From Comamonadaceae bacterium (GTDB lineage: Bacteria > Pseudomonadota > Gammaproteobacteria > Burkholderiales > Burkholderiaceae_C), in assembly GCA_947445115.1 (NCBI GenBank), contig CANFCG010000005.1:1-64000 (forward strand): 64,000 nt of DNA, in the 5' to 3' direction. The notes under the pieces are model-generated. The model made no database searches. It saw only the letters and a program-made list of their open reading frames with translations, and was not told the origin of the DNA. Both the position numbers and the translations under genes were made by a program. Positions 1 through 64,000 of the stretch are shown in pieces (within the stretch, counting starts at the first letter, position 1; the number at the start of each line of letters is the position of its first letter).

Positions 1-299
1 TCCATGCCGAGGTTGAGCGGATCAACTAAACCCAGAGGCACGGCTTTTTCGCCGCGCTGCATGAGTGGCGCAATCGTGGGCAAATCAAGCCCTGCCGTGA
101 AGTGATCGCCCTGGGCGCACAAGACCCCGACGCGCAAAGCGGGATCGTCATCTAAGCGCGTATACGCTTCGCCCAGCTCGCGGAACATTTTTGGGGTGAA
201 ACCGTTGCGCTTGGCGGGGCGGTTGATGGCGATCTGCAAGACGGCACCCATGATGGTGGTGTCGATGCTGCCGTCTGGATGTGGCTCGGGTTGTGACAT
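1..299 (-). CDS. Enoyl-CoA hydratase/isomerase (crotonase family), N-terminal part
   Basis: Only the first 99 or so residues lie in the window; the gene runs off the left edge. The translation starts MSQPEPHPDGS and continues with INRPAKRNGF and GDHFTAGLDL. These match the crotonase N-terminal strand (NRP..NA) and the first oxyanion-hole loop (F.AG.DL). Such enzymes hydrate or isomerise acyl-CoA thioesters in fatty acid or aromatic acid breakdown; the exact substrate cannot be told. The ATG is preceded by an AGGAG ribosome binding site about eight bases upstream. The usual Asn of the NRP..NA motif is kept, but the next residue is Gly, as is common in this superfamily. It is divergent from the next gene. 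Confidence 0.88.
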   Translation of the reverse strand, partial: MSQPEPHPDGSIDTTIMGAVLQIAINRPAKRNGFTPKMFRELGEAYTRLDDDPALRVGVLCAQGDHFTAGLDLPTIAPLMQRGEKAVPLGLVDPLNLGM

Positions 300-387
300 G
301 AGGGACTCCTAATTCATTTAATTGCCGTAGATCATTTATTTCATTATTAAAAATAAATTCATGTCAAACATGGGACAGCTATTTTTT

Positions 388-415
388 TGATTCATGTGTA
401 TGATAAAAATATAAC
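388..415 (+). promoter_or_regulatory. Candidate promoter for the alkaline-phosphatase-fold gene
   Basis: In an AT-rich intergenic stretch, TTGATT (388-393) and TATAAC (410-415) are 16 bases apart. Initiation would fall around 422, leaving almost no leader before the TTG start at 428. The rest of 300-427 shows nothing else recognisable beyond the ribosome binding site of the leftward crotonase gene. Confidence 0.3.
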
Positions 416-427
416 CACTACAGAGAG

Positions 428-1978
428 TTGTTTCTGAATAATATTTTTACTCGGTTAGTAAGTAAGGGATTTTCTTATATTAAGCAGGTCAAGTTGGAGG
501 TGCAACAATCAAAAGCGCCTGCATCGGAACACCCTGTTTTATTAGTCGAGTTGCTGGAGGCACCGTGGTGGGTATTGAATGCGCATGTGAGTGATCATCC
601 AGAGTCGCCAATGGCGCAGCTCATGCGGTCGTCGGTGCGGGCTTCGGTGACCACAATGCAGCCCGCAGATAATTTGCGCTATTGGGTGTCGTCGGCGTCG
701 CTCATGCGGGGCGTCACTGCCAGTCGGCACGGCATGCAGTTTTTAAATCAAACGGATCCCATGGCTTTTCCTCCCTTGTGGACGCTTGCGGCAGCGCATG
801 GTTGCCGAGTAGGCGTATGGGGTACGGCGTATAGTCATGCATGGAAAGACTTCAAATCCGAGTCCTTGGACTTTTATTTGCCAGACAAGTTTGGTCCAGA
901 TGACTATGCCCATCCTCGGTCTGTGATCGCTTATCAGCGCATCTTGCGTTTGCTCTCGCGGCTGTCAGATCAGGGTGAAGACGTGACGTTGCGCCGTTGG
1001 AATGTACGGGTGGCGTTATTTCGTTTTTTGATTTCGCGTGCGATGCGTATGCGGTTTGGGACGCTACGCTCTCTTTTTCGAGGCGATGGTCTGTCGCTAC
1101 GGAATAAGCACCGCATCTTGATTAGCGCTCGAATCGCCTTCTATGAATTTGTCTCAATCTTTACTCGGCATGTCCCCGACTTTTCCACCCTGTCGCTAGG
1201 TACTCTGGCCAGTGCGATGCACTTAGACGGCGGCTATTACCGCGACGCTGAGCGGCTACCGCCTGCCGAGCGCGTGGCCGTACGTGCTGACACCCTTGTG
1301 GGCAAGGCGCTACAGGAGCTTGATTTGGTCATTGCTGATTTACTGCGGCTTAGCCGTGAACGTGGCGTGACCTTGCTAGTTGTCTCTGGCTACGGGCAAA
1401 TCCCTGCCGCGTCCTTCCACGCTATGTCATCCCGCGATGAAATTTGGACGCTCAGGGACGCCAAGCGGTTACTGGAGCATCTTGGGGTTGATGTGCCGTT
1501 TACGCGGTTGCCATCGATGTTTCCTTGCACCACGCTGTCTTTTTATAATAATAAAGATCGTAATAAAGTAATGGCCGCCTTGCAGCGGATCTGTCGGCCG
1601 GGTGACCAAGGTTTACTCTTTTATGTGGAGCCAGGCGATCGCTGCCTCAGCGTCAAGCCCGTACCAGACGAGCAGGCTATGGAAAAGGGACGAGTCACGT
1701 CGTACAGCCCTGGAGGGTTGCCGACGCAAATGCAGGCTTGGGACATTGGCGTCAGGCGTCGGCAGCGCCAAGCGTTGACTGGCGAGCATGCGCTAGGAGG
1801 TGTCTTGATTGTTCATCAAAGCGGCATCGACCCTAGTGGCGAACAGATGGCGGCGATACCCGAAGAGTCGATCGCTCGATTCGTGATGGGGTTGCTCGAT
1901 GTCAGCCCACCCGACTACATGTGCGCTATGACCCCCGTGCTTGAAAATCTACTGAAAATACTGCGCCAAAATCTCTAG
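428..1978 (+). CDS. Degenerate alkaline-phosphatase-superfamily (sulfatase/phosphodiesterase fold) protein
   Basis: This 516-residue protein has no signal peptide. Its layout recalls the alkaline phosphatase/sulfatase fold: a first strand near residue 37 (PVLLVELLEAPWW), a nucleophile-like loop (SASLMRGVTASRHG), then PPLWTLAAAHGCRVGVWGT, which resembles the pxxPLWTLAxxHG block of type I phosphodiesterase-like members, and near residue 315 the strand TLLVVSGYGQ. Active members have an Asp at the end of the first strand and a DHG motif after the last; both appear replaced here (E/L, and GYG), so metal binding is doubtful. The start is a TTG because no ATG precedes the first strand; a weak AGAGAG lies directly upstream. 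A hairpin terminator follows. The family assignment is from motif resemblance only; substrate unknown. Confidence 0.55.
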   Translation: MFLNNIFTRLVSKGFSYIKQVKLEVQQSKAPASEHPVLLVELLEAPWWVLNAHVSDHPESPMAQLMRSSVRASVTTMQPADNLRYWVSSASLMRGVTASRHGMQFLNQTDPMAFPPLWTLAAAHGCRVGVWGTAYSHAWKDFKSESLDFYLPDKFGPDDYAHPRSVIAYQRILRLLSRLSDQGEDVTLRRWNVRVALFRFLISRAMRMRFGTLRSLFRGDGLSLRNKHRILISARIAFYEFVSIFTRHVPDFSTLSLGTLASAMHLDGGYYRDAERLPPAERVAVRADTLVGKALQELDLVIADLLRLSRERGVTLLVVSGYGQIPAASFHAMSSRDEIWTLRDAKRLLEHLGVDVPFTRLPSMFPCTTLSFYNNKDRNKVMAALQRICRPGDQGLLFYVEPGDRCLSVKPVPDEQAMEKGRVTSYSPGGLPTQMQAWDIGVRRRQRQALTGEHALGGVLIVHQSGIDPSGEQMAAIPEESIARFVMGLLDVSPPDYMCAMTPVLENLLKILRQNL

Positions 1979-1989
1979 AAAAATGAAAA

Positions 1990-2020
1990 AGCCTCTGTAA
2001 GTCAATGACTTACAGAGGCT
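1990..2020. terminator. Bidirectional hairpin terminator
   Basis: AGCCTCTGTAAGTCA pairs perfectly with TGACTTACAGAGGCT around a single central base. On the minus strand it is followed by TTTTTCATTTTT, so it should end the tRNA operon; on the plus strand the tail is only TTT, so it may end the preceding gene less efficiently. Confidence 0.85.
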
Positions 2021-2030
2021 TTCCAATAGT

Positions 2031-2107
2031 TGGCGGAGCGGACGGGACTCGAACCCGCGACCCCCGGCGTGACAGGCCGGTATTCTAACCAACTGAACTA
2101 CCACTCC
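2031..2107 (-). tRNA. tRNA-Asp (GTC)
   Basis: A 77-base cloverleaf with encoded CCA. The acceptor stem GGAGTGG pairs with CCGCTCC (one G-T pair), the D arm contains AGTTGGTTAGA, the anticodon loop reads CTGTCAC (anticodon GTC) and the T arm contains GGTTCGAGTCC. Last gene of a three-tRNA transcript. Confidence 0.98.
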
Positions 2108-2115
2108 GCATTAAG

Positions 2116-2191
2116 TGGCGACCCTACGGGGATTCGAACCCCGGTACCTACCGTGAAAGGGTAGTGTCCTAGGCCTCTAGACGATAGGGTC
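2116..2191 (-). tRNA. tRNA-Glu (TTC)
   Basis: A 76-base cloverleaf with encoded CCA. Acceptor GACCCTA pairs with TAGGGTC; the anticodon loop reads CTTTCAC, giving anticodon TTC. T arm GGTTCGAATCC. It lies eight bases from tRNA-Asp in the same orientation. The gltX gene for its cognate synthetase is nearby, at 3.4-4.8 kb on the same strand. Confidence 0.98.
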
Positions 2192-2230
2192 AAAAATTGA
2201 GGCAATTCTTAACATTTTGATTGAACCTTC

Positions 2231-2306
<76 letters not shown>

Positions 2307-2368
2307 GACTCGCTGATTCATATTCTCTACTTCACTCAACTCTACCGTTGAATTCAATCAAGCCTCAA

Positions 2369-2397
2369 ATTATAGCGTGGAATTAACCGGCAGGCAA
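2369..2397 (-). promoter_or_regulatory. Sigma-70-type promoter for the tRNA-Ala/Glu/Asp operon
   Basis: On the minus strand TTGCCT (-35) and a perfect TATAAT (-10) are 17 bases apart, placing the start about 50-55 bases ahead of tRNA-Ala. It sits in the gap after the stop codon of the solute-binding protein gene. Confidence 0.75.
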
Positions 2398-2419
2398 GAA
2401 AAAACTCTTCGACTTAAGC

Positions 2420-3379
2420 TTATTGTTGTTCAATTTTGGCATCACGAATCGCTTTCGCCCATTTCACGGCCTCGTTTTTGTTGCGAGCTGCCAAGGCTTC
2501 TGGCGTTCCGGGGTCAATGGCGAAACCGAGTGACGCGAATTTATCTTGAATTTCTTTGCTATTGGCCGCAGCGTTAATCGCGTGATTGAGTTTGGTCACG
2601 ATGGCGGGTGGTGTACCCGCGGGCGCGAACATCGCAAAGTAAGCAATGATTTCGTAGTCTTTGATGCCTAGTGCCTCGTTGACTGTCGGTAAATCGGGGA
2701 TGGCCGCCGAGCGCTTGGCTGACGTGATTGCTAGGCCGCGAATCTTGCCTGCTTTGACTTGCGGCAGTGTCACGGCAAGGTCGGCACTAAACATCATCAC
2801 CTGTCCGCCTAGCAAATCGGTCATGGCGGCGGGGCCGCTTTTATAGGGCACGGGCGTCATCTTGATACTTGCCATGGATGCCATCACCTCGGATGAGACC
2901 TGCTGCGAGGTGCTGGCGTAGGCAAAGGTCACGTGTTCGGGCTTGGCTTTGGCCATCGCTACAAATTCGCGCAACGTTTTGGCTGGTACGTCGTTATTAA
3001 CCGCAATGATGAGCGGTACCGACCCCAAATAACCCAGCGGCGCAAAGGCGGTGTCTTGGTCGTAGGGTAGTGACTTCATCAAGCTCTTCAACGCGGCATT
3101 GGTGCTGTTGGTGCCAATCAAAATGGTGTAGCCGTCATTGGCTGATTTGGCGACGGCATCTGCGCCAAGCATGCCGTTGACGCCTGCTTTGTTATCCACC
3201 ACGATAGGCTGCCCCAGTGTTTGCGCCATATGTGCCGCAAAGGCACGACCAATTTGGTCTGTGGCACTACCTGCCGCAAAAGGAACAATCGCCTTGATGG
3301 GCTTGGTGGGGTAAGTCTGGGCTGAGATAACTGTGGCGCTTAGTAAAGCTACTACACCGAAAATTGATTTGACTCTCAT
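2420..3379 (-). CDS. Bug/TctC-family periplasmic solute-binding protein
   Basis: A 319-residue protein with a cleavable signal peptide of about 20 residues (MRVKSIFGVVALLSATVISA). It continues with YPTKPIKAIVPFAAGSATD, the opening strand and glycine-rich ligand loop typical of the Bug (Bordetella uptake gene) family. Later family marks are PVPYKSGPAAMTDLLGGQV and FAPAGTPPAIVTKLN. Family members bind carboxylates in the periplasm and serve tripartite tricarboxylate transporters, but most Bug genes, like this one, have no transporter next to them. Length is normal. Its ATG overlaps the gltX stop as ATGA and an AGGAA site precedes it, so the two genes are probably translationally coupled. Ligand unknown. 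Confidence 0.93.
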   Translation of the reverse strand: MRVKSIFGVVALLSATVISAQTYPTKPIKAIVPFAAGSATDQIGRAFAAHMAQTLGQPIVVDNKAGVNGMLGADAVAKSANDGYTILIGTNSTNAALKSLMKSLPYDQDTAFAPLGYLGSVPLIIAVNNDVPAKTLREFVAMAKAKPEHVTFAYASTSQQVSSEVMASMASIKMTPVPYKSGPAAMTDLLGGQVMMFSADLAVTLPQVKAGKIRGLAITSAKRSAAIPDLPTVNEALGIKDYEIIAYFAMFAPAGTPPAIVTKLNHAINAAANSKEIQDKFASLGFAIDPGTPEALAARNKNEAVKWAKAIRDAKIEQQ

Positions 3380-4806
3380 ATAAATTCCTTTAATCGGTTT
3401 AATCTTGCAATTACGTCTTCTTTTAACATTATTTCAAACACAGCATCTATAGCCGGCGTGCTACCAGTTCCAAAGCAAAGATGACGGGTTGGCATCGCTA
3501 GCTGAGGCATTTTTATGTTGTGATTTTTAAGAACGGACTTTATTGATAATGAGATACTTTCTTTAGTCCACACGCAAGAACTGAACTCTTCAGCTAAATC
3601 TAAGATTGCAGGCCAAATTTCTTTAGGTACATGGGTATTTATCTCTTCGGCTGAAGGCCTTGTCACGGTTATCAATAAAGAAATCCATTCGGCAAGATCA
3701 TTGACGGTCTCGCACCGCTCTTTGAAAAGTGAGCATCCGTGAACAACGCGATCGCGCTGATCCATAGTCCACACGTTCTGTTTTTTCAATCGTGGTATCA
3801 CTAGATCCGCCAGCCGTGCATTGTCAGCCTGCTTCATGTACTGCGCATTCACCCACAAGAGCTTAGCAGGATCCCATTGCGCGGGGCTTTTTGATAAATG
3901 CGTGCCGTCGAACCAGCTGACCATTTGCTCGGAGGTGAAGAGTTCTTCATCGCCGTGGCTCCAGCCCAAACGTGCCAAATAGTTGAGCATGGCTTCAGGC
4001 AAATAGCCGTTGTCTTCGTAAGCCGTGACGCTGACCGCGCCGCGCCGTTTTGAGAGTTTCTGCCCATCATCGCCCAAGATGACGGGGCAATGTCCAAACT
4101 GCGGCAAAGGCGCACCAAGTGCATTGAAGATGTTGATTTGCCAAGGCGTGTTGTTGATGTGCTCGTCGCCGCGAAACACGTGACTGATCTGCATATCCCA
4201 ATCGTCCACTACGACGGCGAAGTTGTAGGTCGGGATGCCGTCCGTTCTTTGAATGATGAGGTCGTCAATCTCGCGGTTGTTAATCGTGATATCGCCTTTG
4301 ACTAAGTCGTTCCACGTCACGTCGCCTTCGGCAGGATTTTTGAAACGCACGACAAACGGTAGTGGCTTGCCAGCATCGTCGCAAGGCACGTCTGGCAGGG
4401 CTTTGCCAGCTTCGGGTCGCCAGCGGTTGTCGTAGAGTGGCTTTTCGCCACGCGCTTTTTTGGCTTCGCGCACGATGTCGAGTTCTGCGGGTGTGCTGTA
4501 ACAGCGGTAGGCTTTGTCTTCTGCGATCAACTGGTCGATCACCGCTTGGTAGCGCTCAAGTCGCTGCATTTGGTAGATCGGACCTTCGTCGTAATCGAGT
4601 CCCAGCCACTTCATGGAAGCCAAAATCTGATCGACTGAATCCTGCGTGGAGCGTGCCACATCGGTATCTTCAATTCGCAGCACAAATTTACCGCCGTGAT
4701 GACGTGCAAACGCCCATGAATAAAGGGCCGTACGAGCAGTGCCTAGATGTAAAAATCCCGTGGGTGAAGGCGCAATCCGAGTGCGCACAGGCGAGCTCGT
4801 CGTCAT
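3376..4806 (-). CDS. gltX: Glutamate--tRNA ligase
   Basis: Class I aminoacyl-tRNA synthetase that charges tRNA-Glu in the cytoplasm. The HIGH-type motif is PSPTGFLHLGTAR near residues 12-24 and the KMSKS-type motif is KLSKRRG near residue 250. Length from the chosen start is 476 residues, normal for the family. An in-frame ATG upstream would add MRVDCQSDGIK, but it lies inside the previous gene and family members start just before RTRIAPSPTG, so the internal ATG two bases after the aminotransferase stop is preferred; its ribosome binding site is weak, which fits coupling. The downstream Bug gene overlaps by four bases. Confidence 0.97.
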   Translation of the reverse strand: MTTSSPVRTRIAPSPTGFLHLGTARTALYSWAFARHHGGKFVLRIEDTDVARSTQDSVDQILASMKWLGLDYDEGPIYQMQRLERYQAVIDQLIAEDKAYRCYSTPAELDIVREAKKARGEKPLYDNRWRPEAGKALPDVPCDDAGKPLPFVVRFKNPAEGDVTWNDLVKGDITINNREIDDLIIQRTDGIPTYNFAVVVDDWDMQISHVFRGDEHINNTPWQINIFNALGAPLPQFGHCPVILGDDGQKLSKRRGAVSVTAYEDNGYLPEAMLNYLARLGWSHGDEELFTSEQMVSWFDGTHLSKSPAQWDPAKLLWVNAQYMKQADNARLADLVIPRLKKQNVWTMDQRDRVVHGCSLFKERCETVNDLAEWISLLITVTRPSAEEINTHVPKEIWPAILDLAEEFSSCVWTKESISLSIKSVLKNHNIKMPQLAMPTRHLCFGTGSTPAIDAVFEIMLKEDVIARLNRLKEFI

Positions 4807-4808
4807 TT

Positions 4809-6017
4809 TTATGCCATCACTTTGGCAATCGACTCGCACACATAGCCAAGGTTTTTGGTGTTGAGTGCAGAGATCGCCAAACGACCTGTGTCCACGCCGT
4901 AAACGCCAAATTCTGTACGCAGGCGAGTCATTTGGTCTTTGGAGAGACCCGAGTAGCTAAACATACCGATTTGCTGGGTGATAAAGCTCATGTCTTGTTT
5001 GACGCCAGCAGCTTTGAGGCCATCGACCAAGCCTGTGCGCATGGCTTTGATGCGAACGCGCATTTCTGCCAGCTCTTCTTCCCACAAGGTACGCAGCGCG
5101 GGGGTTGTGAGCACTGCAGCGCACACCGACGCGCCGTGCGTCGGTGGGTTGGAGTAATTGGTGCGAATGACGATTTTGAGTTGCGAGAGCACGCGCACGC
5201 ATTCTTCTTTGCTAGCGCACACCACGGACAGCGCACCCACGCGCTCGCCGTACAAGCTAAAGCTTTTGCTAAAGCTGGTGGAGACCAAAAAGTCGAGTCC
5301 TGCGGCGATGAACTTGGCAATCACTGCGCCATCTTCGGCAATGCCATAACCAAAGCCTTGGTAGGCCATGTCTAAGTACGCCGTCAATTTTTTTTCCTTG
5401 ATGACGGCAATCACTTCGTCCCACTGCGCGGCGGTGATGTCGTAGCCCGTAGGGTTGTGGCAGCAAGCGTGTAGGAGGACGATCGTGCCAGCAGCGGCAG
5501 CGTTCAAATCAGCCAACATGCCTGCAAAGTTGATGCCTCCCTCGCTGCGCTTTGCTGCGTCGTAGTAGGCGTAGGTCTCAACCGTGAAACCTGCGTTGGT
5601 AAACAGCGCGCGGTGGTTTTCCCAGCTAGGGTCGCTAATTAAGACCATGGCGTTTGGACTCATGCGCTTCAAAAAGTCCGCGCCAATTTTGAGGCCGCCC
5701 GTGCCGCCAAGACCCTGTACGGTTGCCACACGGCCAGAGGTAAATGGCTCACTAGTCTCGCCAAACACGAGAGACTGCACGGCTTTGTCGTACGCGGCAA
5801 TGCCGTCGATTGGCAAATAGCCACGCGCTTTAGGCGCTTGCATCATGGCGTTTTCTGCTTGCTGCACGCACTTGAGGAGGGGTAGCTTGCCGTTGTCATC
5901 AAAGTACACACCCACACCGAGGTTGACCTTTTTGGGATTGGTGTCAGCGGCAAATTGTTCGTTTAAGCCCAAGATCGGGTCACGTGGGGCAAGTTCAACG
6001 GCAGAGAAGAGAGACAT
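4809..6017 (-). CDS. tyrB: Aromatic amino acid/aspartate aminotransferase (class I, PLP-dependent)
   Basis: 402-residue fold-type I aminotransferase. The N-terminus FSAVELAPRDPILGLNEQF and the block NLGVGVYFDDNGKLPLL are typical of the TyrB/AspC group. The pyridoxal-phosphate lysine is in STSFSKSFSLYGERVG (about residue 251). RTNYSNPPTHGA and the C-terminal GRLAISALN carry the substrate-carboxylate binding region. It should transfer amino groups between 2-oxoglutarate and aspartate, tyrosine or phenylalanine; motif evidence does not settle TyrB against AspC. The ATG at 6017 is chosen over an in-frame TTG two codons upstream because AGGA lies at usable spacing. It heads a likely operon with gltX and the Bug gene. 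Confidence 0.93.
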   Translation of the reverse strand: MSLFSAVELAPRDPILGLNEQFAADTNPKKVNLGVGVYFDDNGKLPLLKCVQQAENAMMQAPKARGYLPIDGIAAYDKAVQSLVFGETSEPFTSGRVATVQGLGGTGGLKIGADFLKRMSPNAMVLISDPSWENHRALFTNAGFTVETYAYYDAAKRSEGGINFAGMLADLNAAAAGTIVLLHACCHNPTGYDITAAQWDEVIAVIKEKKLTAYLDMAYQGFGYGIAEDGAVIAKFIAAGLDFLVSTSFSKSFSLYGERVGALSVVCASKEECVRVLSQLKIVIRTNYSNPPTHGASVCAAVLTTPALRTLWEEELAEMRVRIKAMRTGLVDGLKAAGVKQDMSFITQQIGMFSYSGLSKDQMTRLRTEFGVYGVDTGRLAISALNTKNLGYVCESIAKVMA

Positions 6018-6063
6018 GATCAAATCCTAGAGTACAAAAGGATTTGATTTTAAAGGATTGAGT

Positions 6064-6816
6064 TTAGGTAAGCGGCGCAACGGCCGCGCCTTGAATCCCA
6101 TGCCGCTTGAGTGACCCCGCCACAAAGCCTGAACGCTTCATCTCTTCGACGAAATCGCGTAGATATTGGGCTGCAGCCTCGCCGCGATTGCTAGGGATGC
6201 CCATAGCTTGCTGGATCACCATGAAGCTGGGCAGGACTAATCGCAGCGGGGTGGTCGCTGCCAATCGGTCACGATCCGACTCCAGCTGCTGGCGCACGCC
6301 TGCCGCCGCATCCGAGCCGTTTTGCACAAACGTATCCACCACGGTTTGCGAGGTCACGGAATGCACAAGATTGGCGTTTTTTAAGTTGCGCGTCAAAAAC
6401 AGATCGTAGGCGCTGCCTTTGGCGGCGGTAATGCGCACGCCTGCTTTGTCCACTTGCTCGTTGGCAGTGAGTGGTGAGTTTTGTTTCACTAAATAGCAGC
6501 CTTCAATATGGATGTAGGCGGCGGAAAAGCTGACGCCTTCCCCGCGCAACGGGTCGATGGCAAAAAATCCGATGTCCGCTTCGTTGCTGGTGACGGCGGC
6601 GACTGATTTGGCCGCTGCATCAAAAATTTTGAGTTCTAGTTGCACACCGAGTCGCTTGGCCAGCTCGCGGCTCAAATCCACCGACACGCCAAACACTTCG
6701 CCCGTTGTCGAACTCTTATTAGCAAGAATGGGATTGCCCAAATTGATGGAGGCTCGCAGCGTGCCATTGGGGCAGAGCAGCGGAGAGCAAGTTGCGGAGT
6801 CGATTGCGGTTGCCAT
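6064..6816 (-). CDS. Amino-acid-type solute-binding protein (SBP_bac_3 fold) lacking a signal peptide
   Basis: A 250-residue type 2 periplasmic-binding fold: GTLRASINLGNPILA, GVSVDLSRELAKRLGVQLEL, ADIGFFAIDPLRGEGVSFSAAYI and VRITAAKGSAYDLFLTRNLK follow the order of amino-acid-binding family 3 proteins. Unusually there is no signal peptide: the domain begins about 15 residues after the ATG, and an in-frame TAG lies just upstream of it, with AAGGA as ribosome binding site. The protein is therefore predicted to be cytoplasmic. No permease genes are nearby. It could be a soluble sensor or enzyme using the same fold; its ligand is unknown. Confidence 0.8.
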   Translation of the reverse strand: MATAIDSATCSPLLCPNGTLRASINLGNPILANKSSTTGEVFGVSVDLSRELAKRLGVQLELKIFDAAAKSVAAVTSNEADIGFFAIDPLRGEGVSFSAAYIHIEGCYLVKQNSPLTANEQVDKAGVRITAAKGSAYDLFLTRNLKNANLVHSVTSQTVVDTFVQNGSDAAAGVRQQLESDRDRLAATTPLRLVLPSFMVIQQAMGIPSNRGEAAAQYLRDFVEEMKRSGFVAGSLKRHGIQGAAVAPLT

Positions 6817-6841
6817 ATAAATTAAATCCTTAAAAAACTAG

Positions 6842-8434
6842 TCATCCCCGCGTAACCATGTCATTCCCGCGAAGGCGGGAATCCAAAGCCAGCGTCGATC
6901 TTGCCAAGTTTGGCACAGGCCATTTTGATATCAATCGTCCAAGCGCAATCGCCGCTTGCAATTCGCGAATCACGCCTTCAGGATCGGCTGCAGCCGTGAC
7001 CGCGCTAATCACCGCGACGCTTGCTGCGCCGCAGGCGGCAGCCTCCGTCGCTCTGGCCGTGTCCATGCCCGCAATTGCAACCACGGGGAGGGGCAACAAG
7101 CGGCACCAATGCGCCAAGTTGTCATTCCCCTGCGGTATCCACGGCATGGCTTTAGCGGCGGTTGGATGAATCGGTCCGCAGGCAATGTAGCTGGGGCGAA
7201 TCTGCCAAGCCTTGGCGACTTCAAAATACGCATGCGTGCTAATTCCTAGCCGCAAGCCCGCATCAGCTATGGCTTGCAGGACAGTTTGCCCGATGGCTTC
7301 TAAATCTTCTTGTCCAATATGCACGCCGTAGGCACCTTCGGACATGGCCAGTTGCCAATGGTCGTTGATGAAGAGTTGGGCACTCCATTTTTTGGCAGAT
7401 GCGACGCTTTTTTTAACTTCTTCGCGCAGATTGATTGGCTCGGAATCTTTGATGCGGAGTTGCACGGTTCGCACGCCAGCGGCTAGCACACGCTCTACCC
7501 ACGCAGCACTATCCACGATGACATAAAGCCCCATGTCTGCGTCAATCAAGGGTTTAAAAGCCAATGTAGGTAAGGCTTGCGGGGCATACGCTGAGCTCAG
7601 CGTTGGCAAATTTTGTACGTGCCAAGCAAAGTCATCACGCGGGCGCACAGGTCCTGCGCCAGCGCCTACTGCGTAGCCCGAGCGCAGCGCGTGCGTGGTC
7701 GCCATCTTGGCAAGCACGAGCGCTTCAATCGGCACAAAGCCCAGCGCCAGCGCCGCTGCGCAACTAGATGCAAAGACGCAGCCTGTGCCGTGGTTGTGCG
7801 GTGTGTCCACGCGCGGCAGCGAGAGCCAGCCCTCAAATGCCGCGTGGGCGTGTGGGGTGAGGGCGTAATCTGAGCAATTGTTGGAGGTTGCATCACCTCC
7901 GGTGATGACAACGTTTTGGCACCCCAAACGCTGCATAGCCTGCACGGCCTTCTGGTATTGGCTTGCAGAAGCAAGTGCCTCGCAGCCCAATAAAAATGAG
8001 GCTTCCCGAGCATTGGGTGTTGCAATTGTTGTTCGTGGCAAAAGCACCTCGCGGTAAGCGGCTAGCAGCGCTTCGTCCGCAAACGAGGCGCCCGTCGTCG
8101 CGCCCAGCACAGGGTCAACCACCAACGCAAGCGCGGGATTGGTTTCGCGCAACTTGTCCACCCACTTCGCCACAACGTACAAATTGTTAGCACTGCCTAG
8201 CATCCCCGTTTTGATGACAGCAGGCGGCATATCGAGCGCCAACGTGGCGAGCTGTGCATCCAGCATTTCGGACGATACCGCTTCGATGTACGTCACGGCT
8301 ACCGAGCTTTGCGCCGTAATCGCGGCCACCACCGTGCAACCGTGCACGCCAAAGGCTTCGAAGGTTTTGAGATCAGCCTGCAACCCAGCGCCAGCGCCGC
8401 TGTCCGAGCCTGCGATGCTCCAAACGATCTTCAT
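6842..8434 (-). CDS. thiDE: Bifunctional hydroxymethylpyrimidine kinase / thiamine-phosphate synthase (ThiD-ThiE fusion)
   Basis: 530 residues. The first 265 or so are ThiD, which phosphorylates HMP and HMP-P (start [30 protein letters not shown]; the anion-hole region near [15 protein letters not shown]). About residues 300-500 are ThiE, which joins HMP-PP to the thiazole phosphate ([61 protein letters not shown]). Last gene of the riboswitch-controlled operon, overlapping thiG by four bases. The final twelve or so residues (from [10 protein letters not shown]) are encoded by a REP-like repeat, and the stop codon lies in a second half element, so the natural C-terminus was probably replaced or lengthened when the repeat arrived. 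Confidence 0.95.
6860..6885 (+). repeat. REP-like palindrome, copy 1
   Basis: GTCATTCCCGCGAAGGCGGG plus AATCCA. ATTCCCGC and GCGGGAAT form a perfect 8-bp stem around GAAG. A second copy, identical over 26 bases, is at 30544. A related half element (GTCATCCCCGCG) begins at 6841. This copy lies inside the 3' end of thiDE and is translated as part of its tail. Confidence 0.85.
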
Positions 8435-9225
8435 AAGATAAACGGCTGACCCGTGACGGGCGTAGTCGCCACAGCCAAGTCTTGCTTGGCCATCACGCCT
8501 GCCTCGTAGCCCAAACGTCCCGCCTCAATCGCCAGCTTAAAAGCGCGAGCCATCACCACCGAATCATGTGCCAGCGCCACAGCAGAGTTGAGTAGCACGG
8601 CATCAAAACCCAGCTCCATCGCCTGCGCCGCGTCCGACGGTGAGCCAATCCCAGCATCGACAACGAGCACCGCATCAGGCAAGCGCGAACGCAGCGTGCG
8701 CAGCGCATACGGATTGATGAGACCTTGCCCCGAGCCAATCGGTGCGCCCCAAGGCATCAAGATGCGGCAGCCCACGTCTAGCAAGCGCTGGCAGCTGACT
8801 AAGTCGTCGGTGCAATACGGGAAAACTTCGAAGCCGTCTTTGGTTAACTGCTCTGCTGCTGTCACGAGTTCAAACGGATCGGGTTGCAAGGTGTACTCGT
8901 CACCCACGACCTCTAGCTTGATCCAGTTCGTGCCAAACACCTCCCGCGCCATGTGCGCCAGCGTGATGGCTTCGCGTGCGGTGCGGCAGCCCGCAGTGTT
9001 CGGCAACAAGCGCGCACCACTCTTTTGAATGTGCGCATAAAAATCGTTGGACGCCACACCAGCAGCGCCTTGCGAGAGCTGACGCTTGAGGCTAACCGTG
9101 ACCACTTCTGCGCCCGAGGCCGCAATTGCTTCGCTCAAAATTTGCGGTGAGGGATAGAGCGCGGTGCCAATGAAGAAGCGGCTGGTGAGCTCTACGTCAC
9201 CTAGTCTGAGTTTGGATGAGTTCAT
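8431..9225 (-). CDS. thiG: Thiazole synthase
   Basis: 264-residue TIM-barrel enzyme that forms the thiazole phosphate from deoxyxylulose phosphate, dehydroglycine and the sulfur carried by ThiS. The Schiff-base lysine is in [10 protein letters not shown] (about Lys103). Other family marks are [51 protein letters not shown] and [10 protein letters not shown]. It lies six bases downstream of thiS and overlaps thiDE by four bases, so these genes are likely made from one mRNA. Confidence 0.97.
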
Positions 9226-9231
9226 TTTTTA

Positions 9232-9453
9232 TCAGCCACCTGTGATGGGTTGAAACGTAAACACCGCGTCGCCATCCACCAGCACGCGGGCTTCGCGCTC
9301 GGTACGTGGCACAAAAACTTGATTGACCGCTGTCGCTAAGGCTTGTGGGCTTTGGCTTAGCGAGGCGATGAGCGCTGCAAGGCTTGTGCCGCCTGGCTCG
9401 GCGCGTGGCGCCCCGTTAAGAGTAATGGAAATGGTGCTGAATGTGATGGCCAT
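9232..9453 (-). CDS. thiS: Sulfur carrier protein ThiS
   Basis: 73-residue ubiquitin-like protein ending in the diagnostic Gly-Gly (TFQPITGG) that is adenylated and thiocarboxylated before giving sulfur to ThiG. The N-terminus is slightly longer than the usual 66 residues. No thiF gene is present in this operon, so the adenylating enzyme (ThiF or MoeB) must be encoded elsewhere. Confidence 0.95.
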   Translation of the reverse strand: MAITFSTISITLNGAPRAEPGGTSLAALIASLSQSPQALATAVNQVFVPRTEREARVLVDGDAVFTFQPITGG

Positions 9454-9465
9454 GTTGCGGTTCTT

Positions 9466-10512
9466 CTAAAGACTTATCTCGGCTAAGGCTTGCTTTACAA
9501 GCGCTGGCGCGATGAGCCAGCCGTGACGGAATAAGCCATTGATGCGCGTGAGCCCGTCCGATGCTTCTAAGCGCGGTAAGTTGTCTGATAGGGCGGGGCG
9601 CAGATTCGTCTCACTGTGAATGATGCGGGCTTCGGCAAGCTCGGGGATCACGCTGTGCGCGGCGGCGAGTAGCTCGACCGTACTGCGCAGAGAGATGGGT
9701 GAGCGGTCTTCGCTTTCGATTTCGCTGGCGCCTACGACGATGCGGTTGCCATCCCGAGGGACGAGGTACACGCGGTGGCGTGGATGGAGCAGGCGAATTG
9801 GGCGCTGGAGTTCTACGCTTGGCGCGTGCAGCCAAAATATTTCGCCACGGACTCCGCGGACGGATAAGTCGGGACGCGCACCTGTACCGCGCACATCAAA
9901 TACCCAATCGAAAGAGAAGTCTTGCTTTGCAGTTTTGATAACGCCTTGCTGCAGTGAAGTGACGGTCTCATTCCAACGCCAAGTCACGCCAAGCGTGGTG
10001 GCTGCAACGGTCATCGCCGTCATCGCTTGCACGCTGTCGATTTGTCCCTCATGCGGCAAAATCCACGCCGAGCCTGATGTGTGAATGGCTGATTCGGCAC
10101 TGCGCAAGGCCATACGGGATAAGGGCTTCGGGGCATGCTCTGCATGTCCAGCGGGCGTTTTATGCGCCAGCAAATCAATCATGCGGCGGGCGCTGCCTTC
10201 GTCGCCTTTATGTGCAAGTAGCAAGCTCCCCATCATTTTTAGCATCACGTGATGCTCGGGCGCAGAGGCTTTTAAATCGGCCACGATGCTTGCCCACAAC
10301 GCTAGTGACCGCACGCCCTGCTCAAATACCGCAAGGTTTGCTGTTTCTAGTTCCGCCATGGGCGAGAGCATGCCTGCTGCCGTCCAGCCCGCCGCGCCAC
10401 GCTGCTCGGGGCTTGTGGCAGGGTCAAAGACGGTAACTGCATGACCCGCGCGCGCCAGCTGAAACGCTAGCAAGCGCCCCAGCAAGCCTGCGCCAGCAAT
10501 GCCAATCTTCAT
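9466..10512 (-). CDS. thiO: Glycine oxidase ThiO (FAD-dependent)
   Basis: 348-residue DAO-family flavoenzyme. The Rossmann motif is GIAGAGLLGRLLAFQLARAG at residue 3, followed by GAAGWTAAGMLSPMAELE, typical of ThiO. Near the C-terminus GLFRHGWLIAPAL forms the second FAD-binding region. It oxidises glycine with oxygen to the imine used by ThiG, so this organism uses the aerobic route and not the radical enzyme ThiH. The start codon directly abuts the thiC stop (TAAATG), with thiS 12 bases downstream. Confidence 0.93.
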   Translation of the reverse strand: MKIGIAGAGLLGRLLAFQLARAGHAVTVFDPATSPEQRGAAGWTAAGMLSPMAELETANLAVFEQGVRSLALWASIVADLKASAPEHHVMLKMMGSLLLAHKGDEGSARRMIDLLAHKTPAGHAEHAPKPLSRMALRSAESAIHTSGSAWILPHEGQIDSVQAMTAMTVAATTLGVTWRWNETVTSLQQGVIKTAKQDFSFDWVFDVRGTGARPDLSVRGVRGEIFWLHAPSVELQRPIRLLHPRHRVYLVPRDGNRIVVGASEIESEDRSPISLRSTVELLAAAHSVIPELAEARIIHSETNLRPALSDNLPRLEASDGLTRINGLFRHGWLIAPALVKQALAEISL

Positions 10513-12426
<1,914 letters not shown>

Positions 12427-12490
12427 TCATATCAAAAAGATTGAGGGGGGGGTGCTCCGACAGGTTGTGCAGCTTTTGCATTGGCCTGAC

Positions 12491-12570
12491 AGCTCTTCTT
12501 ACGTCGGTACGAACCGATTCAAGTTCACGGGTTTGACTTTGTCATCTCAGCTTTGCAGCACCCCGGAGCG
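12491..12570 (-). promoter_or_regulatory. TPP riboswitch (THI element) in the thiC leader
   Basis: Read on the minus strand, the leader contains GGGGTGCT, then a short GCT/AGC hairpin, the conserved CTGAGATGA, ACCCGTGAACTTGAA, a TCGGT/ACCGA hairpin and GACGTAAGAAGAGC. These follow the order and key bases of the TPP aptamer: GGGGUGC/ACCC for P2, CUGAGA, the GAACUUGA arm, and the closing GAAG segment. P1 is GCTC/GAGC. A -10-like TATACT lies just upstream at 12577-12582. Between the aptamer and the thiC ATG is AGCACCCCCCCC (12445-12456), which can pair with the aptamer's GGGGTGCT and may be the switching strand. No U-tract terminator follows, so control of translation is the likelier mode. Confidence 0.93.
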
Positions 12571-12650
12571 ATTAGAAGTATAGCGCTGTGGATATGCCGC
12601 GTTATTTTGCTATAAAATTTTCTGAATAAATATATGATAATATCGCCGGC

Positions 12651-12681
12651 GTTTGACTTTTATAGACTAAAAAAATCAAAC
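12651..12681 (+). promoter_or_regulatory. Inverted repeat in the leader of the small-peptide gene
   Basis: GTTTGA (12651-12656) and TCAAAC (12676-12681) form an inverted repeat with T-rich and A-rich inner arms. It could be an operator or an mRNA hairpin 18 bases ahead of the GGAG ribosome binding site. Upstream, AT-rich sequence with TATGATAAT near 12633-12641 may hold the -10 element, but I see no convincing -35. Confidence 0.35.
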
Positions 12682-12708
12682 ACCTCTTATTCGTTTTTGG
12701 AGATTGAT

Positions 12709-12906
12709 ATGCGTTTATTAAATACACAGGAATTAGCTCTGGTGCAGGCTGGGGTTGCAGCGCCAACTACCCCTACGCCACCACCGGTAACGACGCCTAC
12801 GCTACCACCAGTGTCCACGCCTACTGGCTGTGATGGGGGTCGTGATGATCACGACGATAGTCGTCATGAGGGTGGTCGTCACCATGGTGATCGCCACGAC
12901 CGTTAA
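12709..12906 (+). CDS. Small secreted peptide precursor with double-glycine-type leader (bacteriocin/microcin-like, unrecognised family)
   Basis: 65 residues, starting at the ATG six bases after GGAG; an upstream in-frame ATG lacks such a site. Residues 1-15 (MRLLNTQELALVQAG) fit the double-glycine leader consensus: Glu at -8, Leu at -7, Val at -4 and Ala-Gly at -2/-1. Cleavage after Gly15 would release a 50-residue peptide. Its first half is Pro/Thr-rich with an 8-residue repeat (TPPPVTTP, TLPPVSTP). Its second half has one Cys, five His, seven Asp, one Glu and five Arg, with two GGR-led units. This is very hydrophilic, unlike pore-forming class II bacteriocins, and suggests metal binding. 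The exporter genes are next downstream. I do not recognise the mature peptide, and no immunity or modification gene is seen. Confidence 0.8.
   Translation: MRLLNTQELALVQAGVAAPTTPTPPPVTTPTLPPVSTPTGCDGGRDDHDDSRHEGGRHHGDRHDR
12775..12822 (+). repeat. 24-bp tandem repeat in the peptide gene
   Basis: Two adjacent 24-base units encode TPPPVTTP and TLPPVSTP (residues 23-38 of the precursor). They differ at a few positions. Such a repeat can expand or shrink and so vary the spacer between leader and His/Asp-rich end. Confidence 0.8.
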
Positions 12907-12955
12907 AGAAGTCGGATAGCCCGCGCTATCTACCGCAATTTAAGTCGTATTTTCG

Positions 12956-12990
12956 AATGGGATTCTGGGTTTGCTCAGAGTCCCATTTTT
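12956..12990 (+). terminator. Intrinsic terminator between the peptide and exporter genes
   Basis: TGGGATTCTG (12958-12967) pairs with CAGAGTCCCA (12976-12985) with one G-T pair and an 8-base loop, followed by TTTTT. A second perfect 6-bp hairpin (GATAGC/GCTATC, 12915-12930) precedes it just after the stop codon. Read-through would be needed for the exporter to share the peptide's promoter. Confidence 0.85.
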
Positions 12991-13010
12991 ATTAAATGGG
13001 GTGTCAATCG

Positions 13011-14300
13011 ATGCAACTATTCCGTAAGGATGTGCTGGCTGCTAATCACCCTCGTCTGCATGGCGAGATCGTGGTTCGTGGCAGCTGGATGACGTGGGGC
13101 CTCACGAGTCTCATCGTTGTGTGCATCACCTGCATTTTGGCTCTTGTTGTGTTTGGACAATACACCCGTCGCGTCGTGGTCTCTGGTTATTTGATACCCG
13201 TGGGTGGTGTGGTTCGTATTTATAGTGCGCAAGCGGGACGCGCAACCAAAATTCATGTGGCTGAAGGTGATGTTGTTGCCGCTGGGCAGGCGTTGGTGAC
13301 CGTGCTTGACGAGCGTCCAGATAGCACGGGCGGCGACGCACGTGCGCGCAGTGCGAAGCAAATACAAGATCGCAAGGATAATTTTGAAAGCGTCATTAAG
13401 CAGCAGGGGCAACTGTTTGATCAGACGGATCGTGGCTTGACGCTTCGAATTGCGGCGTTAGATCAAGAAATGGCGCAATTGTTTGTTGAGCAAAAAACGC
13501 AATCCAGCCGAGTGGGTTATGCAAAAAGTGCCTTGAAGCGCAATATCGACTTAGCCGCGCAAAATTATGTCTCAGACGCTGTGGTGCAGGAAAAGCAAGA
13601 GGCTGTGGCAGATCAAGAAGTTAAATTGCAAGCTTTGTTGCGCACCCATTCTGGTCTGCGGCGTGAGTTAGAAACGTTACTGTCTGAAAAAGCCGAACTG
13701 CCCATGCGCAAGTTGACGCAAATTGCCGAGTTAAAGCGTAATGTCAATCAAGCTCAGCAAGATTTAATTGATTTGGGTTCCAAAAAAGAAATCTTGGTGA
13801 CGAGTCCGCAAGCCGGCGTTATCTCCGGCCTATCTGTTAAGCCTAGTCAATTAGTTTCACTTGATCGTTCACTGATGGTGCTTTTGCCACAAAATAAAGT
13901 CAATCCAAGTCAGGCTGATGAGCTGGAAGGGCATCTCTATGCACAAAGTAAAGACGTCGGATTTTTGCGCGTAGGACAAGATGTGATGATTCGATACGGC
14001 GCTTATCCGTATCAAAAATTTGGGCAATATAAAGCCAGAGTGGTTGAGGTTTCACGCACCCCCTTTTTGCTAGCAGAGCTCCCCTTTCCAATGGCTGTAA
14101 AGGTGGCGCCTGCGGCGAGTGAAGAGCCTGTTTATCGACTGCGTGTAGCGTTGGACAGTCAAAATGCAAAAGCTTACGGCGCGCCGCAAGCCTTGCAAAG
14201 TGGCATGCAATTGGAGGCGGATGTCCTGCTGGATACGCGGACTGTTTTGGAGTGGGTGATGGAGCCCATTTACTCGCTGCACGGTAAGTACTCAAGATGA
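13011..14300 (+). CDS. HlyD-like membrane fusion protein of the peptide exporter
   Basis: 429 residues from the chosen ATG (MQLFRKDVLAANH); an ATG five codons upstream lies only a few bases after the terminator tail and has no ribosome binding site, whereas GGGGTG precedes the chosen one. One membrane segment spans about residues 27-49. It is followed by a lipoyl/barrel-sandwich half (GYLIPVGGVVRIYSAQAGRA, EGDVVAAGQALVTV), a long heptad-rich helical hairpin (about residues 105-255), then the second half SPQAGVISGLSVKPSQLV. This is the adaptor layout of CvaA-like proteins of type I peptide secretion. It should link the ABC exporter to an outer-membrane channel; no TolC gene is in the window. 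Seven bases separate it from the exporter gene. Confidence 0.9.
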   Translation: MQLFRKDVLAANHPRLHGEIVVRGSWMTWGLTSLIVVCITCILALVVFGQYTRRVVVSGYLIPVGGVVRIYSAQAGRATKIHVAEGDVVAAGQALVTVLDERPDSTGGDARARSAKQIQDRKDNFESVIKQQGQLFDQTDRGLTLRIAALDQEMAQLFVEQKTQSSRVGYAKSALKRNIDLAAQNYVSDAVVQEKQEAVADQEVKLQALLRTHSGLRRELETLLSEKAELPMRKLTQIAELKRNVNQAQQDLIDLGSKKEILVTSPQAGVISGLSVKPSQLVSLDRSLMVLLPQNKVNPSQADELEGHLYAQSKDVGFLRVGQDVMIRYGAYPYQKFGQYKARVVEVSRTPFLLAELPFPMAVKVAPAASEEPVYRLRVALDSQNAKAYGAPQALQSGMQLEADVLLDTRTVLEWVMEPIYSLHGKYSR

Positions 14301-14307
14301 TGACCGC

Positions 14308-16416
14308 ATGAAAAAAACATTGATTTTTAGTGGCAAGCGCCCGCTGCCCATGATCTATCAGACCGAAGCCGCTGAGTGCGGGCTCGCCTGCCTAGCCATG
14401 GTGGCCGGCGCGCATGGGACGCAGTTGGATTTGCCGGGGATACGCGTCAAACTTTCCGTTTCGCTCAAAGGTATGAATTTGGCGCAGCTCATGGATGGCG
14501 CGCAAAGAATAGATTTGGCCAGTCGCCCCCTCAAGCTAGAGCTCGGACAGCTGAAAGATTTGCAATTGCCATGTATTTTGCATTGGGATTTGAATCATTT
14601 TGTGGTGTTGCAAAGTGTTAAAGCACATACGGTGGTGATTCATGATCCTGCGCGGGGTATCCGAACGTTAAGTCTGGATGAAACCTCCAAGCACTTCACT
14701 GGCGTAGCGCTGGAACTATTACCAACGCCTGCTTTCAAACCGAAAAATGCACGGCGACGCGTGAGTTTGAGTGATTTATTGGGTCGATTGATTGGCGTGA
14801 AGAGCCAAATGACACAGATATTTATCATTTCTTTGGCGCTTCAGGTTTGCGCGCTCATCAGTCCGCTCTACATCCAATCTATCGTTGACCACGCTTTAAT
14901 TGGAGGGGATAAAAACCTCATTGCACTGCTGTCACTTGGATTTTTATTTTTAGCGTTACTGCAAGTCGGCATTGGCACGTTGCGTGGTTGGCTGGTCTTG
15001 AGGCTAGGGACTGAAATTGGCGTGCAGTGGTCAATTAATGTTTTTACCCATCTCATTCGTTTGCCGCAGTCATTTTTTGAAAAACGGCACTTGGGCGATT
15101 TGCTGTCAAGATTTGGTGCAATTGGCTCCATTCAGCGTACGCTGACGACCAGTTTTATCGAAGGCATTATTGACAGTATTTTGGCTCTTTTGTCGTTTGT
15201 CATGATGTGGATCTATAGCGCCACACTCTCTTGGATCGTGATTGCCTCGGTTGTGATTTATGGGCTGCTTCGAGTGATGGCCTATGCCCCGCTGCGGCAA
15301 GCAACCGAAGAGGGGATTGTTTTGAGCGCGAAGCAGCAAAGCACTTTTATGGAGAGTTTGCGCGGCATACAGGCCATCAAACTCTTTGCCCGTGAGTCCC
15401 ATAGGCAGGCGCTGTGGCATAACCATTTGATTGACACCACAAATTTAACGATTAAAACGCAGCGTCTGATGCTGGGATATAGCGTAGCGAGCGGTACCCT
15501 TGCCAGCATCTCGGGTATTTCGGTTGTCTGGCTAGGCTCGCAGCTCATTTTAAATAACACGTTTTCAATAGGTATGCTATTTGCCTTTTTTGCGTACCAA
15601 AGTGTTTTTACTCAGCGCATGATGGGTTTGATTGACAAGTCGATTGAACTAAAAATGCTAAGTTTGCAATCAGAGCGTTTGGCCGATATTGTGCTCACGC
15701 CAAAAGAGAGTCACTCGAGCACAGGCCTTGCGGGTATGGGATCACAGGCTTTTCCTGAGGGGATTCTCAAAATCGAAGGTGTGAGTTTCCGCTATTCCGA
15801 TGTGGATCCTTATGTTTTAAAAAATGTGTCGCTTGAGATTCCCGAAGGTCAGTCAATCGCCATCGTGGGGCCATCGGGTTGCGGGAAAACGACGCTGGCA
15901 AAATTGATTCTGGGTTTGCTGGAACCAACGGATGGCCGTATCATGAAAGGTACGACAGATATTTCTAGGGTGGATTTATTAGCATGGCGAACGAGAGTCA
16001 ATGCGGTGATGCAAGACGATCAATTGTTTGCTGGCTCGATCATTGACAACATCTGCTTTTTTGATGAATCACCCAATATGGCACGTCTTAAGCATGTGGC
16101 GGAGTTGGCCAGTATCCACGCATCGATAGAGAAAATGAGTATGGGTTACAACACGCTGATCGGGGACATGGGCACCGCTTTGTCTGGCGGGCAAAAGCAG
16201 CGTTTGCTGCTGGCGCGTGCCCTATATCGTGAGCCACACATTATTATTCTTGACGAAGCAACCAGTCATTTAGATGTGGCACTAGAAAAAGCAATCAACC
16301 ATGCTATCCATGCGCTCACCATGACACGTATTGTGATTGCGCACCGTCCCGAAACCATTGCGTCGTGCGATGTGGTGATTGATTTGGAAGCCATCAATCA
16401 AATTGAAAAGCACTAA
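14308..16416 (+). CDS. C39-peptidase-containing ABC exporter (bacteriocin-type processing transporter)
   Basis: 702 residues in three parts. The N-terminal C39 cysteine peptidase has Gln18 and Cys24 in [14 protein letters not shown], His97 in WDLNHFVVL and Asp113 in HDPARG, so the catalytic set is complete. About residues 165-440 hold the membrane segments. The C-terminal ATPase has Walker [10 protein letters not shown] near 521, the Q loop [10 protein letters not shown], signature [15 protein letters not shown], Walker [13 protein letters not shown] and the switch His in IAHRPE. Relatives such as CvaB remove double-glycine leaders and export the mature peptide. Together with the HlyD-like gene and the leader peptide upstream this makes a complete inner-membrane export unit. 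The stop lies two bases before uvrB. Confidence 0.95.
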
Positions 16417-16418
16417 GC

Positions 16419-18533
16419 ATGGCGGATCTTGTCAACAGCCTGCTTGCGCCCCAAGCTACCGCCTCCACCGATGCCAATGCACCTGCGGGGCAATTCGTCT
16501 CCTACGAGGGCTCACCGTTTCAACTTTTTCAGCCGTACCCACCCGCAGGCGATCAACCTGAAGCGATTGATAAGCTGGTCGCTGGTCTAAACGACGGAGA
16601 AGCCTTCCAGACTTTGCTAGGCGTCACGGGTTCTGGCAAGACGTTTACGATGGCCAATGTAATAGCCCGCATGGGCAAACCCGCGCTGGTTTTTGCACAC
16701 AACAAAACCCTCGCAGCCCAGTTGTACTCTGAGTTCCGCGAGTTTTTTCCTAAGAACGCTGTCGAGTATTTTGTCAGCTATTACGACTATTACCAGCCCG
16801 AAGCCTATGTGCCGCAGCGCGATATGTTTATCGAAAAAGACAGTGCCATTAACGAGCATATCGAGCAGATGCGCCTGTCGTGCACCAAGAGCATTTTGGA
16901 GCGGCGTGATGTCATCATCGTTGCATCCGTCTCGGCGATTTATGGCATTGGCGAGCCCGAGAGCTATCACCGCATGATCATGACCCTGCGCGAGGGCGAC
17001 AAGATGAGCCAGCGCGATGCGATTGAGCGCTTGGTCAAGATGCAGTACGACCGCAATGATGTCGAGTTTTCGCGCGGCACGTTTCGCGTGCGCGGCGATA
17101 CGGTGGATGTGTTTCCAGCCGAGCACTCAGAACTAGCGATCCGCATCGAGTTGTTCGATGATGAGGTGGAAACCTTGCAGTTATTTGATCCGCTCACCGG
17201 ACGTATCAAAAGCCGTATCCTGCGCTTTACCGTGTACCCCGCCAGCCATTACGTCACCCCGCGCGACCGTGTGGTGGTGGCGATTGAGACGATTAAAGAA
17301 GAGCTGCGTGAACGCGCCAAACAATTGCTGGATATGGGTAAGCTGGTCGAGCACCAACGTATCGAGCAGCGCACTAAGTTTGACCTGGAGATGCTGACCG
17401 AGGTTGGGCACTGCAAAGGCATCGAAAACTACACGCGGCACTTGTCGGGTGCAGCGCCTGGCGATCCGCCCAGCACGCTGACGGACTACATGCCCAAGGA
17501 TTCGCTGATGTTTATTGACGAGAGCCATGTGATGATGGGGCAAATCAGCGCCATGTACAAAGGCGATCGTTCGCGCAAAACCACATTGGTGGAGTACGGC
17601 TTTAGGCTGCCCAGTGCCCTAGACAATCGCCCACTGAAGTTTGAAGAGTTTGAGGCGAGGATGCGTCAAGTGGTGTTTGTGAGCGCCACGCCCACGCAGT
17701 ACGAGCTGGAGCGCAGCGGGCAAGTGGTGGAGCAAGTCGTGCGCCCCACAGGGCTGATTGACCCCATCGTCGAAGTTCGCCCTGCCGTTACGCAGGTGGA
17801 CGATGTGCTCTACGAGATCCGCGAGCGCACTAAAAAAGGTGAGCGTGTGTTGATTACGACACTCACCAAGCGCATGGCCGAGCAGCTAACCGAATACCTG
17901 ACCGATAACGGCGTCAAGGCACGCTATTTGCACAGTGATATCGACACCGTTGAACGCGTAGAAATTTTGCGCGATTTACGCCTGGGCGCATTCGATGTGC
18001 TGATTGGCATTAACTTACTCCGCGAAGGACTCGACATCCCCGAGGTCTCGCTAGTCGCGATTTTGGATGCGGATAAAGAGGGCTTTTTGCGCAGCGAGCG
18101 AAGTTTGATTCAAACCATTGGCCGCGCAGCGCGTAACGTGAACGGTCACGCGATTTTGTATGCCGACCGCATCACCGAGTCCATGAAAAAAGCGATGAGC
18201 GAGACTGAGCGGCGGCGCACCAAACAAATCGAGCACAACACGCTGAACGGCATCACCCCGCAAGGCATCAACAAAAAAGTCCGCGACATGATTGACGGCG
18301 TGATGAGCAGCAAAGCCGGCAAAGACATGGCTCGTGAGGCCGAGCGCCGCGACATGCTACGCGCTACGGGTGTAGAAGAGTTCACAGAGAAAGACCTCGC
18401 TAAGCGGATCAAGCAGTTGGAGAAACAAATGTTTGAGGCGGCAAAGAACTTGGAGTTTGAGCAGGCGGCGCGGCTGCGAGATCAGTTGGTGCAGCTGAAA
18501 GAACGCGCATTTGGGGCGGTCTCTTTGCTCTAA
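16419..18533 (+). CDS. uvrB: UvrABC system protein B
   Basis: 704-residue DNA-damage-verifying helicase-like subunit of nucleotide excision repair. Walker A is in [10 protein letters not shown], the beta-hairpin region follows in [15 protein letters not shown], helicase motifs include FIDESHV and VSATPTQYE, then [14 protein letters not shown] and [10 protein letters not shown]. The C-terminus has the UVR motif ([20 protein letters not shown]) that binds UvrC. About 30 residues precede the usual start of the fold, making the N-terminus a little long. It begins two bases after the exporter gene with no terminator between them, so it may be partly read through from that unit. Confidence 0.98.
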
Positions 18534-18561
18534 TCCCTAGCGTTTTAGTAGGGAATCTGTT

Positions 18562-18586
18562 AAACTTGAGTGAAACAGTCAACTAC
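18562..18586 (+). promoter_or_regulatory. IscR-type (type 1) operator over the isc promoter
   Basis: The 25-base stretch from AAACTTGAGT to AGTCAACTAC agrees at 22 of 25 positions with the E. coli type 1 IscR consensus ATASYYGACTRWWWYAGTC followed by RRSTAT. It overlaps a plausible promoter (TTGAGT at 18566-18571, TACTTT at 18588-18593, 16 bases apart), which is where a repressor of its own operon is expected. It lies 25 bases ahead of iscR. Confidence 0.72.
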
Positions 18587-18611
18587 TTACTTTTTAGAGC
18601 ACTTATTCATC

Positions 18612-19148
18612 ATGCGCCTCACTACCAAAGGTCGTTTTGCAGTTACTGCCATGATTGACATTGGTCTTCGCGTGGCGAATGGTCCTGTCACCTTGGCTGG
18701 CATTGCTGAGCGGCAGCAGATTTCGCTCTCGTATCTTGAGCAACTCTTTGCCAAATTACGGCGTAAATCCTTAGTCGAAGCGGTGCGCGGACCAGGTGGT
18801 GGCTACACGCTGTCGCGGAGCATGGACTTGATGTCTGTCGCCGACATCATCACGGCGGTTGATGAGACGATTGATGCCACCAGCTGCGGTGGTCGGCAAG
18901 ATTGCGCTGATGACGGTGGCATGTGTATGACGCATGACCTCTGGGAGTCGCTCAACCAGCACATGTTTAAGTTTTTGGATGCGATCACACTCGATAAATT
19001 GGTTGCGGAGCAAATCGACAACGGGTGGTCAATCGATGGCAAGGGCGCGGGCATCAAAAAGCAAGTCATCGCTAAGCCGATGACTTTGAAGGCGCCCAAT
19101 TCGGTATTTAATATTGGCTCGTTTAGCAGCTTTGGCGGTAAATCATGA
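18612..19148 (+). CDS. iscR: Iron-sulfur cluster regulator IscR
   Basis: 178-residue Rrf2-family winged-helix regulator that senses [2Fe-2S] status. It starts [17 protein letters not shown]; an upstream in-frame start would add 14 residues not found in the family. The recognition helix lies in [17 protein letters not shown], the wing in [12 protein letters not shown]. Cluster ligands are the three cysteines in [17 protein letters not shown] and the His in THDLW. First gene of the ISC operon; the stop overlaps the iscS start as ATGA. An IscR-type site upstream suggests autorepression when cluster supply is adequate. Confidence 0.97.
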
Positions 19149-20365
19149 ACAGTACACCTCATTTCCCCATTTACATGGACTACAGCGCCACTAATCCGTG
19201 CGACCCGCGCGTGGTCGATGCCATGATTCCATGGCTGCGCGAGCATTTTGGCAACCCTGCGTCGCGCTCGCACGCATGGGGCTGGGAAGCAGAAGCAGCT
19301 GTGGAAGATGCGCGTGGCAATGTCGCAGCCCTTATTGGTGCTGATGTGCGCGAAATCGTGTGGACATCGGGTGCGACCGAGTCGAACAACTTGGCCATCA
19401 AAGGCGCGGCGCAGTTTTACAAAACCAAGGGCAAGCACCTCATCACTGTCAAGACCGAGCACAAAGCCGTGCTGGACACCATGCGCGAGTTGGAGCGCCA
19501 AGGTTTTGAAGTGACCTACCTTGATGTACAAGAAGACGGTTTGCTGAATTTGGATGTGTTCAAAGCGGCTATTCGCCCCGACACCATTTTGGCTAGCGTG
19601 ATGTTCGTCAACAACGAAATCGGCGTGATTCAAGATGTGGCAGCAATTGGTAATATCTGCCGCGAGCGCGGCGTGATCTTCCACTCCGATGCTGCCCAAG
19701 CCACAGGCCGCGTGGATATTGACCTCGCGACCTTGCCGATTGATTTGATGAGTCTCACCTCGCACAAAACCTATGGACCCAAAGGCATTGGCGCACTCTA
19801 TGTTCGGCGCAAACCGCGCATCCGTTTAGAAGCGCAAATGCACGGCGGCGGACACGAGCGCGGTATGCGTTCGGGCACGCTTCCAACGCACCAATGCGTC
19901 GGCATGGGCGAGGCTTACCGCATCGCCAAGTTGGAGATGTTTGATGAAAACAAACGCATCGCGGCTTTGAGAGATCGTTTGCTGAATGGCTTGAAAGACA
20001 TCGAGCAAGTGTTCATCAACGGACACGAAACGCGCCGCGTACCGCACAACCTGAACATGAGTTTTAACTACGTGGAAGGCGAGTCGCTGATCATGGGTAT
20101 CAAAGGACTCGCGGTGTCTAGTGGTTCGGCCTGTACCAGCGCCAGCTTAGAGCCAAGCTATGTGCTGCGTGCCCTGGGGCGCAGCGACGAGCTTGCGCAC
20201 TCTAGCCTTCGCATGACGATTGGCCGTTGGACAACCGAAGAAGAAATGGATTTCGCCGTCAAGACCATCAAGGAAAACGTTGCCAAGCTACGCGATCTCT
20301 CGCCATTGTGGGAGATGTACCAAGACGGCATTGATATCTCTACGATTCAGTGGTCAGCACATTAA
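19145..20365 (+). CDS. iscS: Cysteine desulfurase IscS
   Basis: 406-residue PLP enzyme that converts cysteine to alanine and passes the sulfur to IscU and other acceptors. The N-terminus is [21 protein letters not shown] contacts are in [10 protein letters not shown] and [10 protein letters not shown], and the PLP lysine is in [14 protein letters not shown]. The active-site cysteine is in [20 protein letters not shown], the long-loop type of IscS rather than SufS. Length is standard. Cotranscribed with iscR and iscU. Confidence 0.98.
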
Positions 20366-20390
20366 TTTTGAATTTTCAAAGGAGCACATC

Positions 20391-20789
20391 ATGGCTTATT
20401 CAGACAAAGTAGTCGATCACTACGAAAACCCACGCAATGTCGGCAGCTTCGACAAGGGCGACGACTCCGTTGGCACGGGCATGGTCGGTGCACCTGCTTG
20501 CGGCGACGTGATGAAGTTGCAAATCAAGGTGAATCCTGTCACGGGGATCATTGAAGACGCACGCTTTAAAACCTACGGCTGCGGATCGGCCATTGCGTCT
20601 AGCTCGCTAGTGACCGAGTGGGTCAAGGGCAAGACGCTAGACGAAGCGGCGGCACTCAAAAACAGCCAAATCGCTGAAGAGTTGGCTTTGCCGCCCGTCA
20701 AGATTCACTGCTCCATCCTTGCGGAAGACGCGATCAAGGCGGCAGTGAATGACTACAAATCAAAAATGGGAACGGCCATCGCCGCTTAA
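20391..20789 (+). CDS. iscU: Iron-sulfur cluster scaffold IscU
   Basis: 132-residue scaffold on which clusters are assembled. The three ligand cysteines are in APACGDVMK, TYGCGSAIASSS and VKIHCSILAEDA; the Asp next to the first is kept. The HscA-binding LPPVK motif is present (LALPPVKIHC). An ATG preceded by AGGAG is used; longer in-frame openings run into iscS and are not real. Twenty-five bases after iscS. Confidence 0.98.
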   Translation: MAYSDKVVDHYENPRNVGSFDKGDDSVGTGMVGAPACGDVMKLQIKVNPVTGIIEDARFKTYGCGSAIASSSLVTEWVKGKTLDEAAALKNSQIAEELALPPVKIHCSILAEDAIKAAVNDYKSKMGTAIAA

Positions 20790-20795
20790 ATTTTC

Positions 20796-21119
20796 ATGTC
20801 CGTTACGCTTTCTGAAACTGCTGCCCGACACGTCAATCGCTACCTCGCCAAGCGTGGCAAGGGCTTGGGTGTGCGCCTTGGCGTAAAGACCACAGGCTGC
20901 TCGGGTCTGGCGTACAAGCTGGAATACGTTGACGAACAAGCGCCCGAAGACGTTGTGTTTGAAGACCGCGGCATCAAGGTGCTGGTTGATCCGAAAAGCT
21001 TGCCATACATCGAAGGCACGCTGCTTGACTACACACGCGAAGGCTTGAACGAAGGCTTTAAATTTAGCAACCCCAACGAGCGCGATCGCTGCGGCTGCGG
21101 TGAGTCATTCCGCGTCTAG
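20796..21119 (+). CDS. iscA: Iron-sulfur cluster assembly protein IscA
   Basis: 107-residue A-type carrier. It has the conserved first cysteine in [16 protein letters not shown] and the C-terminal CGCG pair (DRCGCGESF). It delivers clusters, mainly [4Fe-4S], to target proteins. Position six bases after iscU and just before hscB is the standard ISC order. Confidence 0.97.
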
Positions 21120-21125
21120 TTCGCA

Positions 21126-21644
21126 ATGGGTGATTCGCCGTTAAGCCTTGCCAGCAATGACTTTTCGCTGTTTGGAATTTCAGAGCAATTTGCTTTAAAT
21201 GCGTCAGCGCTAACCGATAAATGGAAAGCGCTTCAGCGCGAAGCGCACCCTGATAAATTTGCGTCGCAAGGCGCATCGGCACAGCGGTTGGCGATGCAAT
21301 GGAGTGTGCGAATTAACGAGGCGTATCAGCGATTAAAAGATCCTCTCAAACGAGCTGCGTATCTTTGTGAGTTGCGCGGCGCCGCCATCAACGCTGAAAA
21401 CAACACCGCCATGCCCGCCGCATTTTTGATGCAGCAAATTGAGTGGCGCGAAGCTGCGGATGAGGCAACCAGCGATGAACAAATTGAAACACTCTTGACC
21501 GAGGTGTCTGCGCACAAACAAACATTGCTAGCCCAATGTGGACAAGCCTTAGACGAGAGTAATAGCCCGCAAGCCGCGTCTGATATGGTGCGCCGGCTTA
21601 TGTTTATCGATAAATTTGAATTTGAATTAGCAGATCGACTCTAA
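21126..21644 (+). CDS. hscB: Co-chaperone HscB
   Basis: 172-residue J-domain protein that brings loaded IscU to HscA. The J domain fills the first 75 or so residues, with FSLFGISEQFALN at the start and the HPD tripeptide in REAHPDKFAS. The C-terminal helical domain (about 90-172) has the AAFLMQQIEWRE block that contacts IscU. Six bases after iscA. Confidence 0.95.
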   Translation: MGDSPLSLASNDFSLFGISEQFALNASALTDKWKALQREAHPDKFASQGASAQRLAMQWSVRINEAYQRLKDPLKRAAYLCELRGAAINAENNTAMPAAFLMQQIEWREAADEATSDEQIETLLTEVSAHKQTLLAQCGQALDESNSPQAASDMVRRLMFIDKFEFELADRL

Positions 21645-21659
21645 AAACACGCATTACTC

Positions 21660-23465
21660 ATGGCTCTCCTGCAAATCTCCGAACCCAACCAAGCGCCCGA
21701 TCCTCATGCGCGCCGTATCGCCATCGGCATTGACCTTGGCACCACGCATTCGCTGGTGGCGAGTGTGCGAAGCGGCGTGGCGGAATGCCTGCCCGATGAG
21801 CAAGGACGCGTGCTTTTGCCGTCGGTTGTTCGTTACGTTTTGAATGACAAACGCGAGATTGGTTTTGCGGCAGTGGCTGCGCAAGTGAGTGATCCTGCCA
21901 ACACCATCGCGTCGGTCAAAAGACTGATGGGGCGTGGCTTAGCGGATATTGCTCACGTAGCATCACTGCCGTACCACTTGGCCGCAAAAGATGGCATGGT
22001 TGCTATTCAAACTGCCTTTGGCGAGAAGTCGCCCGTCGAGGTCAGCGCTGAGATCTTGGCGACGCTTCGTTACCGAGCCGAAGACACGTTTGATGACGAT
22101 ATTTTTGGCGCCGTCATTACCGTTCCCGCCTACTTTGACGATGCCCAGCGCCAAGCCACAAAGGATGCGGCGCAGCTCGCGGGTCTCCATGTGCTGCGCT
22201 TGATTAATGAGCCCACAGCGGCGGCGATTGCGTATGGCTTGGATAACGCATCCGAAGGTGTATTTGCTATCTACGATTTGGGTGGAGGCACGTTTGATAT
22301 CTCCATCTTGCGGTTGTCGCAAGGCGTGTTTGAGGTGATCGCCACGGGCGGTGATTCTGCCTTGGGTGGGGATGATTACGACCACGCGTTGACTGAATTT
22401 TTTAAAGGGCGTATCAGTCAATTTGAAGCACGAAAAATCAAAGAGAAACTGACAATTGAATCGCTGGTTCAGGTTGGCGAGCAAACGATTATGCGCGAGC
22501 AGTTTGTAGAAATCACCAAGCCGCTGACCGATCGCACGATGGCAGCGGTTAAAAAAACCCTGCGCGATGCCAAACTCAAACCTGCGGATATCGATGGCAC
22601 GGTGATGGTGGGTGGCTCGACGCGGATGCCCCATATTCAGGCGGTTGTGGGCGAGTTCTTTGGCAAGCTGCCACTCACCAATCTCAATCCTGATGAAGTA
22701 GTGGCGCTTGGTGCTGCCATTCAAGCTAACCAATTGGCGGGTAATAAAACAGGTACGGATGCGGACGATATGCTGCTGCTGGACGTGATTCCGCTCTCAC
22801 TTGGTATCGAGACCATGGGCGGTTTGGTTGAGCGTATCGTGCCGCGCAATCAGACGATTCCGACCGCGATGGCGCAAGATTTCACGACCTACAAAGATGG
22901 GCAAACGGTGCTAGCACTGCACGTGGTACAGGGCGAGCGCGACTTGGTGGCGGATTGCCGCAGCTTGGCGCGGTTCGAGCTGCGCGGCATTCCGCCAATG
23001 GCGGCGGGCGCAGCCAAGATTCGAGTTACGTTTACGATAGATGCGGACGGCCTGCTCAGCGTGGCAGCGGTGGAGCAGCACTCGGGCGTGGCGGCGCAGA
23101 TTAACGTCAAGCCCAGCTACGGGCTCACGGATGAGCAAATCGCCACCATGTTGCGCGAGAGTTTTTCTACCGCCAGCCAAGACATGGCGGCGCGGGCACT
23201 GGCAGAAGCACGGCTAGAGGCTGATCGCATGGTGATTGCTGTGCAGTCGGCGCTAGGCAGTGACCGTGATTTGCTGGACGCGGCATCGCAAGCGCAGATT
23301 GACGAGTTGGTGGCGACTTGCATGGCATCCAAAACGCTGGAGGATGCTAAGGCGATTGAGCAAGCGACCGCCAATTTAGGCAAGGCGACAGAAGCCTTCG
23401 CCGCCGCACGCATGAACGCGGGCATTACGCGTGCGCTGGCGGGCAAAAACATCGAGAATATCTAA
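21660..23465 (+). CDS. hscA: Iron-sulfur cluster chaperone HscA (Hsp70 family)
   Basis: 601-residue DnaK-like ATPase that releases clusters from IscU. ATPase-domain marks: [57 protein letters not shown] and [11 protein letters not shown]. The substrate-binding part begins after [14 protein letters not shown]. Slightly shorter than the E. coli protein (616 residues). It has a 19-residue lead before the first strand, as usual for HscA. Confidence 0.97.
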
Positions 23466-23467
23466 TT

Positions 23468-23806
23468 ATGACCATTATCAAAATCCTCCCACATCCTGAG
23501 CTTTGCCCGCAGGGCACGTCCATCAAGGCTTCCAGCGGAGATAGTATTTGCGAAGCGCTCTTGGAGCACGGCATTGCGATCGAGCACGCCTGCGACATGA
23601 GTTGCGCTTGCACGACCTGTCACATCATCGTGCGCGAGGGCTTTACTAGTCTGAATGAATTGGACGAAAACGAAGAAGATTTGCTTGATCGAGCATGGGG
23701 GCTAGAGCCCAATTCCCGCTTATCGTGCCAAGCGTATGTGGGGCAAACGGATTTGGTGGTGGAAATTCCAAAATACACCATCAATCACGCTAAAGAACTT
23801 CATTAA
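23468..23806 (+). CDS. fdx: Ferredoxin, [2Fe-2S], ISC type
   Basis: 112-residue ferredoxin that supplies electrons for cluster assembly. Ligand cysteines are in HACDMSCACTTCHI (CX5CX2C) and, further on, in SRLSCQAYV. It starts two bases after hscA and ends the ISC operon. No iscX gene follows. Confidence 0.96.
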   Translation: MTIIKILPHPELCPQGTSIKASSGDSICEALLEHGIAIEHACDMSCACTTCHIIVREGFTSLNELDENEEDLLDRAWGLEPNSRLSCQAYVGQTDLVVEIPKYTINHAKELH

Positions 23807-23825
23807 ACCGTAGGAGGGAACCGAC

Positions 23826-24548
23826 ATGCGCCAAATCATGCTGGATACCGAAACCACAGGGCTTTCGCCTGCTACGGGTGACCGCGTGGTGGAACTGGGT
23901 TGCGTGGAGTTGCTTAATCGCAAGCTGACGGGCAACAATAAACATTACTACCTCAATCCTGAGCGCGAGAGCGATGAGGGCGCTTTGCGTGTTCACGGCC
24001 TCACGACCGAATTTTTGAGCGACAAACCCAAGTTTGTCGACATTGCCGATGATTTTTTAGCCTACATCGCAGGGGCAGACGAAATCATCATCCATAACGC
24101 GCCGTTTGACGTGGGATTTTTAGAGGCAGAACTCAAACGCGCAGGCAAAAATCGTTTTTCCAGCGTGGTCACCAAGGTGGTGGACTCGTTGGCGATGGCC
24201 AAGCACCAATACCCTGGCAAGCGCAACAGCCTAGACGCACTGTGCGACCGCTTGGGCGTGGATAACTCGGGTCGTAAGCTGCACGGAGCGCTGTTAGATG
24301 CGGAACTACTGGCTGACGTTTATATCGGCCTCACTCGCGGACAGGATGCACTTTTAATGGACAGTGCAAGCGAGCAGAAGTCAGTTGCTACGATGAGCGT
24401 TGACTTCAGTCAATTTGAACTCACTGTTTTGCAGGCTAATGAGAGTGAAATGGGCGAACACGAAGCCATGCTTTTACAGCTAGATAAAGCCAGTGGTGGA
24501 AAAACTGTTTGGAGACAGGCTTGTCAAATAGGACAACCTGCTTTATAA
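23826..24548 (+). CDS. dnaQ: DNA polymerase III epsilon subunit (3'-5' proofreading exonuclease)
   Basis: 240-residue DEDDh exonuclease. ExoI is MLDTETTGLSP, ExoII is IIIHNAPFDVGFLEAEL, and ExoIIIe is KLHGALLDAELLADVY with catalytic His and Asp. The C-terminal 40 or so residues are the variable linker and polymerase-binding tail. A strong AGGAGG precedes the ATG. Being separate from a polymerase gene, it should proofread as part of Pol III core. Its last codons contain the promoter of the following tRNA-Arg. Confidence 0.93.
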   Translation: MRQIMLDTETTGLSPATGDRVVELGCVELLNRKLTGNNKHYYLNPERESDEGALRVHGLTTEFLSDKPKFVDIADDFLAYIAGADEIIIHNAPFDVGFLEAELKRAGKNRFSSVVTKVVDSLAMAKHQYPGKRNSLDALCDRLGVDNSGRKLHGALLDAELLADVYIGLTRGQDALLMDSASEQKSVATMSVDFSQFELTVLQANESEMGEHEAMLLQLDKASGGKTVWRQACQIGQPAL

Positions 24549-24549
24549 T
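24521..24549 (+). promoter_or_regulatory. Sigma-70 promoter for tRNA-Arg, inside the 3' end of dnaQ
   Basis: TTGTCA (24521-24526) and a perfect TATAAT (24544-24549) are 17 bases apart; the tRNA begins 11 bases after the -10 element. The promoter lies almost wholly inside the last dnaQ codons. Confidence 0.85.
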
Positions 24550-24559
24550 TCGGTTTGTC

Positions 24560-24636
24560 GCGGCTGTAGCTCAGTTGGATAGAGTATCTGGCTACGAACC
24601 AGAGGGTCGTGGGTTCAATTCCTGCCAGCCGCACCA
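24560..24636 (+). tRNA. tRNA-Arg (ACG)
   Basis: A 77-base cloverleaf with encoded CCA. The acceptor stem GCGGCTG pairs with CAGCCGC; the anticodon stem TCTGG/CCAGA encloses CTACGAA, giving anticodon ACG (inosine-modified, reads CGN). The T arm contains GGGTTCAATTCC. Confidence 0.98.
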
Positions 24637-24645
24637 AAGTATGAA

Positions 24646-24675
24646 AGCCCTTGATTGAGAAATCAAGGGCTTTTT
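24646..24675 (+). terminator. Intrinsic terminator after tRNA-Arg
   Basis: AGCCCTTGATT and AATCAAGGGCT form an 11-bp perfect stem with a 4-base loop and TTTTT. It separates the rightward tRNA gene from the convergent greA gene and may also act on the minus strand. Confidence 0.9.
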
Positions 24676-24690
24676 GCTTTTTGGAATTGA

Positions 24691-25173
24691 TTAAATGTAT
24701 TGAACCGCAACGATTTCGTAGTGCTTTGTGCCGCTGGGCGTGACAACCTCAACGCTGTCGCCTTCGTTTTTGCCAATCAAAGCGCGAGCAATAGGCGATG
24801 AAAAATTGACTAACCCAAGTTTAATGTCGGCCTCGTCCTCGCCCACGATTTGATACTTGATGGAAGCGCCCGTGTCTTCGTCTTCCAGCTCAATCGTCGC
24901 GCCAAATACGACTCGTCCTCCCGCATCAAGTTCGGATGGAACGATTACCGAGGCCGCGCCTAGCTTGCCCTCGATGTCTTTGATGCGGCCTTCGATAAAG
25001 CCTTGGCGCTCTTTGGCTGCGTCGTAATCAGCGTTTTCGGACAAATCGCCTTGCGCGCGTGCTTCAGAGATTGCCATGATGACGGCTGGACGCTCTTTCA
25101 TCTTGAGATTGAGGAGTTCAGCTTTGAGCTTTTCAGCGCCGTTTTTAGTAATGGGGTAAGTGCTTGTTGCCAT
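24691..25173 (-). CDS. greA: Transcription elongation factor GreA
   Basis: 160-residue factor that stimulates RNA cleavage by stalled RNA polymerase. The N-terminal coiled coil (about residues 10-75) includes the tip motif ARAQGDLSENADYDAAKE with the acidic residues that reach the active site. The C-terminal FKBP-like domain includes GEDEADI..GLVNFSSPIARALIGK. Length is normal. It follows carB on the same strand past a strong hairpin. Confidence 0.97.
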   Translation of the reverse strand: MATSTYPITKNGAEKLKAELLNLKMKERPAVIMAISEARAQGDLSENADYDAAKERQGFIEGRIKDIEGKLGAASVIVPSELDAGGRVVFGATIELEDEDTGASIKYQIVGEDEADIKLGLVNFSSPIARALIGKNEGDSVEVVTPSGTKHYEIVAVQYI

Positions 25174-25204
25174 TGAATAGTCTGCTCGTTCTAGGAAATA
25201 TAAA

Positions 25205-25234
25205 GGGACAGTGCAGACTTCGCTGCACTGTCCC
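25205..25234 (-). terminator. Strong hairpin between carB and greA
   Basis: GGGACAGTGCAG and CTGCACTGTCCC form a perfect 12-bp stem with a 6-base loop, 25 bases after the carB stop. On the minus strand it is followed by TTTATATTT, an imperfect U tract, so it probably ends or attenuates the carAB transcript before greA. Confidence 0.65.
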
Positions 25235-25259
25235 CTGTGGGTTATCGTATGCGTGAATT

Positions 25260-28200
25260 CTATTTCAAACGACTATGCATTTCTTGAACAGAAATGACAC
25301 CAAGATTATCCAAATACTTCATACCCGCCACAGCCGCTTCGGCGGCGGCAATGGTGGTGAATGTTGTCACTCTGCCAAGCAAGCTGCTCACACGAATCGC
25401 ACGCGAGTCACTGATCGCATTGCGCTTTTCTTCCACGGTATTGATGACCAAACAAATCTGGTTGTTTTTGATGCTGTCCACAATGTGTGGACGGCCTTGC
25501 GCCACCTTGTTCACCACGCTGCACGCCAAGCCTGCTGCGCTAATGGCCGCTTGCGTGCCACCTGTGGCCACCAGATCAAAGCCCATATCCAGTAAGGCTT
25601 TGGCTACTTTGACGGCACGCGGCTTGTCGTTGTTTTTGACCGTCATAAAGACAGTCTTGACTGCATCAGAGGCACGTGGAATGCGGGTTCCTGCGCCGAT
25701 TTGGCTTTTAATAAACGCTTCACCAAAGGTATCTCCCACACCCATCACTTCGCCCGTCGATTTCATTTCAGGGCCAAGAATGGTGTCTACGCCTGGGAAC
25801 TTGACGAAGGGGAACACCGCTTCTTTCACGCTGAAGTAGGGCGGTGTGACTTCTTTGGTGATGCCTTGATCGGCAAGCGTTCGGCCCGCCATGCAACGCG
25901 CCGCCACCTTGGCTAGTTGAATGCCCGTTGCCTTGCTCACAAACGGTACGGTGCGGCTTGCCCGTGGGTTGACTTCCAGCACGTAGATCACATCTTTGCC
26001 ATCGCGGTGTTGGATGGCAAACTGCACATTCATCAAACCGACGACATGCAAAGCGCCAGCCATGGCAACGGTTTGACGTTTGATCTCTGTGATGGTCTCG
26101 CTAGACAACGAATACGGTGGCAACGAGCAAGCCGAATCGCCACTGTGCACGCCCGCTTGCTCAATGTGCTCCATCACGCCGCCAATTAAAGTAGCGCCCG
26201 ATGCGTCGCGGATGCAGTCCACATCGCACTCAATCGCGTCGTTCAAAAAACGATCCAATAGCACGGGGGAGTCGTGGCTGACTTTGACGGCCTCTTTCAT
26301 GTAGCGCTCAAGGTCGCGCTGCTCGTGCACGATCTCCATCGCGCGGCCACCCAGCACATAGCTTGGGCGCACGACCAGTGGGTAGCCCAAGCTGGACGCG
26401 GCTTCTAAGGCCTGCGGCTCGGTACGCGCCGTGGCGTTTGGCGGCTGGAGCAGGCCTAGTTTGTGTAGCAATTTTTGAAAGCGCTCGCGGTCTTCGGCGG
26501 CGTCAATCATGTCGGGTGTGGTGCCAATAATGGGCACGCCATTGGCTTCTAAATCCAGCGCGAGTTTGAGTGGTGTTTGACCGCCGTATTGCACGATCAC
26601 ACCAATGGGTTTTTCAATCGCCACGATTTCCAGCACGTCTTCCAAGGTAACGGGCTCAAAGTAGAGGCGGTCGCTGGTATCGTAGTCGGTGGAGACAGTT
26701 TCGGGGTTGCAGTTGACCATGATGGTCTCGTAGCCGTCTTCGCGCATAGCGAGCGCAGCGTGTACGCAGCAGTAATCAAACTCGATGCCTTGGCCGATGC
26801 GATTAGGACCACCGCCCAGCACCATGATCTTTTTCTTCTGCGCAGGCGCTGCCTCGCACTCGGCTTGCACGCCCAGTGTTTCGCTGACTTCATAGGTTGA
26901 ATACAAGTAAGCTGTTTGCGTAGAAAACTCTGCGGCGCAGGTATCGACGCGTTTGTAGACAGGGCGAACCTTCAAGGCGTGGCGATACTCGCGAACCGCA
27001 GTGGGCGTGGCTTGCAAGAGTTTTGCCATCCGGCGATCGGAGAAACCTTTCATCTTTAGCGTGCGCATTTGCGCTGCGTCGATGTCGCCGAGCTTAGATT
27101 TTTCTAGCGCCAACTCAATCTTCACAATCTCTTCGATTTGCACCAAGAACCAAGGGTCAATTTTGGTGAGTGCAAACACTTGGTCAACTGTGTAGCCCTT
27201 GGCGAAGGCATCGCCCACGTACCAAATACGCTCGGGGCCTGGGTGGCCGAGTTCTTGTTCTAGTAATTCCAAGTCTTGCGTTTTCTCATTCATGCCGTCT
27301 ACACCAACCTCTAGGGCTCGTAGTGCTTTTTGGAACGATTCTTGGAAAGTGCGGCCCATCGCCATCACCTCGCCCACGCTCTTCATTTGCGTCGTGAGTC
27401 GGCTATCCGCAGTCGGGAATTTTTCAAACGCAAAGCGCGGAATTTTGGTGACGACGTAGTCGATGGATGGCTCAAAACTAGCAGGCGTAGCACCGCCCGT
27501 GATGTCGTTTTTGAGTTCATCTAACGTGTAGCCCACAGCCAGCTTGGCCGCGACTTTAGCAATTGGGAATCCTGTGGCTTTAGACGCGAGCGCTGATGAG
27601 CGGCTCACGCGCGGGTTCATTTCAATCACCACCATGCGCCCATCTTTCGGGTTGATGGAGAACTGCACGTTCGATCCACCTGTATCCACCCCGATTTCCC
27701 GCAACACAGCAAGCGATGCATTACGTAGGATTTGATATTCTTTATCCGTCAACGTTTGCGCAGGTGCAACGGTGATCGAGTCGCCCGTGTGCACGCCCAT
27801 TGGGTCTAAATTTTCAATCGAGCAAACGATGATGCAGTTGTCCGCTTTGTCGCGCACGACTTCCATTTCGTACTCTTTCCACCCCAAAAGCGACTCTTCA
27901 ATTAAGAGTTCGTTGGTCGGCGAGGCTTCCAGTCCGCGCTTGCAGATCGTTTCAAACTCTTCCGCGTTATAGGCAATACCGCCGCCCGTGCCGCCTAGCG
28001 TAAAGCTGGGGCGAATCACCGTGGGGAAGCCCAGCGTTTTTTGCACGCCCCAAGCCTCGTCCATGGTGTGTGCAATACCAGAGCGAGCTGAGCCAAGACC
28101 AATCTTGGTCATCGCGTCTTTGAACTTCAGGCGGTCTTCGGCCTTATCAATCGCTTCAGGCGTTGCGCCAATCAGCTCGACGGGCATGCCCGTTGCTGCG

Positions 28201-28535
28201 CCCATGTACTTCTCTAAAATACCGTTGTGCCATAAATCGAGCGCGCAATTGAGGGCCGTCTGCCCGCCCATGGTTGGCAAGATCGCATCGGGTTTTTCAA
28301 TCGCAATAATTTTTTCGACCGTTTGCCATGTAATCGGCTCGATGTAGGTCACGTCCGCCGTAGCGGGGTCGGTCATGATGGTCGCTGGGTTGCTGTTAAT
28401 CAGCACCACGCGGTAACCCTCTTCGCGCAGAGCCTTGCAAGCTTGCACGCCCGAGTAGTCAAATTCGCAAGCTTGCCCAATGATGATGGGACCTGCGCCG
28501 ATGATGAGGATGGTTTGAAGATCTGTTCTTTTCAT
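25260..28535 (-). CDS. carB: Carbamoyl-phosphate synthase large subunit
   Basis: 1091-residue subunit that makes carbamoyl phosphate from bicarbonate, ammonia and two ATP for arginine and pyrimidine synthesis. It has the duplicated pre-ATP-grasp/ATP-grasp halves: [17 protein letters not shown] at the start and the second copy [17 protein letters not shown] near residue 580. ATP-grasp marks include [18 protein letters not shown] and [18 protein letters not shown]. The C-terminal allosteric MGS-like domain (about 955-1091) contains [16 protein letters not shown]. Thirteen bases after carA. Confidence 0.98.
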
Positions 28536-28548
28536 TTTTGCTCTTCTT

Positions 28549-29757
28549 TTAGTTTTTGCTGGCCATCATGGCGATGAATTTGTCGAATAGCGTGCCGATG
28601 TCTTGTGGCCCCGGGCTGGCTTCGGGGTGACCTTGAAAGCTAAACGCTGGGCAGTCTGTGCGCTCTATGCCTTGCAGCGTGCCGTCAAACAGGCTGATGT
28701 GCGTGGGTTTTAGGTTCGCAGGCAATGTTTTCTCATCCACCGCAAACCCGTGGTTTTGGCTAGTGATGGCGACGTGACCTGTGGCCAAGTCCTTCACGGG
28801 GTGGTTTGCGCCGTGGTGACCAAACTTCATTTTGAAAGTTTTTGCGCCGCTGGCAAGTGCCATGATCTGGTGGCCTAAGCAGATGCCAAACAGTGGCAGG
28901 CCGCTCTGCATAAGGGCTGCAGCGGCACTCACCGCGTAATCGCATGGCTCTGGGTCGCCAGGGCCGTTGGAGAGGAAAACGCCGTTTGGCTTCAATGCAA
29001 GAACATCAGCGGCAGGCGTTTGTGCGGGCACAACGGTGACGCGGCAGCCGCGTGCGGCCAACATGCGCAGGATGTTGTGCTTCACACCAAAGTCGTAGGC
29101 GACAACATGAAACTGCGGCGCTGATTGCGTGCCAAAGTCTGGTATGTTGTCTGCGCCAAATAGCATCCATTCCGTTTGCGTCCACTCAAAGGTGGTTTTG
29201 GTACTAACGACCTTGGCTAAATCGAGTCCCGACATGCTGGGCGCTGCTTTTGCGAGTGCAATGGCTTGATCGATGTGTGCTTGTGCCACTACAACGCCCA
29301 CAGCTAAGCCCATGATGCAGCCGTTTTGTGCGCCGTGCGTACGCAAATGGCGTGTCAATTGGCGCGTATCAATGTTGCTGATCGCTACGGTTTTCGATTC
29401 AATCAAGTAGTCGCTCAGGCTTTGCGTACTTCTAAAGTTGGACGCGATGAGTGGTAAATCTTTGATGATGAGACCCGCTGCATAGACCTTGCTGGACTCG
29501 ACGTCTTGCGTATTGATTCCGTAATTGCCAATGTGCGGGTAGGTGAGGGTGACGATTTGCTGGCAGTAGCTTGGGTCAGTCAAGATTTCTTGATAACCCG
29601 TCATGGAGGTGTTGAAGACGACTTCGCCGACTGTGTGGCCACTAAATCCAATGGATTGACCGACAAAAACAGTGCCGTCGGCAAGGGCAAGAATAGCGGG
29701 GGGGTGCTTGGCCGCTAGGAGCGCCGAAAGGGTGATTTCAGGGGAAATAGAAGGCAT
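28549..29757 (-). CDS. carA: Carbamoyl-phosphate synthase small subunit (glutaminase)
   Basis: 402-residue subunit that releases ammonia from glutamine. The class I amidotransferase domain in the second half has the nucleophile in [13 protein letters not shown] and the His/Glu pair in [11 protein letters not shown]. The N-terminal half starts [33 protein letters not shown] in family fashion. The 137-base gap upstream to orn must hold its promoter; besides a CCCGA-type hairpin at about 29802-29824 I see nothing I can assign there. Confidence 0.98.
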
Positions 29758-29894
29758 CAGTGAACTCCAAAAAGAGTGCGGCTGGCCTTGTGGGAAACGC
29801 CCGAGAAATTGTGTTTTTCGGGAAATCTGCTGGTAGTGGATTTTTAGTTGATCCGCACTTGGCTAGCGGTTAACAGCTAAAGATAGATTGTACT

Positions 29895-30524
29895 TCACAG
29901 CTTCAAAAAATGAGTGCGGTAGTGAATCAATTCTTCAATTGATTCATGCACATCCGCTAGCGCCGTGTGTTTTTGTGCTTTTTTGAATGCATCTTTGACA
30001 GCGGGAGCCCAGCGTGCGGCTAATTCTTTGAGCGTGCTCACGTCAATGTTGCGATAGTGGAAATAAGCGTCCAGTTTAGGCATATAACGCTCCAAAAATT
30101 TGCGATCTTGGCTAATGGTATTGCCGCAGCAAGGCGATAGGCCTTTGCCGACGTACTTGCCAATAAATTTGAGGAGTTGAGTCTGCGCTTCTTCTTCGGT
30201 GGTTGTCGATGCTTTCACCTTGTCGATGAGGCCGCTTTTTTTATGTGTGCCTTGGTTCCACTTGTCCATCTTGCTAAGCAACTCGTCGGACTGGTGGATG
30301 ACGAACACAGGCCCCTCGATGCGCACCGTCAAATCAGGACTGGTGACGATCACGGCAATCTCTAGCAGTCTTTCCTTATCGGCATCGAGCCCCGTCATTT
30401 CGCAATCCAGCCAGATGAGGTTTTGATCTGCTTTTTTGAGGACGAGCACCTCGTCGCTAGGCGTCCGCGAAAGGTGCGTATTGCGGGTGGTAGGCGTGGT
30501 TGCTGGCGCAGGTGTGGATGTCAT
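29895..30524 (-). CDS. orn: Oligoribonuclease
   Basis: 209-residue DEDDh exonuclease that degrades 2- to 5-base RNAs, including the linear product of c-di-GMP breakdown. Motifs: [23 protein letters not shown] (ExoI), [16 protein letters not shown] (ExoII) and [18 protein letters not shown] (ExoIII). The ATG one codon inside an in-frame TTG is chosen; it gives about 35 residues before ExoI, roughly 30 more than E. coli Orn. That extension is Thr/Pro-rich and the ribosome binding site is poor, so a later start is possible. A REP-like palindrome lies just upstream. Confidence 0.93.
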
Positions 30525-30543
30525 CAAAAATTTCTATGTGTTC

Positions 30544-30569
30544 GTCATTCCCGCGAAGGCGGGAATCCA
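30544..30569 (+). repeat. REP-like palindrome, copy 2
   Basis: Same 26 bases as the copy at 6860, in the same orientation, with the 8-bp ATTCCCGC/GCGGGAAT stem. It lies in the 51-base gap between the livF stop and the orn start, where it could act as an mRNA 3' stabiliser or terminator-like stem for livF. Confidence 0.85.
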
Positions 30570-30575
30570 AGCCAA

Positions 30576-31331
30576 TTAAACCCCAAGATGCTGCGTGAGC
30601 AATTCTGGCTGCGCCAGCAAACTGCCGGTTGTGCCATCAAACACCACTTGTCCTTTGACGAGGATGACGTTTCTGTCGGTGATTTGCGTCACATGCTTCC
30701 AGTTTTTATCCACAATGATGGATGAAATTCCTGTGTCTCGAATCACGCCGCAAATGCGCCAAATTTCGCGGGCAATCAGCGGCGCAAGGCCTTCCGTGGC
30801 TTCGTCCAAGATCAACACATCAGGGTTTGTCATCAAGGCCCGCCCAATGGTGAGCATTTGTTGTTCTCCACCAGAGAGTTGTTGTCCGCCGTGATGGAGG
30901 CGCTCTTTAAGACGCGGGAAGGTCGCGAGCACTTTGTCAAAATCCCAGTCTTGCCCCGCCTTGGCGCGCGCTTTAGCCGCATTGCTTGAGCCAGCGCGAG
31001 CCGCCATGAGCAAGTTCTCGGTCACGCTCAAATTGCCAAAAATGCCGCGTCCTTCGGGCACGTAGGCGATGCCCATTTGCGCGAGCTTGTAGGGCGCTGC
31101 GTTCGTCATGTCTTGCCCGCTGACTGAGACTGTGCCACTGACGCGACCAACGGGGGCTCTTACCAGCCCCATGATTGATTTGAGCAGCGTGCTCTTGCCC
31201 ATGCCATTCCTACCCATCAGGCCAATCGTCTCGCCGCGTGCGACCGAGAAATTCACGTTTTGCAAAATATGGCTGGCGCCGTAAAAAGTGTTTAAATCTT
31301 TAACTTGAATCAGCGGGGCAGAATTATTCAT
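30576..31331 (-). CDS. livF: Branched-chain amino acid ABC transporter, ATPase LivF
   Basis: 251-residue ATPase. Walker A GRNGMGKSTLLKSIMG, signature LSGGEQQMLTIGRAL, Walker B VLILDEATEGLAP. DLNTFYGASHILQNV near the start and the short length are typical of LivF. Its start overlaps the livG stop by eight bases. It pairs with LivG under the LivH/LivM permease to import leucine-type or related ligands. Confidence 0.95.
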   Translation of the reverse strand: MNNSAPLIQVKDLNTFYGASHILQNVNFSVARGETIGLMGRNGMGKSTLLKSIMGLVRAPVGRVSGTVSVSGQDMTNAAPYKLAQMGIAYVPEGRGIFGNLSVTENLLMAARAGSSNAAKARAKAGQDWDFDKVLATFPRLKERLHHGGQQLSGGEQQMLTIGRALMTNPDVLILDEATEGLAPLIAREIWRICGVIRDTGISSIIVDKNWKHVTQITDRNVILVKGQVVFDGTTGSLLAQPELLTQHLGV

Positions 31332-32037
31332 GTTCTTCCCCTAAATAAGCCGCTTGAACGCTAGCATCCGCACGAATAGCCGCTGGCGTACCCGTTGCAA
31401 TCACGCGTCCATCCACCATGACGGTCAGCACGTCCGCAAGGGCAAACACGGCATCCATATCGTGTTCCACCAGCAAAATGGCGTGCTCGGCTTTCAGGCT
31501 ATGCAGCAACTCGATCATGCGTTCAGCCTCGGCCACGCCCATGCCAGCCAAAGGCTCATCCAATACCAGCACGGTCGGATGAGTCGCCAAACACATTGCA
31601 ATTTCTAATTGGCGCTGCTCGCCGTGGCTCATGTTGGACGCGATCGTGTGGGTTTGATGCTCTAACTTTGCTGATCGAATCGCTTGCTTGGTTCGGTCAA
31701 GATCAAAGTGCGCAGCTAGGCGGACATTTTCAAAAACGGAGAGCGGCAAAAAGACATTTGTTTTTTGAAAGCTGCGTCCCAAGCCGTGACGCGCGATACG
31801 TTCCATCGACCAGCCCGTAATGTCCTGATCGCCAAGCATGAGGCTCCCTGATGTGAGCTGCAAATCACCTGATAGCAAATTGGTGAGGGTGGATTTTCCC
31901 GCTCCGTTGGGACCAATCACGGCGTGGATTTGACCTCGCACGAGATCAAGCGATACATCATTCACCGCCGCCAAGCCGCCAAAGCGTTTAGTTAGTTTTT
32001 GGGCGCGTAGCAAGACCTGCAAAGACCGATTAGTCAT
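31324..32037 (-). CDS. livG: Branched-chain amino acid ABC transporter, ATPase LivG
   Basis: 237-residue ATPase. Walker A GPNGAGKSTLTNLLSG, signature MSHGEQRQLEIAMCLA, Walker B VLVLDEPLAGMG. The block LTKRFGGLAAVNDVSLDL and RSFQKTNVFLPLSVFENV are LivG-type. Start overlaps the livM stop by eight bases. Confidence 0.95.
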   Translation of the reverse strand: MTNRSLQVLLRAQKLTKRFGGLAAVNDVSLDLVRGQIHAVIGPNGAGKSTLTNLLSGDLQLTSGSLMLGDQDITGWSMERIARHGLGRSFQKTNVFLPLSVFENVRLAAHFDLDRTKQAIRSAKLEHQTHTIASNMSHGEQRQLEIAMCLATHPTVLVLDEPLAGMGVAEAERMIELLHSLKAEHAILLVEHDMDAVFALADVLTVMVDGRVIATGTPAAIRADASVQAAYLGEEHE

Positions 32038-33010
32038 GCTTCTTCTCCCATAAACCCATCAAGCCACGTGGGGCAAAGATGATGATGAGGACGATAAAAG
32101 TGCCCATCCATAGTTGCCAATGTTTCCCCAAACCATTTGGCAGATCTTTGAAAAGCGACAGCAAAATCTCAAAACTAAACGCACCCACAATGGCGCCCGC
32201 AAAGTTACCCATGCCGCCTAAAACCAACATCATGATGGCATGGGCACTCATGTGAAAGCCCATCAGCTCGGGGTTGACGAAGCCGCTTTGCGCGCCTTGC
32301 AAATAGCCAGCCAAACCGGCCAAGCCGCCTGCGATGGTGAAGGCGGTGAGCTTGTATCTAAATGTTCCGTAGCCCATCGCCCGCATACGGTGCTCGTTGA
32401 TGCGAATGCCCGCTAGAGCACGTCCTGTGGGGTTCCAAAGCAATTTTCGTAGGATGGCGTAGACGACGAGCATCATCACCAGCGTGAAATAGTAGAAGTG
32501 CGTTTTGTTGTCTAAATCAAACGTCTGAACACCAAAAATAGACGTGCTAGGTTTGAAGTTGATATACAGACCGTCCGAGCCGCCCAGCATCTTGTTGTCA
32601 AAAAACAAGAAGTAGACCATTTGTGCAAACGCCATTGTCACCATGATGAAGTAGATGCCGTGCGTGCGGACTACAAAAAACCCAATCACCAGTGCTGCAA
32701 GGCTTGATGCCAGCACAGCCAGCGGTAGCGTCCACCAAAGACTGACCGCCGCGCCTTCGGGCGTGAGGAAGGCGAGTGCATAGCCCGCGAGGCCAAAGTA
32801 GGCGGCGTGTCCCAGCGACACAAGTCCAGTCACGCCTTGTAGCAAATCGAGACTCATGGCAAAGATGGCGAGGATCATCATCCGCGTGACCATCTCTTTG
32901 TAAAAGTCTGAGCCAACGAACGGAAAGGCGACAAGGCACAGCAACGCCAATATCAGTGTGGCCTGTAGGCCTTTTGGTAGGATTTCTAAATTGGATTTCA
33001 CTACGCTCAT
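32030..33010 (-). CDS. livM: Branched-chain amino acid ABC transporter, permease LivM
   Basis: 326-residue inner-membrane permease with about eight to nine hydrophobic segments. Family marks: GVTGLVSLGHAAYFGLAGYA, NPTGRALAGIRINEHRMRAMGYG (the cytoplasmic coupling loop) and GGMGNFAGAIVGA. It forms the channel together with LivH. Seven bases after livH. Confidence 0.95.
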   Translation of the reverse strand: MSVVKSNLEILPKGLQATLILALLCLVAFPFVGSDFYKEMVTRMMILAIFAMSLDLLQGVTGLVSLGHAAYFGLAGYALAFLTPEGAAVSLWWTLPLAVLASSLAALVIGFFVVRTHGIYFIMVTMAFAQMVYFLFFDNKMLGGSDGLYINFKPSTSIFGVQTFDLDNKTHFYYFTLVMMLVVYAILRKLLWNPTGRALAGIRINEHRMRAMGYGTFRYKLTAFTIAGGLAGLAGYLQGAQSGFVNPELMGFHMSAHAIMMLVLGGMGNFAGAIVGAFSFEILLSLFKDLPNGLGKHWQLWMGTFIVLIIIFAPRGLMGLWEKKHD

Positions 33011-33017
33011 AAGTGTT

Positions 33018-33887
33018 TCATGCTTTAAATAAACCTTCAGGCTTCCACAGCAACACCGCTGCCATCAGTAGGTACACCAACATCCCCGAAATCGAAGGAA
33101 GCAGCACCTTGCCAAAGGTGTCCACAAAGCCGACCAAGAGCGCGGCAATTAGCGCACCACGCACCGAGCCAATGCCGCCAATCACCACGACTACAAAACA
33201 CATGATGAGAACACTAGAGCCCATGTTCGGATAAACACTACTGATGGGGGAGGCAATCATGCCTGCCACGCTAGCCAGCGCTACGCCCAAGGCAAACACC
33301 ACGGCGTGAATCAGTTTAATATTAATGCCGAGTGCTTCTGCCATATCGCTATTAAATGCACCTGCACGAATTTTCATGCCGAGTTTGGTTTTGCTAATCA
33401 GCCCATACAGTCCAAGTGCCAAAGCCACGCAAACCCCCGCCATTGCCAAGCGATAAACAGGATAGGAGAGCGTGTCCGTCAGAGGAATAGAGGCAGAGAG
33501 CAGATCGGGAATAGCCACGCCATGCACGTCGTCGCCCCACAGCATGGAGCGCAGTTCTTCAAAAATGTAGATCAAGCCAAACGTAAGTAGCACTTGGTCT
33601 AGATGATCACGTTTATAAAAATGACGAAATAAAAGCCACTCCAGCGCAAGCCCAAACACGACCGAGAGCAAGGCACCCACGAGGATGGCTAAGGTGAGGC
33701 TGCCCAAGAGTCCGCTGAGTGCATACGCAAGATAAGCACCCAGCATATAAAAGCTACCATGCGCCAAATTGACCACGCCCATGATGCCAAAGATCAGCGT
33801 CAATCCCGCTGCCAGCATGAAAAGCAGGAGGCCGTATTGAACGCTATTGAGCAGTTGAACGAGGAAGGTGGGGAAGTCCATCGCCAT
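33018..33887 (-). CDS. livH: Branched-chain amino acid ABC transporter, permease LivH
   Basis: 289-residue permease with about eight hydrophobic segments. Marks are LIFGIMGVVNLAHGSFYMLGA and the GGIGSVRGALIAALLVG loop. Two in-frame ATGs (33887, 33881) are possible. Six bases after livK. Confidence 0.95.
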   Translation of the reverse strand: MAMDFPTFLVQLLNSVQYGLLLFMLAAGLTLIFGIMGVVNLAHGSFYMLGAYLAYALSGLLGSLTLAILVGALLSVVFGLALEWLLFRHFYKRDHLDQVLLTFGLIYIFEELRSMLWGDDVHGVAIPDLLSASIPLTDTLSYPVYRLAMAGVCVALALGLYGLISKTKLGMKIRAGAFNSDMAEALGINIKLIHAVVFALGVALASVAGMIASPISSVYPNMGSSVLIMCFVVVVIGGIGSVRGALIAALLVGFVDTFGKVLLPSISGMLVYLLMAAVLLWKPEGLFKA

Positions 33888-33893
33888 GGGCGG

Positions 33894-35090
33894 TTAGCCC
33901 ATCTTGCAGCCAGCGCCTGAGTCGGACAAAGCTTTGGCGGCGACGCTCAGCACTTTGTTTTCACCGTTTTTCACCACGCGCAGATAAATATCTTGAATTG
34001 GGTTATGCGCTTTGCTCATCGTCCATTTGCCGCGCGGACTATCAATGACAGCGCCTCCCATTGATTTGTATAAATCTACTTTTTTCGTGAAATCGCCCTT
34101 GACCGCGTTGGCACCTTTAATGAGCAACAGTCCTGCGTCGTAGCCTTGTACCGCATACACGTCGGGTTGCATTTTAAAAGCTTTGGCATACGCCAAGCGG
34201 AAAGCCTTGTTGCGCGGAGTATCCAGCGAGTCCGCGTAATGCAGCGTTGTCATTACGCCCTCAGCCGCACTGCCTGCCGCTTCCAAAACGCCCTCGGTAA
34301 GAAAGCCTGAGCCGTAGAGTGGAATCTTGCCCTTGAGTCCTGCCGCCGCGTAGTCTTTTAAGAACTTGACCGCACCGCCACCAGAGAAGAAGCACACGAC
34401 GGCGTCAGGTTTAAGTGCCGCAATTTCCGTCAATAGCGCTTGGAATTCGACGTTAGGAAATGGCAGCCCCAGCTCTTTCACTATCGAGCCGCCGCCTGCA
34501 ATGAAGCCTTCTTTAAAGCCTTCAAGCGACTCGTCGCCTGCCGCGTATTTCCAAGAGATCCATACGACTTTCTTTTGTCCTTTGGCTAATAAAACAGGGC
34601 CCAGCGCGTGGGTGGGTTGCGAGTTGGTAAATGAGGTGCGAAACACGTTGGGCGCGCACAGGGCACGGGTTGCAGCGCCTAAGCCTGCGTTGGGGATGAT
34701 GCTCAAAACGCCCGAATCGCGAGCCACTTTTTGAATGCCCATTTGCACACCAGAATGCACCGTACCAATGATGGCATCGACCTTGTCGCGTTGCACCAAT
34801 TTATTGGCGTTTTCAATGCCTTTTGCCGGCTCAGACTCATCGTCAACTTTAAAAAATTCCACTTCACGGCCACCTAATTTTCCGCCTTGCTCGTTCAACG
34901 CTAAGCGAAAACCGTTTTCAATTGCCACGCCTAATTGAGCGAATGTGCCTGTGTAGGGCAGCATCAAACCGACGCGTAATTTGCTGGTTTGAGCCTGCGC
35001 CCCAGTGGCTAAAAACCCGGCGGAAGCCGCGCCCGCTAAGGCCGCACTAGAGGTAATAATTTGGCGACGAGTAGTAGTGGCAAGGATCAT
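33894..35090 (-). CDS. livK: Branched-chain amino acid-type ABC transporter, periplasmic binding protein LivK
   Basis: 398-residue Peripla_BP_6 protein. The chosen ATG (MILATTTRRQIITSS) has GGAG nearby and gives a twin-arginine-like signal (TTRRQIITSSAALAG, cleavage near GAQAQT); a longer opening adds 26 residues that do not look like a signal. The ligand-binding fold follows: KLRVGLMLPYTGTFAQLGVAIENG, VDAIIGTVHSGVQMGIQ, and YAVQGYDAGLLLIKGA. First gene of livKHMGF. Binding residues typical for leucine are not clear enough to name the ligand. Confidence 0.9.
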   Translation of the reverse strand: MILATTTRRQIITSSAALAGAASAGFLATGAQAQTSKLRVGLMLPYTGTFAQLGVAIENGFRLALNEQGGKLGGREVEFFKVDDESEPAKGIENANKLVQRDKVDAIIGTVHSGVQMGIQKVARDSGVLSIIPNAGLGAATRALCAPNVFRTSFTNSQPTHALGPVLLAKGQKKVVWISWKYAAGDESLEGFKEGFIAGGGSIVKELGLPFPNVEFQALLTEIAALKPDAVVCFFSGGGAVKFLKDYAAAGLKGKIPLYGSGFLTEGVLEAAGSAAEGVMTTLHYADSLDTPRNKAFRLAYAKAFKMQPDVYAVQGYDAGLLLIKGANAVKGDFTKKVDLYKSMGGAVIDSPRGKWTMSKAHNPIQDIYLRVVKNGENKVLSVAAKALSDSGAGCKMG

Positions 35091-35181
35091 AAAAAGCTCC
35101 AGAAGGGTTGAAATGAGTGGCGATAGTAACCGCAATTGACTAAGTGGCGCATGCAGGATTGTGCACAACTAAAATCAGTCG

Positions 35182-36459
35182 ATGTACACACCTTTTGCCT
35201 CTTCGATCACTTCGACTTCTTTCACGATTCTTTTTTCAGCTGCCCTGCTGGGGGGGGTTTTAGTCCGCTCTTACCTCTCCATGCGCCAAGCACGCCACGT
35301 GGCCGCGCACCGAGGCGCTGTGCCGGTAGTCTTTGCCCATAAAGTCGCGCTGGACGCGCATCAAAAAGCTGCGGACTACACGCTGGCTAAATCACGCCTC
35401 GCCTTTTGGGAGGACGTGCTGGGTTGCGTCACTCTTTTGGGTTGGACGCTGCTGGGCGGACTTGCACTGTTAAACGCCTCCGTGCTTGACTGGATGGGTT
35501 CAAGTTTTTGGCAACAAATATTGCTCTTACTGGCATTCACCATGGTGGGCTCCGTCATCGATTTACCGCTGTCGCTGTATCAAACCTTTGGGTTAGAGGC
35601 GCGTTTTGGGTTTAACAAAACCACTTGGAAAACGTGGTTTGTCGATTTGGTTAAAGGCACACTCCTTGGCGCTGCGATTGGTTTGCCGTTGATTGCGCTC
35701 GTGCTCTATCTGATGGGTGCTGCGGGGCAAAACTGGTGGCTCTGGGCTTGGGGTGCACTCACTTTGTTTAGCCTGTTCATGATGTGGATTGCGCCCACCA
35801 TCATCATGCCGCTATTCAATAAATTTACACCGTTAGAAGACGAGGCTTTGAAGGCTCGCGTGACAGCATTGATGCAGCGCTGCGGCTTTAACGCCAGCGG
35901 ATTCTTTGTGATGGATGGCAGCAAACGATCGGCACATTCCAATGCGTTTTTTGTGGGTTTTGGATCGACTAAGCGTGTGGTGTTTTATGACACGCTGCTC
36001 AAACAAATCAACATCGACGAGATGGAAGCCGTGCTGGCACACGAGCTGGGTCACGCGCACCACAAGCACATCATCAAGCGGATGGTGATGCAGTTCGTTG
36101 TGTCGTTCGTGGGCTTTGGCTTGCTGGGCTGGCTGGCCACACAGACGTGGTTCTATACGGGACTGGGCGTGCAGCCCTCACTGACGGGCAGCAACGATGC
36201 GCTCGCGCTTTTGCTCTTCATGATTGCTGTGCCCGTGTTCATGTTTTTTGTCACGCCAGTGTTTTCCTTTTTCTCGCGCAAAGACGAGTTTGAGGCTGAT
36301 GCCTACGCCGTGAAACACAGCAACGGCGCGGCGCTGGCTTCGGCACTTTTGACGCTGTACGAGGACAACGCCTCCACACTCACGCCCGATCCGCTGTATA
36401 TGAGCTTTTATGCGTCGCATCCTCCCGCAACCGAACGACTCGCAAGGTTGACGGCATGA
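35182..36459 (+). CDS. M48-family membrane metallopeptidase (Ste24/CAAX-protease type)
   Basis: 425-residue membrane protease. Zinc ligands are in VLAHELGHAHHKH (HEXXH) and the downstream Glu in KDEFEADAYAVKHS. The N-terminal half has four to five hydrophobic segments and the Ste24-type block FGLEARFGFNKTTWKTWFVD; two more segments flank the active site. Likely role is cleavage of membrane proteins in quality control. Codons 23-26 contain a run of eight Gs (35250-35257). Divergent from livK with 91 bases between; rsgA follows after 10 bases. Confidence 0.92.
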   Translation: MYTPFASSITSTSFTILFSAALLGGVLVRSYLSMRQARHVAAHRGAVPVVFAHKVALDAHQKAADYTLAKSRLAFWEDVLGCVTLLGWTLLGGLALLNASVLDWMGSSFWQQILLLLAFTMVGSVIDLPLSLYQTFGLEARFGFNKTTWKTWFVDLVKGTLLGAAIGLPLIALVLYLMGAAGQNWWLWAWGALTLFSLFMMWIAPTIIMPLFNKFTPLEDEALKARVTALMQRCGFNASGFFVMDGSKRSAHSNAFFVGFGSTKRVVFYDTLLKQINIDEMEAVLAHELGHAHHKHIIKRMVMQFVVSFVGFGLLGWLATQTWFYTGLGVQPSLTGSNDALALLLFMIAVPVFMFFVTPVFSFFSRKDEFEADAYAVKHSNGAALASALLTLYEDNASTLTPDPLYMSFYASHPPATERLARLTA

Positions 36460-36469
36460 GGCTCGCAGC

Positions 36470-37420
36470 ATGATGAATAAGGGCTTGGTGGTTGGTCTAC
36501 ACGGCCATCATGTTGTCGTAGAAACAGCAGAAGGCGAGCGCGTGATTTGCCACGCACGTGGCAAAAAAAATCAATGCGTGGTGGGCGACCGCGTGCAGTG
36601 GCAAGCCAGCAAAGACGAAGGCACGATTGAAAAATTAGAACCACGCCGCAACTTGCTCTATCGTCAAGATGACATTCGCAGCAAACAGTTTGCCGCCAAT
36701 CTCGACCAAGTGCTCTTCGTTCTTGCCGCCGAGCCCGTGTTCTCCGAGAGCCAACTCGCACGCGCGCTGATCTCTTGCGAAGCAGCCAAAATCAAACCCA
36801 TCATCGTGCTCAATAAAGCCGATTTGACGGTGCCGTTTTTTGAGGCCATGACGCGACTTGCGCCCTACAAACGCATGGGCTACGAGGTGCTGGGGCTGTC
36901 TATTAAACCCAAGACTTCGACGGATTCGGCACTGCTGGAGGCCAAGCCCGATAAGGCTCGCGAGGCATTAATGCCGCTATTGACTGGCAAAACTACATTC
37001 GTCATGGGCGCCTCGGGCGTAGGCAAAAGTTCGCTCATTAATCTCTTGCTGCCAGACGCAGATTTAGCGACGCGTGAGATTTCAACGGCACTCAATTCTG
37101 GCAAGCACACCACCACCACCACGAGCTGGTTTTGGCTAGAGGATGGACGTGATGGGAACAAACAAAGCGCCATCATCGACTCCCCGGGCTTTCAAGAATT
37201 CGGTCTGCACCATGTGGACAAAATGCTGCTGGCAAAACTGATGCCCGACTTCGCGCAGTACGACGGACAGTGCCGTTTTTACAACTGTAAACATCTCCAA
37301 GAGCCGCAGTGCGCGGTGTTGGCGAACGTGTCGGACGCACAGGTTGAGACCGCTATCAGCCCCTCGCGCCATGCGTTTTATGCAAGGGTGTTTGAGGAAT
37401 TGAGTCAGTCGAAGTTTTGA
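36470..37420 (+). CDS. rsgA: Ribosome small-subunit-dependent GTPase RsgA
   Basis: 316-residue circularly permuted GTPase for late 30S maturation. An OB-fold N-terminus (RVICHARGKKNQCVVGDRVQW) is followed by the permuted G motifs: G4 VLNKADLT, G1 GASGVGKSSLINLL, G3 DSPGFQEFG. The C-terminal zinc-binding region is CRFYNCKHLQEPQCAV. Its stop codon abuts that of the convergent dinB with no base between. Confidence 0.96.
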   Translation: MMNKGLVVGLHGHHVVVETAEGERVICHARGKKNQCVVGDRVQWQASKDEGTIEKLEPRRNLLYRQDDIRSKQFAANLDQVLFVLAAEPVFSESQLARALISCEAAKIKPIIVLNKADLTVPFFEAMTRLAPYKRMGYEVLGLSIKPKTSTDSALLEAKPDKAREALMPLLTGKTTFVMGASGVGKSSLINLLLPDADLATREISTALNSGKHTTTTTSWFWLEDGRDGNKQSAIIDSPGFQEFGLHHVDKMLLAKLMPDFAQYDGQCRFYNCKHLQEPQCAVLANVSDAQVETAISPSRHAFYARVFEELSQSKF

Positions 37421-38566
37421 CTAAGCTTTGACCAAATGTCCCACGCGCACGCCCAAGAGGCGTATGCGTTTCTCTAGCGGCATGCGCTTCAAAGCCAAGC
37501 CCGCTGCGGCTCGCAGACCTGTGGCATCGTTCAAAGGCACATCCACCGTATGGTCGCGTGTGGCAGTTTTAAAGTCGTCGTACTTCACCTTCACACCAAT
37601 GGTTTTGCCCTTGTAACCCTTGCGCTGGAGGTCGTCGGCTAGCCGCTCGCACAGCCGCGTGAAGATAGCGCCGAGTTCCGTTTTGTCACGCACCGCGTGC
37701 ATGTCGCGCTCAAATGTGGTCTCGCGGCTAATGGAGACGGGCTCGCTGCTTGTCTCCAATTCGCGCTCATCCAAGCCCCACGCCGCACGGCTCATCCAAC
37801 TACCCGTAGCTTTGCCGAAATGCTCAATCAGCGTGGCTTCGTTTCGCGCCGCCAATTGCCCAATAGTTTTAATGCCAAGCTGTGTGAGTTTGATCTCCGC
37901 CTTGGGACCAATGCCATTGATTTTGCGCACCGCCAGCGGCCAGATTTTGGTTTGCAAATCATCCTCGTAAACGATGGACACGCCATTGGGCTTATCGAAC
38001 TCGCTCGCCATTTTTGCCAGCAACTTATTGGGCGCAACGCCAACCGAGCAGGTCAGCCCCGTCGTCTCAAAAATCGCGCGTTGCAGTTGCTCGGCAAGCG
38101 CTCGCCCGCCTTCAATTTGCCCGCCAATGATGCCTGTGAAGTCGATGTACACTTCGTCCACACCACGGTCTTCCATCACAGGGCAAAATTCCTCTATGAC
38201 GGCCTTAAACGCCCGCGAATATTTGCGGTACTCGTCAAAATCGACAGGCAACAAAATCGCGTCGGGGCACAGCTTGGCAGCCTTCATCAGCCCCATTGCC
38301 GAGCCCACACCAAAAGCGCGAGCGGCATAGGTGGCGGTGGTAATCACGCCGCGCCCTGTGTAGGTGTGCAGGCGCGGAAATTCGTCAAGTTGGATCTCGT
38401 GCAGGCCTCTTCTATTTCCATCCGCAGCAAGGCTTGCGAGCATGGCATTGTCCTCGCGCCGCCTGCCGCCACCAATCACCACGGGCAGTCCTTTAAGCTG
38501 CGGATAGCGAAGCAACTCCACCGACGCGTAGAACGCATCCATGTCGAGGTGGGCAATTCGGCGCAT
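37421..38566 (-). CDS. dinB: DNA polymerase IV
   Basis: 381-residue Y-family translesion polymerase. The palm begins RRIAHLDMDAFYASVELL; the catalytic pair is in RGVDEVYIDFTG; helix-hairpin-helix region KINGIGPKAEIKLTQLGI; little-finger domain is the last 120 or so residues. Between VVIGGGRRR and YTGRGVITTATYAARAFGV there is an insertion of about 35 residues compared with E. coli DinB, which I recall as common in comamonad-type Burkholderiales. No LexA-box (CTGT-N8-ACAG) is visible in the 72-base gap upstream. Confidence 0.95.
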   Translation of the reverse strand: MRRIAHLDMDAFYASVELLRYPQLKGLPVVIGGGRRREDNAMLASLAADGNRRGLHEIQLDEFPRLHTYTGRGVITTATYAARAFGVGSAMGLMKAAKLCPDAILLPVDFDEYRKYSRAFKAVIEEFCPVMEDRGVDEVYIDFTGIIGGQIEGGRALAEQLQRAIFETTGLTCSVGVAPNKLLAKMASEFDKPNGVSIVYEDDLQTKIWPLAVRKINGIGPKAEIKLTQLGIKTIGQLAARNEATLIEHFGKATGSWMSRAAWGLDERELETSSEPVSISRETTFERDMHAVRDKTELGAIFTRLCERLADDLQRKGYKGKTIGVKVKYDDFKTATRDHTVDVPLNDATGLRAAAGLALKRMPLEKRIRLLGVRVGHLVKA

Positions 38567-38638
38567 GGTGTGGGTCAGGGTTTAGTTGGTAAACTGAGAA
38601 AATCAAATTGTCCCACTTCGCAGCCCTTCATTGCATTC

Positions 38639-39625
38639 ATGAACGAACTCATCCTTTATCAAACCGAAGACGGTCTCACTCGTGTTCAGCTTAAAGCGCA
38701 GGATGATAGTGTGTGGTTGTCGCAGTTAGAAATTGCCGAACTATTTGCTACGAGCGTGCCAAACTGCAATATTCACATCCGAAATATCCTTAAAGAAGGT
38801 GAATTGAGCAAAGATTCAGTTATTAAAGATTCCTTAATAACTGCCGCAGATGGTAAAAACTATCGAACCAAACTTTATCGTTTGGAGATGATCCTAGCCG
38901 TTGGCTACCGCGTCAAAGGTCATCGCGGCACGCAGTTTCGCCAATGGGCTACTTCGCGCCTCGGTGAATATCTCGTCAAAGGTTTCACCATGGACGATGA
39001 GCGGCTTAAAAACCCGCCAGGCAAAGGCCAGCTTGATTACTTCGACGAACTGCTGGCGCGTATTCGCGACATCCGCAGCTCCGAGCGACGCTTCTACCTC
39101 AAAGTACTCGACATCTATGCCACCAGCGTGGACTACTCACCCAATACCGAACTCACCCAAGCATTTTTTGCGACGGTGCAAAACAAAATGCACTGGGCGA
39201 CACACGGTCATACCGCTGCCGAAATCATCCATCAACGCGCCAATGCCTCGCAGCCCCTGATGGGCTTGCAAACCACAAGCGCGAGTGGCGTGGTACGCAA
39301 AGAAGATGCATCAGTTGCTAAAAATTATTTAAGCGAAGATGAGCTCAATGTGCTCAACCGCATCGTCAACCTCTACATCGAATATGCCGAGCTGCAAGCG
39401 CTAGGGCGTAAGCCTATGCGGATGCAGGACTGGATTAGCAAGCTAGATGAATTCCTAAAAAGCACAGGCCGCCAATTGCTAGATCATGCAGGAAAAATTT
39501 CAACTGAAACTGCCAAAATTAAAGCCGAAGCGGAATACGAAAATTACCGTCAACAGCAAGATATTTTGCCTCGCGCTGTGGATGTGGATTTTGAGCGTGT
39601 GACGAAATTACTTAAGAAAAAATAA
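38639..39625 (+). CDS. RhuM-family protein
   Basis: 328-residue protein of the virulence-RhuM family (first noted in Salmonella pathogenicity island 3; biochemical role unclear). The N-terminal block VWLSQLEIAELFATSVPNCN followed by IHIRNILKEGEL resembles a DNA-binding helix-turn-helix region; then KLYRLEMILAVGYRVKGHRGTQFRQWA and GHTAAEIIHQRANAS are family blocks. The C-terminal third is helical and Lys/Glu-rich. The ATG chosen removes a long in-frame opening that runs antisense through dinB. It is a single gene between dinB and a hydroxyacid dehydrogenase gene, and such genes usually travel with restriction or defence islands. No partner gene is seen. Confidence 0.85.
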   Translation: MNELILYQTEDGLTRVQLKAQDDSVWLSQLEIAELFATSVPNCNIHIRNILKEGELSKDSVIKDSLITAADGKNYRTKLYRLEMILAVGYRVKGHRGTQFRQWATSRLGEYLVKGFTMDDERLKNPPGKGQLDYFDELLARIRDIRSSERRFYLKVLDIYATSVDYSPNTELTQAFFATVQNKMHWATHGHTAAEIIHQRANASQPLMGLQTTSASGVVRKEDASVAKNYLSEDELNVLNRIVNLYIEYAELQALGRKPMRMQDWISKLDEFLKSTGRQLLDHAGKISTETAKIKAEAEYENYRQQQDILPRAVDVDFERVTKLLKKK

Positions 39626-39645
39626 AGAACAACATTTATACCGCC

Positions 39646-40830
39646 TCAAAACGTCCCAGCCTGCAAAATCCCCGTCGTCACGTTATCTAGCTTCGTCACG
39701 CCGCACAGCGCTGCTGTCGTTTCCAGTTCTTTTTGAATAATGGTGAGTGCCTTGGTCACGCCTGCTTCGCCATAGGCGCCTAGTCCATGCACCATGGCGC
39801 GGCCGATGTACACGCCTTTTGCACCTAGCGCCAAGGCTTTGAGCACGTCTTGCCCGCTCCTGATGCCGCCGTCCATGTGGACCTCTATCCCAGCGGCTGT
39901 GCCACCAGCTTCGTTGACCGCTTGCACAACAGCGGGCAGGGCGGCGATGGATGAGATCGCGCCATCTAGTTGCCGTCCGCCGTGGTTGGAGACGGTGAGC
40001 GCATCAGCGCCCGATTGCACCGCTAGGCGCGCATCGTCTGGGTCTTGAATGCCCTTCAAAATTAGCTTGCCGCCCCAGTAGTTTTTGACCCACTGCACGT
40101 CTTCCCAATTGAGGCGCGGGTCGAACTGGCTGGCCGTCCAACTAGAGAGCGAACTCATGTCGTCCACGCCTGTGACGTGCCCAACGATGTTGCCAAAACC
40201 GTGATGGCGCGTGCCCAGCATTCCCATACACCACGTGGGTTTGGTCATCATGTTGGCGATGTTTCTGATGGTTAGTTTGGGCGGCGCGGTCATGCTGTTT
40301 TTAATGTCTTTGTGGCGTTGCCCCAGCACTTGCAAATCTAGCGTGAGCACCAGCGCCGAGCAGCCCGCCGCTTTGGCTCTGTCCATGAGGCGTTCCATAA
40401 ATTTGCGGTCGCGCATCATGTAGAGCTGAAACCAAAACGGGTGCCCATCTGTGCCCTTGGCCACGTCTTCAATCGAGCAAATGCTCATGGTGGACAGCGT
40501 AAATGGAATGCCAAACGCCTTGGCAGCGCGTGCGGCTTTGATTTCACCGTCCGCGTTTTGCATGCCCGTGAGGCCCACTGGGGCGATAGCGACAGGCATG
40601 GCCACGGGCACTCCGAGCATCACGCTTGCCGTGGTGCGGCCTTCCATATTGATCGCCACGCGCTGGCGAAATTTCATCGTTTTGAAGTCGTCACTGTTGG
40701 CGCGGTAAGTGCTCTCGGTGTACGAGCCCGAATCGGCGTAGTCGTAAAACATACGCGGCGTGCGCGCTTGGTGCACCACGCGCAGGTCTTCGATGCAGGT
40801 GATTTTGGATAAGGGTGGGATGCAGAGCAT
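39646..40830 (-). CDS. lldD: FMN-dependent alpha-hydroxy-acid dehydrogenase (L-lactate dehydrogenase-like)
   Basis: 394-residue TIM-barrel flavoprotein. The active-site base is the His in VSNHGGRQLDG; FMN-phosphate binding is in VHMDGGIRSGQDVLKALALGAKGVYIGR. The N-terminal RTPRMFYDYADSGSYTESTYRAN and substrate-side PVAIAPVGLTGMQ are typical. It oxidises an L-2-hydroxy acid, most likely L-lactate, passing electrons to the respiratory chain. Sequence alone does not separate lactate from mandelate or glycolate relatives. Convergent with the RhuM-like gene. Confidence 0.88.
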   Translation of the reverse strand: MLCIPPLSKITCIEDLRVVHQARTPRMFYDYADSGSYTESTYRANSDDFKTMKFRQRVAINMEGRTTASVMLGVPVAMPVAIAPVGLTGMQNADGEIKAARAAKAFGIPFTLSTMSICSIEDVAKGTDGHPFWFQLYMMRDRKFMERLMDRAKAAGCSALVLTLDLQVLGQRHKDIKNSMTAPPKLTIRNIANMMTKPTWCMGMLGTRHHGFGNIVGHVTGVDDMSSLSSWTASQFDPRLNWEDVQWVKNYWGGKLILKGIQDPDDARLAVQSGADALTVSNHGGRQLDGAISSIAALPAVVQAVNEAGGTAAGIEVHMDGGIRSGQDVLKALALGAKGVYIGRAMVHGLGAYGEAGVTKALTIIQKELETTAALCGVTKLDNVTTGILQAGTF

Positions 40831-40856
40831 GGGACTAGCTTTCTAAATGTTTTGAC

Positions 40857-42269
40857 TTAAATTTTGAGACGCTCTTTGTGCCGTGCAATTTGCATCCGCA
40901 CTTGCGCTGGCGCTGTGCCGCCCAGTGTGGAACGAGCTTCTAGCGAACCGCGCAGGCTTAAGCAATCAAACACATCTGCTTCGATATGGGCGTTGAATGT
41001 CTTTAAGGTTTCAAGCGACAACGCACTTAAATCCACACCCTGTGCAATGGCGTATTTCACTGCTTTGGCAACCGTTTCGTGTGCATCACGGAAAGGCAAA
41101 CCCTTTTTGGTCATGTAGTCAGCAAGGTCGGTCGCCGTGGCGTAGCCCTTGAGCGCGGCGCGTTCCATGGCTTCGGGTTTGATGGTGACGGAAGCCATCA
41201 TCTCACTGAAGATGCGGAGCGTCTCTTTGATTGTGTCTACCGTATCAAACAGCGGCTCTTTGTCTTCTTGGTTGTCTTTGTTGTAGGCGAGGGGCTGCCC
41301 CTTCATCAGAGTGATCAGTCCCATTAAGTGCCCTACCACGCGCCCTGTTTTGCCGCGTGCAAGTTCTGGCACGTCGGGGTTTTTCTTTTGCGGCATGATG
41401 GAGCTGCCCGTGGTGAACGCATCGCCAATTTGAATAAAGCCAAAGTTTTGGCTCATCCAAATGATGAGTTCTTCCGACAAGCGGCTGGTGTGAATCATCA
41501 CCAGTGATGCGGCTGCTGCAAACTCAATCGCAAAATCGCGGTCGCTCACGGCATCCAAGCTGTTTTGGCAGACTTGCGGCGCTCCGCGCTCGTCCACCAT
41601 GCCAAGTGTTTTAGCGACACGTTCGCGGTCTAGCGGATAGCTAGTGCCTGCCAGCGCAGCGCTGCCCAGCGGCAGGCGATTGACGCGCTTGCGCACGTCT
41701 TGCATGCGCTCGGCATCGCGGGCAAACATCTCGACATACGCCAGCATGTGATGACCAAAGCTAACGGGTTGGGCGACTTGCAAATGCGTGAAGCCGGGCA
41801 GGATGGTGTCCGTATTTTTTTCGGCAATTAAGACCAGTGTGGCTTGCAGTGCGGCTAGCAAGTCCACGATGAGGTCAATCTCGGAGCGCAACCACAGGCG
41901 CACGTCGGTCGCCACTTGGTCGTTGCGCGAGCGGCCTGTGTGCAGGCGCTTACCAGCGTCGCCTACCAGCGTTGTCAGCCGCGCTTCGATGTTGAGGTGC
42001 ACGTCTTCTAAATCTAACTTCCACTCGAATGCGCCCGATTCAATATCGACTTTGATTTGCGCCATCCCGCGCTCAATCGAGGCGAGGTCGTCTTTGCTAA
42101 TAATTTTTTGCGCGGCCAGCATCTCGGCATGCGCCAGCGAGCCCGCTATGTCGGCTTGCCACAGGCGTTTGTCAAAAAACACGCTGGATGTGTAGCGCTT
42201 GACGAGGTCGCTCATAGGCTCGGAGAACAGCGCCGACCACGCTTGTGATTTTGTGTCTAATTGGTTCAT
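40857..42269 (-). CDS. argH: Argininosuccinate lyase
   Basis: 470-residue fumarase/aspartase-superfamily enzyme that splits argininosuccinate into arginine and fumarate. Signature [12 protein letters not shown] is intact; the catalytic-base region [16 protein letters not shown] and [16 protein letters not shown] are present. Length is normal. Only 19 bases separate its ATG from that of divergent hemC. Confidence 0.98.
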
Positions 42270-42288
42270 ACCGTTATTATCCCTGCCT

Positions 42289-43191
42289 ATGAATCAGCCC
42301 TCTCTTTCGACAAAAATCACCATTGCCACCCGCGAATCGCGCCTTGCGCTGTGGCAAGCCAACCATATCAAAAGCCTTTTGGAAGCCAAGGGCTGCACGG
42401 TCACGCTGCTCGGCATGACGACGCTGGGCGATCAAATTTTGGACAAAACGCTCTCTAAGGTTGGCGGCAAAGGCTTGTTTGTGAAAGAGCTAGAGACTGC
42501 GCTGATGGATGGCCGCGCCGATCTTGCTGTGCATTCGCTGAAAGACGTGCCCATGGAGCTGCCCGAAGGCTTTGCCTTAGCGGCAGTGCTGGAGCGCGAA
42601 GATCCGCGCGATGCGTTTGTCTCCAATCATTTTGCAAGTCTGGCTGAATTGTCGCAAGGCGCCGTGGTGGGTACATCCAGCCTGCGCCGTGCCGTGCTGA
42701 TTAAGGCTTTGCGGCCCGATTTGCAAATTGAGCCGCTACGTGGCAATTTAGATACGCGTCTTGGTAAGTTGGATGCTGGCAACTACGCCGCCATCGTTTT
42801 AGCTGCCGCAGGACTGAAACGCCTTGGCCTTGCAAACCGTATCCGCGCTGTTTTTGAAACCGAGCACATGCTGCCCGCTGCTGCGCAAGGCGCGCTGGGC
42901 TTAGAGATTCGCGCGGATCGAAGCGACCTCTTGGCGCTCCTCGCCCCCATGATTCATCAGCCCACGATGCTGGCAGCTTATGCCGAACGCGCTGTGAGCC
43001 GTGCCATGGGCGGTAGTTGCTCGATGCCGCTGGCGGCTCATGCCACATTGATAGGCGATGAAATGTATCTTCGCGCCGCGTTTGGCGATGAAATGACGGG
43101 TGTGATCAAACGGGCTGAAGGACGAGCCAACGTGCGGACGATTGACGAGGCTGAGCACTTAGGTAAATCCATCGCCGCGCAATTGCAATGA
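42289..43191 (+). CDS. hemC: Porphobilinogen deaminase (hydroxymethylbilane synthase)
   Basis: 300-residue enzyme that joins four porphobilinogens for haem synthesis. Family marks: [37 protein letters not shown], the catalytic Asp in [10 protein letters not shown], and the cofactor-binding cysteine in [13 protein letters not shown]. The start follows family length; a longer in-frame opening runs back into argH. hemD overlaps its stop as ATGA. Confidence 0.97.
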
Positions 43192-43961
43192 CAACAAAAT
43201 CCATGCGCATCATCGTCACCCGCCCCGAGCCCGAATGCTCCCGCTGGGTGGATGCGATGCAAGCGGAGGGCTTATCTGCCGTGGCTTTGCCGTTGATTGA
43301 GATTGCCAGCATTCCGTTTGTGTTTGATGCAAAGCAAAGCTATGACGCGTTTGTGTTTGTCAGCCGCAGCGCTGTCGAAGGTTTTTTTAAAGTCGTCAAA
43401 AATGAGGTCCTGCAGGCCAAGCGCTGCTTGGTCTCTGGGCTAGGCACCCGTGCAGCCCTTATCCAGCATGGCTTGCAGGAGGGGTTTATTGATGCGCCCG
43501 ATAGCCACTCGAATCAGTTTGATTCAGAAGCGCTTTGGCAGGTAGCAGGCAAGCGGGACTGGCAAGGCAAGCATGTGCTGGTGGTGCGCGGCGCAAATAA
43601 CTTGGGTGAGCAAGAAGGGCGTCCATGGTTAGCCGATCAGCTCACAACAGCTGGGGCGGTGGTGGATTTTGTGGCGACTTACGAGCGCCGCTTGCCTAAC
43701 TTAACAGACGCGCAAAGAGCCTTGCTGCAAGCCACGCCAGATAAGGCTTCCACGAGTGCGAAACAAGATATTTGGCTGTTTAGCAGCAGTCAATCGATTG
43801 AGCATCTCAAGCTTTTAGTGCCCTCGCGTGATTGGAAGACTAGCCGTGCCATTGCCACGCACGAGCGCATTTTTATCTCGGCTATGGGCGCCGGGTTTGG
43901 CAGTGTCACCATCACCCGCCCTGTGTTGGCAGATGTGATCAATGTCTTGCATAAAACTTAG
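43188..43961 (+). CDS. hemD: Uroporphyrinogen-III synthase
   Basis: 257 residues; closes and inverts ring D of hydroxymethylbilane. The family diverges strongly, but [59 protein letters not shown] and [13 protein letters not shown] follow its order. The overlapped position after hemC supports the call. A second ATG five codons in is also possible. Confidence 0.92.
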
Positions 43962-44085
43962 CTACGTTTGCACATCCCAATGGCTCGCCAGCGTTGCACA
44001 ACATCACAGGACTCCAAAGCGTCTGAAACCACTACAATTTGCCATGCTCTTCCCCTCGTGGGTCGATAACCTCTACAGGATGCCG

Positions 44086-46818
44086 ATGAATTACCGAATG
44101 CTTAGAAAATTTGACCTGACGATGGCCCTTAAGGGCGTGGTATCACTTTTTTTAGCACTCATGGTGGTGGCTTGTGGGGGGGCGAAGGATAGCAGTGCGA
44201 CCAATACGCCGGCATTAACGCTGAGCCTGGTGGATGCTTCAGGTGTTGCTGTAAGCACGATGGTGGCAGGGACCAGTTACACCCTTATTGCAACGGCGAC
44301 GCAAACGGGCGGTGCGGCTGTCAATGAAATTGTGACCTTTTCCGCTGGATCTCTTGGAACTTTGAGCCCTTCATCGGGTACAGCTTTGACCAATAGTGCG
44401 GGGGTTGCCAGCATGGTTTTTGTGCCGAGCACAGCGGGCGCTTCAACCGCCAGCGCAACCGCAACGGTTAACAAAATTACAACGACGGCTGCCACGTCAA
44501 CCACAGCTGCAACCAGTACGACTACCCGTGTCACGGTCACCAACTCATTGAACTACGGTGTCACAACCCTTAGCGTAGGCAGCAGCGCGGCCTCTCTTTC
44601 TTTAAGCTTGGTGGATAGCGGCAATAATGTCGTCAACAGCATGACGCTGGGCACCAACTATCGCCTAGTGGCAACAGCAACTGACACAACGGGTTTGGCG
44701 TCCAATGCGATTGTGACTTTTGTCCCCTCTAGCGCAGCAAGTTTGATTCCTTCGGCTGGCACGGCGCTGACCAATGGCAGCGGCGTGGCGCAAATTGTGT
44801 TGGTGCCCGGGACCGCGGGTGCATCAACCGCCTCCGCTAGCTTTACGGCGACAACTGGCACGGTGACCAGGGCAGTCAACTTCAACATCATCCCCACGCC
44901 GACGACGACCCTTGGCACACTGACGCCAACCAGCAGTAGTGTGACCTCAGGCGGCACGACCACGCTATCGATCAACACTTTAGTCAATCAAGCGCTCACG
45001 GCGGGCGTCTCGGTTTTGTTTAGCACCACTTGCGGACAAATCACTTCGACGAACCCCGCGACTTCTAACTCTTCTGGCGTGGCAACAGCCACCTATAGCG
45101 CGACGACGGCGGGTGGACTGCTTTGCAGCGGCGCAGTGACGGTGCAGGCCACGGCGGGTGGTTCTACGGCTTATGCCAATCTCGTAGTGGCGTCACCCGT
45201 GATTACGCTGACTAGCTTTGCGGCCTCGCCTTCAAGTATTGCCTCGGCGGCTAACTCGGCCATCAGCCTAACGGTTTTGAGTAATGGCATTGTTCCGACT
45301 TCCTCTGTCAGCGTGGCACTCTCGGCAACGTGTGGGCAAGTGTCTCCCACGATTGCCACGACGAATGGCAGCGGCGTGATTAATGCGACCTATAGCTCGG
45401 TAAAAGTGGATGGCACCTTGTGCTCAGGCACTGACACCGTGGCAGCCACAACGACAGGGGCAACCGCTAGTACCACGATTTCAGTAGCCGCGCCCACCAC
45501 GGGCTCGATTAGCTTTGTCTCTGCCTCGCCTGCGCAAATGTTTTTGAGCAGCTCTGGTGCCGTTGCAACATCCACACTGTCGTTTAAATCTTTGTTCTCT
45601 AATGGCGCTGTGGCGCCCTCGACAAGCGTTACGTTTACGTTAACGGGCAATCCTGGCGGCGTGACCTTTGGTACTTCTGGCAATACGTCTGCGTATACCG
45701 TGACGTCTGATGCCTTGGGCGTGGCAACAGTTTTGGTCTATGCGGGAAATGTACCAGGAGCGGTCACGATTACGGCGCAATGGGCCACTAACACGGCGAT
45801 TACAACAACCTCCAATGGTTTAACCGTGGCGTCTGGTCCTGCGCAGGAAAAAACCATTACCTTGACGGCGTCTAAAACAAACATGGATGCTTGGTTGTGG
45901 GATGGCGATACGACCACAATCACGGCGCGTGTGGCTGATGCTAATGGCAATCCTGTGCCTGATGGCACGGTGATTAATTTTGTCAGCTCGGGTGGGCAGA
46001 TCAATCGGTCTTGTTCAACATCTACAGCTAATAGTGGCGGATTGAATGCTTCAGGTTTTTCGCAGTGCTCTGTTGTTTTGATGGGACAAAACCCAAGACC
46101 GGCTAATGGTCGTGTCGCAGTATTGGCTTATCTTGAAGGCGTAAAAAACTACACGGATGCCAACGGTAATGGAACCTTTGATGCGGGTGATACTTTGATT
46201 GACCTAGGTGATGCATTCCGTGACGATAACGAAAATGGTGTTTACGACGCGGGTGAATTTCTTATTTCCAAAGGCGGAACGATTGCTTGTTTGAACGCAG
46301 CCTCGATAGTTGCAGTTTCTTCAACCGGCTACGGCGGCACTCAGCCAACACGTAACTCGTACACGGATCCCATCACGCATATCACAACCAATTACTGCAC
46401 AGGCGCACTGGCTGGCGTCGTTCGTAGGCAAATCCCCATTTTCTTTTCGTCTTACAACGCCATTGGCACAGCCATAACCGTGAGTCCATTTAATACGCCA
46501 GCGGTTGCACCTTTTAGGTTTTATATTAATGGGACGGGGACCACGGGCAATTTGCTGCCGCTTCCATTTGGCACCTCAGTTTCGGCAGCGATTACGAGCC
46601 CATCTACGGGCTGTACAGCCTCTGGCTTGACGCCAACAACGGTGTCCAATACTCCCTACACAGGCGTGAGTGCAACCGAAAACATTGCTCAGAGCTACCC
46701 TTTTACGGTCTATTTGACAGGTTCACCCACCGTTAATTGCTCGGGTGCCACGTTACAGATTAGCTATACGACGACGGTGTCTGGCGCTTCTAACTTCCTG
46801 TCGTTCACCGTCCCCTAA
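44086..46818 (+). CDS. Large lipoprotein with tandem bacterial Ig-like repeats
   Basis: About 910 residues. The signal peptide ends in a lipobox (LALMVVAC, Cys30), so it is a lipid-anchored envelope protein. Two Ig-like (Big-1-type) repeats of about 110 residues begin TLSLVDASG and SLSLVDSGN, each with GTALTN and TAGASTAS. Two further repeats each hold one Cys pair (CGQ about 315 and 415; LCSG about 345 and 445), likely disulfides. After another Big domain come two calcium-loop-like motifs, DANGNGTFDAGD and DDNENGVYDAGE (about 690-724), then a Cys-containing C-terminal domain. Ser, Thr, Ala and Gly dominate. ATG 44086 is chosen since AGGA precedes it; other ATGs lie at 44080 and 44098. Adhesion or surface display is an inference; a partner is unknown. 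Confidence 0.8.
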   Translation: MNYRMLRKFDLTMALKGVVSLFLALMVVACGGAKDSSATNTPALTLSLVDASGVAVSTMVAGTSYTLIATATQTGGAAVNEIVTFSAGSLGTLSPSSGTALTNSAGVASMVFVPSTAGASTASATATVNKITTTAATSTTAATSTTTRVTVTNSLNYGVTTLSVGSSAASLSLSLVDSGNNVVNSMTLGTNYRLVATATDTTGLASNAIVTFVPSSAASLIPSAGTALTNGSGVAQIVLVPGTAGASTASASFTATTGTVTRAVNFNIIPTPTTTLGTLTPTSSSVTSGGTTTLSINTLVNQALTAGVSVLFSTTCGQITSTNPATSNSSGVATATYSATTAGGLLCSGAVTVQATAGGSTAYANLVVASPVITLTSFAASPSSIASAANSAISLTVLSNGIVPTSSVSVALSATCGQVSPTIATTNGSGVINATYSSVKVDGTLCSGTDTVAATTTGATASTTISVAAPTTGSISFVSASPAQMFLSSSGAVATSTLSFKSLFSNGAVAPSTSVTFTLTGNPGGVTFGTSGNTSAYTVTSDALGVATVLVYAGNVPGAVTITAQWATNTAITTTSNGLTVASGPAQEKTITLTASKTNMDAWLWDGDTTTITARVADANGNPVPDGTVINFVSSGGQINRSCSTSTANSGGLNASGFSQCSVVLMGQNPRPANGRVAVLAYLEGVKNYTDANGNGTFDAGDTLIDLGDAFRDDNENGVYDAGEFLISKGGTIACLNAASIVAVSSTGYGGTQPTRNSYTDPITHITTNYCTGALAGVVRRQIPIFFSSYNAIGTAITVSPFNTPAVAPFRFYINGTGTTGNLLPLPFGTSVSAAITSPSTGCTASGLTPTTVSNTPYTGVSATENIAQSYPFTVYLTGSPTVNCSGATLQISYTTTVSGASNFLSFTVP

Positions 46819-46855
46819 TGCGACAATCAGCTCTTTGAAAATGTAGGAGTTCGTT

Positions 46856-47575
46856 GTGGCAGGTCATTCCAAGTGGGCAAATATCCAGCACCGTAAAGGG
46901 CGGCAAGACGAAAAGCGACAAAAGATTTGGACGCGGGTGGTGCGTGAAATCATGGTGGCTGCTCGCACGGGCGGGGGCGACCCCTCTGCCAATCCGCGCC
47001 TTCGGTTGGCCATGGAAAAAGCTAAAGCTTCCAACATGCCGATTGATACCGTCAAGCGCAATATTGACAAAGCCACGGGCAATTTAGAAGGCGTGCAATA
47101 CACCGAGGTTCGTTACGAAGGTTATGGCATTGGCGGTGCAGCGATTATGGTGGACACCATGACCGACAACAAGGTGCGCACAGTGGCCGAGGTGCGTCAT
47201 GCGTTCTCTAAACACGGTGGCAACATGGGCACCGAGGGTTCGGTGGCGTTTCAGTTTAAACATGTGGGACAAATGATTTTTGCGCCAGGCACGAATGAAG
47301 ACGCATTGATGAACGTTGCTTTAGAGGCGGGCGCAGAAGACGTGATTACCGGTGATGACGGCGCGATTGAGGTGTTGACCGCGCCGTTGGAGTTTGAAGC
47401 GGTGAAAGCCGCTTTAGAAGCCAAGGGCTTTGTGCCTGAGATGGCCGAGGTGACCATGCGTGCGGACAACGCGATTGAGATGTCTGAGTCGGACGCGACC
47501 AAGATGCAAAAGCTACTCGATGTGCTGGAAGATTTGGATGATGTACAAGATGTGTTTCACAATGCCGTGCTTTAA
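46856..47575 (+). CDS. yebC: YebC/PmpR-family DNA-binding protein
   Basis: 239-residue protein starting at GTG ([14 protein letters not shown]), with TAGGAG upstream. The family acts as a transcription regulator or, in recent work on relatives, as a translation factor easing proline-rich stalling. Family blocks: [60 protein letters not shown]. Length is standard. Its neighbour purD follows after 17 bases. Confidence 0.95.
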
Positions 47576-47592
47576 ATAAAAATTAAAAATAA

Positions 47593-48882
47593 ATGAATAT
47601 TCTTGTAATTGGCGGCGGCGGCCGCGAACATGCTCTGGCTTGGAAATTGGCCGCATCGCCGCGTGTGCAAATGGTGTATTTGGCGCCAGGCAACGGTGGC
47701 TCGGCAATGGATGGCAGGCTGCAAAACCTGCCGATCACCGATATCCACGAGCTGGCTGATTGGGCGCTTGCTAACAAAATTGGCCTGACGGTGGTGGGCC
47801 CTGAAGCCCCGCTGGCTGCGGGCGTGGTTGATTTATTTAGAAGCAAAGGCCTGCGCATTTTTGGGCCAACGCAGGCCGCAGCGCAGCTAGAGTCATCGAA
47901 GGCGTTTAGTAAAGCGTTTATGCTGCGACATGGTATTCCAACAGCCCACTACGACGTGTTTACAGATGCGACCCTCGCGGCTGCTCATGCCTATGTTGAC
48001 AAGCATGGCGCCCCGATTGTGGTGAAGGCAGATGGCTTGGCGGCTGGTAAAGGCGTGGTCGTGGCGATGACGCTTACCGAAGCACACGATGCCGTGGAGG
48101 CCATGATAGGCGTGGGCTGCGCCGTGGGCAGTCGTATCGTAATTGAAGAATTTTTGGCAGGCGAAGAGGCCAGTTTTATTGTGCTGTGCGACGGCAAAAA
48201 CGTGACAGCATTGGCGACATCGCAAGACCACAAACGTATTGGTGACGGCGACACAGGTCCGAACACGGGCGGCATGGGCGCGTATTCGCCCGCGCCAGTT
48301 GTGACGCCCGATGTTCACGCACGGGCTTTGCGCGAAGTGATCGTGCCAACCATCAAAGGCATGGCCAAAGACGGCATCGTGTACACAGGATTTTTGTACG
48401 CGGGTTTGATGATTGGCAAGGATGCCGAAGGTAAGACCTCCATCAAAACGCTGGAGTTCAATTGCCGCTTGGGTGACCCGGAAACGCAGCCGATTTTGAT
48501 GCGTCTGAAATCTGATTTGGTCGGCGTGTTGCTTGCCGCAACCGATGAACGGCTGAATACGATTGATTTAGAGTGGGACAGACGCACTGCGTTGGGTGTG
48601 GTGATTGCCGCGCATGGCTACCCAGCAATGCCGCGAACGGGTGACGTAATTAGTGGTATTCCAACGCTGGCACCAGACTCTGAAGTTCAAGTGTTTCATG
48701 CAGGCAGCCTGCAAAACGCGGCAGGCGAGCTTGTTAGTTCTGGCGGACGCATCTTGTGCGTGACGGCGCTCGCGCAAACGGTCAAGGCGGCTCAGATGCA
48801 CGCGTACGATGTCGTTGATCAAATCAACATTGAGGGCTCTCAACACCGCACGGACATTGGCTTTCGGGCAGTCATCGGCTGA
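47593..48882 (+). CDS. purD: Phosphoribosylamine--glycine ligase
   Basis: 429-residue ATP-grasp enzyme for the second step of purine synthesis. N-terminal MNILVIGGGGREHALAWKLA, ATP-grasp core KADGLAAGKGVVVAM, GPNTGGMGAYSPAPVV and FNCRLGDPETQ. Length normal. Confidence 0.98.
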   Translation: MNILVIGGGGREHALAWKLAASPRVQMVYLAPGNGGSAMDGRLQNLPITDIHELADWALANKIGLTVVGPEAPLAAGVVDLFRSKGLRIFGPTQAAAQLESSKAFSKAFMLRHGIPTAHYDVFTDATLAAAHAYVDKHGAPIVVKADGLAAGKGVVVAMTLTEAHDAVEAMIGVGCAVGSRIVIEEFLAGEEASFIVLCDGKNVTALATSQDHKRIGDGDTGPNTGGMGAYSPAPVVTPDVHARALREVIVPTIKGMAKDGIVYTGFLYAGLMIGKDAEGKTSIKTLEFNCRLGDPETQPILMRLKSDLVGVLLAATDERLNTIDLEWDRRTALGVVIAAHGYPAMPRTGDVISGIPTLAPDSEVQVFHAGSLQNAAGELVSSGGRILCVTALAQTVKAAQMHAYDVVDQINIEGSQHRTDIGFRAVIG

Positions 48883-48889
48883 AAGCCTT

Positions 48890-49531
48890 ATGGATAAAGG
48901 CCTGCCAAAGAATATTATTCGGTTTAAAGGTAGCGTGTTTGCACGCTGGGTGCTTGCGTTGTTTGGCTGGCGTGTGCTGTTTGATGGTGTTCCCGGAAAC
49001 AAGGGCGTGATTGCGGTTTATCCCCATACCTCGAATTGGGATTTTCCGCTGGGCATTTTGGCGAAATGGAGCGTTGGTATTCCGATTCGGTTTTGGGGTA
49101 AAGACAGCCTCTTTAAAGTTCCGCTCTTTGGCCATTGGATGCGCTGGGTCGGCGGCATTCCTGTTGATCGAACGGCGAAGAGTGGCTTGATTACCAGCAC
49201 CGTATCGCAGATGTTGGTAACGCCTGACGATGGTTTTTTTTGGCTTGCGCTGGCACCTGAAGGCACACGAAAAAAAATCCCAGGTTGGCGCAGTGGCTTT
49301 TACCGCGTGGCCTGCGAAGCAGGTGTGCCGCTTTGCATTGCCTACTTTGACTATCCGCGTCGGCTGGTGGGTGTCAATTATTTTTTTATGCCCACGGGTG
49401 ACGAGGCGTTAGATATGGCGCACATTGCTCAAGTATTAGAAGGGCGTATCGGTTGCAAGCCAGACAACATGTCGCCGATTCGCTTGTTGGACGCCGCAGT
49501 CGTGCGTGATAAATCTTTAATCGTGTCATGA
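48890..49531 (+). CDS. Lysophospholipid/1-acylglycerol-3-phosphate-type acyltransferase
   Basis: 213-residue PlsC-like membrane-associated acyltransferase. The catalytic HX4D motif is in [13 protein letters not shown] and the second motif is [17 protein letters not shown]. The HTSNWDFP form marks a subgroup distinct from classical PlsC, often annotated as acyl-phosphate or lysophospholipid acyltransferase. The start two codons or so after purD is chosen; a longer frame overlaps purD. hemF overlaps its stop as ATGA. Confidence 0.88.
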
Positions 49532-50448
49532 GTTCAAACTATTTCATTCAGCTACAGCAGCGCATCACGGATACTTTGTCAGCTATCGACGGCAAGCCTT
49601 TTTTTCGCGACGAATGGAAGAAGGATGCGCGCGAACCGCTGCAAGGTTTTGGTACGACTTGCATCTTGGAAGGTGGCGATGTGTTTGAGCGTGCAGGCGT
49701 GGGATTTTCCTCTGTGAGTGGAAAAAAACTACCGCCCTCGGCCACGCAGCATCGCCCCGAATTGCAAGGCGCACCGTTCGATGCGATGGGTGTGTCGCTC
49801 GTCATTCATCCGCGCAATCCACATGTGCCGACCGTACATATGAATGTGCGGATGCTGACAGCCAAACCTGCTGGCAAGCCCCATGTCCATTGGTTTGGTG
49901 GTGGCATGGATCTGACGCCGTACTACGGACAGCGCGAAGATGCGGTGCATTTTCATCAAACTTGTAAAGACGCACTTGAGCCGTTTGGTGACGATAAATA
50001 TCCACGTTTTAAAAAGTGGTGCGATGAATATTTTGTGCTCAAGCACCGAATCAATGAAGCGAACAACACGCCTGAACAAAGAGGCATAGGCGGCGTTTTC
50101 TTTGATGATTTTTCGGAGCTGGGTGCAGATAGTCATCTGTTGATGCAAGCTGTGGGCGATGCGTTCTTGCCCGCTTATTTGCCCATCGTGAGTCGTCGCA
50201 AAGATGTCTCCTACGGCGAGCGCGAGCGGGCGTTTCAACTCTATCGCCGTGGTCGTTACGCCGAGTTCAATTTGGTGTGGGATCGCGGCACACACTTTGG
50301 TTTGCAATCAGGTGGGCGTACCGAGTCGATTTTGATGTCTATGCCACCACTGGCATCATGGGCGTATCAGTACAAACCAGAGGCTGACTCGCCCGAGGCC
50401 GCCCTGTATACTGAATTTTTACCTATTCAAGATTGGCTTGCGATATGA
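49528..50448 (+). CDS. hemF: Oxygen-dependent coproporphyrinogen-III oxidase
   Basis: 306-residue enzyme that decarboxylates coproporphyrinogen III using oxygen. Family blocks: [49 protein letters not shown] and [25 protein letters not shown]. Evidence for aerobic haem synthesis. nadD overlaps its end as ATGA. Confidence 0.98.
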
Positions 50449-51071
50449 CCACCAAAACAAATGACGCGCACCTGAACATCGGTATTTACGGCGGCGCATT
50501 CGACCCCCCGCACCGTGCCCACATTAACCTTGCCGAAGCGGCGCTGGCGCAATTTAAGTTCGACGAGGTGCACGTGATCCCCACGGGCGACGCTGTGCAC
50601 AAACGCCGTCACCTTAGCCCGGCTGTGCACCGTATTGAGATGGCCAAGTTAGCGTTTCATGGCGTCGCTAAAACAGTGATCGACGAGCGCGAAGTCAATC
50701 GGGGCGGGGCATCCTACACGATCGACACTTTGTTAGAGCTGCGTGCCCTGTACCCAAAATCTAAATTCACGCTGATTATTGGACAAGATCAATTGATGGT
50801 GTTTCATACATGGCATCGCTATGAGGAGATCTTAAAATTAGCGACGCTGGCTGTCGTGGTGCGCGGCAGCGGCGGTGCGGCATCGAGCGCTGCCGAGGCC
50901 GCCAGTCCCATCCCGCACATCGTCATTCCCTTTGTGCCGCGCGCGGTCAGCTCCAGCGATGTGAGGCAGATGATTCGTGCCAAAGAATTGGATTCTGCAT
51001 TTGCTGCGAAAATGAAGCCATCGGTTCTTGCCTACATCCATGAGCATTCGCTCTACCTTGGCAATCCTTAA
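50445..51071 (+). CDS. nadD: Nicotinate-nucleotide adenylyltransferase
   Basis: 208-residue nucleotidyltransferase of NAD synthesis. HXGH-type motif in [16 protein letters not shown] (HRAH) and ISSxxIR-type motif in [33 protein letters not shown] is typical of NadD. It heads the nadD-rsfS-rlmH-maf group, a common Burkholderiales order. Confidence 0.96.
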
Positions 51072-51089
51072 TCTCTTATTAAAAAAATA

Positions 51090-51818
51090 ATGGCCACTAC
51101 AAAAAAAACCACCACTCCGAAATCGACCAAAAAATCAGTCGAAGAATTTGTACCCGTCCCAAAAGCGCCGCACTCACCCGTGCGAGTGGCAATGGATAAA
51201 AAAGATGTACAAAAACTGCAGCGCGTGATTGTGGATGCGCTTGAGGACGTGAAAGCGGTTGATATCCAAGTGTTTGACACAGAAGATCAAACGGCACTGT
51301 TTGAGCGAGTGATTGTGACCAGCGGTACATCGAATCGCCAAACCCGCGCTTTGGCCGCTAGTGTGCGCGATGCAGTGCGCGAAGCGGGTTTCGATAAGCC
51401 GCGTATTGAAGGCGAAGACAATGGCGAGTGGATTATTGTGGACTGCCACGCGATCGTCGTGCACGTGATGCAGCCTGCCATTCGCCAGTACTACCACTTA
51501 GAAGATTTGTGGGGCGAGAAGCCGATCCGCATGAAATTTGGTGCGCCAAAACCTGTGGCAATCGTGAAAGAAGTGAAAGAGAAAAAGCCTAAGGCTGAGA
51601 AGAAGGCTGCGGCTAAAAAGGCAGCACCGCTCAGTGCTGGTAAGCCACGTGGGTTCTCTGGACGACCACCCGCCAAAAAAGCACCTGCAAAAAAATCCGT
51701 AGTGCCAGCTAAGAAAGTAGCAGCCAAAAAGGCAGTGCCAGCTAAAAAAGTAGCGCCCGCTAAAAAAGTAACGGCTTCAAGAGCGCCAGCTAAAAAGGTT
51801 GCCGCTAAAAAGGCATGA
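51090..51818 (+). CDS. rsfS: Ribosomal silencing factor RsfS with long basic C-terminal tail
   Basis: 242 residues, about twice the family norm. The RsfS core is about residues 36-148 ([67 protein letters not shown]); it binds L14 and blocks subunit joining in starvation. The remaining 95 or so residues are Lys/Ala/Pro-rich with repeated PAKK and AAKK units, resembling histone H1-like tails and likely disordered and nucleic-acid-binding. A 35-residue basic lead also precedes the core. rlmH overlaps the stop as ATGA. Confidence 0.94.
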
Positions 51819-52288
51819 AGTTAGTCATCGTGGCCGTCGGGCAAAAAATGCCCGACTGGGCACAGACGGCTGTTGACGATTACGCCAAACGTTTTACCAA
51901 CGATTTGCGACTTGAGATCAAAACCGTTAAGACCGAAGCCCGCACGGGACAAGGCTTAGATGCCATATTTAAGGCTGAACGTACGCGGATTGAAGGCGTG
52001 CTGCAAACGCTCCGTAGTCCCAGAATTGTTGTTTTGGACGAGCGCGGTGCCAATCTCACCACAATGCAACTTTCCGCCAAAGTCAAAGACTGGCAGCTTG
52101 GCGGCGACGATGTGGCGCTGATTTTGGGCGGCCCTGATGGGCTAGAGCCCACCTTCAAAAAAGCTGCGCATGAGCGTATCAAACTTTCCGACCTGACGCT
52201 GCCACACGCCATGGCACGGGTGCTGCTGACTGAGGCGCTGTACCGCGCGTGGTCGGTGAATGCGGGACATCCTTATCATCGTGAGTGA
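51815..52288 (+). CDS. rlmH: 23S rRNA (pseudouridine1915-N3)-methyltransferase
   Basis: 157-residue SPOUT methyltransferase. [16 protein letters not shown] start, [11 protein letters not shown], the knot loop [11 protein letters not shown] and the C-terminal [17 protein letters not shown] are diagnostic. Linked to rsfS as in many bacteria. Confidence 0.98.
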
Positions 52289-52289
52289 C

Positions 52290-52916
52290 ATGAATCCTTC
52301 GTTTGTTTACCTCGCCTCCCAAAGCCCGCGCCGCGCAGAACTGCTGGCGCAATTGGGCGTGGCGCATCAATTGCTTTTAGCGGATGAGACTGAAGACGCG
52401 GAGAGCTTGGAACTGGTTCGCGGTGCAGAAGCACCAGCCACCTATGTTCAGCGCGTGACAAAGCTGAAATTGGGTGCAGCAATAGAGCGCGCCAAGCACC
52501 GCAATCTTTGGACTTCTGCAGACGCTTCCCCCATTTTGTGTGCGGATACCACGGTTGCCATGGGGCGATCGATCTTCGGAAAGCCAGATGGAATAAGGGC
52601 TGCGGGGCAGATGCTGGAGGCGCTTTCTGGCAAAACGCATCGAGTCCTCACCAGCGTGGGCATGGCTTGGTGCTCTGGAACTCGAGTTAAGACTAGCTTT
52701 GCGCTATCCGAGTCGCGGGTGACTTTTGCGAAACTATCCAAAGTCCAGATTGAGTCCTACATCGCAACAGGCGAATCTTTTGGCAAGGCGGGCAGCTACG
52801 GCGTGCAAGGCAAGGCGGCAGCGTTTATTGCCAGCATTTCGGGTAGTTACAGCGGCATCATGGGATTGCCGCTGCATGAGACAGCGGTTTTGTTAAAAAT
52901 GGCTAAGTTTTTATGA
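52290..52916 (+). CDS. maf: Maf-like nucleoside triphosphate pyrophosphatase
   Basis: 208-residue Maf/HAM1-like house-cleaning enzyme that hydrolyses non-canonical or dTTP/UTP nucleotides. Start motif VYLASQSPRRAELLAQLGV, CADTTVAMG with the catalytic Asp, SGKTHRVLTSV and FGKAGSYGVQGKAAAFI. The ATG after the rlmH stop is chosen; a longer frame overlaps rlmH. The deacetylase gene overlaps its end. Confidence 0.93.
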   Translation: MNPSFVYLASQSPRRAELLAQLGVAHQLLLADETEDAESLELVRGAEAPATYVQRVTKLKLGAAIERAKHRNLWTSADASPILCADTTVAMGRSIFGKPDGIRAAGQMLEALSGKTHRVLTSVGMAWCSGTRVKTSFALSESRVTFAKLSKVQIESYIATGESFGKAGSYGVQGKAAAFIASISGSYSGIMGLPLHETAVLLKMAKFL

Positions 52917-53635
52917 TCCCAATTCTGACGTACCACCAAATTGACCGCATCCCGCCTAAAGTGGGTGCGCAAGGCGTGCGTGCTAAATATCGCAGCTTGA
53001 TTGTCTCCCCTGCTAGTTTTGCACGGCAGATGTGGTTGCTTAAAACACTCGGCTATCGCGGCGTGAACATGAGTGAGGTGATGCAGTATCTGCGTTGTGA
53101 AAAAACCACAGAGAGGCATGGCAAAGTGGTCGGCATTACGTTTGACGATGGCTATCAAAATAATTTAACCCACGCCTTGCCGGTGCTACAGCGCTATGGT
53201 TTTTCATCGACGTGCTATGCAGTCAGCCGTTTGGCGGGGCAAACCAATCGTTGGGATGCCGAGCGCGGCGTGGCCTCAAAGCCCTTGATGACTGCGGTTG
53301 AGATGTGCGAATGGATTGCAGGTGGACAAGAGGTTGGCTCGCACACGCAGCATCATGTGAACTTGAGTTTGATCGATAGAGGGATCGCTAAAGACGAAAT
53401 GACGAAATCAAAAAATGAGCTAGAGGCCATGACTGGCATGGACTGCAGGCATTTTTGCTATCCGTATGGAGAGTATGACTTTGATCACATCATGATGGCT
53501 CGGACTGCGGGCTACGATAGCGCAACCACGACCGAACACGGGATTGCGGACTCGTCGCATGGCGTGTTTGAACTGCCACGAATCGGCATTTTGAAGAATA
53601 CGAATCTCTGGCAATTTTGGCGTGCAATTGCATGA
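52913..53635 (+). CDS. Polysaccharide deacetylase (NodB-like)
   Basis: 240-residue carbohydrate esterase family 4-like protein without a clear signal peptide. Catalytic Asp region is VGITFDDGYQNN; the metal-binding HX3H is in VGSHTQHHVNL; the next motif is CYPYGEYD. It starts MIPILTYHQID. It likely deacetylates an N-acetylated sugar in an envelope polysaccharide or its precursor. The glycosyltransferase gene overlaps by four bases, so the two probably act on one product. Confidence 0.9.
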   Translation: MIPILTYHQIDRIPPKVGAQGVRAKYRSLIVSPASFARQMWLLKTLGYRGVNMSEVMQYLRCEKTTERHGKVVGITFDDGYQNNLTHALPVLQRYGFSSTCYAVSRLAGQTNRWDAERGVASKPLMTAVEMCEWIAGGQEVGSHTQHHVNLSLIDRGIAKDEMTKSKNELEAMTGMDCRHFCYPYGEYDFDHIMMARTAGYDSATTTEHGIADSSHGVFELPRIGILKNTNLWQFWRAIA

Positions 53636-54819
53636 AACTAGCTGTCTTCAACCGCCACTTCGCACGCCGTGCAGGCGGTGCGGAGAGCTATTCGGTCTCG
53701 TTAGTGGAGGGTTTGGCCGAGCAGCGCTTGACTGATGGTGCGTTTGAATTCGACATACATGTCTTTGCACAAACGATTGATCATTCGCACCCACGGGTGA
53801 CGTATCACAAAGTCCCGGGTCCGCTACGTCGCCCCCGCTGGATTAATCAGCTTGTTTTTGCAACCTATACATGGTGGAAAACGAAAGCTGGCTTTGATGT
53901 CATCCACTCGCACGAAAACACGTGGCATGGCCAAGTGCAAACGGTGCATGTGCGCCCGATTCGGTACAACCTGTTTCATCCCAATCATCAGGCGCTAACA
54001 GGCTGGCGACTGTGTCTGCGATGGCTCAAAGTGTGTACTAGCCCCCGCCTTGGTTTTTATGTGTGGCTGGAGGCTGCACGAATGCGCCAACCTGTTGTGG
54101 TGACTGTCTCCGATGAGATGCATCGGCAAACGCTGGCGGCTTATCCCTATTTGGGTGCGCAGTCGGTGCCCATCATCTTGCCAGGTGTGGGTACGCCAGA
54201 TGTATCGCTCACGAAGGAGGCGGCACGTACAAAATTAGGTTTGTCATTGCATCAAAAAACCCTCCTCTTTGTTGGTAATGACTATGCTCGCAAGGGGCTA
54301 CCGGCCTTGCTTGCAGCGATGCCCGCCCTAGAGGGCAATATCCACCTGCTTTGCGTGGGTGCTGCTTCGCAAAAGCCTAAATTCCAACTCATGGCGGCCG
54401 AGCTGGGTATTGCCGACCGCGTGCATTTTGTCGGTGCACTTGCAGATGTATCGCTGGCCTACCGCGCAGCTGATATGCTTGTGCATCCGACTTTAGAGGA
54501 TAGCTTTGCTATGGTGGTGTTAGAGGCCATGTCGTATGGTCTGCCCGTAGTGGTGAGTAGTGCACAGTACTGCGGCATCAGTGCATTTTTACAAGATGAA
54601 GTGGATGCGCTGATTCTAAAAAATCCTCGAGACTCAGTGGCATTGACCTTAGCTATCCATCGCTTAATAAAAGATCCAGGCTTAGGCGTCCTGTTGCGTG
54701 AGTCAGGTTTGCACTTTGCAAGTCGACATCATTATGCTAAAGTTATTGATAAATATAGACTTTTGTTCAATAAAATCATAAATTTAAATGAAAATAAAAA
54801 TAGCTACACATCTTCGTAA
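53632..54819 (+). CDS. Glycosyltransferase family 4-type protein
   Basis: 395-residue GT-B glycosyltransferase. The N-domain starts MKLAVFNRHFARRAGGAESYS (GGAE donor-side loop). The C-domain has LLFVGNDYARKGLPALLAAM and the EX7E motif in HPTLEDSFAMVVLEAMSYGLPVV. The first ATG overlapping the deacetylase stop is used. The 3' end is markedly AT-rich and overlaps the next gene by 32 bases. The product is probably part of a lipopolysaccharide or exopolysaccharide; the sugar is unknown. Confidence 0.9.
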   Translation: MKLAVFNRHFARRAGGAESYSVSLVEGLAEQRLTDGAFEFDIHVFAQTIDHSHPRVTYHKVPGPLRRPRWINQLVFATYTWWKTKAGFDVIHSHENTWHGQVQTVHVRPIRYNLFHPNHQALTGWRLCLRWLKVCTSPRLGFYVWLEAARMRQPVVVTVSDEMHRQTLAAYPYLGAQSVPIILPGVGTPDVSLTKEAARTKLGLSLHQKTLLFVGNDYARKGLPALLAAMPALEGNIHLLCVGAASQKPKFQLMAAELGIADRVHFVGALADVSLAYRAADMLVHPTLEDSFAMVVLEAMSYGLPVVVSSAQYCGISAFLQDEVDALILKNPRDSVALTLAIHRLIKDPGLGVLLRESGLHFASRHHYAKVIDKYRLLFNKIINLNENKNSYTSS

Positions 54820-55945
54820 TTTAGGTATCTCCCGTCGTACTTTGATGCTAAGTGCGACTATTTTTTCGTTGCCTAAAGCTTTTGCACAAAATGGAAAAAT
54901 CGTACTAGGACAATCCGCGCCATTGACCGGGCCTTCAGCCCAATTAGGTATTCAATTCAATTTGGGTGCCCAGCTTTATTTCGATCAACTCAACAGCAGT
55001 GGTGGCGTTGGCGGGCGAAGAGTTGAATTACGAGTGCTGGACGATGGCTATGAGCCAGAACGTACCTCGGTTAATACCAAACAATTTATTGCCGATGGTG
55101 TATTTGCATTGTTTGGCTACATTGGTACGCCGACAAGTGCGGTCGCATTGCCGTTGGCTACGCAGGCCAAGACACCATTTTTTGCTCCCTTTACTGGCGC
55201 GGAGGTCTTGCGCACGCCGGTTAATCGCTATGCCATCCACGTTAGAGCTTCGTATAACGATGAGACGCAGGCAATGGTGCAGCGCTCGCTCAATATTGGT
55301 GCTAAAAAAATTGCCGTGTTCTATCAAAATGATGCTTTTGGTCAGGCGGGTTTAGCCGGCGTGACCAGTGCCTTAACGAAGGATGGACTTGCACCGGTTG
55401 CGGTCGGATTAGTTGAGCGAAATTCGGTGGATGTGGCTGGCGCCGTTAAGGCAATTGTTGCTGCGAAGCCCGATGTTGTTGTGATGGTGAGCACGTACAA
55501 GCCTTGCGCTGCGTTTGTGCGTGCGGCTAGAGTTGCTGGCTATACGGGAACTTTTCAAAGCGTCTCGTTTGTCGGTACGTCGGCACTATCTGCCGAGTTG
55601 GGTAAGGAGGCCATGGGCGTTATCGTGAGCCAAGTGATGCCTTACCCCTACACGATTGCTACACCGATTTCAGCGGAATATCTAGGTTTAGTGCGAGCCG
55701 CCAATAAACCAGAGATATTCCCCAACTACAGCAGTATGGAGGGTTTTGTTGCGGCAAAAGTTTTTCATGAGGCGCTCAAAAAACCTGGTGCGGGCTCAAG
55801 CCGAGAAGCCTTTATTGAAGCAGTCGAGTCCATTCGGTCGCACAATTTGGGGGGCTTCTATGTAGATTTTGGAAAATCTAAACACGTGGCCTCCAAATTT
55901 GTTGAGCTCACCCTGCTCGCTGCAGATGGAAAAGTGCTGCGCTAG
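54788..55945 (+). CDS. Orphan leucine-type periplasmic binding protein (Peripla_BP_6)
   Basis: 385 residues. A twin-arginine-like signal ([20 protein letters not shown], cleavage near AFAQ) precedes [40 protein letters not shown] and [19 protein letters not shown], standard for the branched-chain amino acid family. No permease or ATPase gene adjoins. It overlaps the glycosyltransferase gene and ends in a 4-base overlap (CTAG) with the convergent fabI stop. Possibly a sensor or spare receptor for a distant transporter; ligand unknown. Confidence 0.88.
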
Positions 55946-56736
55946 TCGGCAATCCCACCCACAACGTTGCTAAAGCCGCCGTCCACGTAGGTGATTTCGG
56001 CGCTGACGCCTGCGGCCAAGTCGGACAGTAAAAACGCAGCAACATTGCCCACGTCTTCAATCGTGACGTTGCGGCGAATGGGCGAGGTTGCGGCTACTAC
56101 GCTCAAAATCTTGCCAAAGCCTTTGATGCCGCTGGCCGCCAATGTTTTGATGGGGCCTGCGCTAATGCCGTTCACGCGCATGGCTTTGGGACCTAGTGAT
56201 TCAGCCAAGTAACGAACCGAGGCTTCCAGCGAAGCCTTCGCTAGGCCCATGGTGTTGTAGTTCGGCACCACGCGTTCAGCTCCCAAATAGGTGAGCGTTA
56301 GTAACGCAGATTTAGGATTTAAATATGGCAACGCCGCCTTCGCCATGCCGGGGAAGCTGTAGGCGCTGATGTCATGCGCAATTTTGAATCCTTCGCGTGA
56401 GAGGCCTTCTAAAAAATCGCCAGAAATGGATTCTCGTGTAGCAAAGCCAATGGCGTGAACAAATCCATCAAATGTTGGCCATACCTTGGAAAGGTCTGTA
56501 AACATCGCGTCGATTTGCTCGTCGCTACCGACATCGCAATCAAAAATCAGTTTGGAGTCAAAATCTGCGGCAAACTCGGTGATGCGATCTTTGAAGCGCT
56601 CGCCGACGTAGCTAAAAGCGAGCTCGGCGCCTTGTGCGTGGCAAGCTTTAGCAATGCCGTAAGCAATCGAGCGATTGGAGAGTACGCCTGTAATGAGTAA
56701 TTTTTTGCCTGTTAGAAAGCCAGTATTTGAACCCAT
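55942..56736 (-). CDS. fabI: Enoyl-[acyl-carrier-protein] reductase (NADH), FabI
   Basis: 264-residue short-chain dehydrogenase-type enzyme for the last step of fatty acid elongation. NADH-binding [20 protein letters not shown], catalytic Tyr/Lys in [19 protein letters not shown] (Y-X6-K), then [18 protein letters not shown]. The start [17 protein letters not shown] fits the family; AGGT precedes it. The longer in-frame opening is not conserved. Its start codon shares bases with that of the divergent transporter gene. Confidence 0.96.
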
Positions 56737-58324
56737 GATGAACCTATTTGAAAAAGTAAAAAAGCGATTCTCGCACGGCACAACTGATCTGCAAAAGAAG
56801 TGGCAGTGGTCGTATCTGCCGCCCATGATGATTTATTTTGCATCGGGCATTCAGGGCTTTTCCAGCATTGCAGACATTTTCTTTGTCAAAGAGCACTTGA
56901 ATTTATCAGCCGAATTTTTGGCAGGTCTTGCGTTTTGGGGCGCCATGCCCTACGTCATCAAAATGCCGATTGGGCATGTGGTCGATTTACTGTGGCGCTA
57001 TAAAAGTTGGTTGGTGTACGCGGGCGGCGCATTGATGGCGGTGAGTTACACCATTTTTGCGGGCTTGATTGGCAATCTTGCGGCCATGAATGCCTATGCC
57101 AGCACGCAAACGTGGTTTGTGGTTGCGACTCTTTTGCTGCCCATGGGCTTTGTGCTGCAAGATGTGGTGGCCGACGCCATGACGGTGGAGGTCGTTCCTA
57201 CGAAGGACGCTCTCGGTCAGCCTATATCTGAGATGGCTTTGTACGCCATGCACACGACGATGCAAACACTGGGGCGCATCGCCGTGATGAGCGGTGCGCT
57301 GCTGATTGCGCTGATCAATGTGTGGTTGTTTGCAGGCGCGGACAAGCTCTCGCAGCTAGAGAAATCCACGCTTTATTTGCGTGTGTACCAAGGCTCGCTG
57401 GCGATTCCACTCATCTCAGTACTCGGTATTTGGCTTTGGCACTGGATGCAAAAGGGGGCTCAGGCGGAAATCCAAAGCGCCCCAGCCACAAAGCCGAACG
57501 TCACGCTCTTAGTGGGCAGTGCTATCTTCATCGCGTTCACGGTCGGTATGGGTTTATCGCCGTGGCGCTATGCGCAGGAACTGGTGTTTGTAGGCTCGCT
57601 GGCGATTTTGGTTTTCTTAATTCGGAGCTTGACGATTGAGTTGCCACTTGAGGCCAAGCAAACACTCTGGGCAACCGCGATCGTTATTTTTATGTTCCGC
57701 GCGGTGCCAAGCGCTGGTGAAGGCGTGACATGGTGGGCGATTGATGTGCTGGGTTACGACCAGCACTTTCAAGCCGTGCTGTCATTCATCAGTTACGCGC
57801 TCACACTCGTGGGCTTGTTTGCACTTCGAGGCTGGGCGGCTAATCGCTCCGTAGCCTCAACGATCGTATGGCTCAGCGTTGCTCAGTTCATCATTGCGCT
57901 ACCCAATATCGGCATGAGTATGGGATTGCATGAATGGACGTCTCGGCTGACGGGCGGCGTGATTGATGCTAGATTTATCGGCATCGCCGACACAGCGTTA
58001 GAGTCACCCCTTGCGCAAATCGCCATGATTCCGATGTTGGCGTGGATTGCACAAACTGCACCGGCGCATCTCAAAGCCACGTATTTCGCGGTGATGGCAT
58101 CCTTTACCAATCTGGCGCTGTCGGCGGCGCAGCTTGGGACGAAGTACTTGAATCAAGTCTTTGTACTTGCTAGAGAGGTGAAAGATCCCGTTACGCAAGC
58201 CACAGTAGTCGTGGCCAATTACACCGCTCTCACACAGACCCTCATTTGGGTGGCTAGTTTAGGCTTGGTGATACCACTGGCCACAATTGCTTTTGTGCGA
58301 CTAAAAGGACTGCGTAGCGTATAA
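56735..58324 (+). CDS. MFS-type transporter, folate-biopterin transporter (BT1)-like
   Basis: 529 residues with about 12 hydrophobic segments. After a short basic N-terminus come [20 protein letters not shown] and [20 protein letters not shown], then a motif ALPYVIK-like ([16 protein letters not shown]). The block [18 protein letters not shown] recalls the QDVVVDALVVE signature of BT1 transporters. Substrate is not known. ATG 56735 or 56738 is assumed, but no ribosome binding site is seen, and either overlaps the fabI start region. A perfect TATAAT overlaps its stop codon. Confidence 0.75.
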
Positions 58325-58325
58325 T
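58320..58325 (+). promoter_or_regulatory. Candidate -10 element for the rimP-nusA-infB operon
   Basis: A perfect TATAAT spans the stop codon of the transporter gene. No good -35 hexamer lies 16-18 bases upstream (TTGTGC is 21 away), so the promoter is tentative. A transcript from here would pass a terminator hairpin before reaching rimP. Confidence 0.4.
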
Positions 58326-58352
58326 CTGGCGCATCAACCAATAAGGCATGCA

Positions 58353-58378
58353 GGGCGGATACCAACCGCCCTTTTTTT
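58353..58378 (+). terminator. Intrinsic terminator / attenuator ahead of rimP
   Basis: GGGCGG and CCGCCC form a 6-bp stem with a 7-base loop followed by seven Ts. It ends 12 bases before the rimP ATG. It may end the transporter transcript, or attenuate the rimP-nusA-infB operon if the promoter lies upstream. Confidence 0.88.
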
Positions 58379-58390
58379 CGTTCATTTTTT

Positions 58391-58972
58391 ATGCAAACCA
58401 TCATCGAGCAAACCGTTAAAGGATTAGGCCTAGACCTCGTCGAAATCACGCGCTCGGCTGGCGGTTTACTTCGGGTCACGATTGAATTGCCGCATGAAAC
58501 GGGTAGCGCAGAGCAGTATGTGCAGGTTGAAGATTGTGAGCGCGTGACTAGGCAACTTCAGTATGTTCTGGAAGTTGAAGGTGTGGATTATTCGCGCCTA
58601 GAAGTGTCTAGCCCTGGGATTGATCGCTTACTTCGGCATGAAATAGATTTGGCTCGGTTTGTGGGCGAGGTGATTGATATCACATTGAAGATGCCGATTG
58701 GACAAGCTGGGCAGGTGTCTGAACAAGGGATTACAGTGAGCCGCAGGAAATTTCGTGGCACGCTTGAGAAGACGGATCTGAGCGCTGGCGCGAATCAACA
58801 GGCGCAATGGCAAATTGTCTGGCGTGATGAGCCAAAGCCATTGAAGCCAGGCGCCAAAGTGAGTCAGAAAAAAATTGATGCCGCAGCGCAAAACGCGCTG
58901 GGATTTGAGTGGTCCGAGATTCGTGAGGCGCGCTTAGCGCCAATCGTTAATTTCAAGGGCCGTGGAATTTAA
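58391..58972 (+). CDS. rimP: Ribosome maturation factor RimP
   Basis: 193 residues, first gene of the conserved rimP-nusA-infB operon; needed for 30S assembly. [42 protein letters not shown] and [12 protein letters not shown] are typical. It is longer than the usual 150-160 residues because of inserted, charged segments in the C-terminal SH3-like domain. Confidence 0.95.
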
Positions 58973-58991
58973 CTTTATCGGAAGGGTAGTC

Positions 58992-60557
58992 ATGGAAGCA
59001 GTCGTTAAAAAGCCTGTGAAGCGTGTGTCGAAGAAAAAAGCAGCGGAAGTTGCCGAGGCCGCAAAGCCTTCGCATAACCGCGAAATGTTGATGCTTGTCG
59101 ATGCCATTTCTCGTGAAAAAAATGTAGAGGCCGACATTGTGTACGGAGCGGTTGAGGCTGCCTTAGCGCAAGCGACAGCAAAATTTTATGAAGGCGAAGT
59201 CGATATCCGCGTTCAAATCGACCGTGATACGGGTAACTATGACACTTTCCGTCGCTGGCTGGTGGTGCCCGATAGTGCTGGTTTGCAAAACCCAGATGCT
59301 GAAGAGCTGTTATCTGAAGCGCAAGAGCAATTGGCGGACCTAGAAGAAGGCGACTACATCGAAAAGCCGATTGAGTCTTTGCCGATTGGACGCATTGGCG
59401 CTATGACGGCCAAACAGGTGATTTTGCAAAAAATCCGTGATGCCGAGCGCGAAATGGTGCTGGCTGACTTTATGGCTCGCGGCGAAAAGATTTTGGTCGG
59501 TACGGTCAAGCGTTTGGATAAAGGCGACATTATTGTGGAGAGTGGCCGTGTTGAGGGACGCCTGCGCCGTAATGAGCTGATTCCTAAAGAGAATTTGCGT
59601 TCAGGGGACCGTGTTCGCGCCATGATTATGAGGGTGGATACAACCTTGCGCGGTGCGCAAATCTTGCTGTCGCGTACCAGCCCTGAGTTCATGATGGAGC
59701 TCTTCAAAAACGAAGTGCCTGAAATCGAGCAGGGATTGCTAGAGATTAAATCTTGTGCCCGCGATCCAGGCTCACGCGCCAAAATTGCCGTGCATACCGA
59801 TGACAAGCGTATTGACCCGATTGGGACGTGCGTCGGCGTTCGCGGTAGCCGTGTGACTGCGGTCACAACCGAGCTGGCTGGCGAGCGCGTGGACATTGTG
59901 TTGTGGAGTGAAGACCCGGCCCAGTTTGTGATTGGTGCCTTGGCGCCTGCTAATGTGTCATCCATCGTGGTGGACGAAGAGCGTCACGCCATGGATGTGG
60001 TGGTAGATGAGGAAAACTTGGCAATCGCCATTGGGCGCGGTGGTCAAAACGTGCGTTTGGCGGCGGAACTCACGGGCTGGCGCATCAACATTATGGACGC
60101 AGCGGAGTCGGCGCAAAAACAAGCCGATGAACTTTCTGTGACCCGTAAGCTGTTTATGGAAAAACTCGACGTTGACCAAGAGGTTGCGGACATTTTGATT
60201 GCCGAAGGCTTCAACACCTTGGAGGAAGTGGCCTATGTCCCCATCCAAGAGATGCTAGAGATCGAAAGCTTTGACGAAGACACCGTGGCTGAGCTGCGTA
60301 CCCGTGCCAAAGATGCGCTGCTTACGCTTGAAATTTCAAACGAAGAAGGTGTGGAGGAAGCGTCGCAAGATTTGCTCGATTTAGAGGGCATGAGCCTCGC
60401 CTTAGTGGGTAAGTTGTCGGAAGGCAATGTTCACACCCGTGACGATTTGGCTGACCTGGCCGTGGATGAGTTGCAAGAATTGACTGGACTCGATGAGGAT
60501 GCCGCGAAGGCAATGATTATTAAAGCGCGTGAACATTGGTTCACGGCCCAAACATGA
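58992..60557 (+). CDS. nusA: Transcription termination/antitermination protein NusA
   Basis: 521 residues. Order: RNA-polymerase-binding N-domain ([16 protein letters not shown]), S1 ([20 protein letters not shown]), two KH domains ([34 protein letters not shown]) and two C-terminal acidic repeats (about 400-521). Instead of the usual MNRE start, about 30 Lys/Ala-rich residues ([20 protein letters not shown] and on) precede the fold; the ATG is chosen because AAGGG lies upstream and no later start has a site. Twenty bases after rimP. Confidence 0.96.
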
Positions 60558-60573
60558 TGGAGACCCAGAAAAT

Positions 60574-63486
60574 ATGTCCACGACTACAGTCGCCGAGTTC
60601 GCCACAGAGCTCAAAAAAACAAACGAAGTCTTGCTCGAACAACTGAGCAGTGCGGGTGTCAGCAAGGCTAGCAGCAATGATGTGCTAACGGATGCTGACA
60701 AGCAAAAACTGCTAGGGTTTTTGCAGTCTAGCCATGGTACAGCCACGGGCGAGCGTAAAAAAATTACGTTAATGAAGAAATCAACGACAGAGATCAAGCA
60801 AGCCGACTCCACAGGCAAGGCGCGTACGATTCAGGTTGAAGTACGGAAAAAACGCACCTTTATCCAGCGCGATGATGAAGAGGCAACACCAGCTGTGGTG
60901 CAAGAGGTCATCATTTCCGCGCCTGCGCAGCACGTATTAGATGATGCGGAGCTGGCCAAACGTGAGCAAGAGGCGATGCGCCAGGCCGAGCTTATTCGTC
61001 GTCAAGAAGAAGAACTTGCTGAGCGCAGGCGTGAACGTGAAGCCAAGGAGGCTGCGCGAGTCGCGCTAGCGGCGGCTGAGATTGCCCCTCCGCCTGTGCA
61101 AGCACCAGTGGTTGCGGCGCCTGAGGTGGTTGAGGTGCGGCCTGAGGTCGTGAAGAAAAGGCCACTTGGCAACAAGATTATTCCAGAGGCCTCGTCGGTT
61201 AAGCCTGTGCCTGCACCTGTTGTCGTGGCCGTTGCGGTGGCGCCTGTCGTCGTTGTGCCTGCGGGGCCAACACCTGCGGAGCTGGCCGCACAGATGGAAA
61301 GAGATGATGCTGCAAAGGCGGCCGATTTGAAAGACCGCCGTCAAAAAGCGATGGACGAGGCAAACGCGATTCGCGCCATGATGAGCTCACCGAACCGTGG
61401 CGTGATGATCGCGAAAAAGCCAGAACCTGTTAAAAAGCCTGAAGTCGTTAAAGGTACGCTGCACAAGCCTGCTGTTGGCACGGGTGTTAAGCCCAAGGTG
61501 GGTGAAAAGCCGGCTACAACGACGGATGCTAAAGGCGGCAAAAAGGAAGTGAAATCCGAAAAGCTGTCCTCAACTTGGACGGATGAGCAAAAGAAAAAAG
61601 CAGCACTCAAGACGCGTGGCGATAGCTCGGGCGGCGTGGGTCGTGGCTCTTGGCGTGGTGGTCCACGTGGTAAGCGCAAGGGCGATGACCGCGAAGAACG
61701 TGTAGAGCAAGAGCCGGTGGAAGCGCGCGTCATTGAGGTGCATGTGCCTGAAACCATTACGGTGGCAGATCTCGCGCACAAGATGGCTGTTAAGGCATCT
61801 GAGGTGATTAAGCATTTGATGAAGCTTGGCCAAATGGTCACGATCAATCAACCGCTTGATCAAGACACAGCGATGATCTTGGTCGAAGAAATGGGACACA
61901 AAGCGGTAGTTGCCGCGCTGGATGATCCAGAGGCGTTCACTGAAGAAGAGGTGTTGGCGTCTTCTTCCGAGATGTTGCCACGTGCGCCTGTGGTGACTGT
62001 CATGGGACACGTTGACCATGGCAAAACATCCTTGCTTGACTATATCCGTAAGGCTAAAGTGGCTGCGGGCGAAGCGGGTGGTATTACGCAGCACATTGGT
62101 GCCTACCACGTCAATACGCCGCGTGGGATGATTACGTTCTTAGATACGCCAGGTCACGAAGCTTTTACGGCCATGCGTGCGCGTGGCGCTAAAGCAACGG
62201 ATATTGTGATCTTGGTGGTGGCAGCCGATGACGGTGTAATGCCGCAAACCAAAGAAGCCATTAAGCACGCCAAGGCGGCGGGTGTGCCGATTGTGGTGGC
62301 AATTAACAAGATCGACAAACCGGGTGCTAGCCCAGATCGCGTGCAAAACGAATTGATTGCGGAGTCTGTTGTGCCCGAAGCGTTTGGCGGCGACTCTCCC
62401 TTCATGCAGGTGTCGGCTCGTACAGGGCAAGGTATCGACGAGCTGCTTGAGCAAGTGCTTTTGCAGGCAGAGATTTTGGAGTTGCGTGCGCCAGTCGAAG
62501 CGATGGCTAAAGGCTTGATCGTGGAAGCTAGGCTAGATAAAGGTCGTGGCCCTGTGGCGACGGTGCTGATTCAGTCTGGCACGCTTAAGGCTGGTGATGT
62601 CGTACTGGCAGGTTCATGCATGGGACGCGTGCGCGCCATGCTGGACGAAAACGGCAAGACCATCAAATCGGCTGGGCCTTCGATCCCTGTCGAAATTCAA
62701 GGTTTGACTGAGGTAGCAATGGCAGGCGACGACTTCATGGTCATGGCCGACGAGCGCCGCGCCCGTGAAATTGCGAACTATCGTTCTGGCAAGTTCCGCG
62801 ATACCAAACTGGCGAAGCAACAAGCCGCCAAGCTGGAAAACATGTTTACCGACATGGCGGCTGGCGATGTGCAAATGTTGCCTATCATCATCAAGGCAGA
62901 CGTGCAAGGTTCGCAAGAAGCGCTTGCCAGCTCGTTGCTCAAACTCTCGACTGACGAGATTAAAGTTCAGATCGTGTATGCAGGCGTTGGCGGTATCAGC
63001 GAGAGCGATGTCAACTTGGCGATTGCTTCTAAAGCGGTGGTGATTGGCTTCAATACCCGTGCCGATGCGCAAGCTCGCAAACATGCCGAGCACAATGGAG
63101 TCGATGTACGCTCTTACACTATCCTCTACGAAGTCGTGGACGATTTGAGGGCGGCGATGGGCGGCATGCTTGCACCTGAAAAACGCGAAGAAGTCATTGG
63201 CTCAGCTGAAATTCGTCAAGTCTTCAAAGCCAGCAAGGTGGGGTCAATTGCGGGTTGTATGGTGCTTACAGGTTATGCCCGCCGCACCGCACGGTTGCGT
63301 TTGCTGCGCAACAACACGGTTATCTACACAGGCGATCTCGAATCACTTAAACGCTTTAAAGACGATGCGAAAGAAGTCAAAGAAGGCTTCGAGTGCGGAC
63401 TCAACATCAAAGGCTATAACGATATCGAAGTGGGCGATGTGCTCGAATTCTTTGAGATCAAAGAAGTTGCGCGGACGTTGGCTTAA
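60574..63486 (+). CDS. infB: Translation initiation factor IF-2
   Basis: 970 residues. The IF2 N-terminal helical modules ([20 protein letters not shown]) are followed by a long Ala/Pro/Val/Glu-rich linker (about 130-390), the second IF2_N module ([20 protein letters not shown]), then the GTPase: G1 [13 protein letters not shown]3 [16 protein letters not shown]4 NKID. C-terminal domains follow with [17 protein letters not shown]. Start chosen at ATG with GGAG upstream; an in-frame GTG within nusA is less likely. Confidence 0.98.
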
Positions 63487-63500
63487 AGAGATCTATTAGC

Positions 63501-63869
63501 GTGAAAAAGCAGTCCTCCATTCCCAACCGTAGTTTGCGCGTCGCCGACCAAATCCAGCGTGATTTGGGCGAGTTGATTGCCCGCGAAGTGAAAGATCCTC
63601 GCGTGGGAATGGTGACAATTACAGGCGTAGATGTCACGCCCGATTACGCGCATGCGAAAGTTTTTTTTAGTCAAATGATGGGTGACAAAGAGTTGTGCCT
63701 TGAGGGCTTGAATAAGTCAGCAGGCTATTTGCGCTCACTTTTATTTAAGCGATTGATGATTCACACCGTGCCGACTTTGCATTTTGAATATGACCGCACC
63801 ACAGAGACTGCGGCTGACATGAATGCTTTGATTGCGAAAGCGTTGTCGACGCAGGCGAAGGAAGATTAG
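63501..63869 (+). CDS. rbfA: Ribosome-binding factor A
   Basis: 122-residue KH-fold protein for 16S 5'-end processing and cold adaptation. GTG start ([20 protein letters not shown]), [26 protein letters not shown] and [10 protein letters not shown] match the family. Fourteen bases after infB. Confidence 0.96.
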
Positions 63870-63877
63870 TTTTGAGC

Positions 63878-64000
63878 ATGAACGAGGCGAAAGCGGAACG
63901 TCCAGCAAGGATCAAAATTGTGCGTCGTTCTTTGCATGGTGTGCTGCTGTTAGATAAGCCGCTATATCTATCGAGCAATGATGCTCTGCAAAAAGTGAAA
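63878..64000 (+). CDS. truB: tRNA pseudouridine55 synthase TruB, N-terminal part
   Basis: Only the first 41 residues are in the window. After a basic lead, LHGVLLLDKPLYLSSNDALQ matches the TruB start (GVLLLDKPxGxSSNDALQ), with Leu-Tyr-Leu where Gly-Met-Thr/Leu is usual. The conserved position after rbfA supports the call. It runs off the right edge. Confidence 0.92.
   Translation, partial: MNEAKAERPARIKIVRRSLHGVLLLDKPLYLSSNDALQKVK

Follow-up and report, generated by a model that had tools for sequence, protein, structure and literature searches.

A window of 64,000 nucleotides from a Comamonadaceae bacterium, the whole stretch of DNA analysed here, carries a cassette in which a small gene with a Shine-Dalgarno sequence and a double-glycine leader stands beside the genes for an HlyD-family adaptor and a C39 peptidase-containing ABC exporter. 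We read it as a cassette of the CvaA/CvaB kind that exports a disordered surface or matrix peptide and in which a hairpin between the peptide gene and hlyD lets cargo outnumber exporter, and we give this reading a probability of about 0.55, its least certain part being the extracellular role. Three marks of C39-type type I secretion of small peptides, namely the C39 residues, an adjoining HlyD gene and an adjoining cargo with a leader, are found in the three genes. We infer leader cleavage, export and partial termination, and we are highly confident of export.

The peptide gene (12709-12906 on the plus strand, as are all features given below; the stop codon runs to 12906) encodes 65 residues and is preceded by the Shine-Dalgarno sequence GGAG at 12699..12702. 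Sequence and leader alignment assign its first 15 residues (12709..12753) to the leader MRLLNTQELALVQAG, with Leu at -12, Glu at -8, Leu at -7, Val at -4 and a closing Ala-Gly. M1, R2, L4, E8, V12 and G15 are invariant across 11 aligned leaders, and AlphaFold predicts a leader helix over residues 6-13. The original prediction of a small gene with a ribosome site and a double-glycine leader was thus borne out in each of these elements, and a leader profile search found a single match in the genome itself. Chance seldom yields this arrangement: when the 500 bp 5' of hlyD were resampled with a first-order Markov model (4,000 times at each of 4 loci), a Shine-Dalgarno sequence, an ATG-started frame of at least 50 residues and the leader motif occurred together in 2 of 16,000 cases, compared with 4/4 real loci.

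The adaptor gene, recognised by domain matches, extends to 14300; its listed start is 12996, and the true start is probably 13011 (M-Q-L-F-R), because the starts in relatives suggest it. The exporter (14308..16416, 702 residues) has C39 and ABC domains scoring far above the Pfam cut-offs, and its best NCBIfam match lies below the curated cut-off. Its peptidase domain (14347..14727) contains Gln18, Cys24, His97 and Asp113, which we take to be the catalytic residues. Alignment with LahT150 (6mpz) and PCAT1 (4ry2) places all four on conserved positions, which, together with the Pfam matches, confirms the predicted adaptor and C39 exporter. The cassette had also been called complete, and this stands for the cargo, hlyD and ABC genes; the cassette contains no outer-membrane factor gene, and for the outer membrane the word would hold only with the help of a TolC-like protein encoded elsewhere. 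Elsewhere in the genome there are 10 OEP domain matches, which we count as five genes. Cleavage of the precursor by the C39 domain most likely falls behind Gly15, and the 50-residue peptide would leave the cell in a single step by way of the ABC exporter, the HlyD adaptor and such a TolC-like channel.

The arrangement is kept within the genus. Four of the five genomes have one C39 match each, always this exporter and always directly 5' of uvrB, and in all four a leader peptide gene lies directly 5' of hlyD; the fifth (G003, 99% complete) has neither a C39 match nor a leader match. Loss of the leader or small gene from a relative retaining the exporter, which would have spoken against the assignment, was thus seen in none of the four carriers, each of which has the leader peptide at the same place. 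Three features lay beyond the first reading of the DNA: low-complexity cargos with similar leaders occur elsewhere in the family, a hairpin separates the cargo gene from the exporter genes, and no immunity gene can be recognised.

The hairpin (12956..12993) is terminator-like, with 14 bp, -20.4 kcal/mol and a T tract, and 13 of its pairs are retained in 4/4 genus sequences while the preceding spacer drifts. Two-sided changes are absent from the hairpin, and a control with shuffled sequence was uninformative; an argument from covariation was abandoned. A terminator scan found sites no more commonly than in shuffled sequence, with this hairpin not among them, and a promoter scan did not rise above chance. 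The hairpin probably lets only some transcripts continue into hlyD, and we propose that through such partial termination far more cargo than exporter would be made.

The mature peptide consists of a Pro/Thr-rich stalk (residues 16-39, 12754..12825), with stalks of similar composition at the genus loci L003, L004 and L005, and a tail (residues 40-65, 12826..12903) that is polar, of Gly/Asp/His/Arg character, contains a single Cys and varies in sequence among relatives. Across the four genus loci the cargos keep the plan alone, a Pro/Thr/Ala stalk followed by a Gly-rich polar tail; the tail varies in sequence, length and charge (mature pI 4.7 to 12.0), and a shared function of these cargos is therefore not demonstrated. 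Their VILMFYW share is 3-9%; in a comparison of 44 leader peptides, 36 had a share of 14-45%, and the window's mature part has no hydrophobic stretch. The AlphaFold model (pTM 0.20) gives the mature part neither helix nor strand. The original prediction had recognised no family for it, and searches of Pfam, NCBIfam and PHROGs, within the limits set, gave the window peptide no match; among five peptides scanned, none reached a Pfam or NCBIfam cut-off. Library matches of the relatives lie mainly on the proline stalk, none of them above a curated cut-off. L005 gives the strongest two, one to phrog_15511 (E 9.3e-6, no cut-off given) and one to the NCBIfam model SslE (21.6 bits, cut-off 3000, E 3e-5); we take these library matches to reflect composition. 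The cargo is apparently a kind of hydrophilic, low-complexity exported peptide that is undescribed so far and unlike the usual bacteriocins; among the matches listed, the titles and abstract openings of open-licence literature gave no description of proline-rich double-glycine cargos of Comamonadaceae. Outside the cell it would most likely be a disordered, hydrophilic stalk-and-tail molecule of the surface or extracellular matrix rather than a membrane-active bacteriocin, and its site of action may be the cell surface or slime.

A leader profile extended the comparison to the family, matching 18 of 363 Comamonadaceae genomes, nine of which had contributed leaders to it. By the author's reading, 13 of the 18 (8 genera) encode low-complexity cargos rich in Pro, Cys, Gly, Lys or His, with a homologous ABC exporter gene at most 2 kb away in 12 of these 13, and the other five encode other cargo types. 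If the genomes already represented by a leader in the profile at their first detection (G000, G001, G002, G004, G161 and G123) are excluded, low-complexity cargos remain in 8/12. The profiles were built mainly from leaders of such cargos, and the leader of L033 (the locus of G123, another cargo type) was removed from a later version; the survey therefore favours finding this class. Within it, the G023 and G1067 cargos are more hydrophobic (19% and 26% VILMF), and those of G924 and G1066 have few prolines. At the level of the order, the profile matched 3/399 genomes at E 0.01, the window's own among them. G438 has a different cargo type; G425, for which one of two matches was read, was not counted: its proline-rich frame is short, contains another leader-like stretch and lacks a clear ribosome site.

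The preferred explanation is independent of a GNGD module, which the window peptide lacks. One 29-residue copy found no match in plasmids, phages or solved structures, and an order-level search matched 9/399 genomes at E 0.05, of which one (G336) is trusted. Near the middle of eight other loci, the module pattern gave only short fragments on either strand, in L112 and L114; no module was seen in three frames in the middle of six of the eight, a verdict that leaves aside a match in L108 (E 1.6e-4). A wider proposal, which we put forward tentatively and somewhat below even odds, is that Comamonadaceae C39 exporters release undescribed tiny structural proteins in which the leader is constant and a proline-rich stretch is combined with an exchangeable polar module rich in Cys, Gly, His or Lys. 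These might be made in excess via a terminator, and Cys and His might join them outside the cell by cross-links or metal bridges; they would have at least one 25-residue module in common with giant surface proteins whose genes adjoin those for type I secretion.

A double-glycine peptide encoded next to a C39 exporter is commonly assumed to be a bacteriocin. The strongest alternative is accordingly a microcin-like bacteriocin of class II that uses the same export route, kills or inhibits related bacteria and has its immunity protein encoded elsewhere; we consider it possible at roughly half the weight or less of a surface or matrix role. The leader, C39 exporter and adaptor match the microcin set-up in the available part of PMC9746304; a quickly changing cargo beside a conserved exporter suits an arms race, and GxxxG-rich bacteriocin-like peptides adjoin some homologous exporters, such as that of Verminephrobacter L009. 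However, the mature part lacks a hydrophobic stretch and a family match, including to described bacteriocin family models in the three libraries, a comparison at the level of families. Nor is there an immunity candidate, a criterion for class II microcins drawn from the same part of PMC9746304, among the three nearest genes on each side, judged by frame length and place; we read these as thiC, thiO and thiS (73 residues) on one and hlyD, ABC and uvrB on the other. This is weak counter-evidence, because microcin immunity genes have no common sequence according to that source. Of the two, we prefer the surface or matrix role.

It is unlikely that the product is a secreted metal-binding peptide whose Asp/His tail and single Cys capture or buffer metal ions outside the cell. 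The 50 mature residues include 5 His, 7 Asp and 1 Cys, and all 14 tabulated cargos have at least one Cys and nine have His, but neither His nor Asp is conserved across the genus (the L003 cargo has one His; that of L005 has no Asp and a pI of 12) and five of the 14 have no His. Least probable of all is a decaying or non-functional remnant beside an exporter serving another cargo: the window tail is shorter than its relatives' tails and unlike them, and the genome is small, but frame, start, ribosome site and leader are all intact, the genome has a single leader match, and gene position and hairpin are conserved.

For the surface or matrix peptide that we prefer, the occurrence of hydrophilic low-complexity cargos on the C39 route in one family, with no recognisable immunity gene in the window, suggests that some such systems build surface or matrix material. 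The cassette is a compact test case, and the leader profile finds further members.

Among known systems, the exporter's best NCBIfam match is the NHLP exporter model TIGR03796, and the adaptor's is TIGR01843, the model for type I HlyD adaptors. Membership in the NHLP group was rejected at 479.9 bits against a curated cut-off of 853.3, and the adaptor scored 105.2 against 208.65 for TIGR01843 and 73.9 against 156.2 for the NHLP adaptor model TIGR03794. The L009 exporter is 56% identical to that of the window and stands beside the same leader type, whereas bacteriocin-like cargos of the L009 type are GxxxG-rich and hydrophobic (23-29% VILMFYW), unlike the window cargo. In the available parts of PMC4997328 and PMC9981879, EbfG1-4 of Synechococcus are double-glycine proteins required for biofilm, EbfG4 being found at the surface and in the matrix and EbfG1-3 forming fibrils. 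EbfG1-4 and PteB of Synechococcus elongatus resemble our system, as far as those parts describe them, in that small double-glycine proteins are exported with the aid of a peptidase transporter; the likeness is of kind only, and fibrils and the biofilm role are features of EbfG. CvaA/CvaB of microcin V and the class II microcins share with the window a 15-residue double-glycine leader, a C39 ABC exporter, an HlyD-type adaptor and an adjoining cargo gene, whereas the window has no recognised immunity or outer-membrane factor gene nearby and its cargo is hydrophilic and of low complexity. The microcin V exporter, according to the accessible part of PMC10231218, transports small proteins largely whatever their chemistry.

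The cassette lies on contig C5 of a 2.34 Mb genome (97% complete); the region reads, in order, a minus-strand gene, the gene for the 65-residue peptide (12709-12906), the HlyD adaptor gene, the C39 ABC exporter gene and, 2 bases further on, another gene; from their sequences we take the first to be thiC and the last to be uvrB. A TPP riboswitch on the minus strand (12479-12575), belonging to the presumed thiC, fills about one third of the gap between that gene and the peptide gene. The original prediction of a genuine small gene with a double-glycine leader was borne out in the three other same-genus genomes that carry the exporter (loci L003, L004 and L005, of G001, G004 and G002, respectively): in each, a short gene that has its own ribosome site and encodes a leader of 15 residues sits directly 5' of hlyD, and the presumed uvrB lies 3' of the exporter gene. 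Such a gene appeared by chance in only 2 of 16,000 trials with Markov-resampled upstream DNA. Six positions are invariant across 11 aligned leaders, and codon by codon the conservation of the genus leaders is not unusual, with 3 to 9 amino acid changes per 15 codons. Judged from these alignments, what the genus retains is the leader pattern, not the codon-level sequence.

In Pfam, the adaptor and the exporter between them score above cut-off for HlyD_3, Peptidase_C39, ABC_membrane and ABC_tran; their best NCBIfam models score well below cut-off. The C39 domain can be aligned with those of LahT150 and PCAT1, and the four residues originally singled out (Gln18, Cys24, His97 and Asp113) indeed fall at conserved places in that alignment. 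Each of the four genus carriers has a single C39 match, the cassette exporter, while the fifth same-genus genome has none; there, the gene before uvrB is one that we read as thiD. Among the best 80 matches listed from a pattern-based scan of genome contigs, the nearest exporters are those of L003, L004 and L005 (78%, 77% and 76% identity), all of the same genus, and the nearest outside it are L006, L007 and L008 (58-59%). Around these last three, a search for the leader motif yielded a single improbable candidate, a 44-aa ORF in L008; the L007 sequence starts only 2.9 kb before its exporter. L007 and L008 also have a 288-codon open frame, lipoprotein-like by eye, upstream of hlyD. At the locus of another exporter relative (L102:1262-1414, minus strand, genome G050) we noted a His/Trp-rich double-glycine peptide with the cargo YWHCIPHGDHWHCHWHDPVFTI.

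All four genus loci contain a 13-pair hairpin followed by a T tract in the spacer 5' of hlyD. Every pair is retained (three one-sided changes, no two-sided ones), unlike the spacer 5' of the hairpin, which drifts. Outside the genus, where we inspected five genomes by eye, hairpins with T tracts follow both peptide genes of G082 and both of G161, a hairpin with a weaker T tract follows that of G992, and none is evident 3' of those of G023 and G924. We read the hairpin as a putative device by which far more cargo than exporter would be produced.

Is the cassette part of a wider class? Profiles built from 8 and then 11 leaders matched 11 of 250 and 18 of 363 Comamonadaceae genomes, respectively (overlapping samples, E <= 0.1); in the wider order, a stricter E of 0.01 gave matches in 3 of 399 genomes. 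On reading the cargos, and with class limits of our own choosing, we found low-complexity cargos rich in Pro, Cys, Gly, Lys or His in 13 of the 18 matched genomes, from 8 genera (the window's own genome G000, G001, G002, G004, G023, G034, G082, G161, G924, G992, G1012, G1066 and G1067). Nine of the 18 had supplied leaders to the profile, which leans to this class; the fraction is 8 of 12 once we exclude genomes already represented by their leaders in the profile at the time of their discovery. Two such peptides occur in each of G082 and G161. The remaining five genomes (G123, G941, G990, G994 and G1041) have other cargo types, that of G990 being short, polar and Gly/Asp-rich. Of the 13 genomes with low-complexity cargos, 12 have a homologous ABC exporter gene no more than 2 kb away, the peptides and exporter of G161 being located on separate contigs, and an HlyD homologue is present in 11 of these 12, the contig of G023 stopping inside its exporter gene. 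G992 and G023 carry an outer-membrane efflux gene next to the exporter. In a FastTree phylogeny of 105 exporters, the four genus members form one group (support 100), and L059 (Hydrogenophaga), G023, G034, G082, G161 and G992 form a separate one (support 100), all six accompanied by low-complexity cargos, including the Pro/Lys/Cys-rich peptide of L059. Since both groups carry such cargos, the cargo type spans more than one exporter lineage.

In G161 (L116:5089-6798), a VKOR-domain protein with a C39-like start (a weak match, below cut-off) is encoded close to a pair of double-glycine peptides, each ending in polyproline-QDF; it is perhaps a disulfide-forming helper.

One sequence module, roughly 25 residues long (NNGxGNGDxxAPGxSxxxNxAEN), occurs in the tails of the L003 and L004 peptides and of one G161 peptide, and is absent from the window peptide. 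It recurs in G336, G788 and G758 within long proteins of low complexity, with two copies in each of the latter two; two of these three genomes (G336 and G758) place the protein next to type I secretion genes of the ABC and HlyD or outer-membrane efflux kinds. The module loci are L003:1006-1308, L004:1170-1475, L116:7824-8078, L121:6214-9402 (minus strand), L124/L128 and L125/L129. None of the peptides scanned exceeded a Pfam or NCBIfam cut-off, Pfam gave no match for the G336 protein or two pieces of the G788 protein, the PDB gave none for one module copy, and four module strings were not found in the open-licence papers searched.

Common to the four genus peptides is a layout rather than a sequence: a leader, a Pro-rich stalk with Thr or Ala, and a Gly-rich polar tail, with mature lengths of 50, 85, 86 and 75 residues and mature pI from 4.7 to 12.0. 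AlphaFold placed a helix at leader residues 6-13 (mean pLDDT 67, pTM 0.20) and no helix or strand elsewhere, a weak result from a four-row alignment. We ranked by hydrophobicity 44 leader peptides from near exporter relatives and G161, filtered by motif, ribosome site, length and a mature part of 25 or more residues, some of which may be false leaders; the seven least hydrophobic are the four genus peptides, the two of G161 and, seventh, that of Tahibacter L011.

CvaB and PCAT1-type exporters cleave the leader and export the cargo in one step. By analogy, the window precursor would be cut after Gly15 and exported in the same way. According to PMC10231218, the microcin V exporter transports very different cargos. 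That the peptide is a bacteriocin seems to us rather unlikely: the window peptide has no hydrophobic stretch, and no immunity gene was recognised in the window by the microcin length and distance criteria of PMC9746304. A metal-binding peptide appears more doubtful still. We favour a surface or matrix role, because no immunity gene was recognised, the peptide lacks a hydrophobic stretch and a biofilm precedent exists, and we give the whole explanation, a C39 export cassette for a putative surface or matrix peptide, a probability of roughly 0.55. The precedent is that of the EbfG proteins of Synechococcus, which show that a role in biofilm is possible for double-glycine proteins (PMC4997328, PMC9981879).
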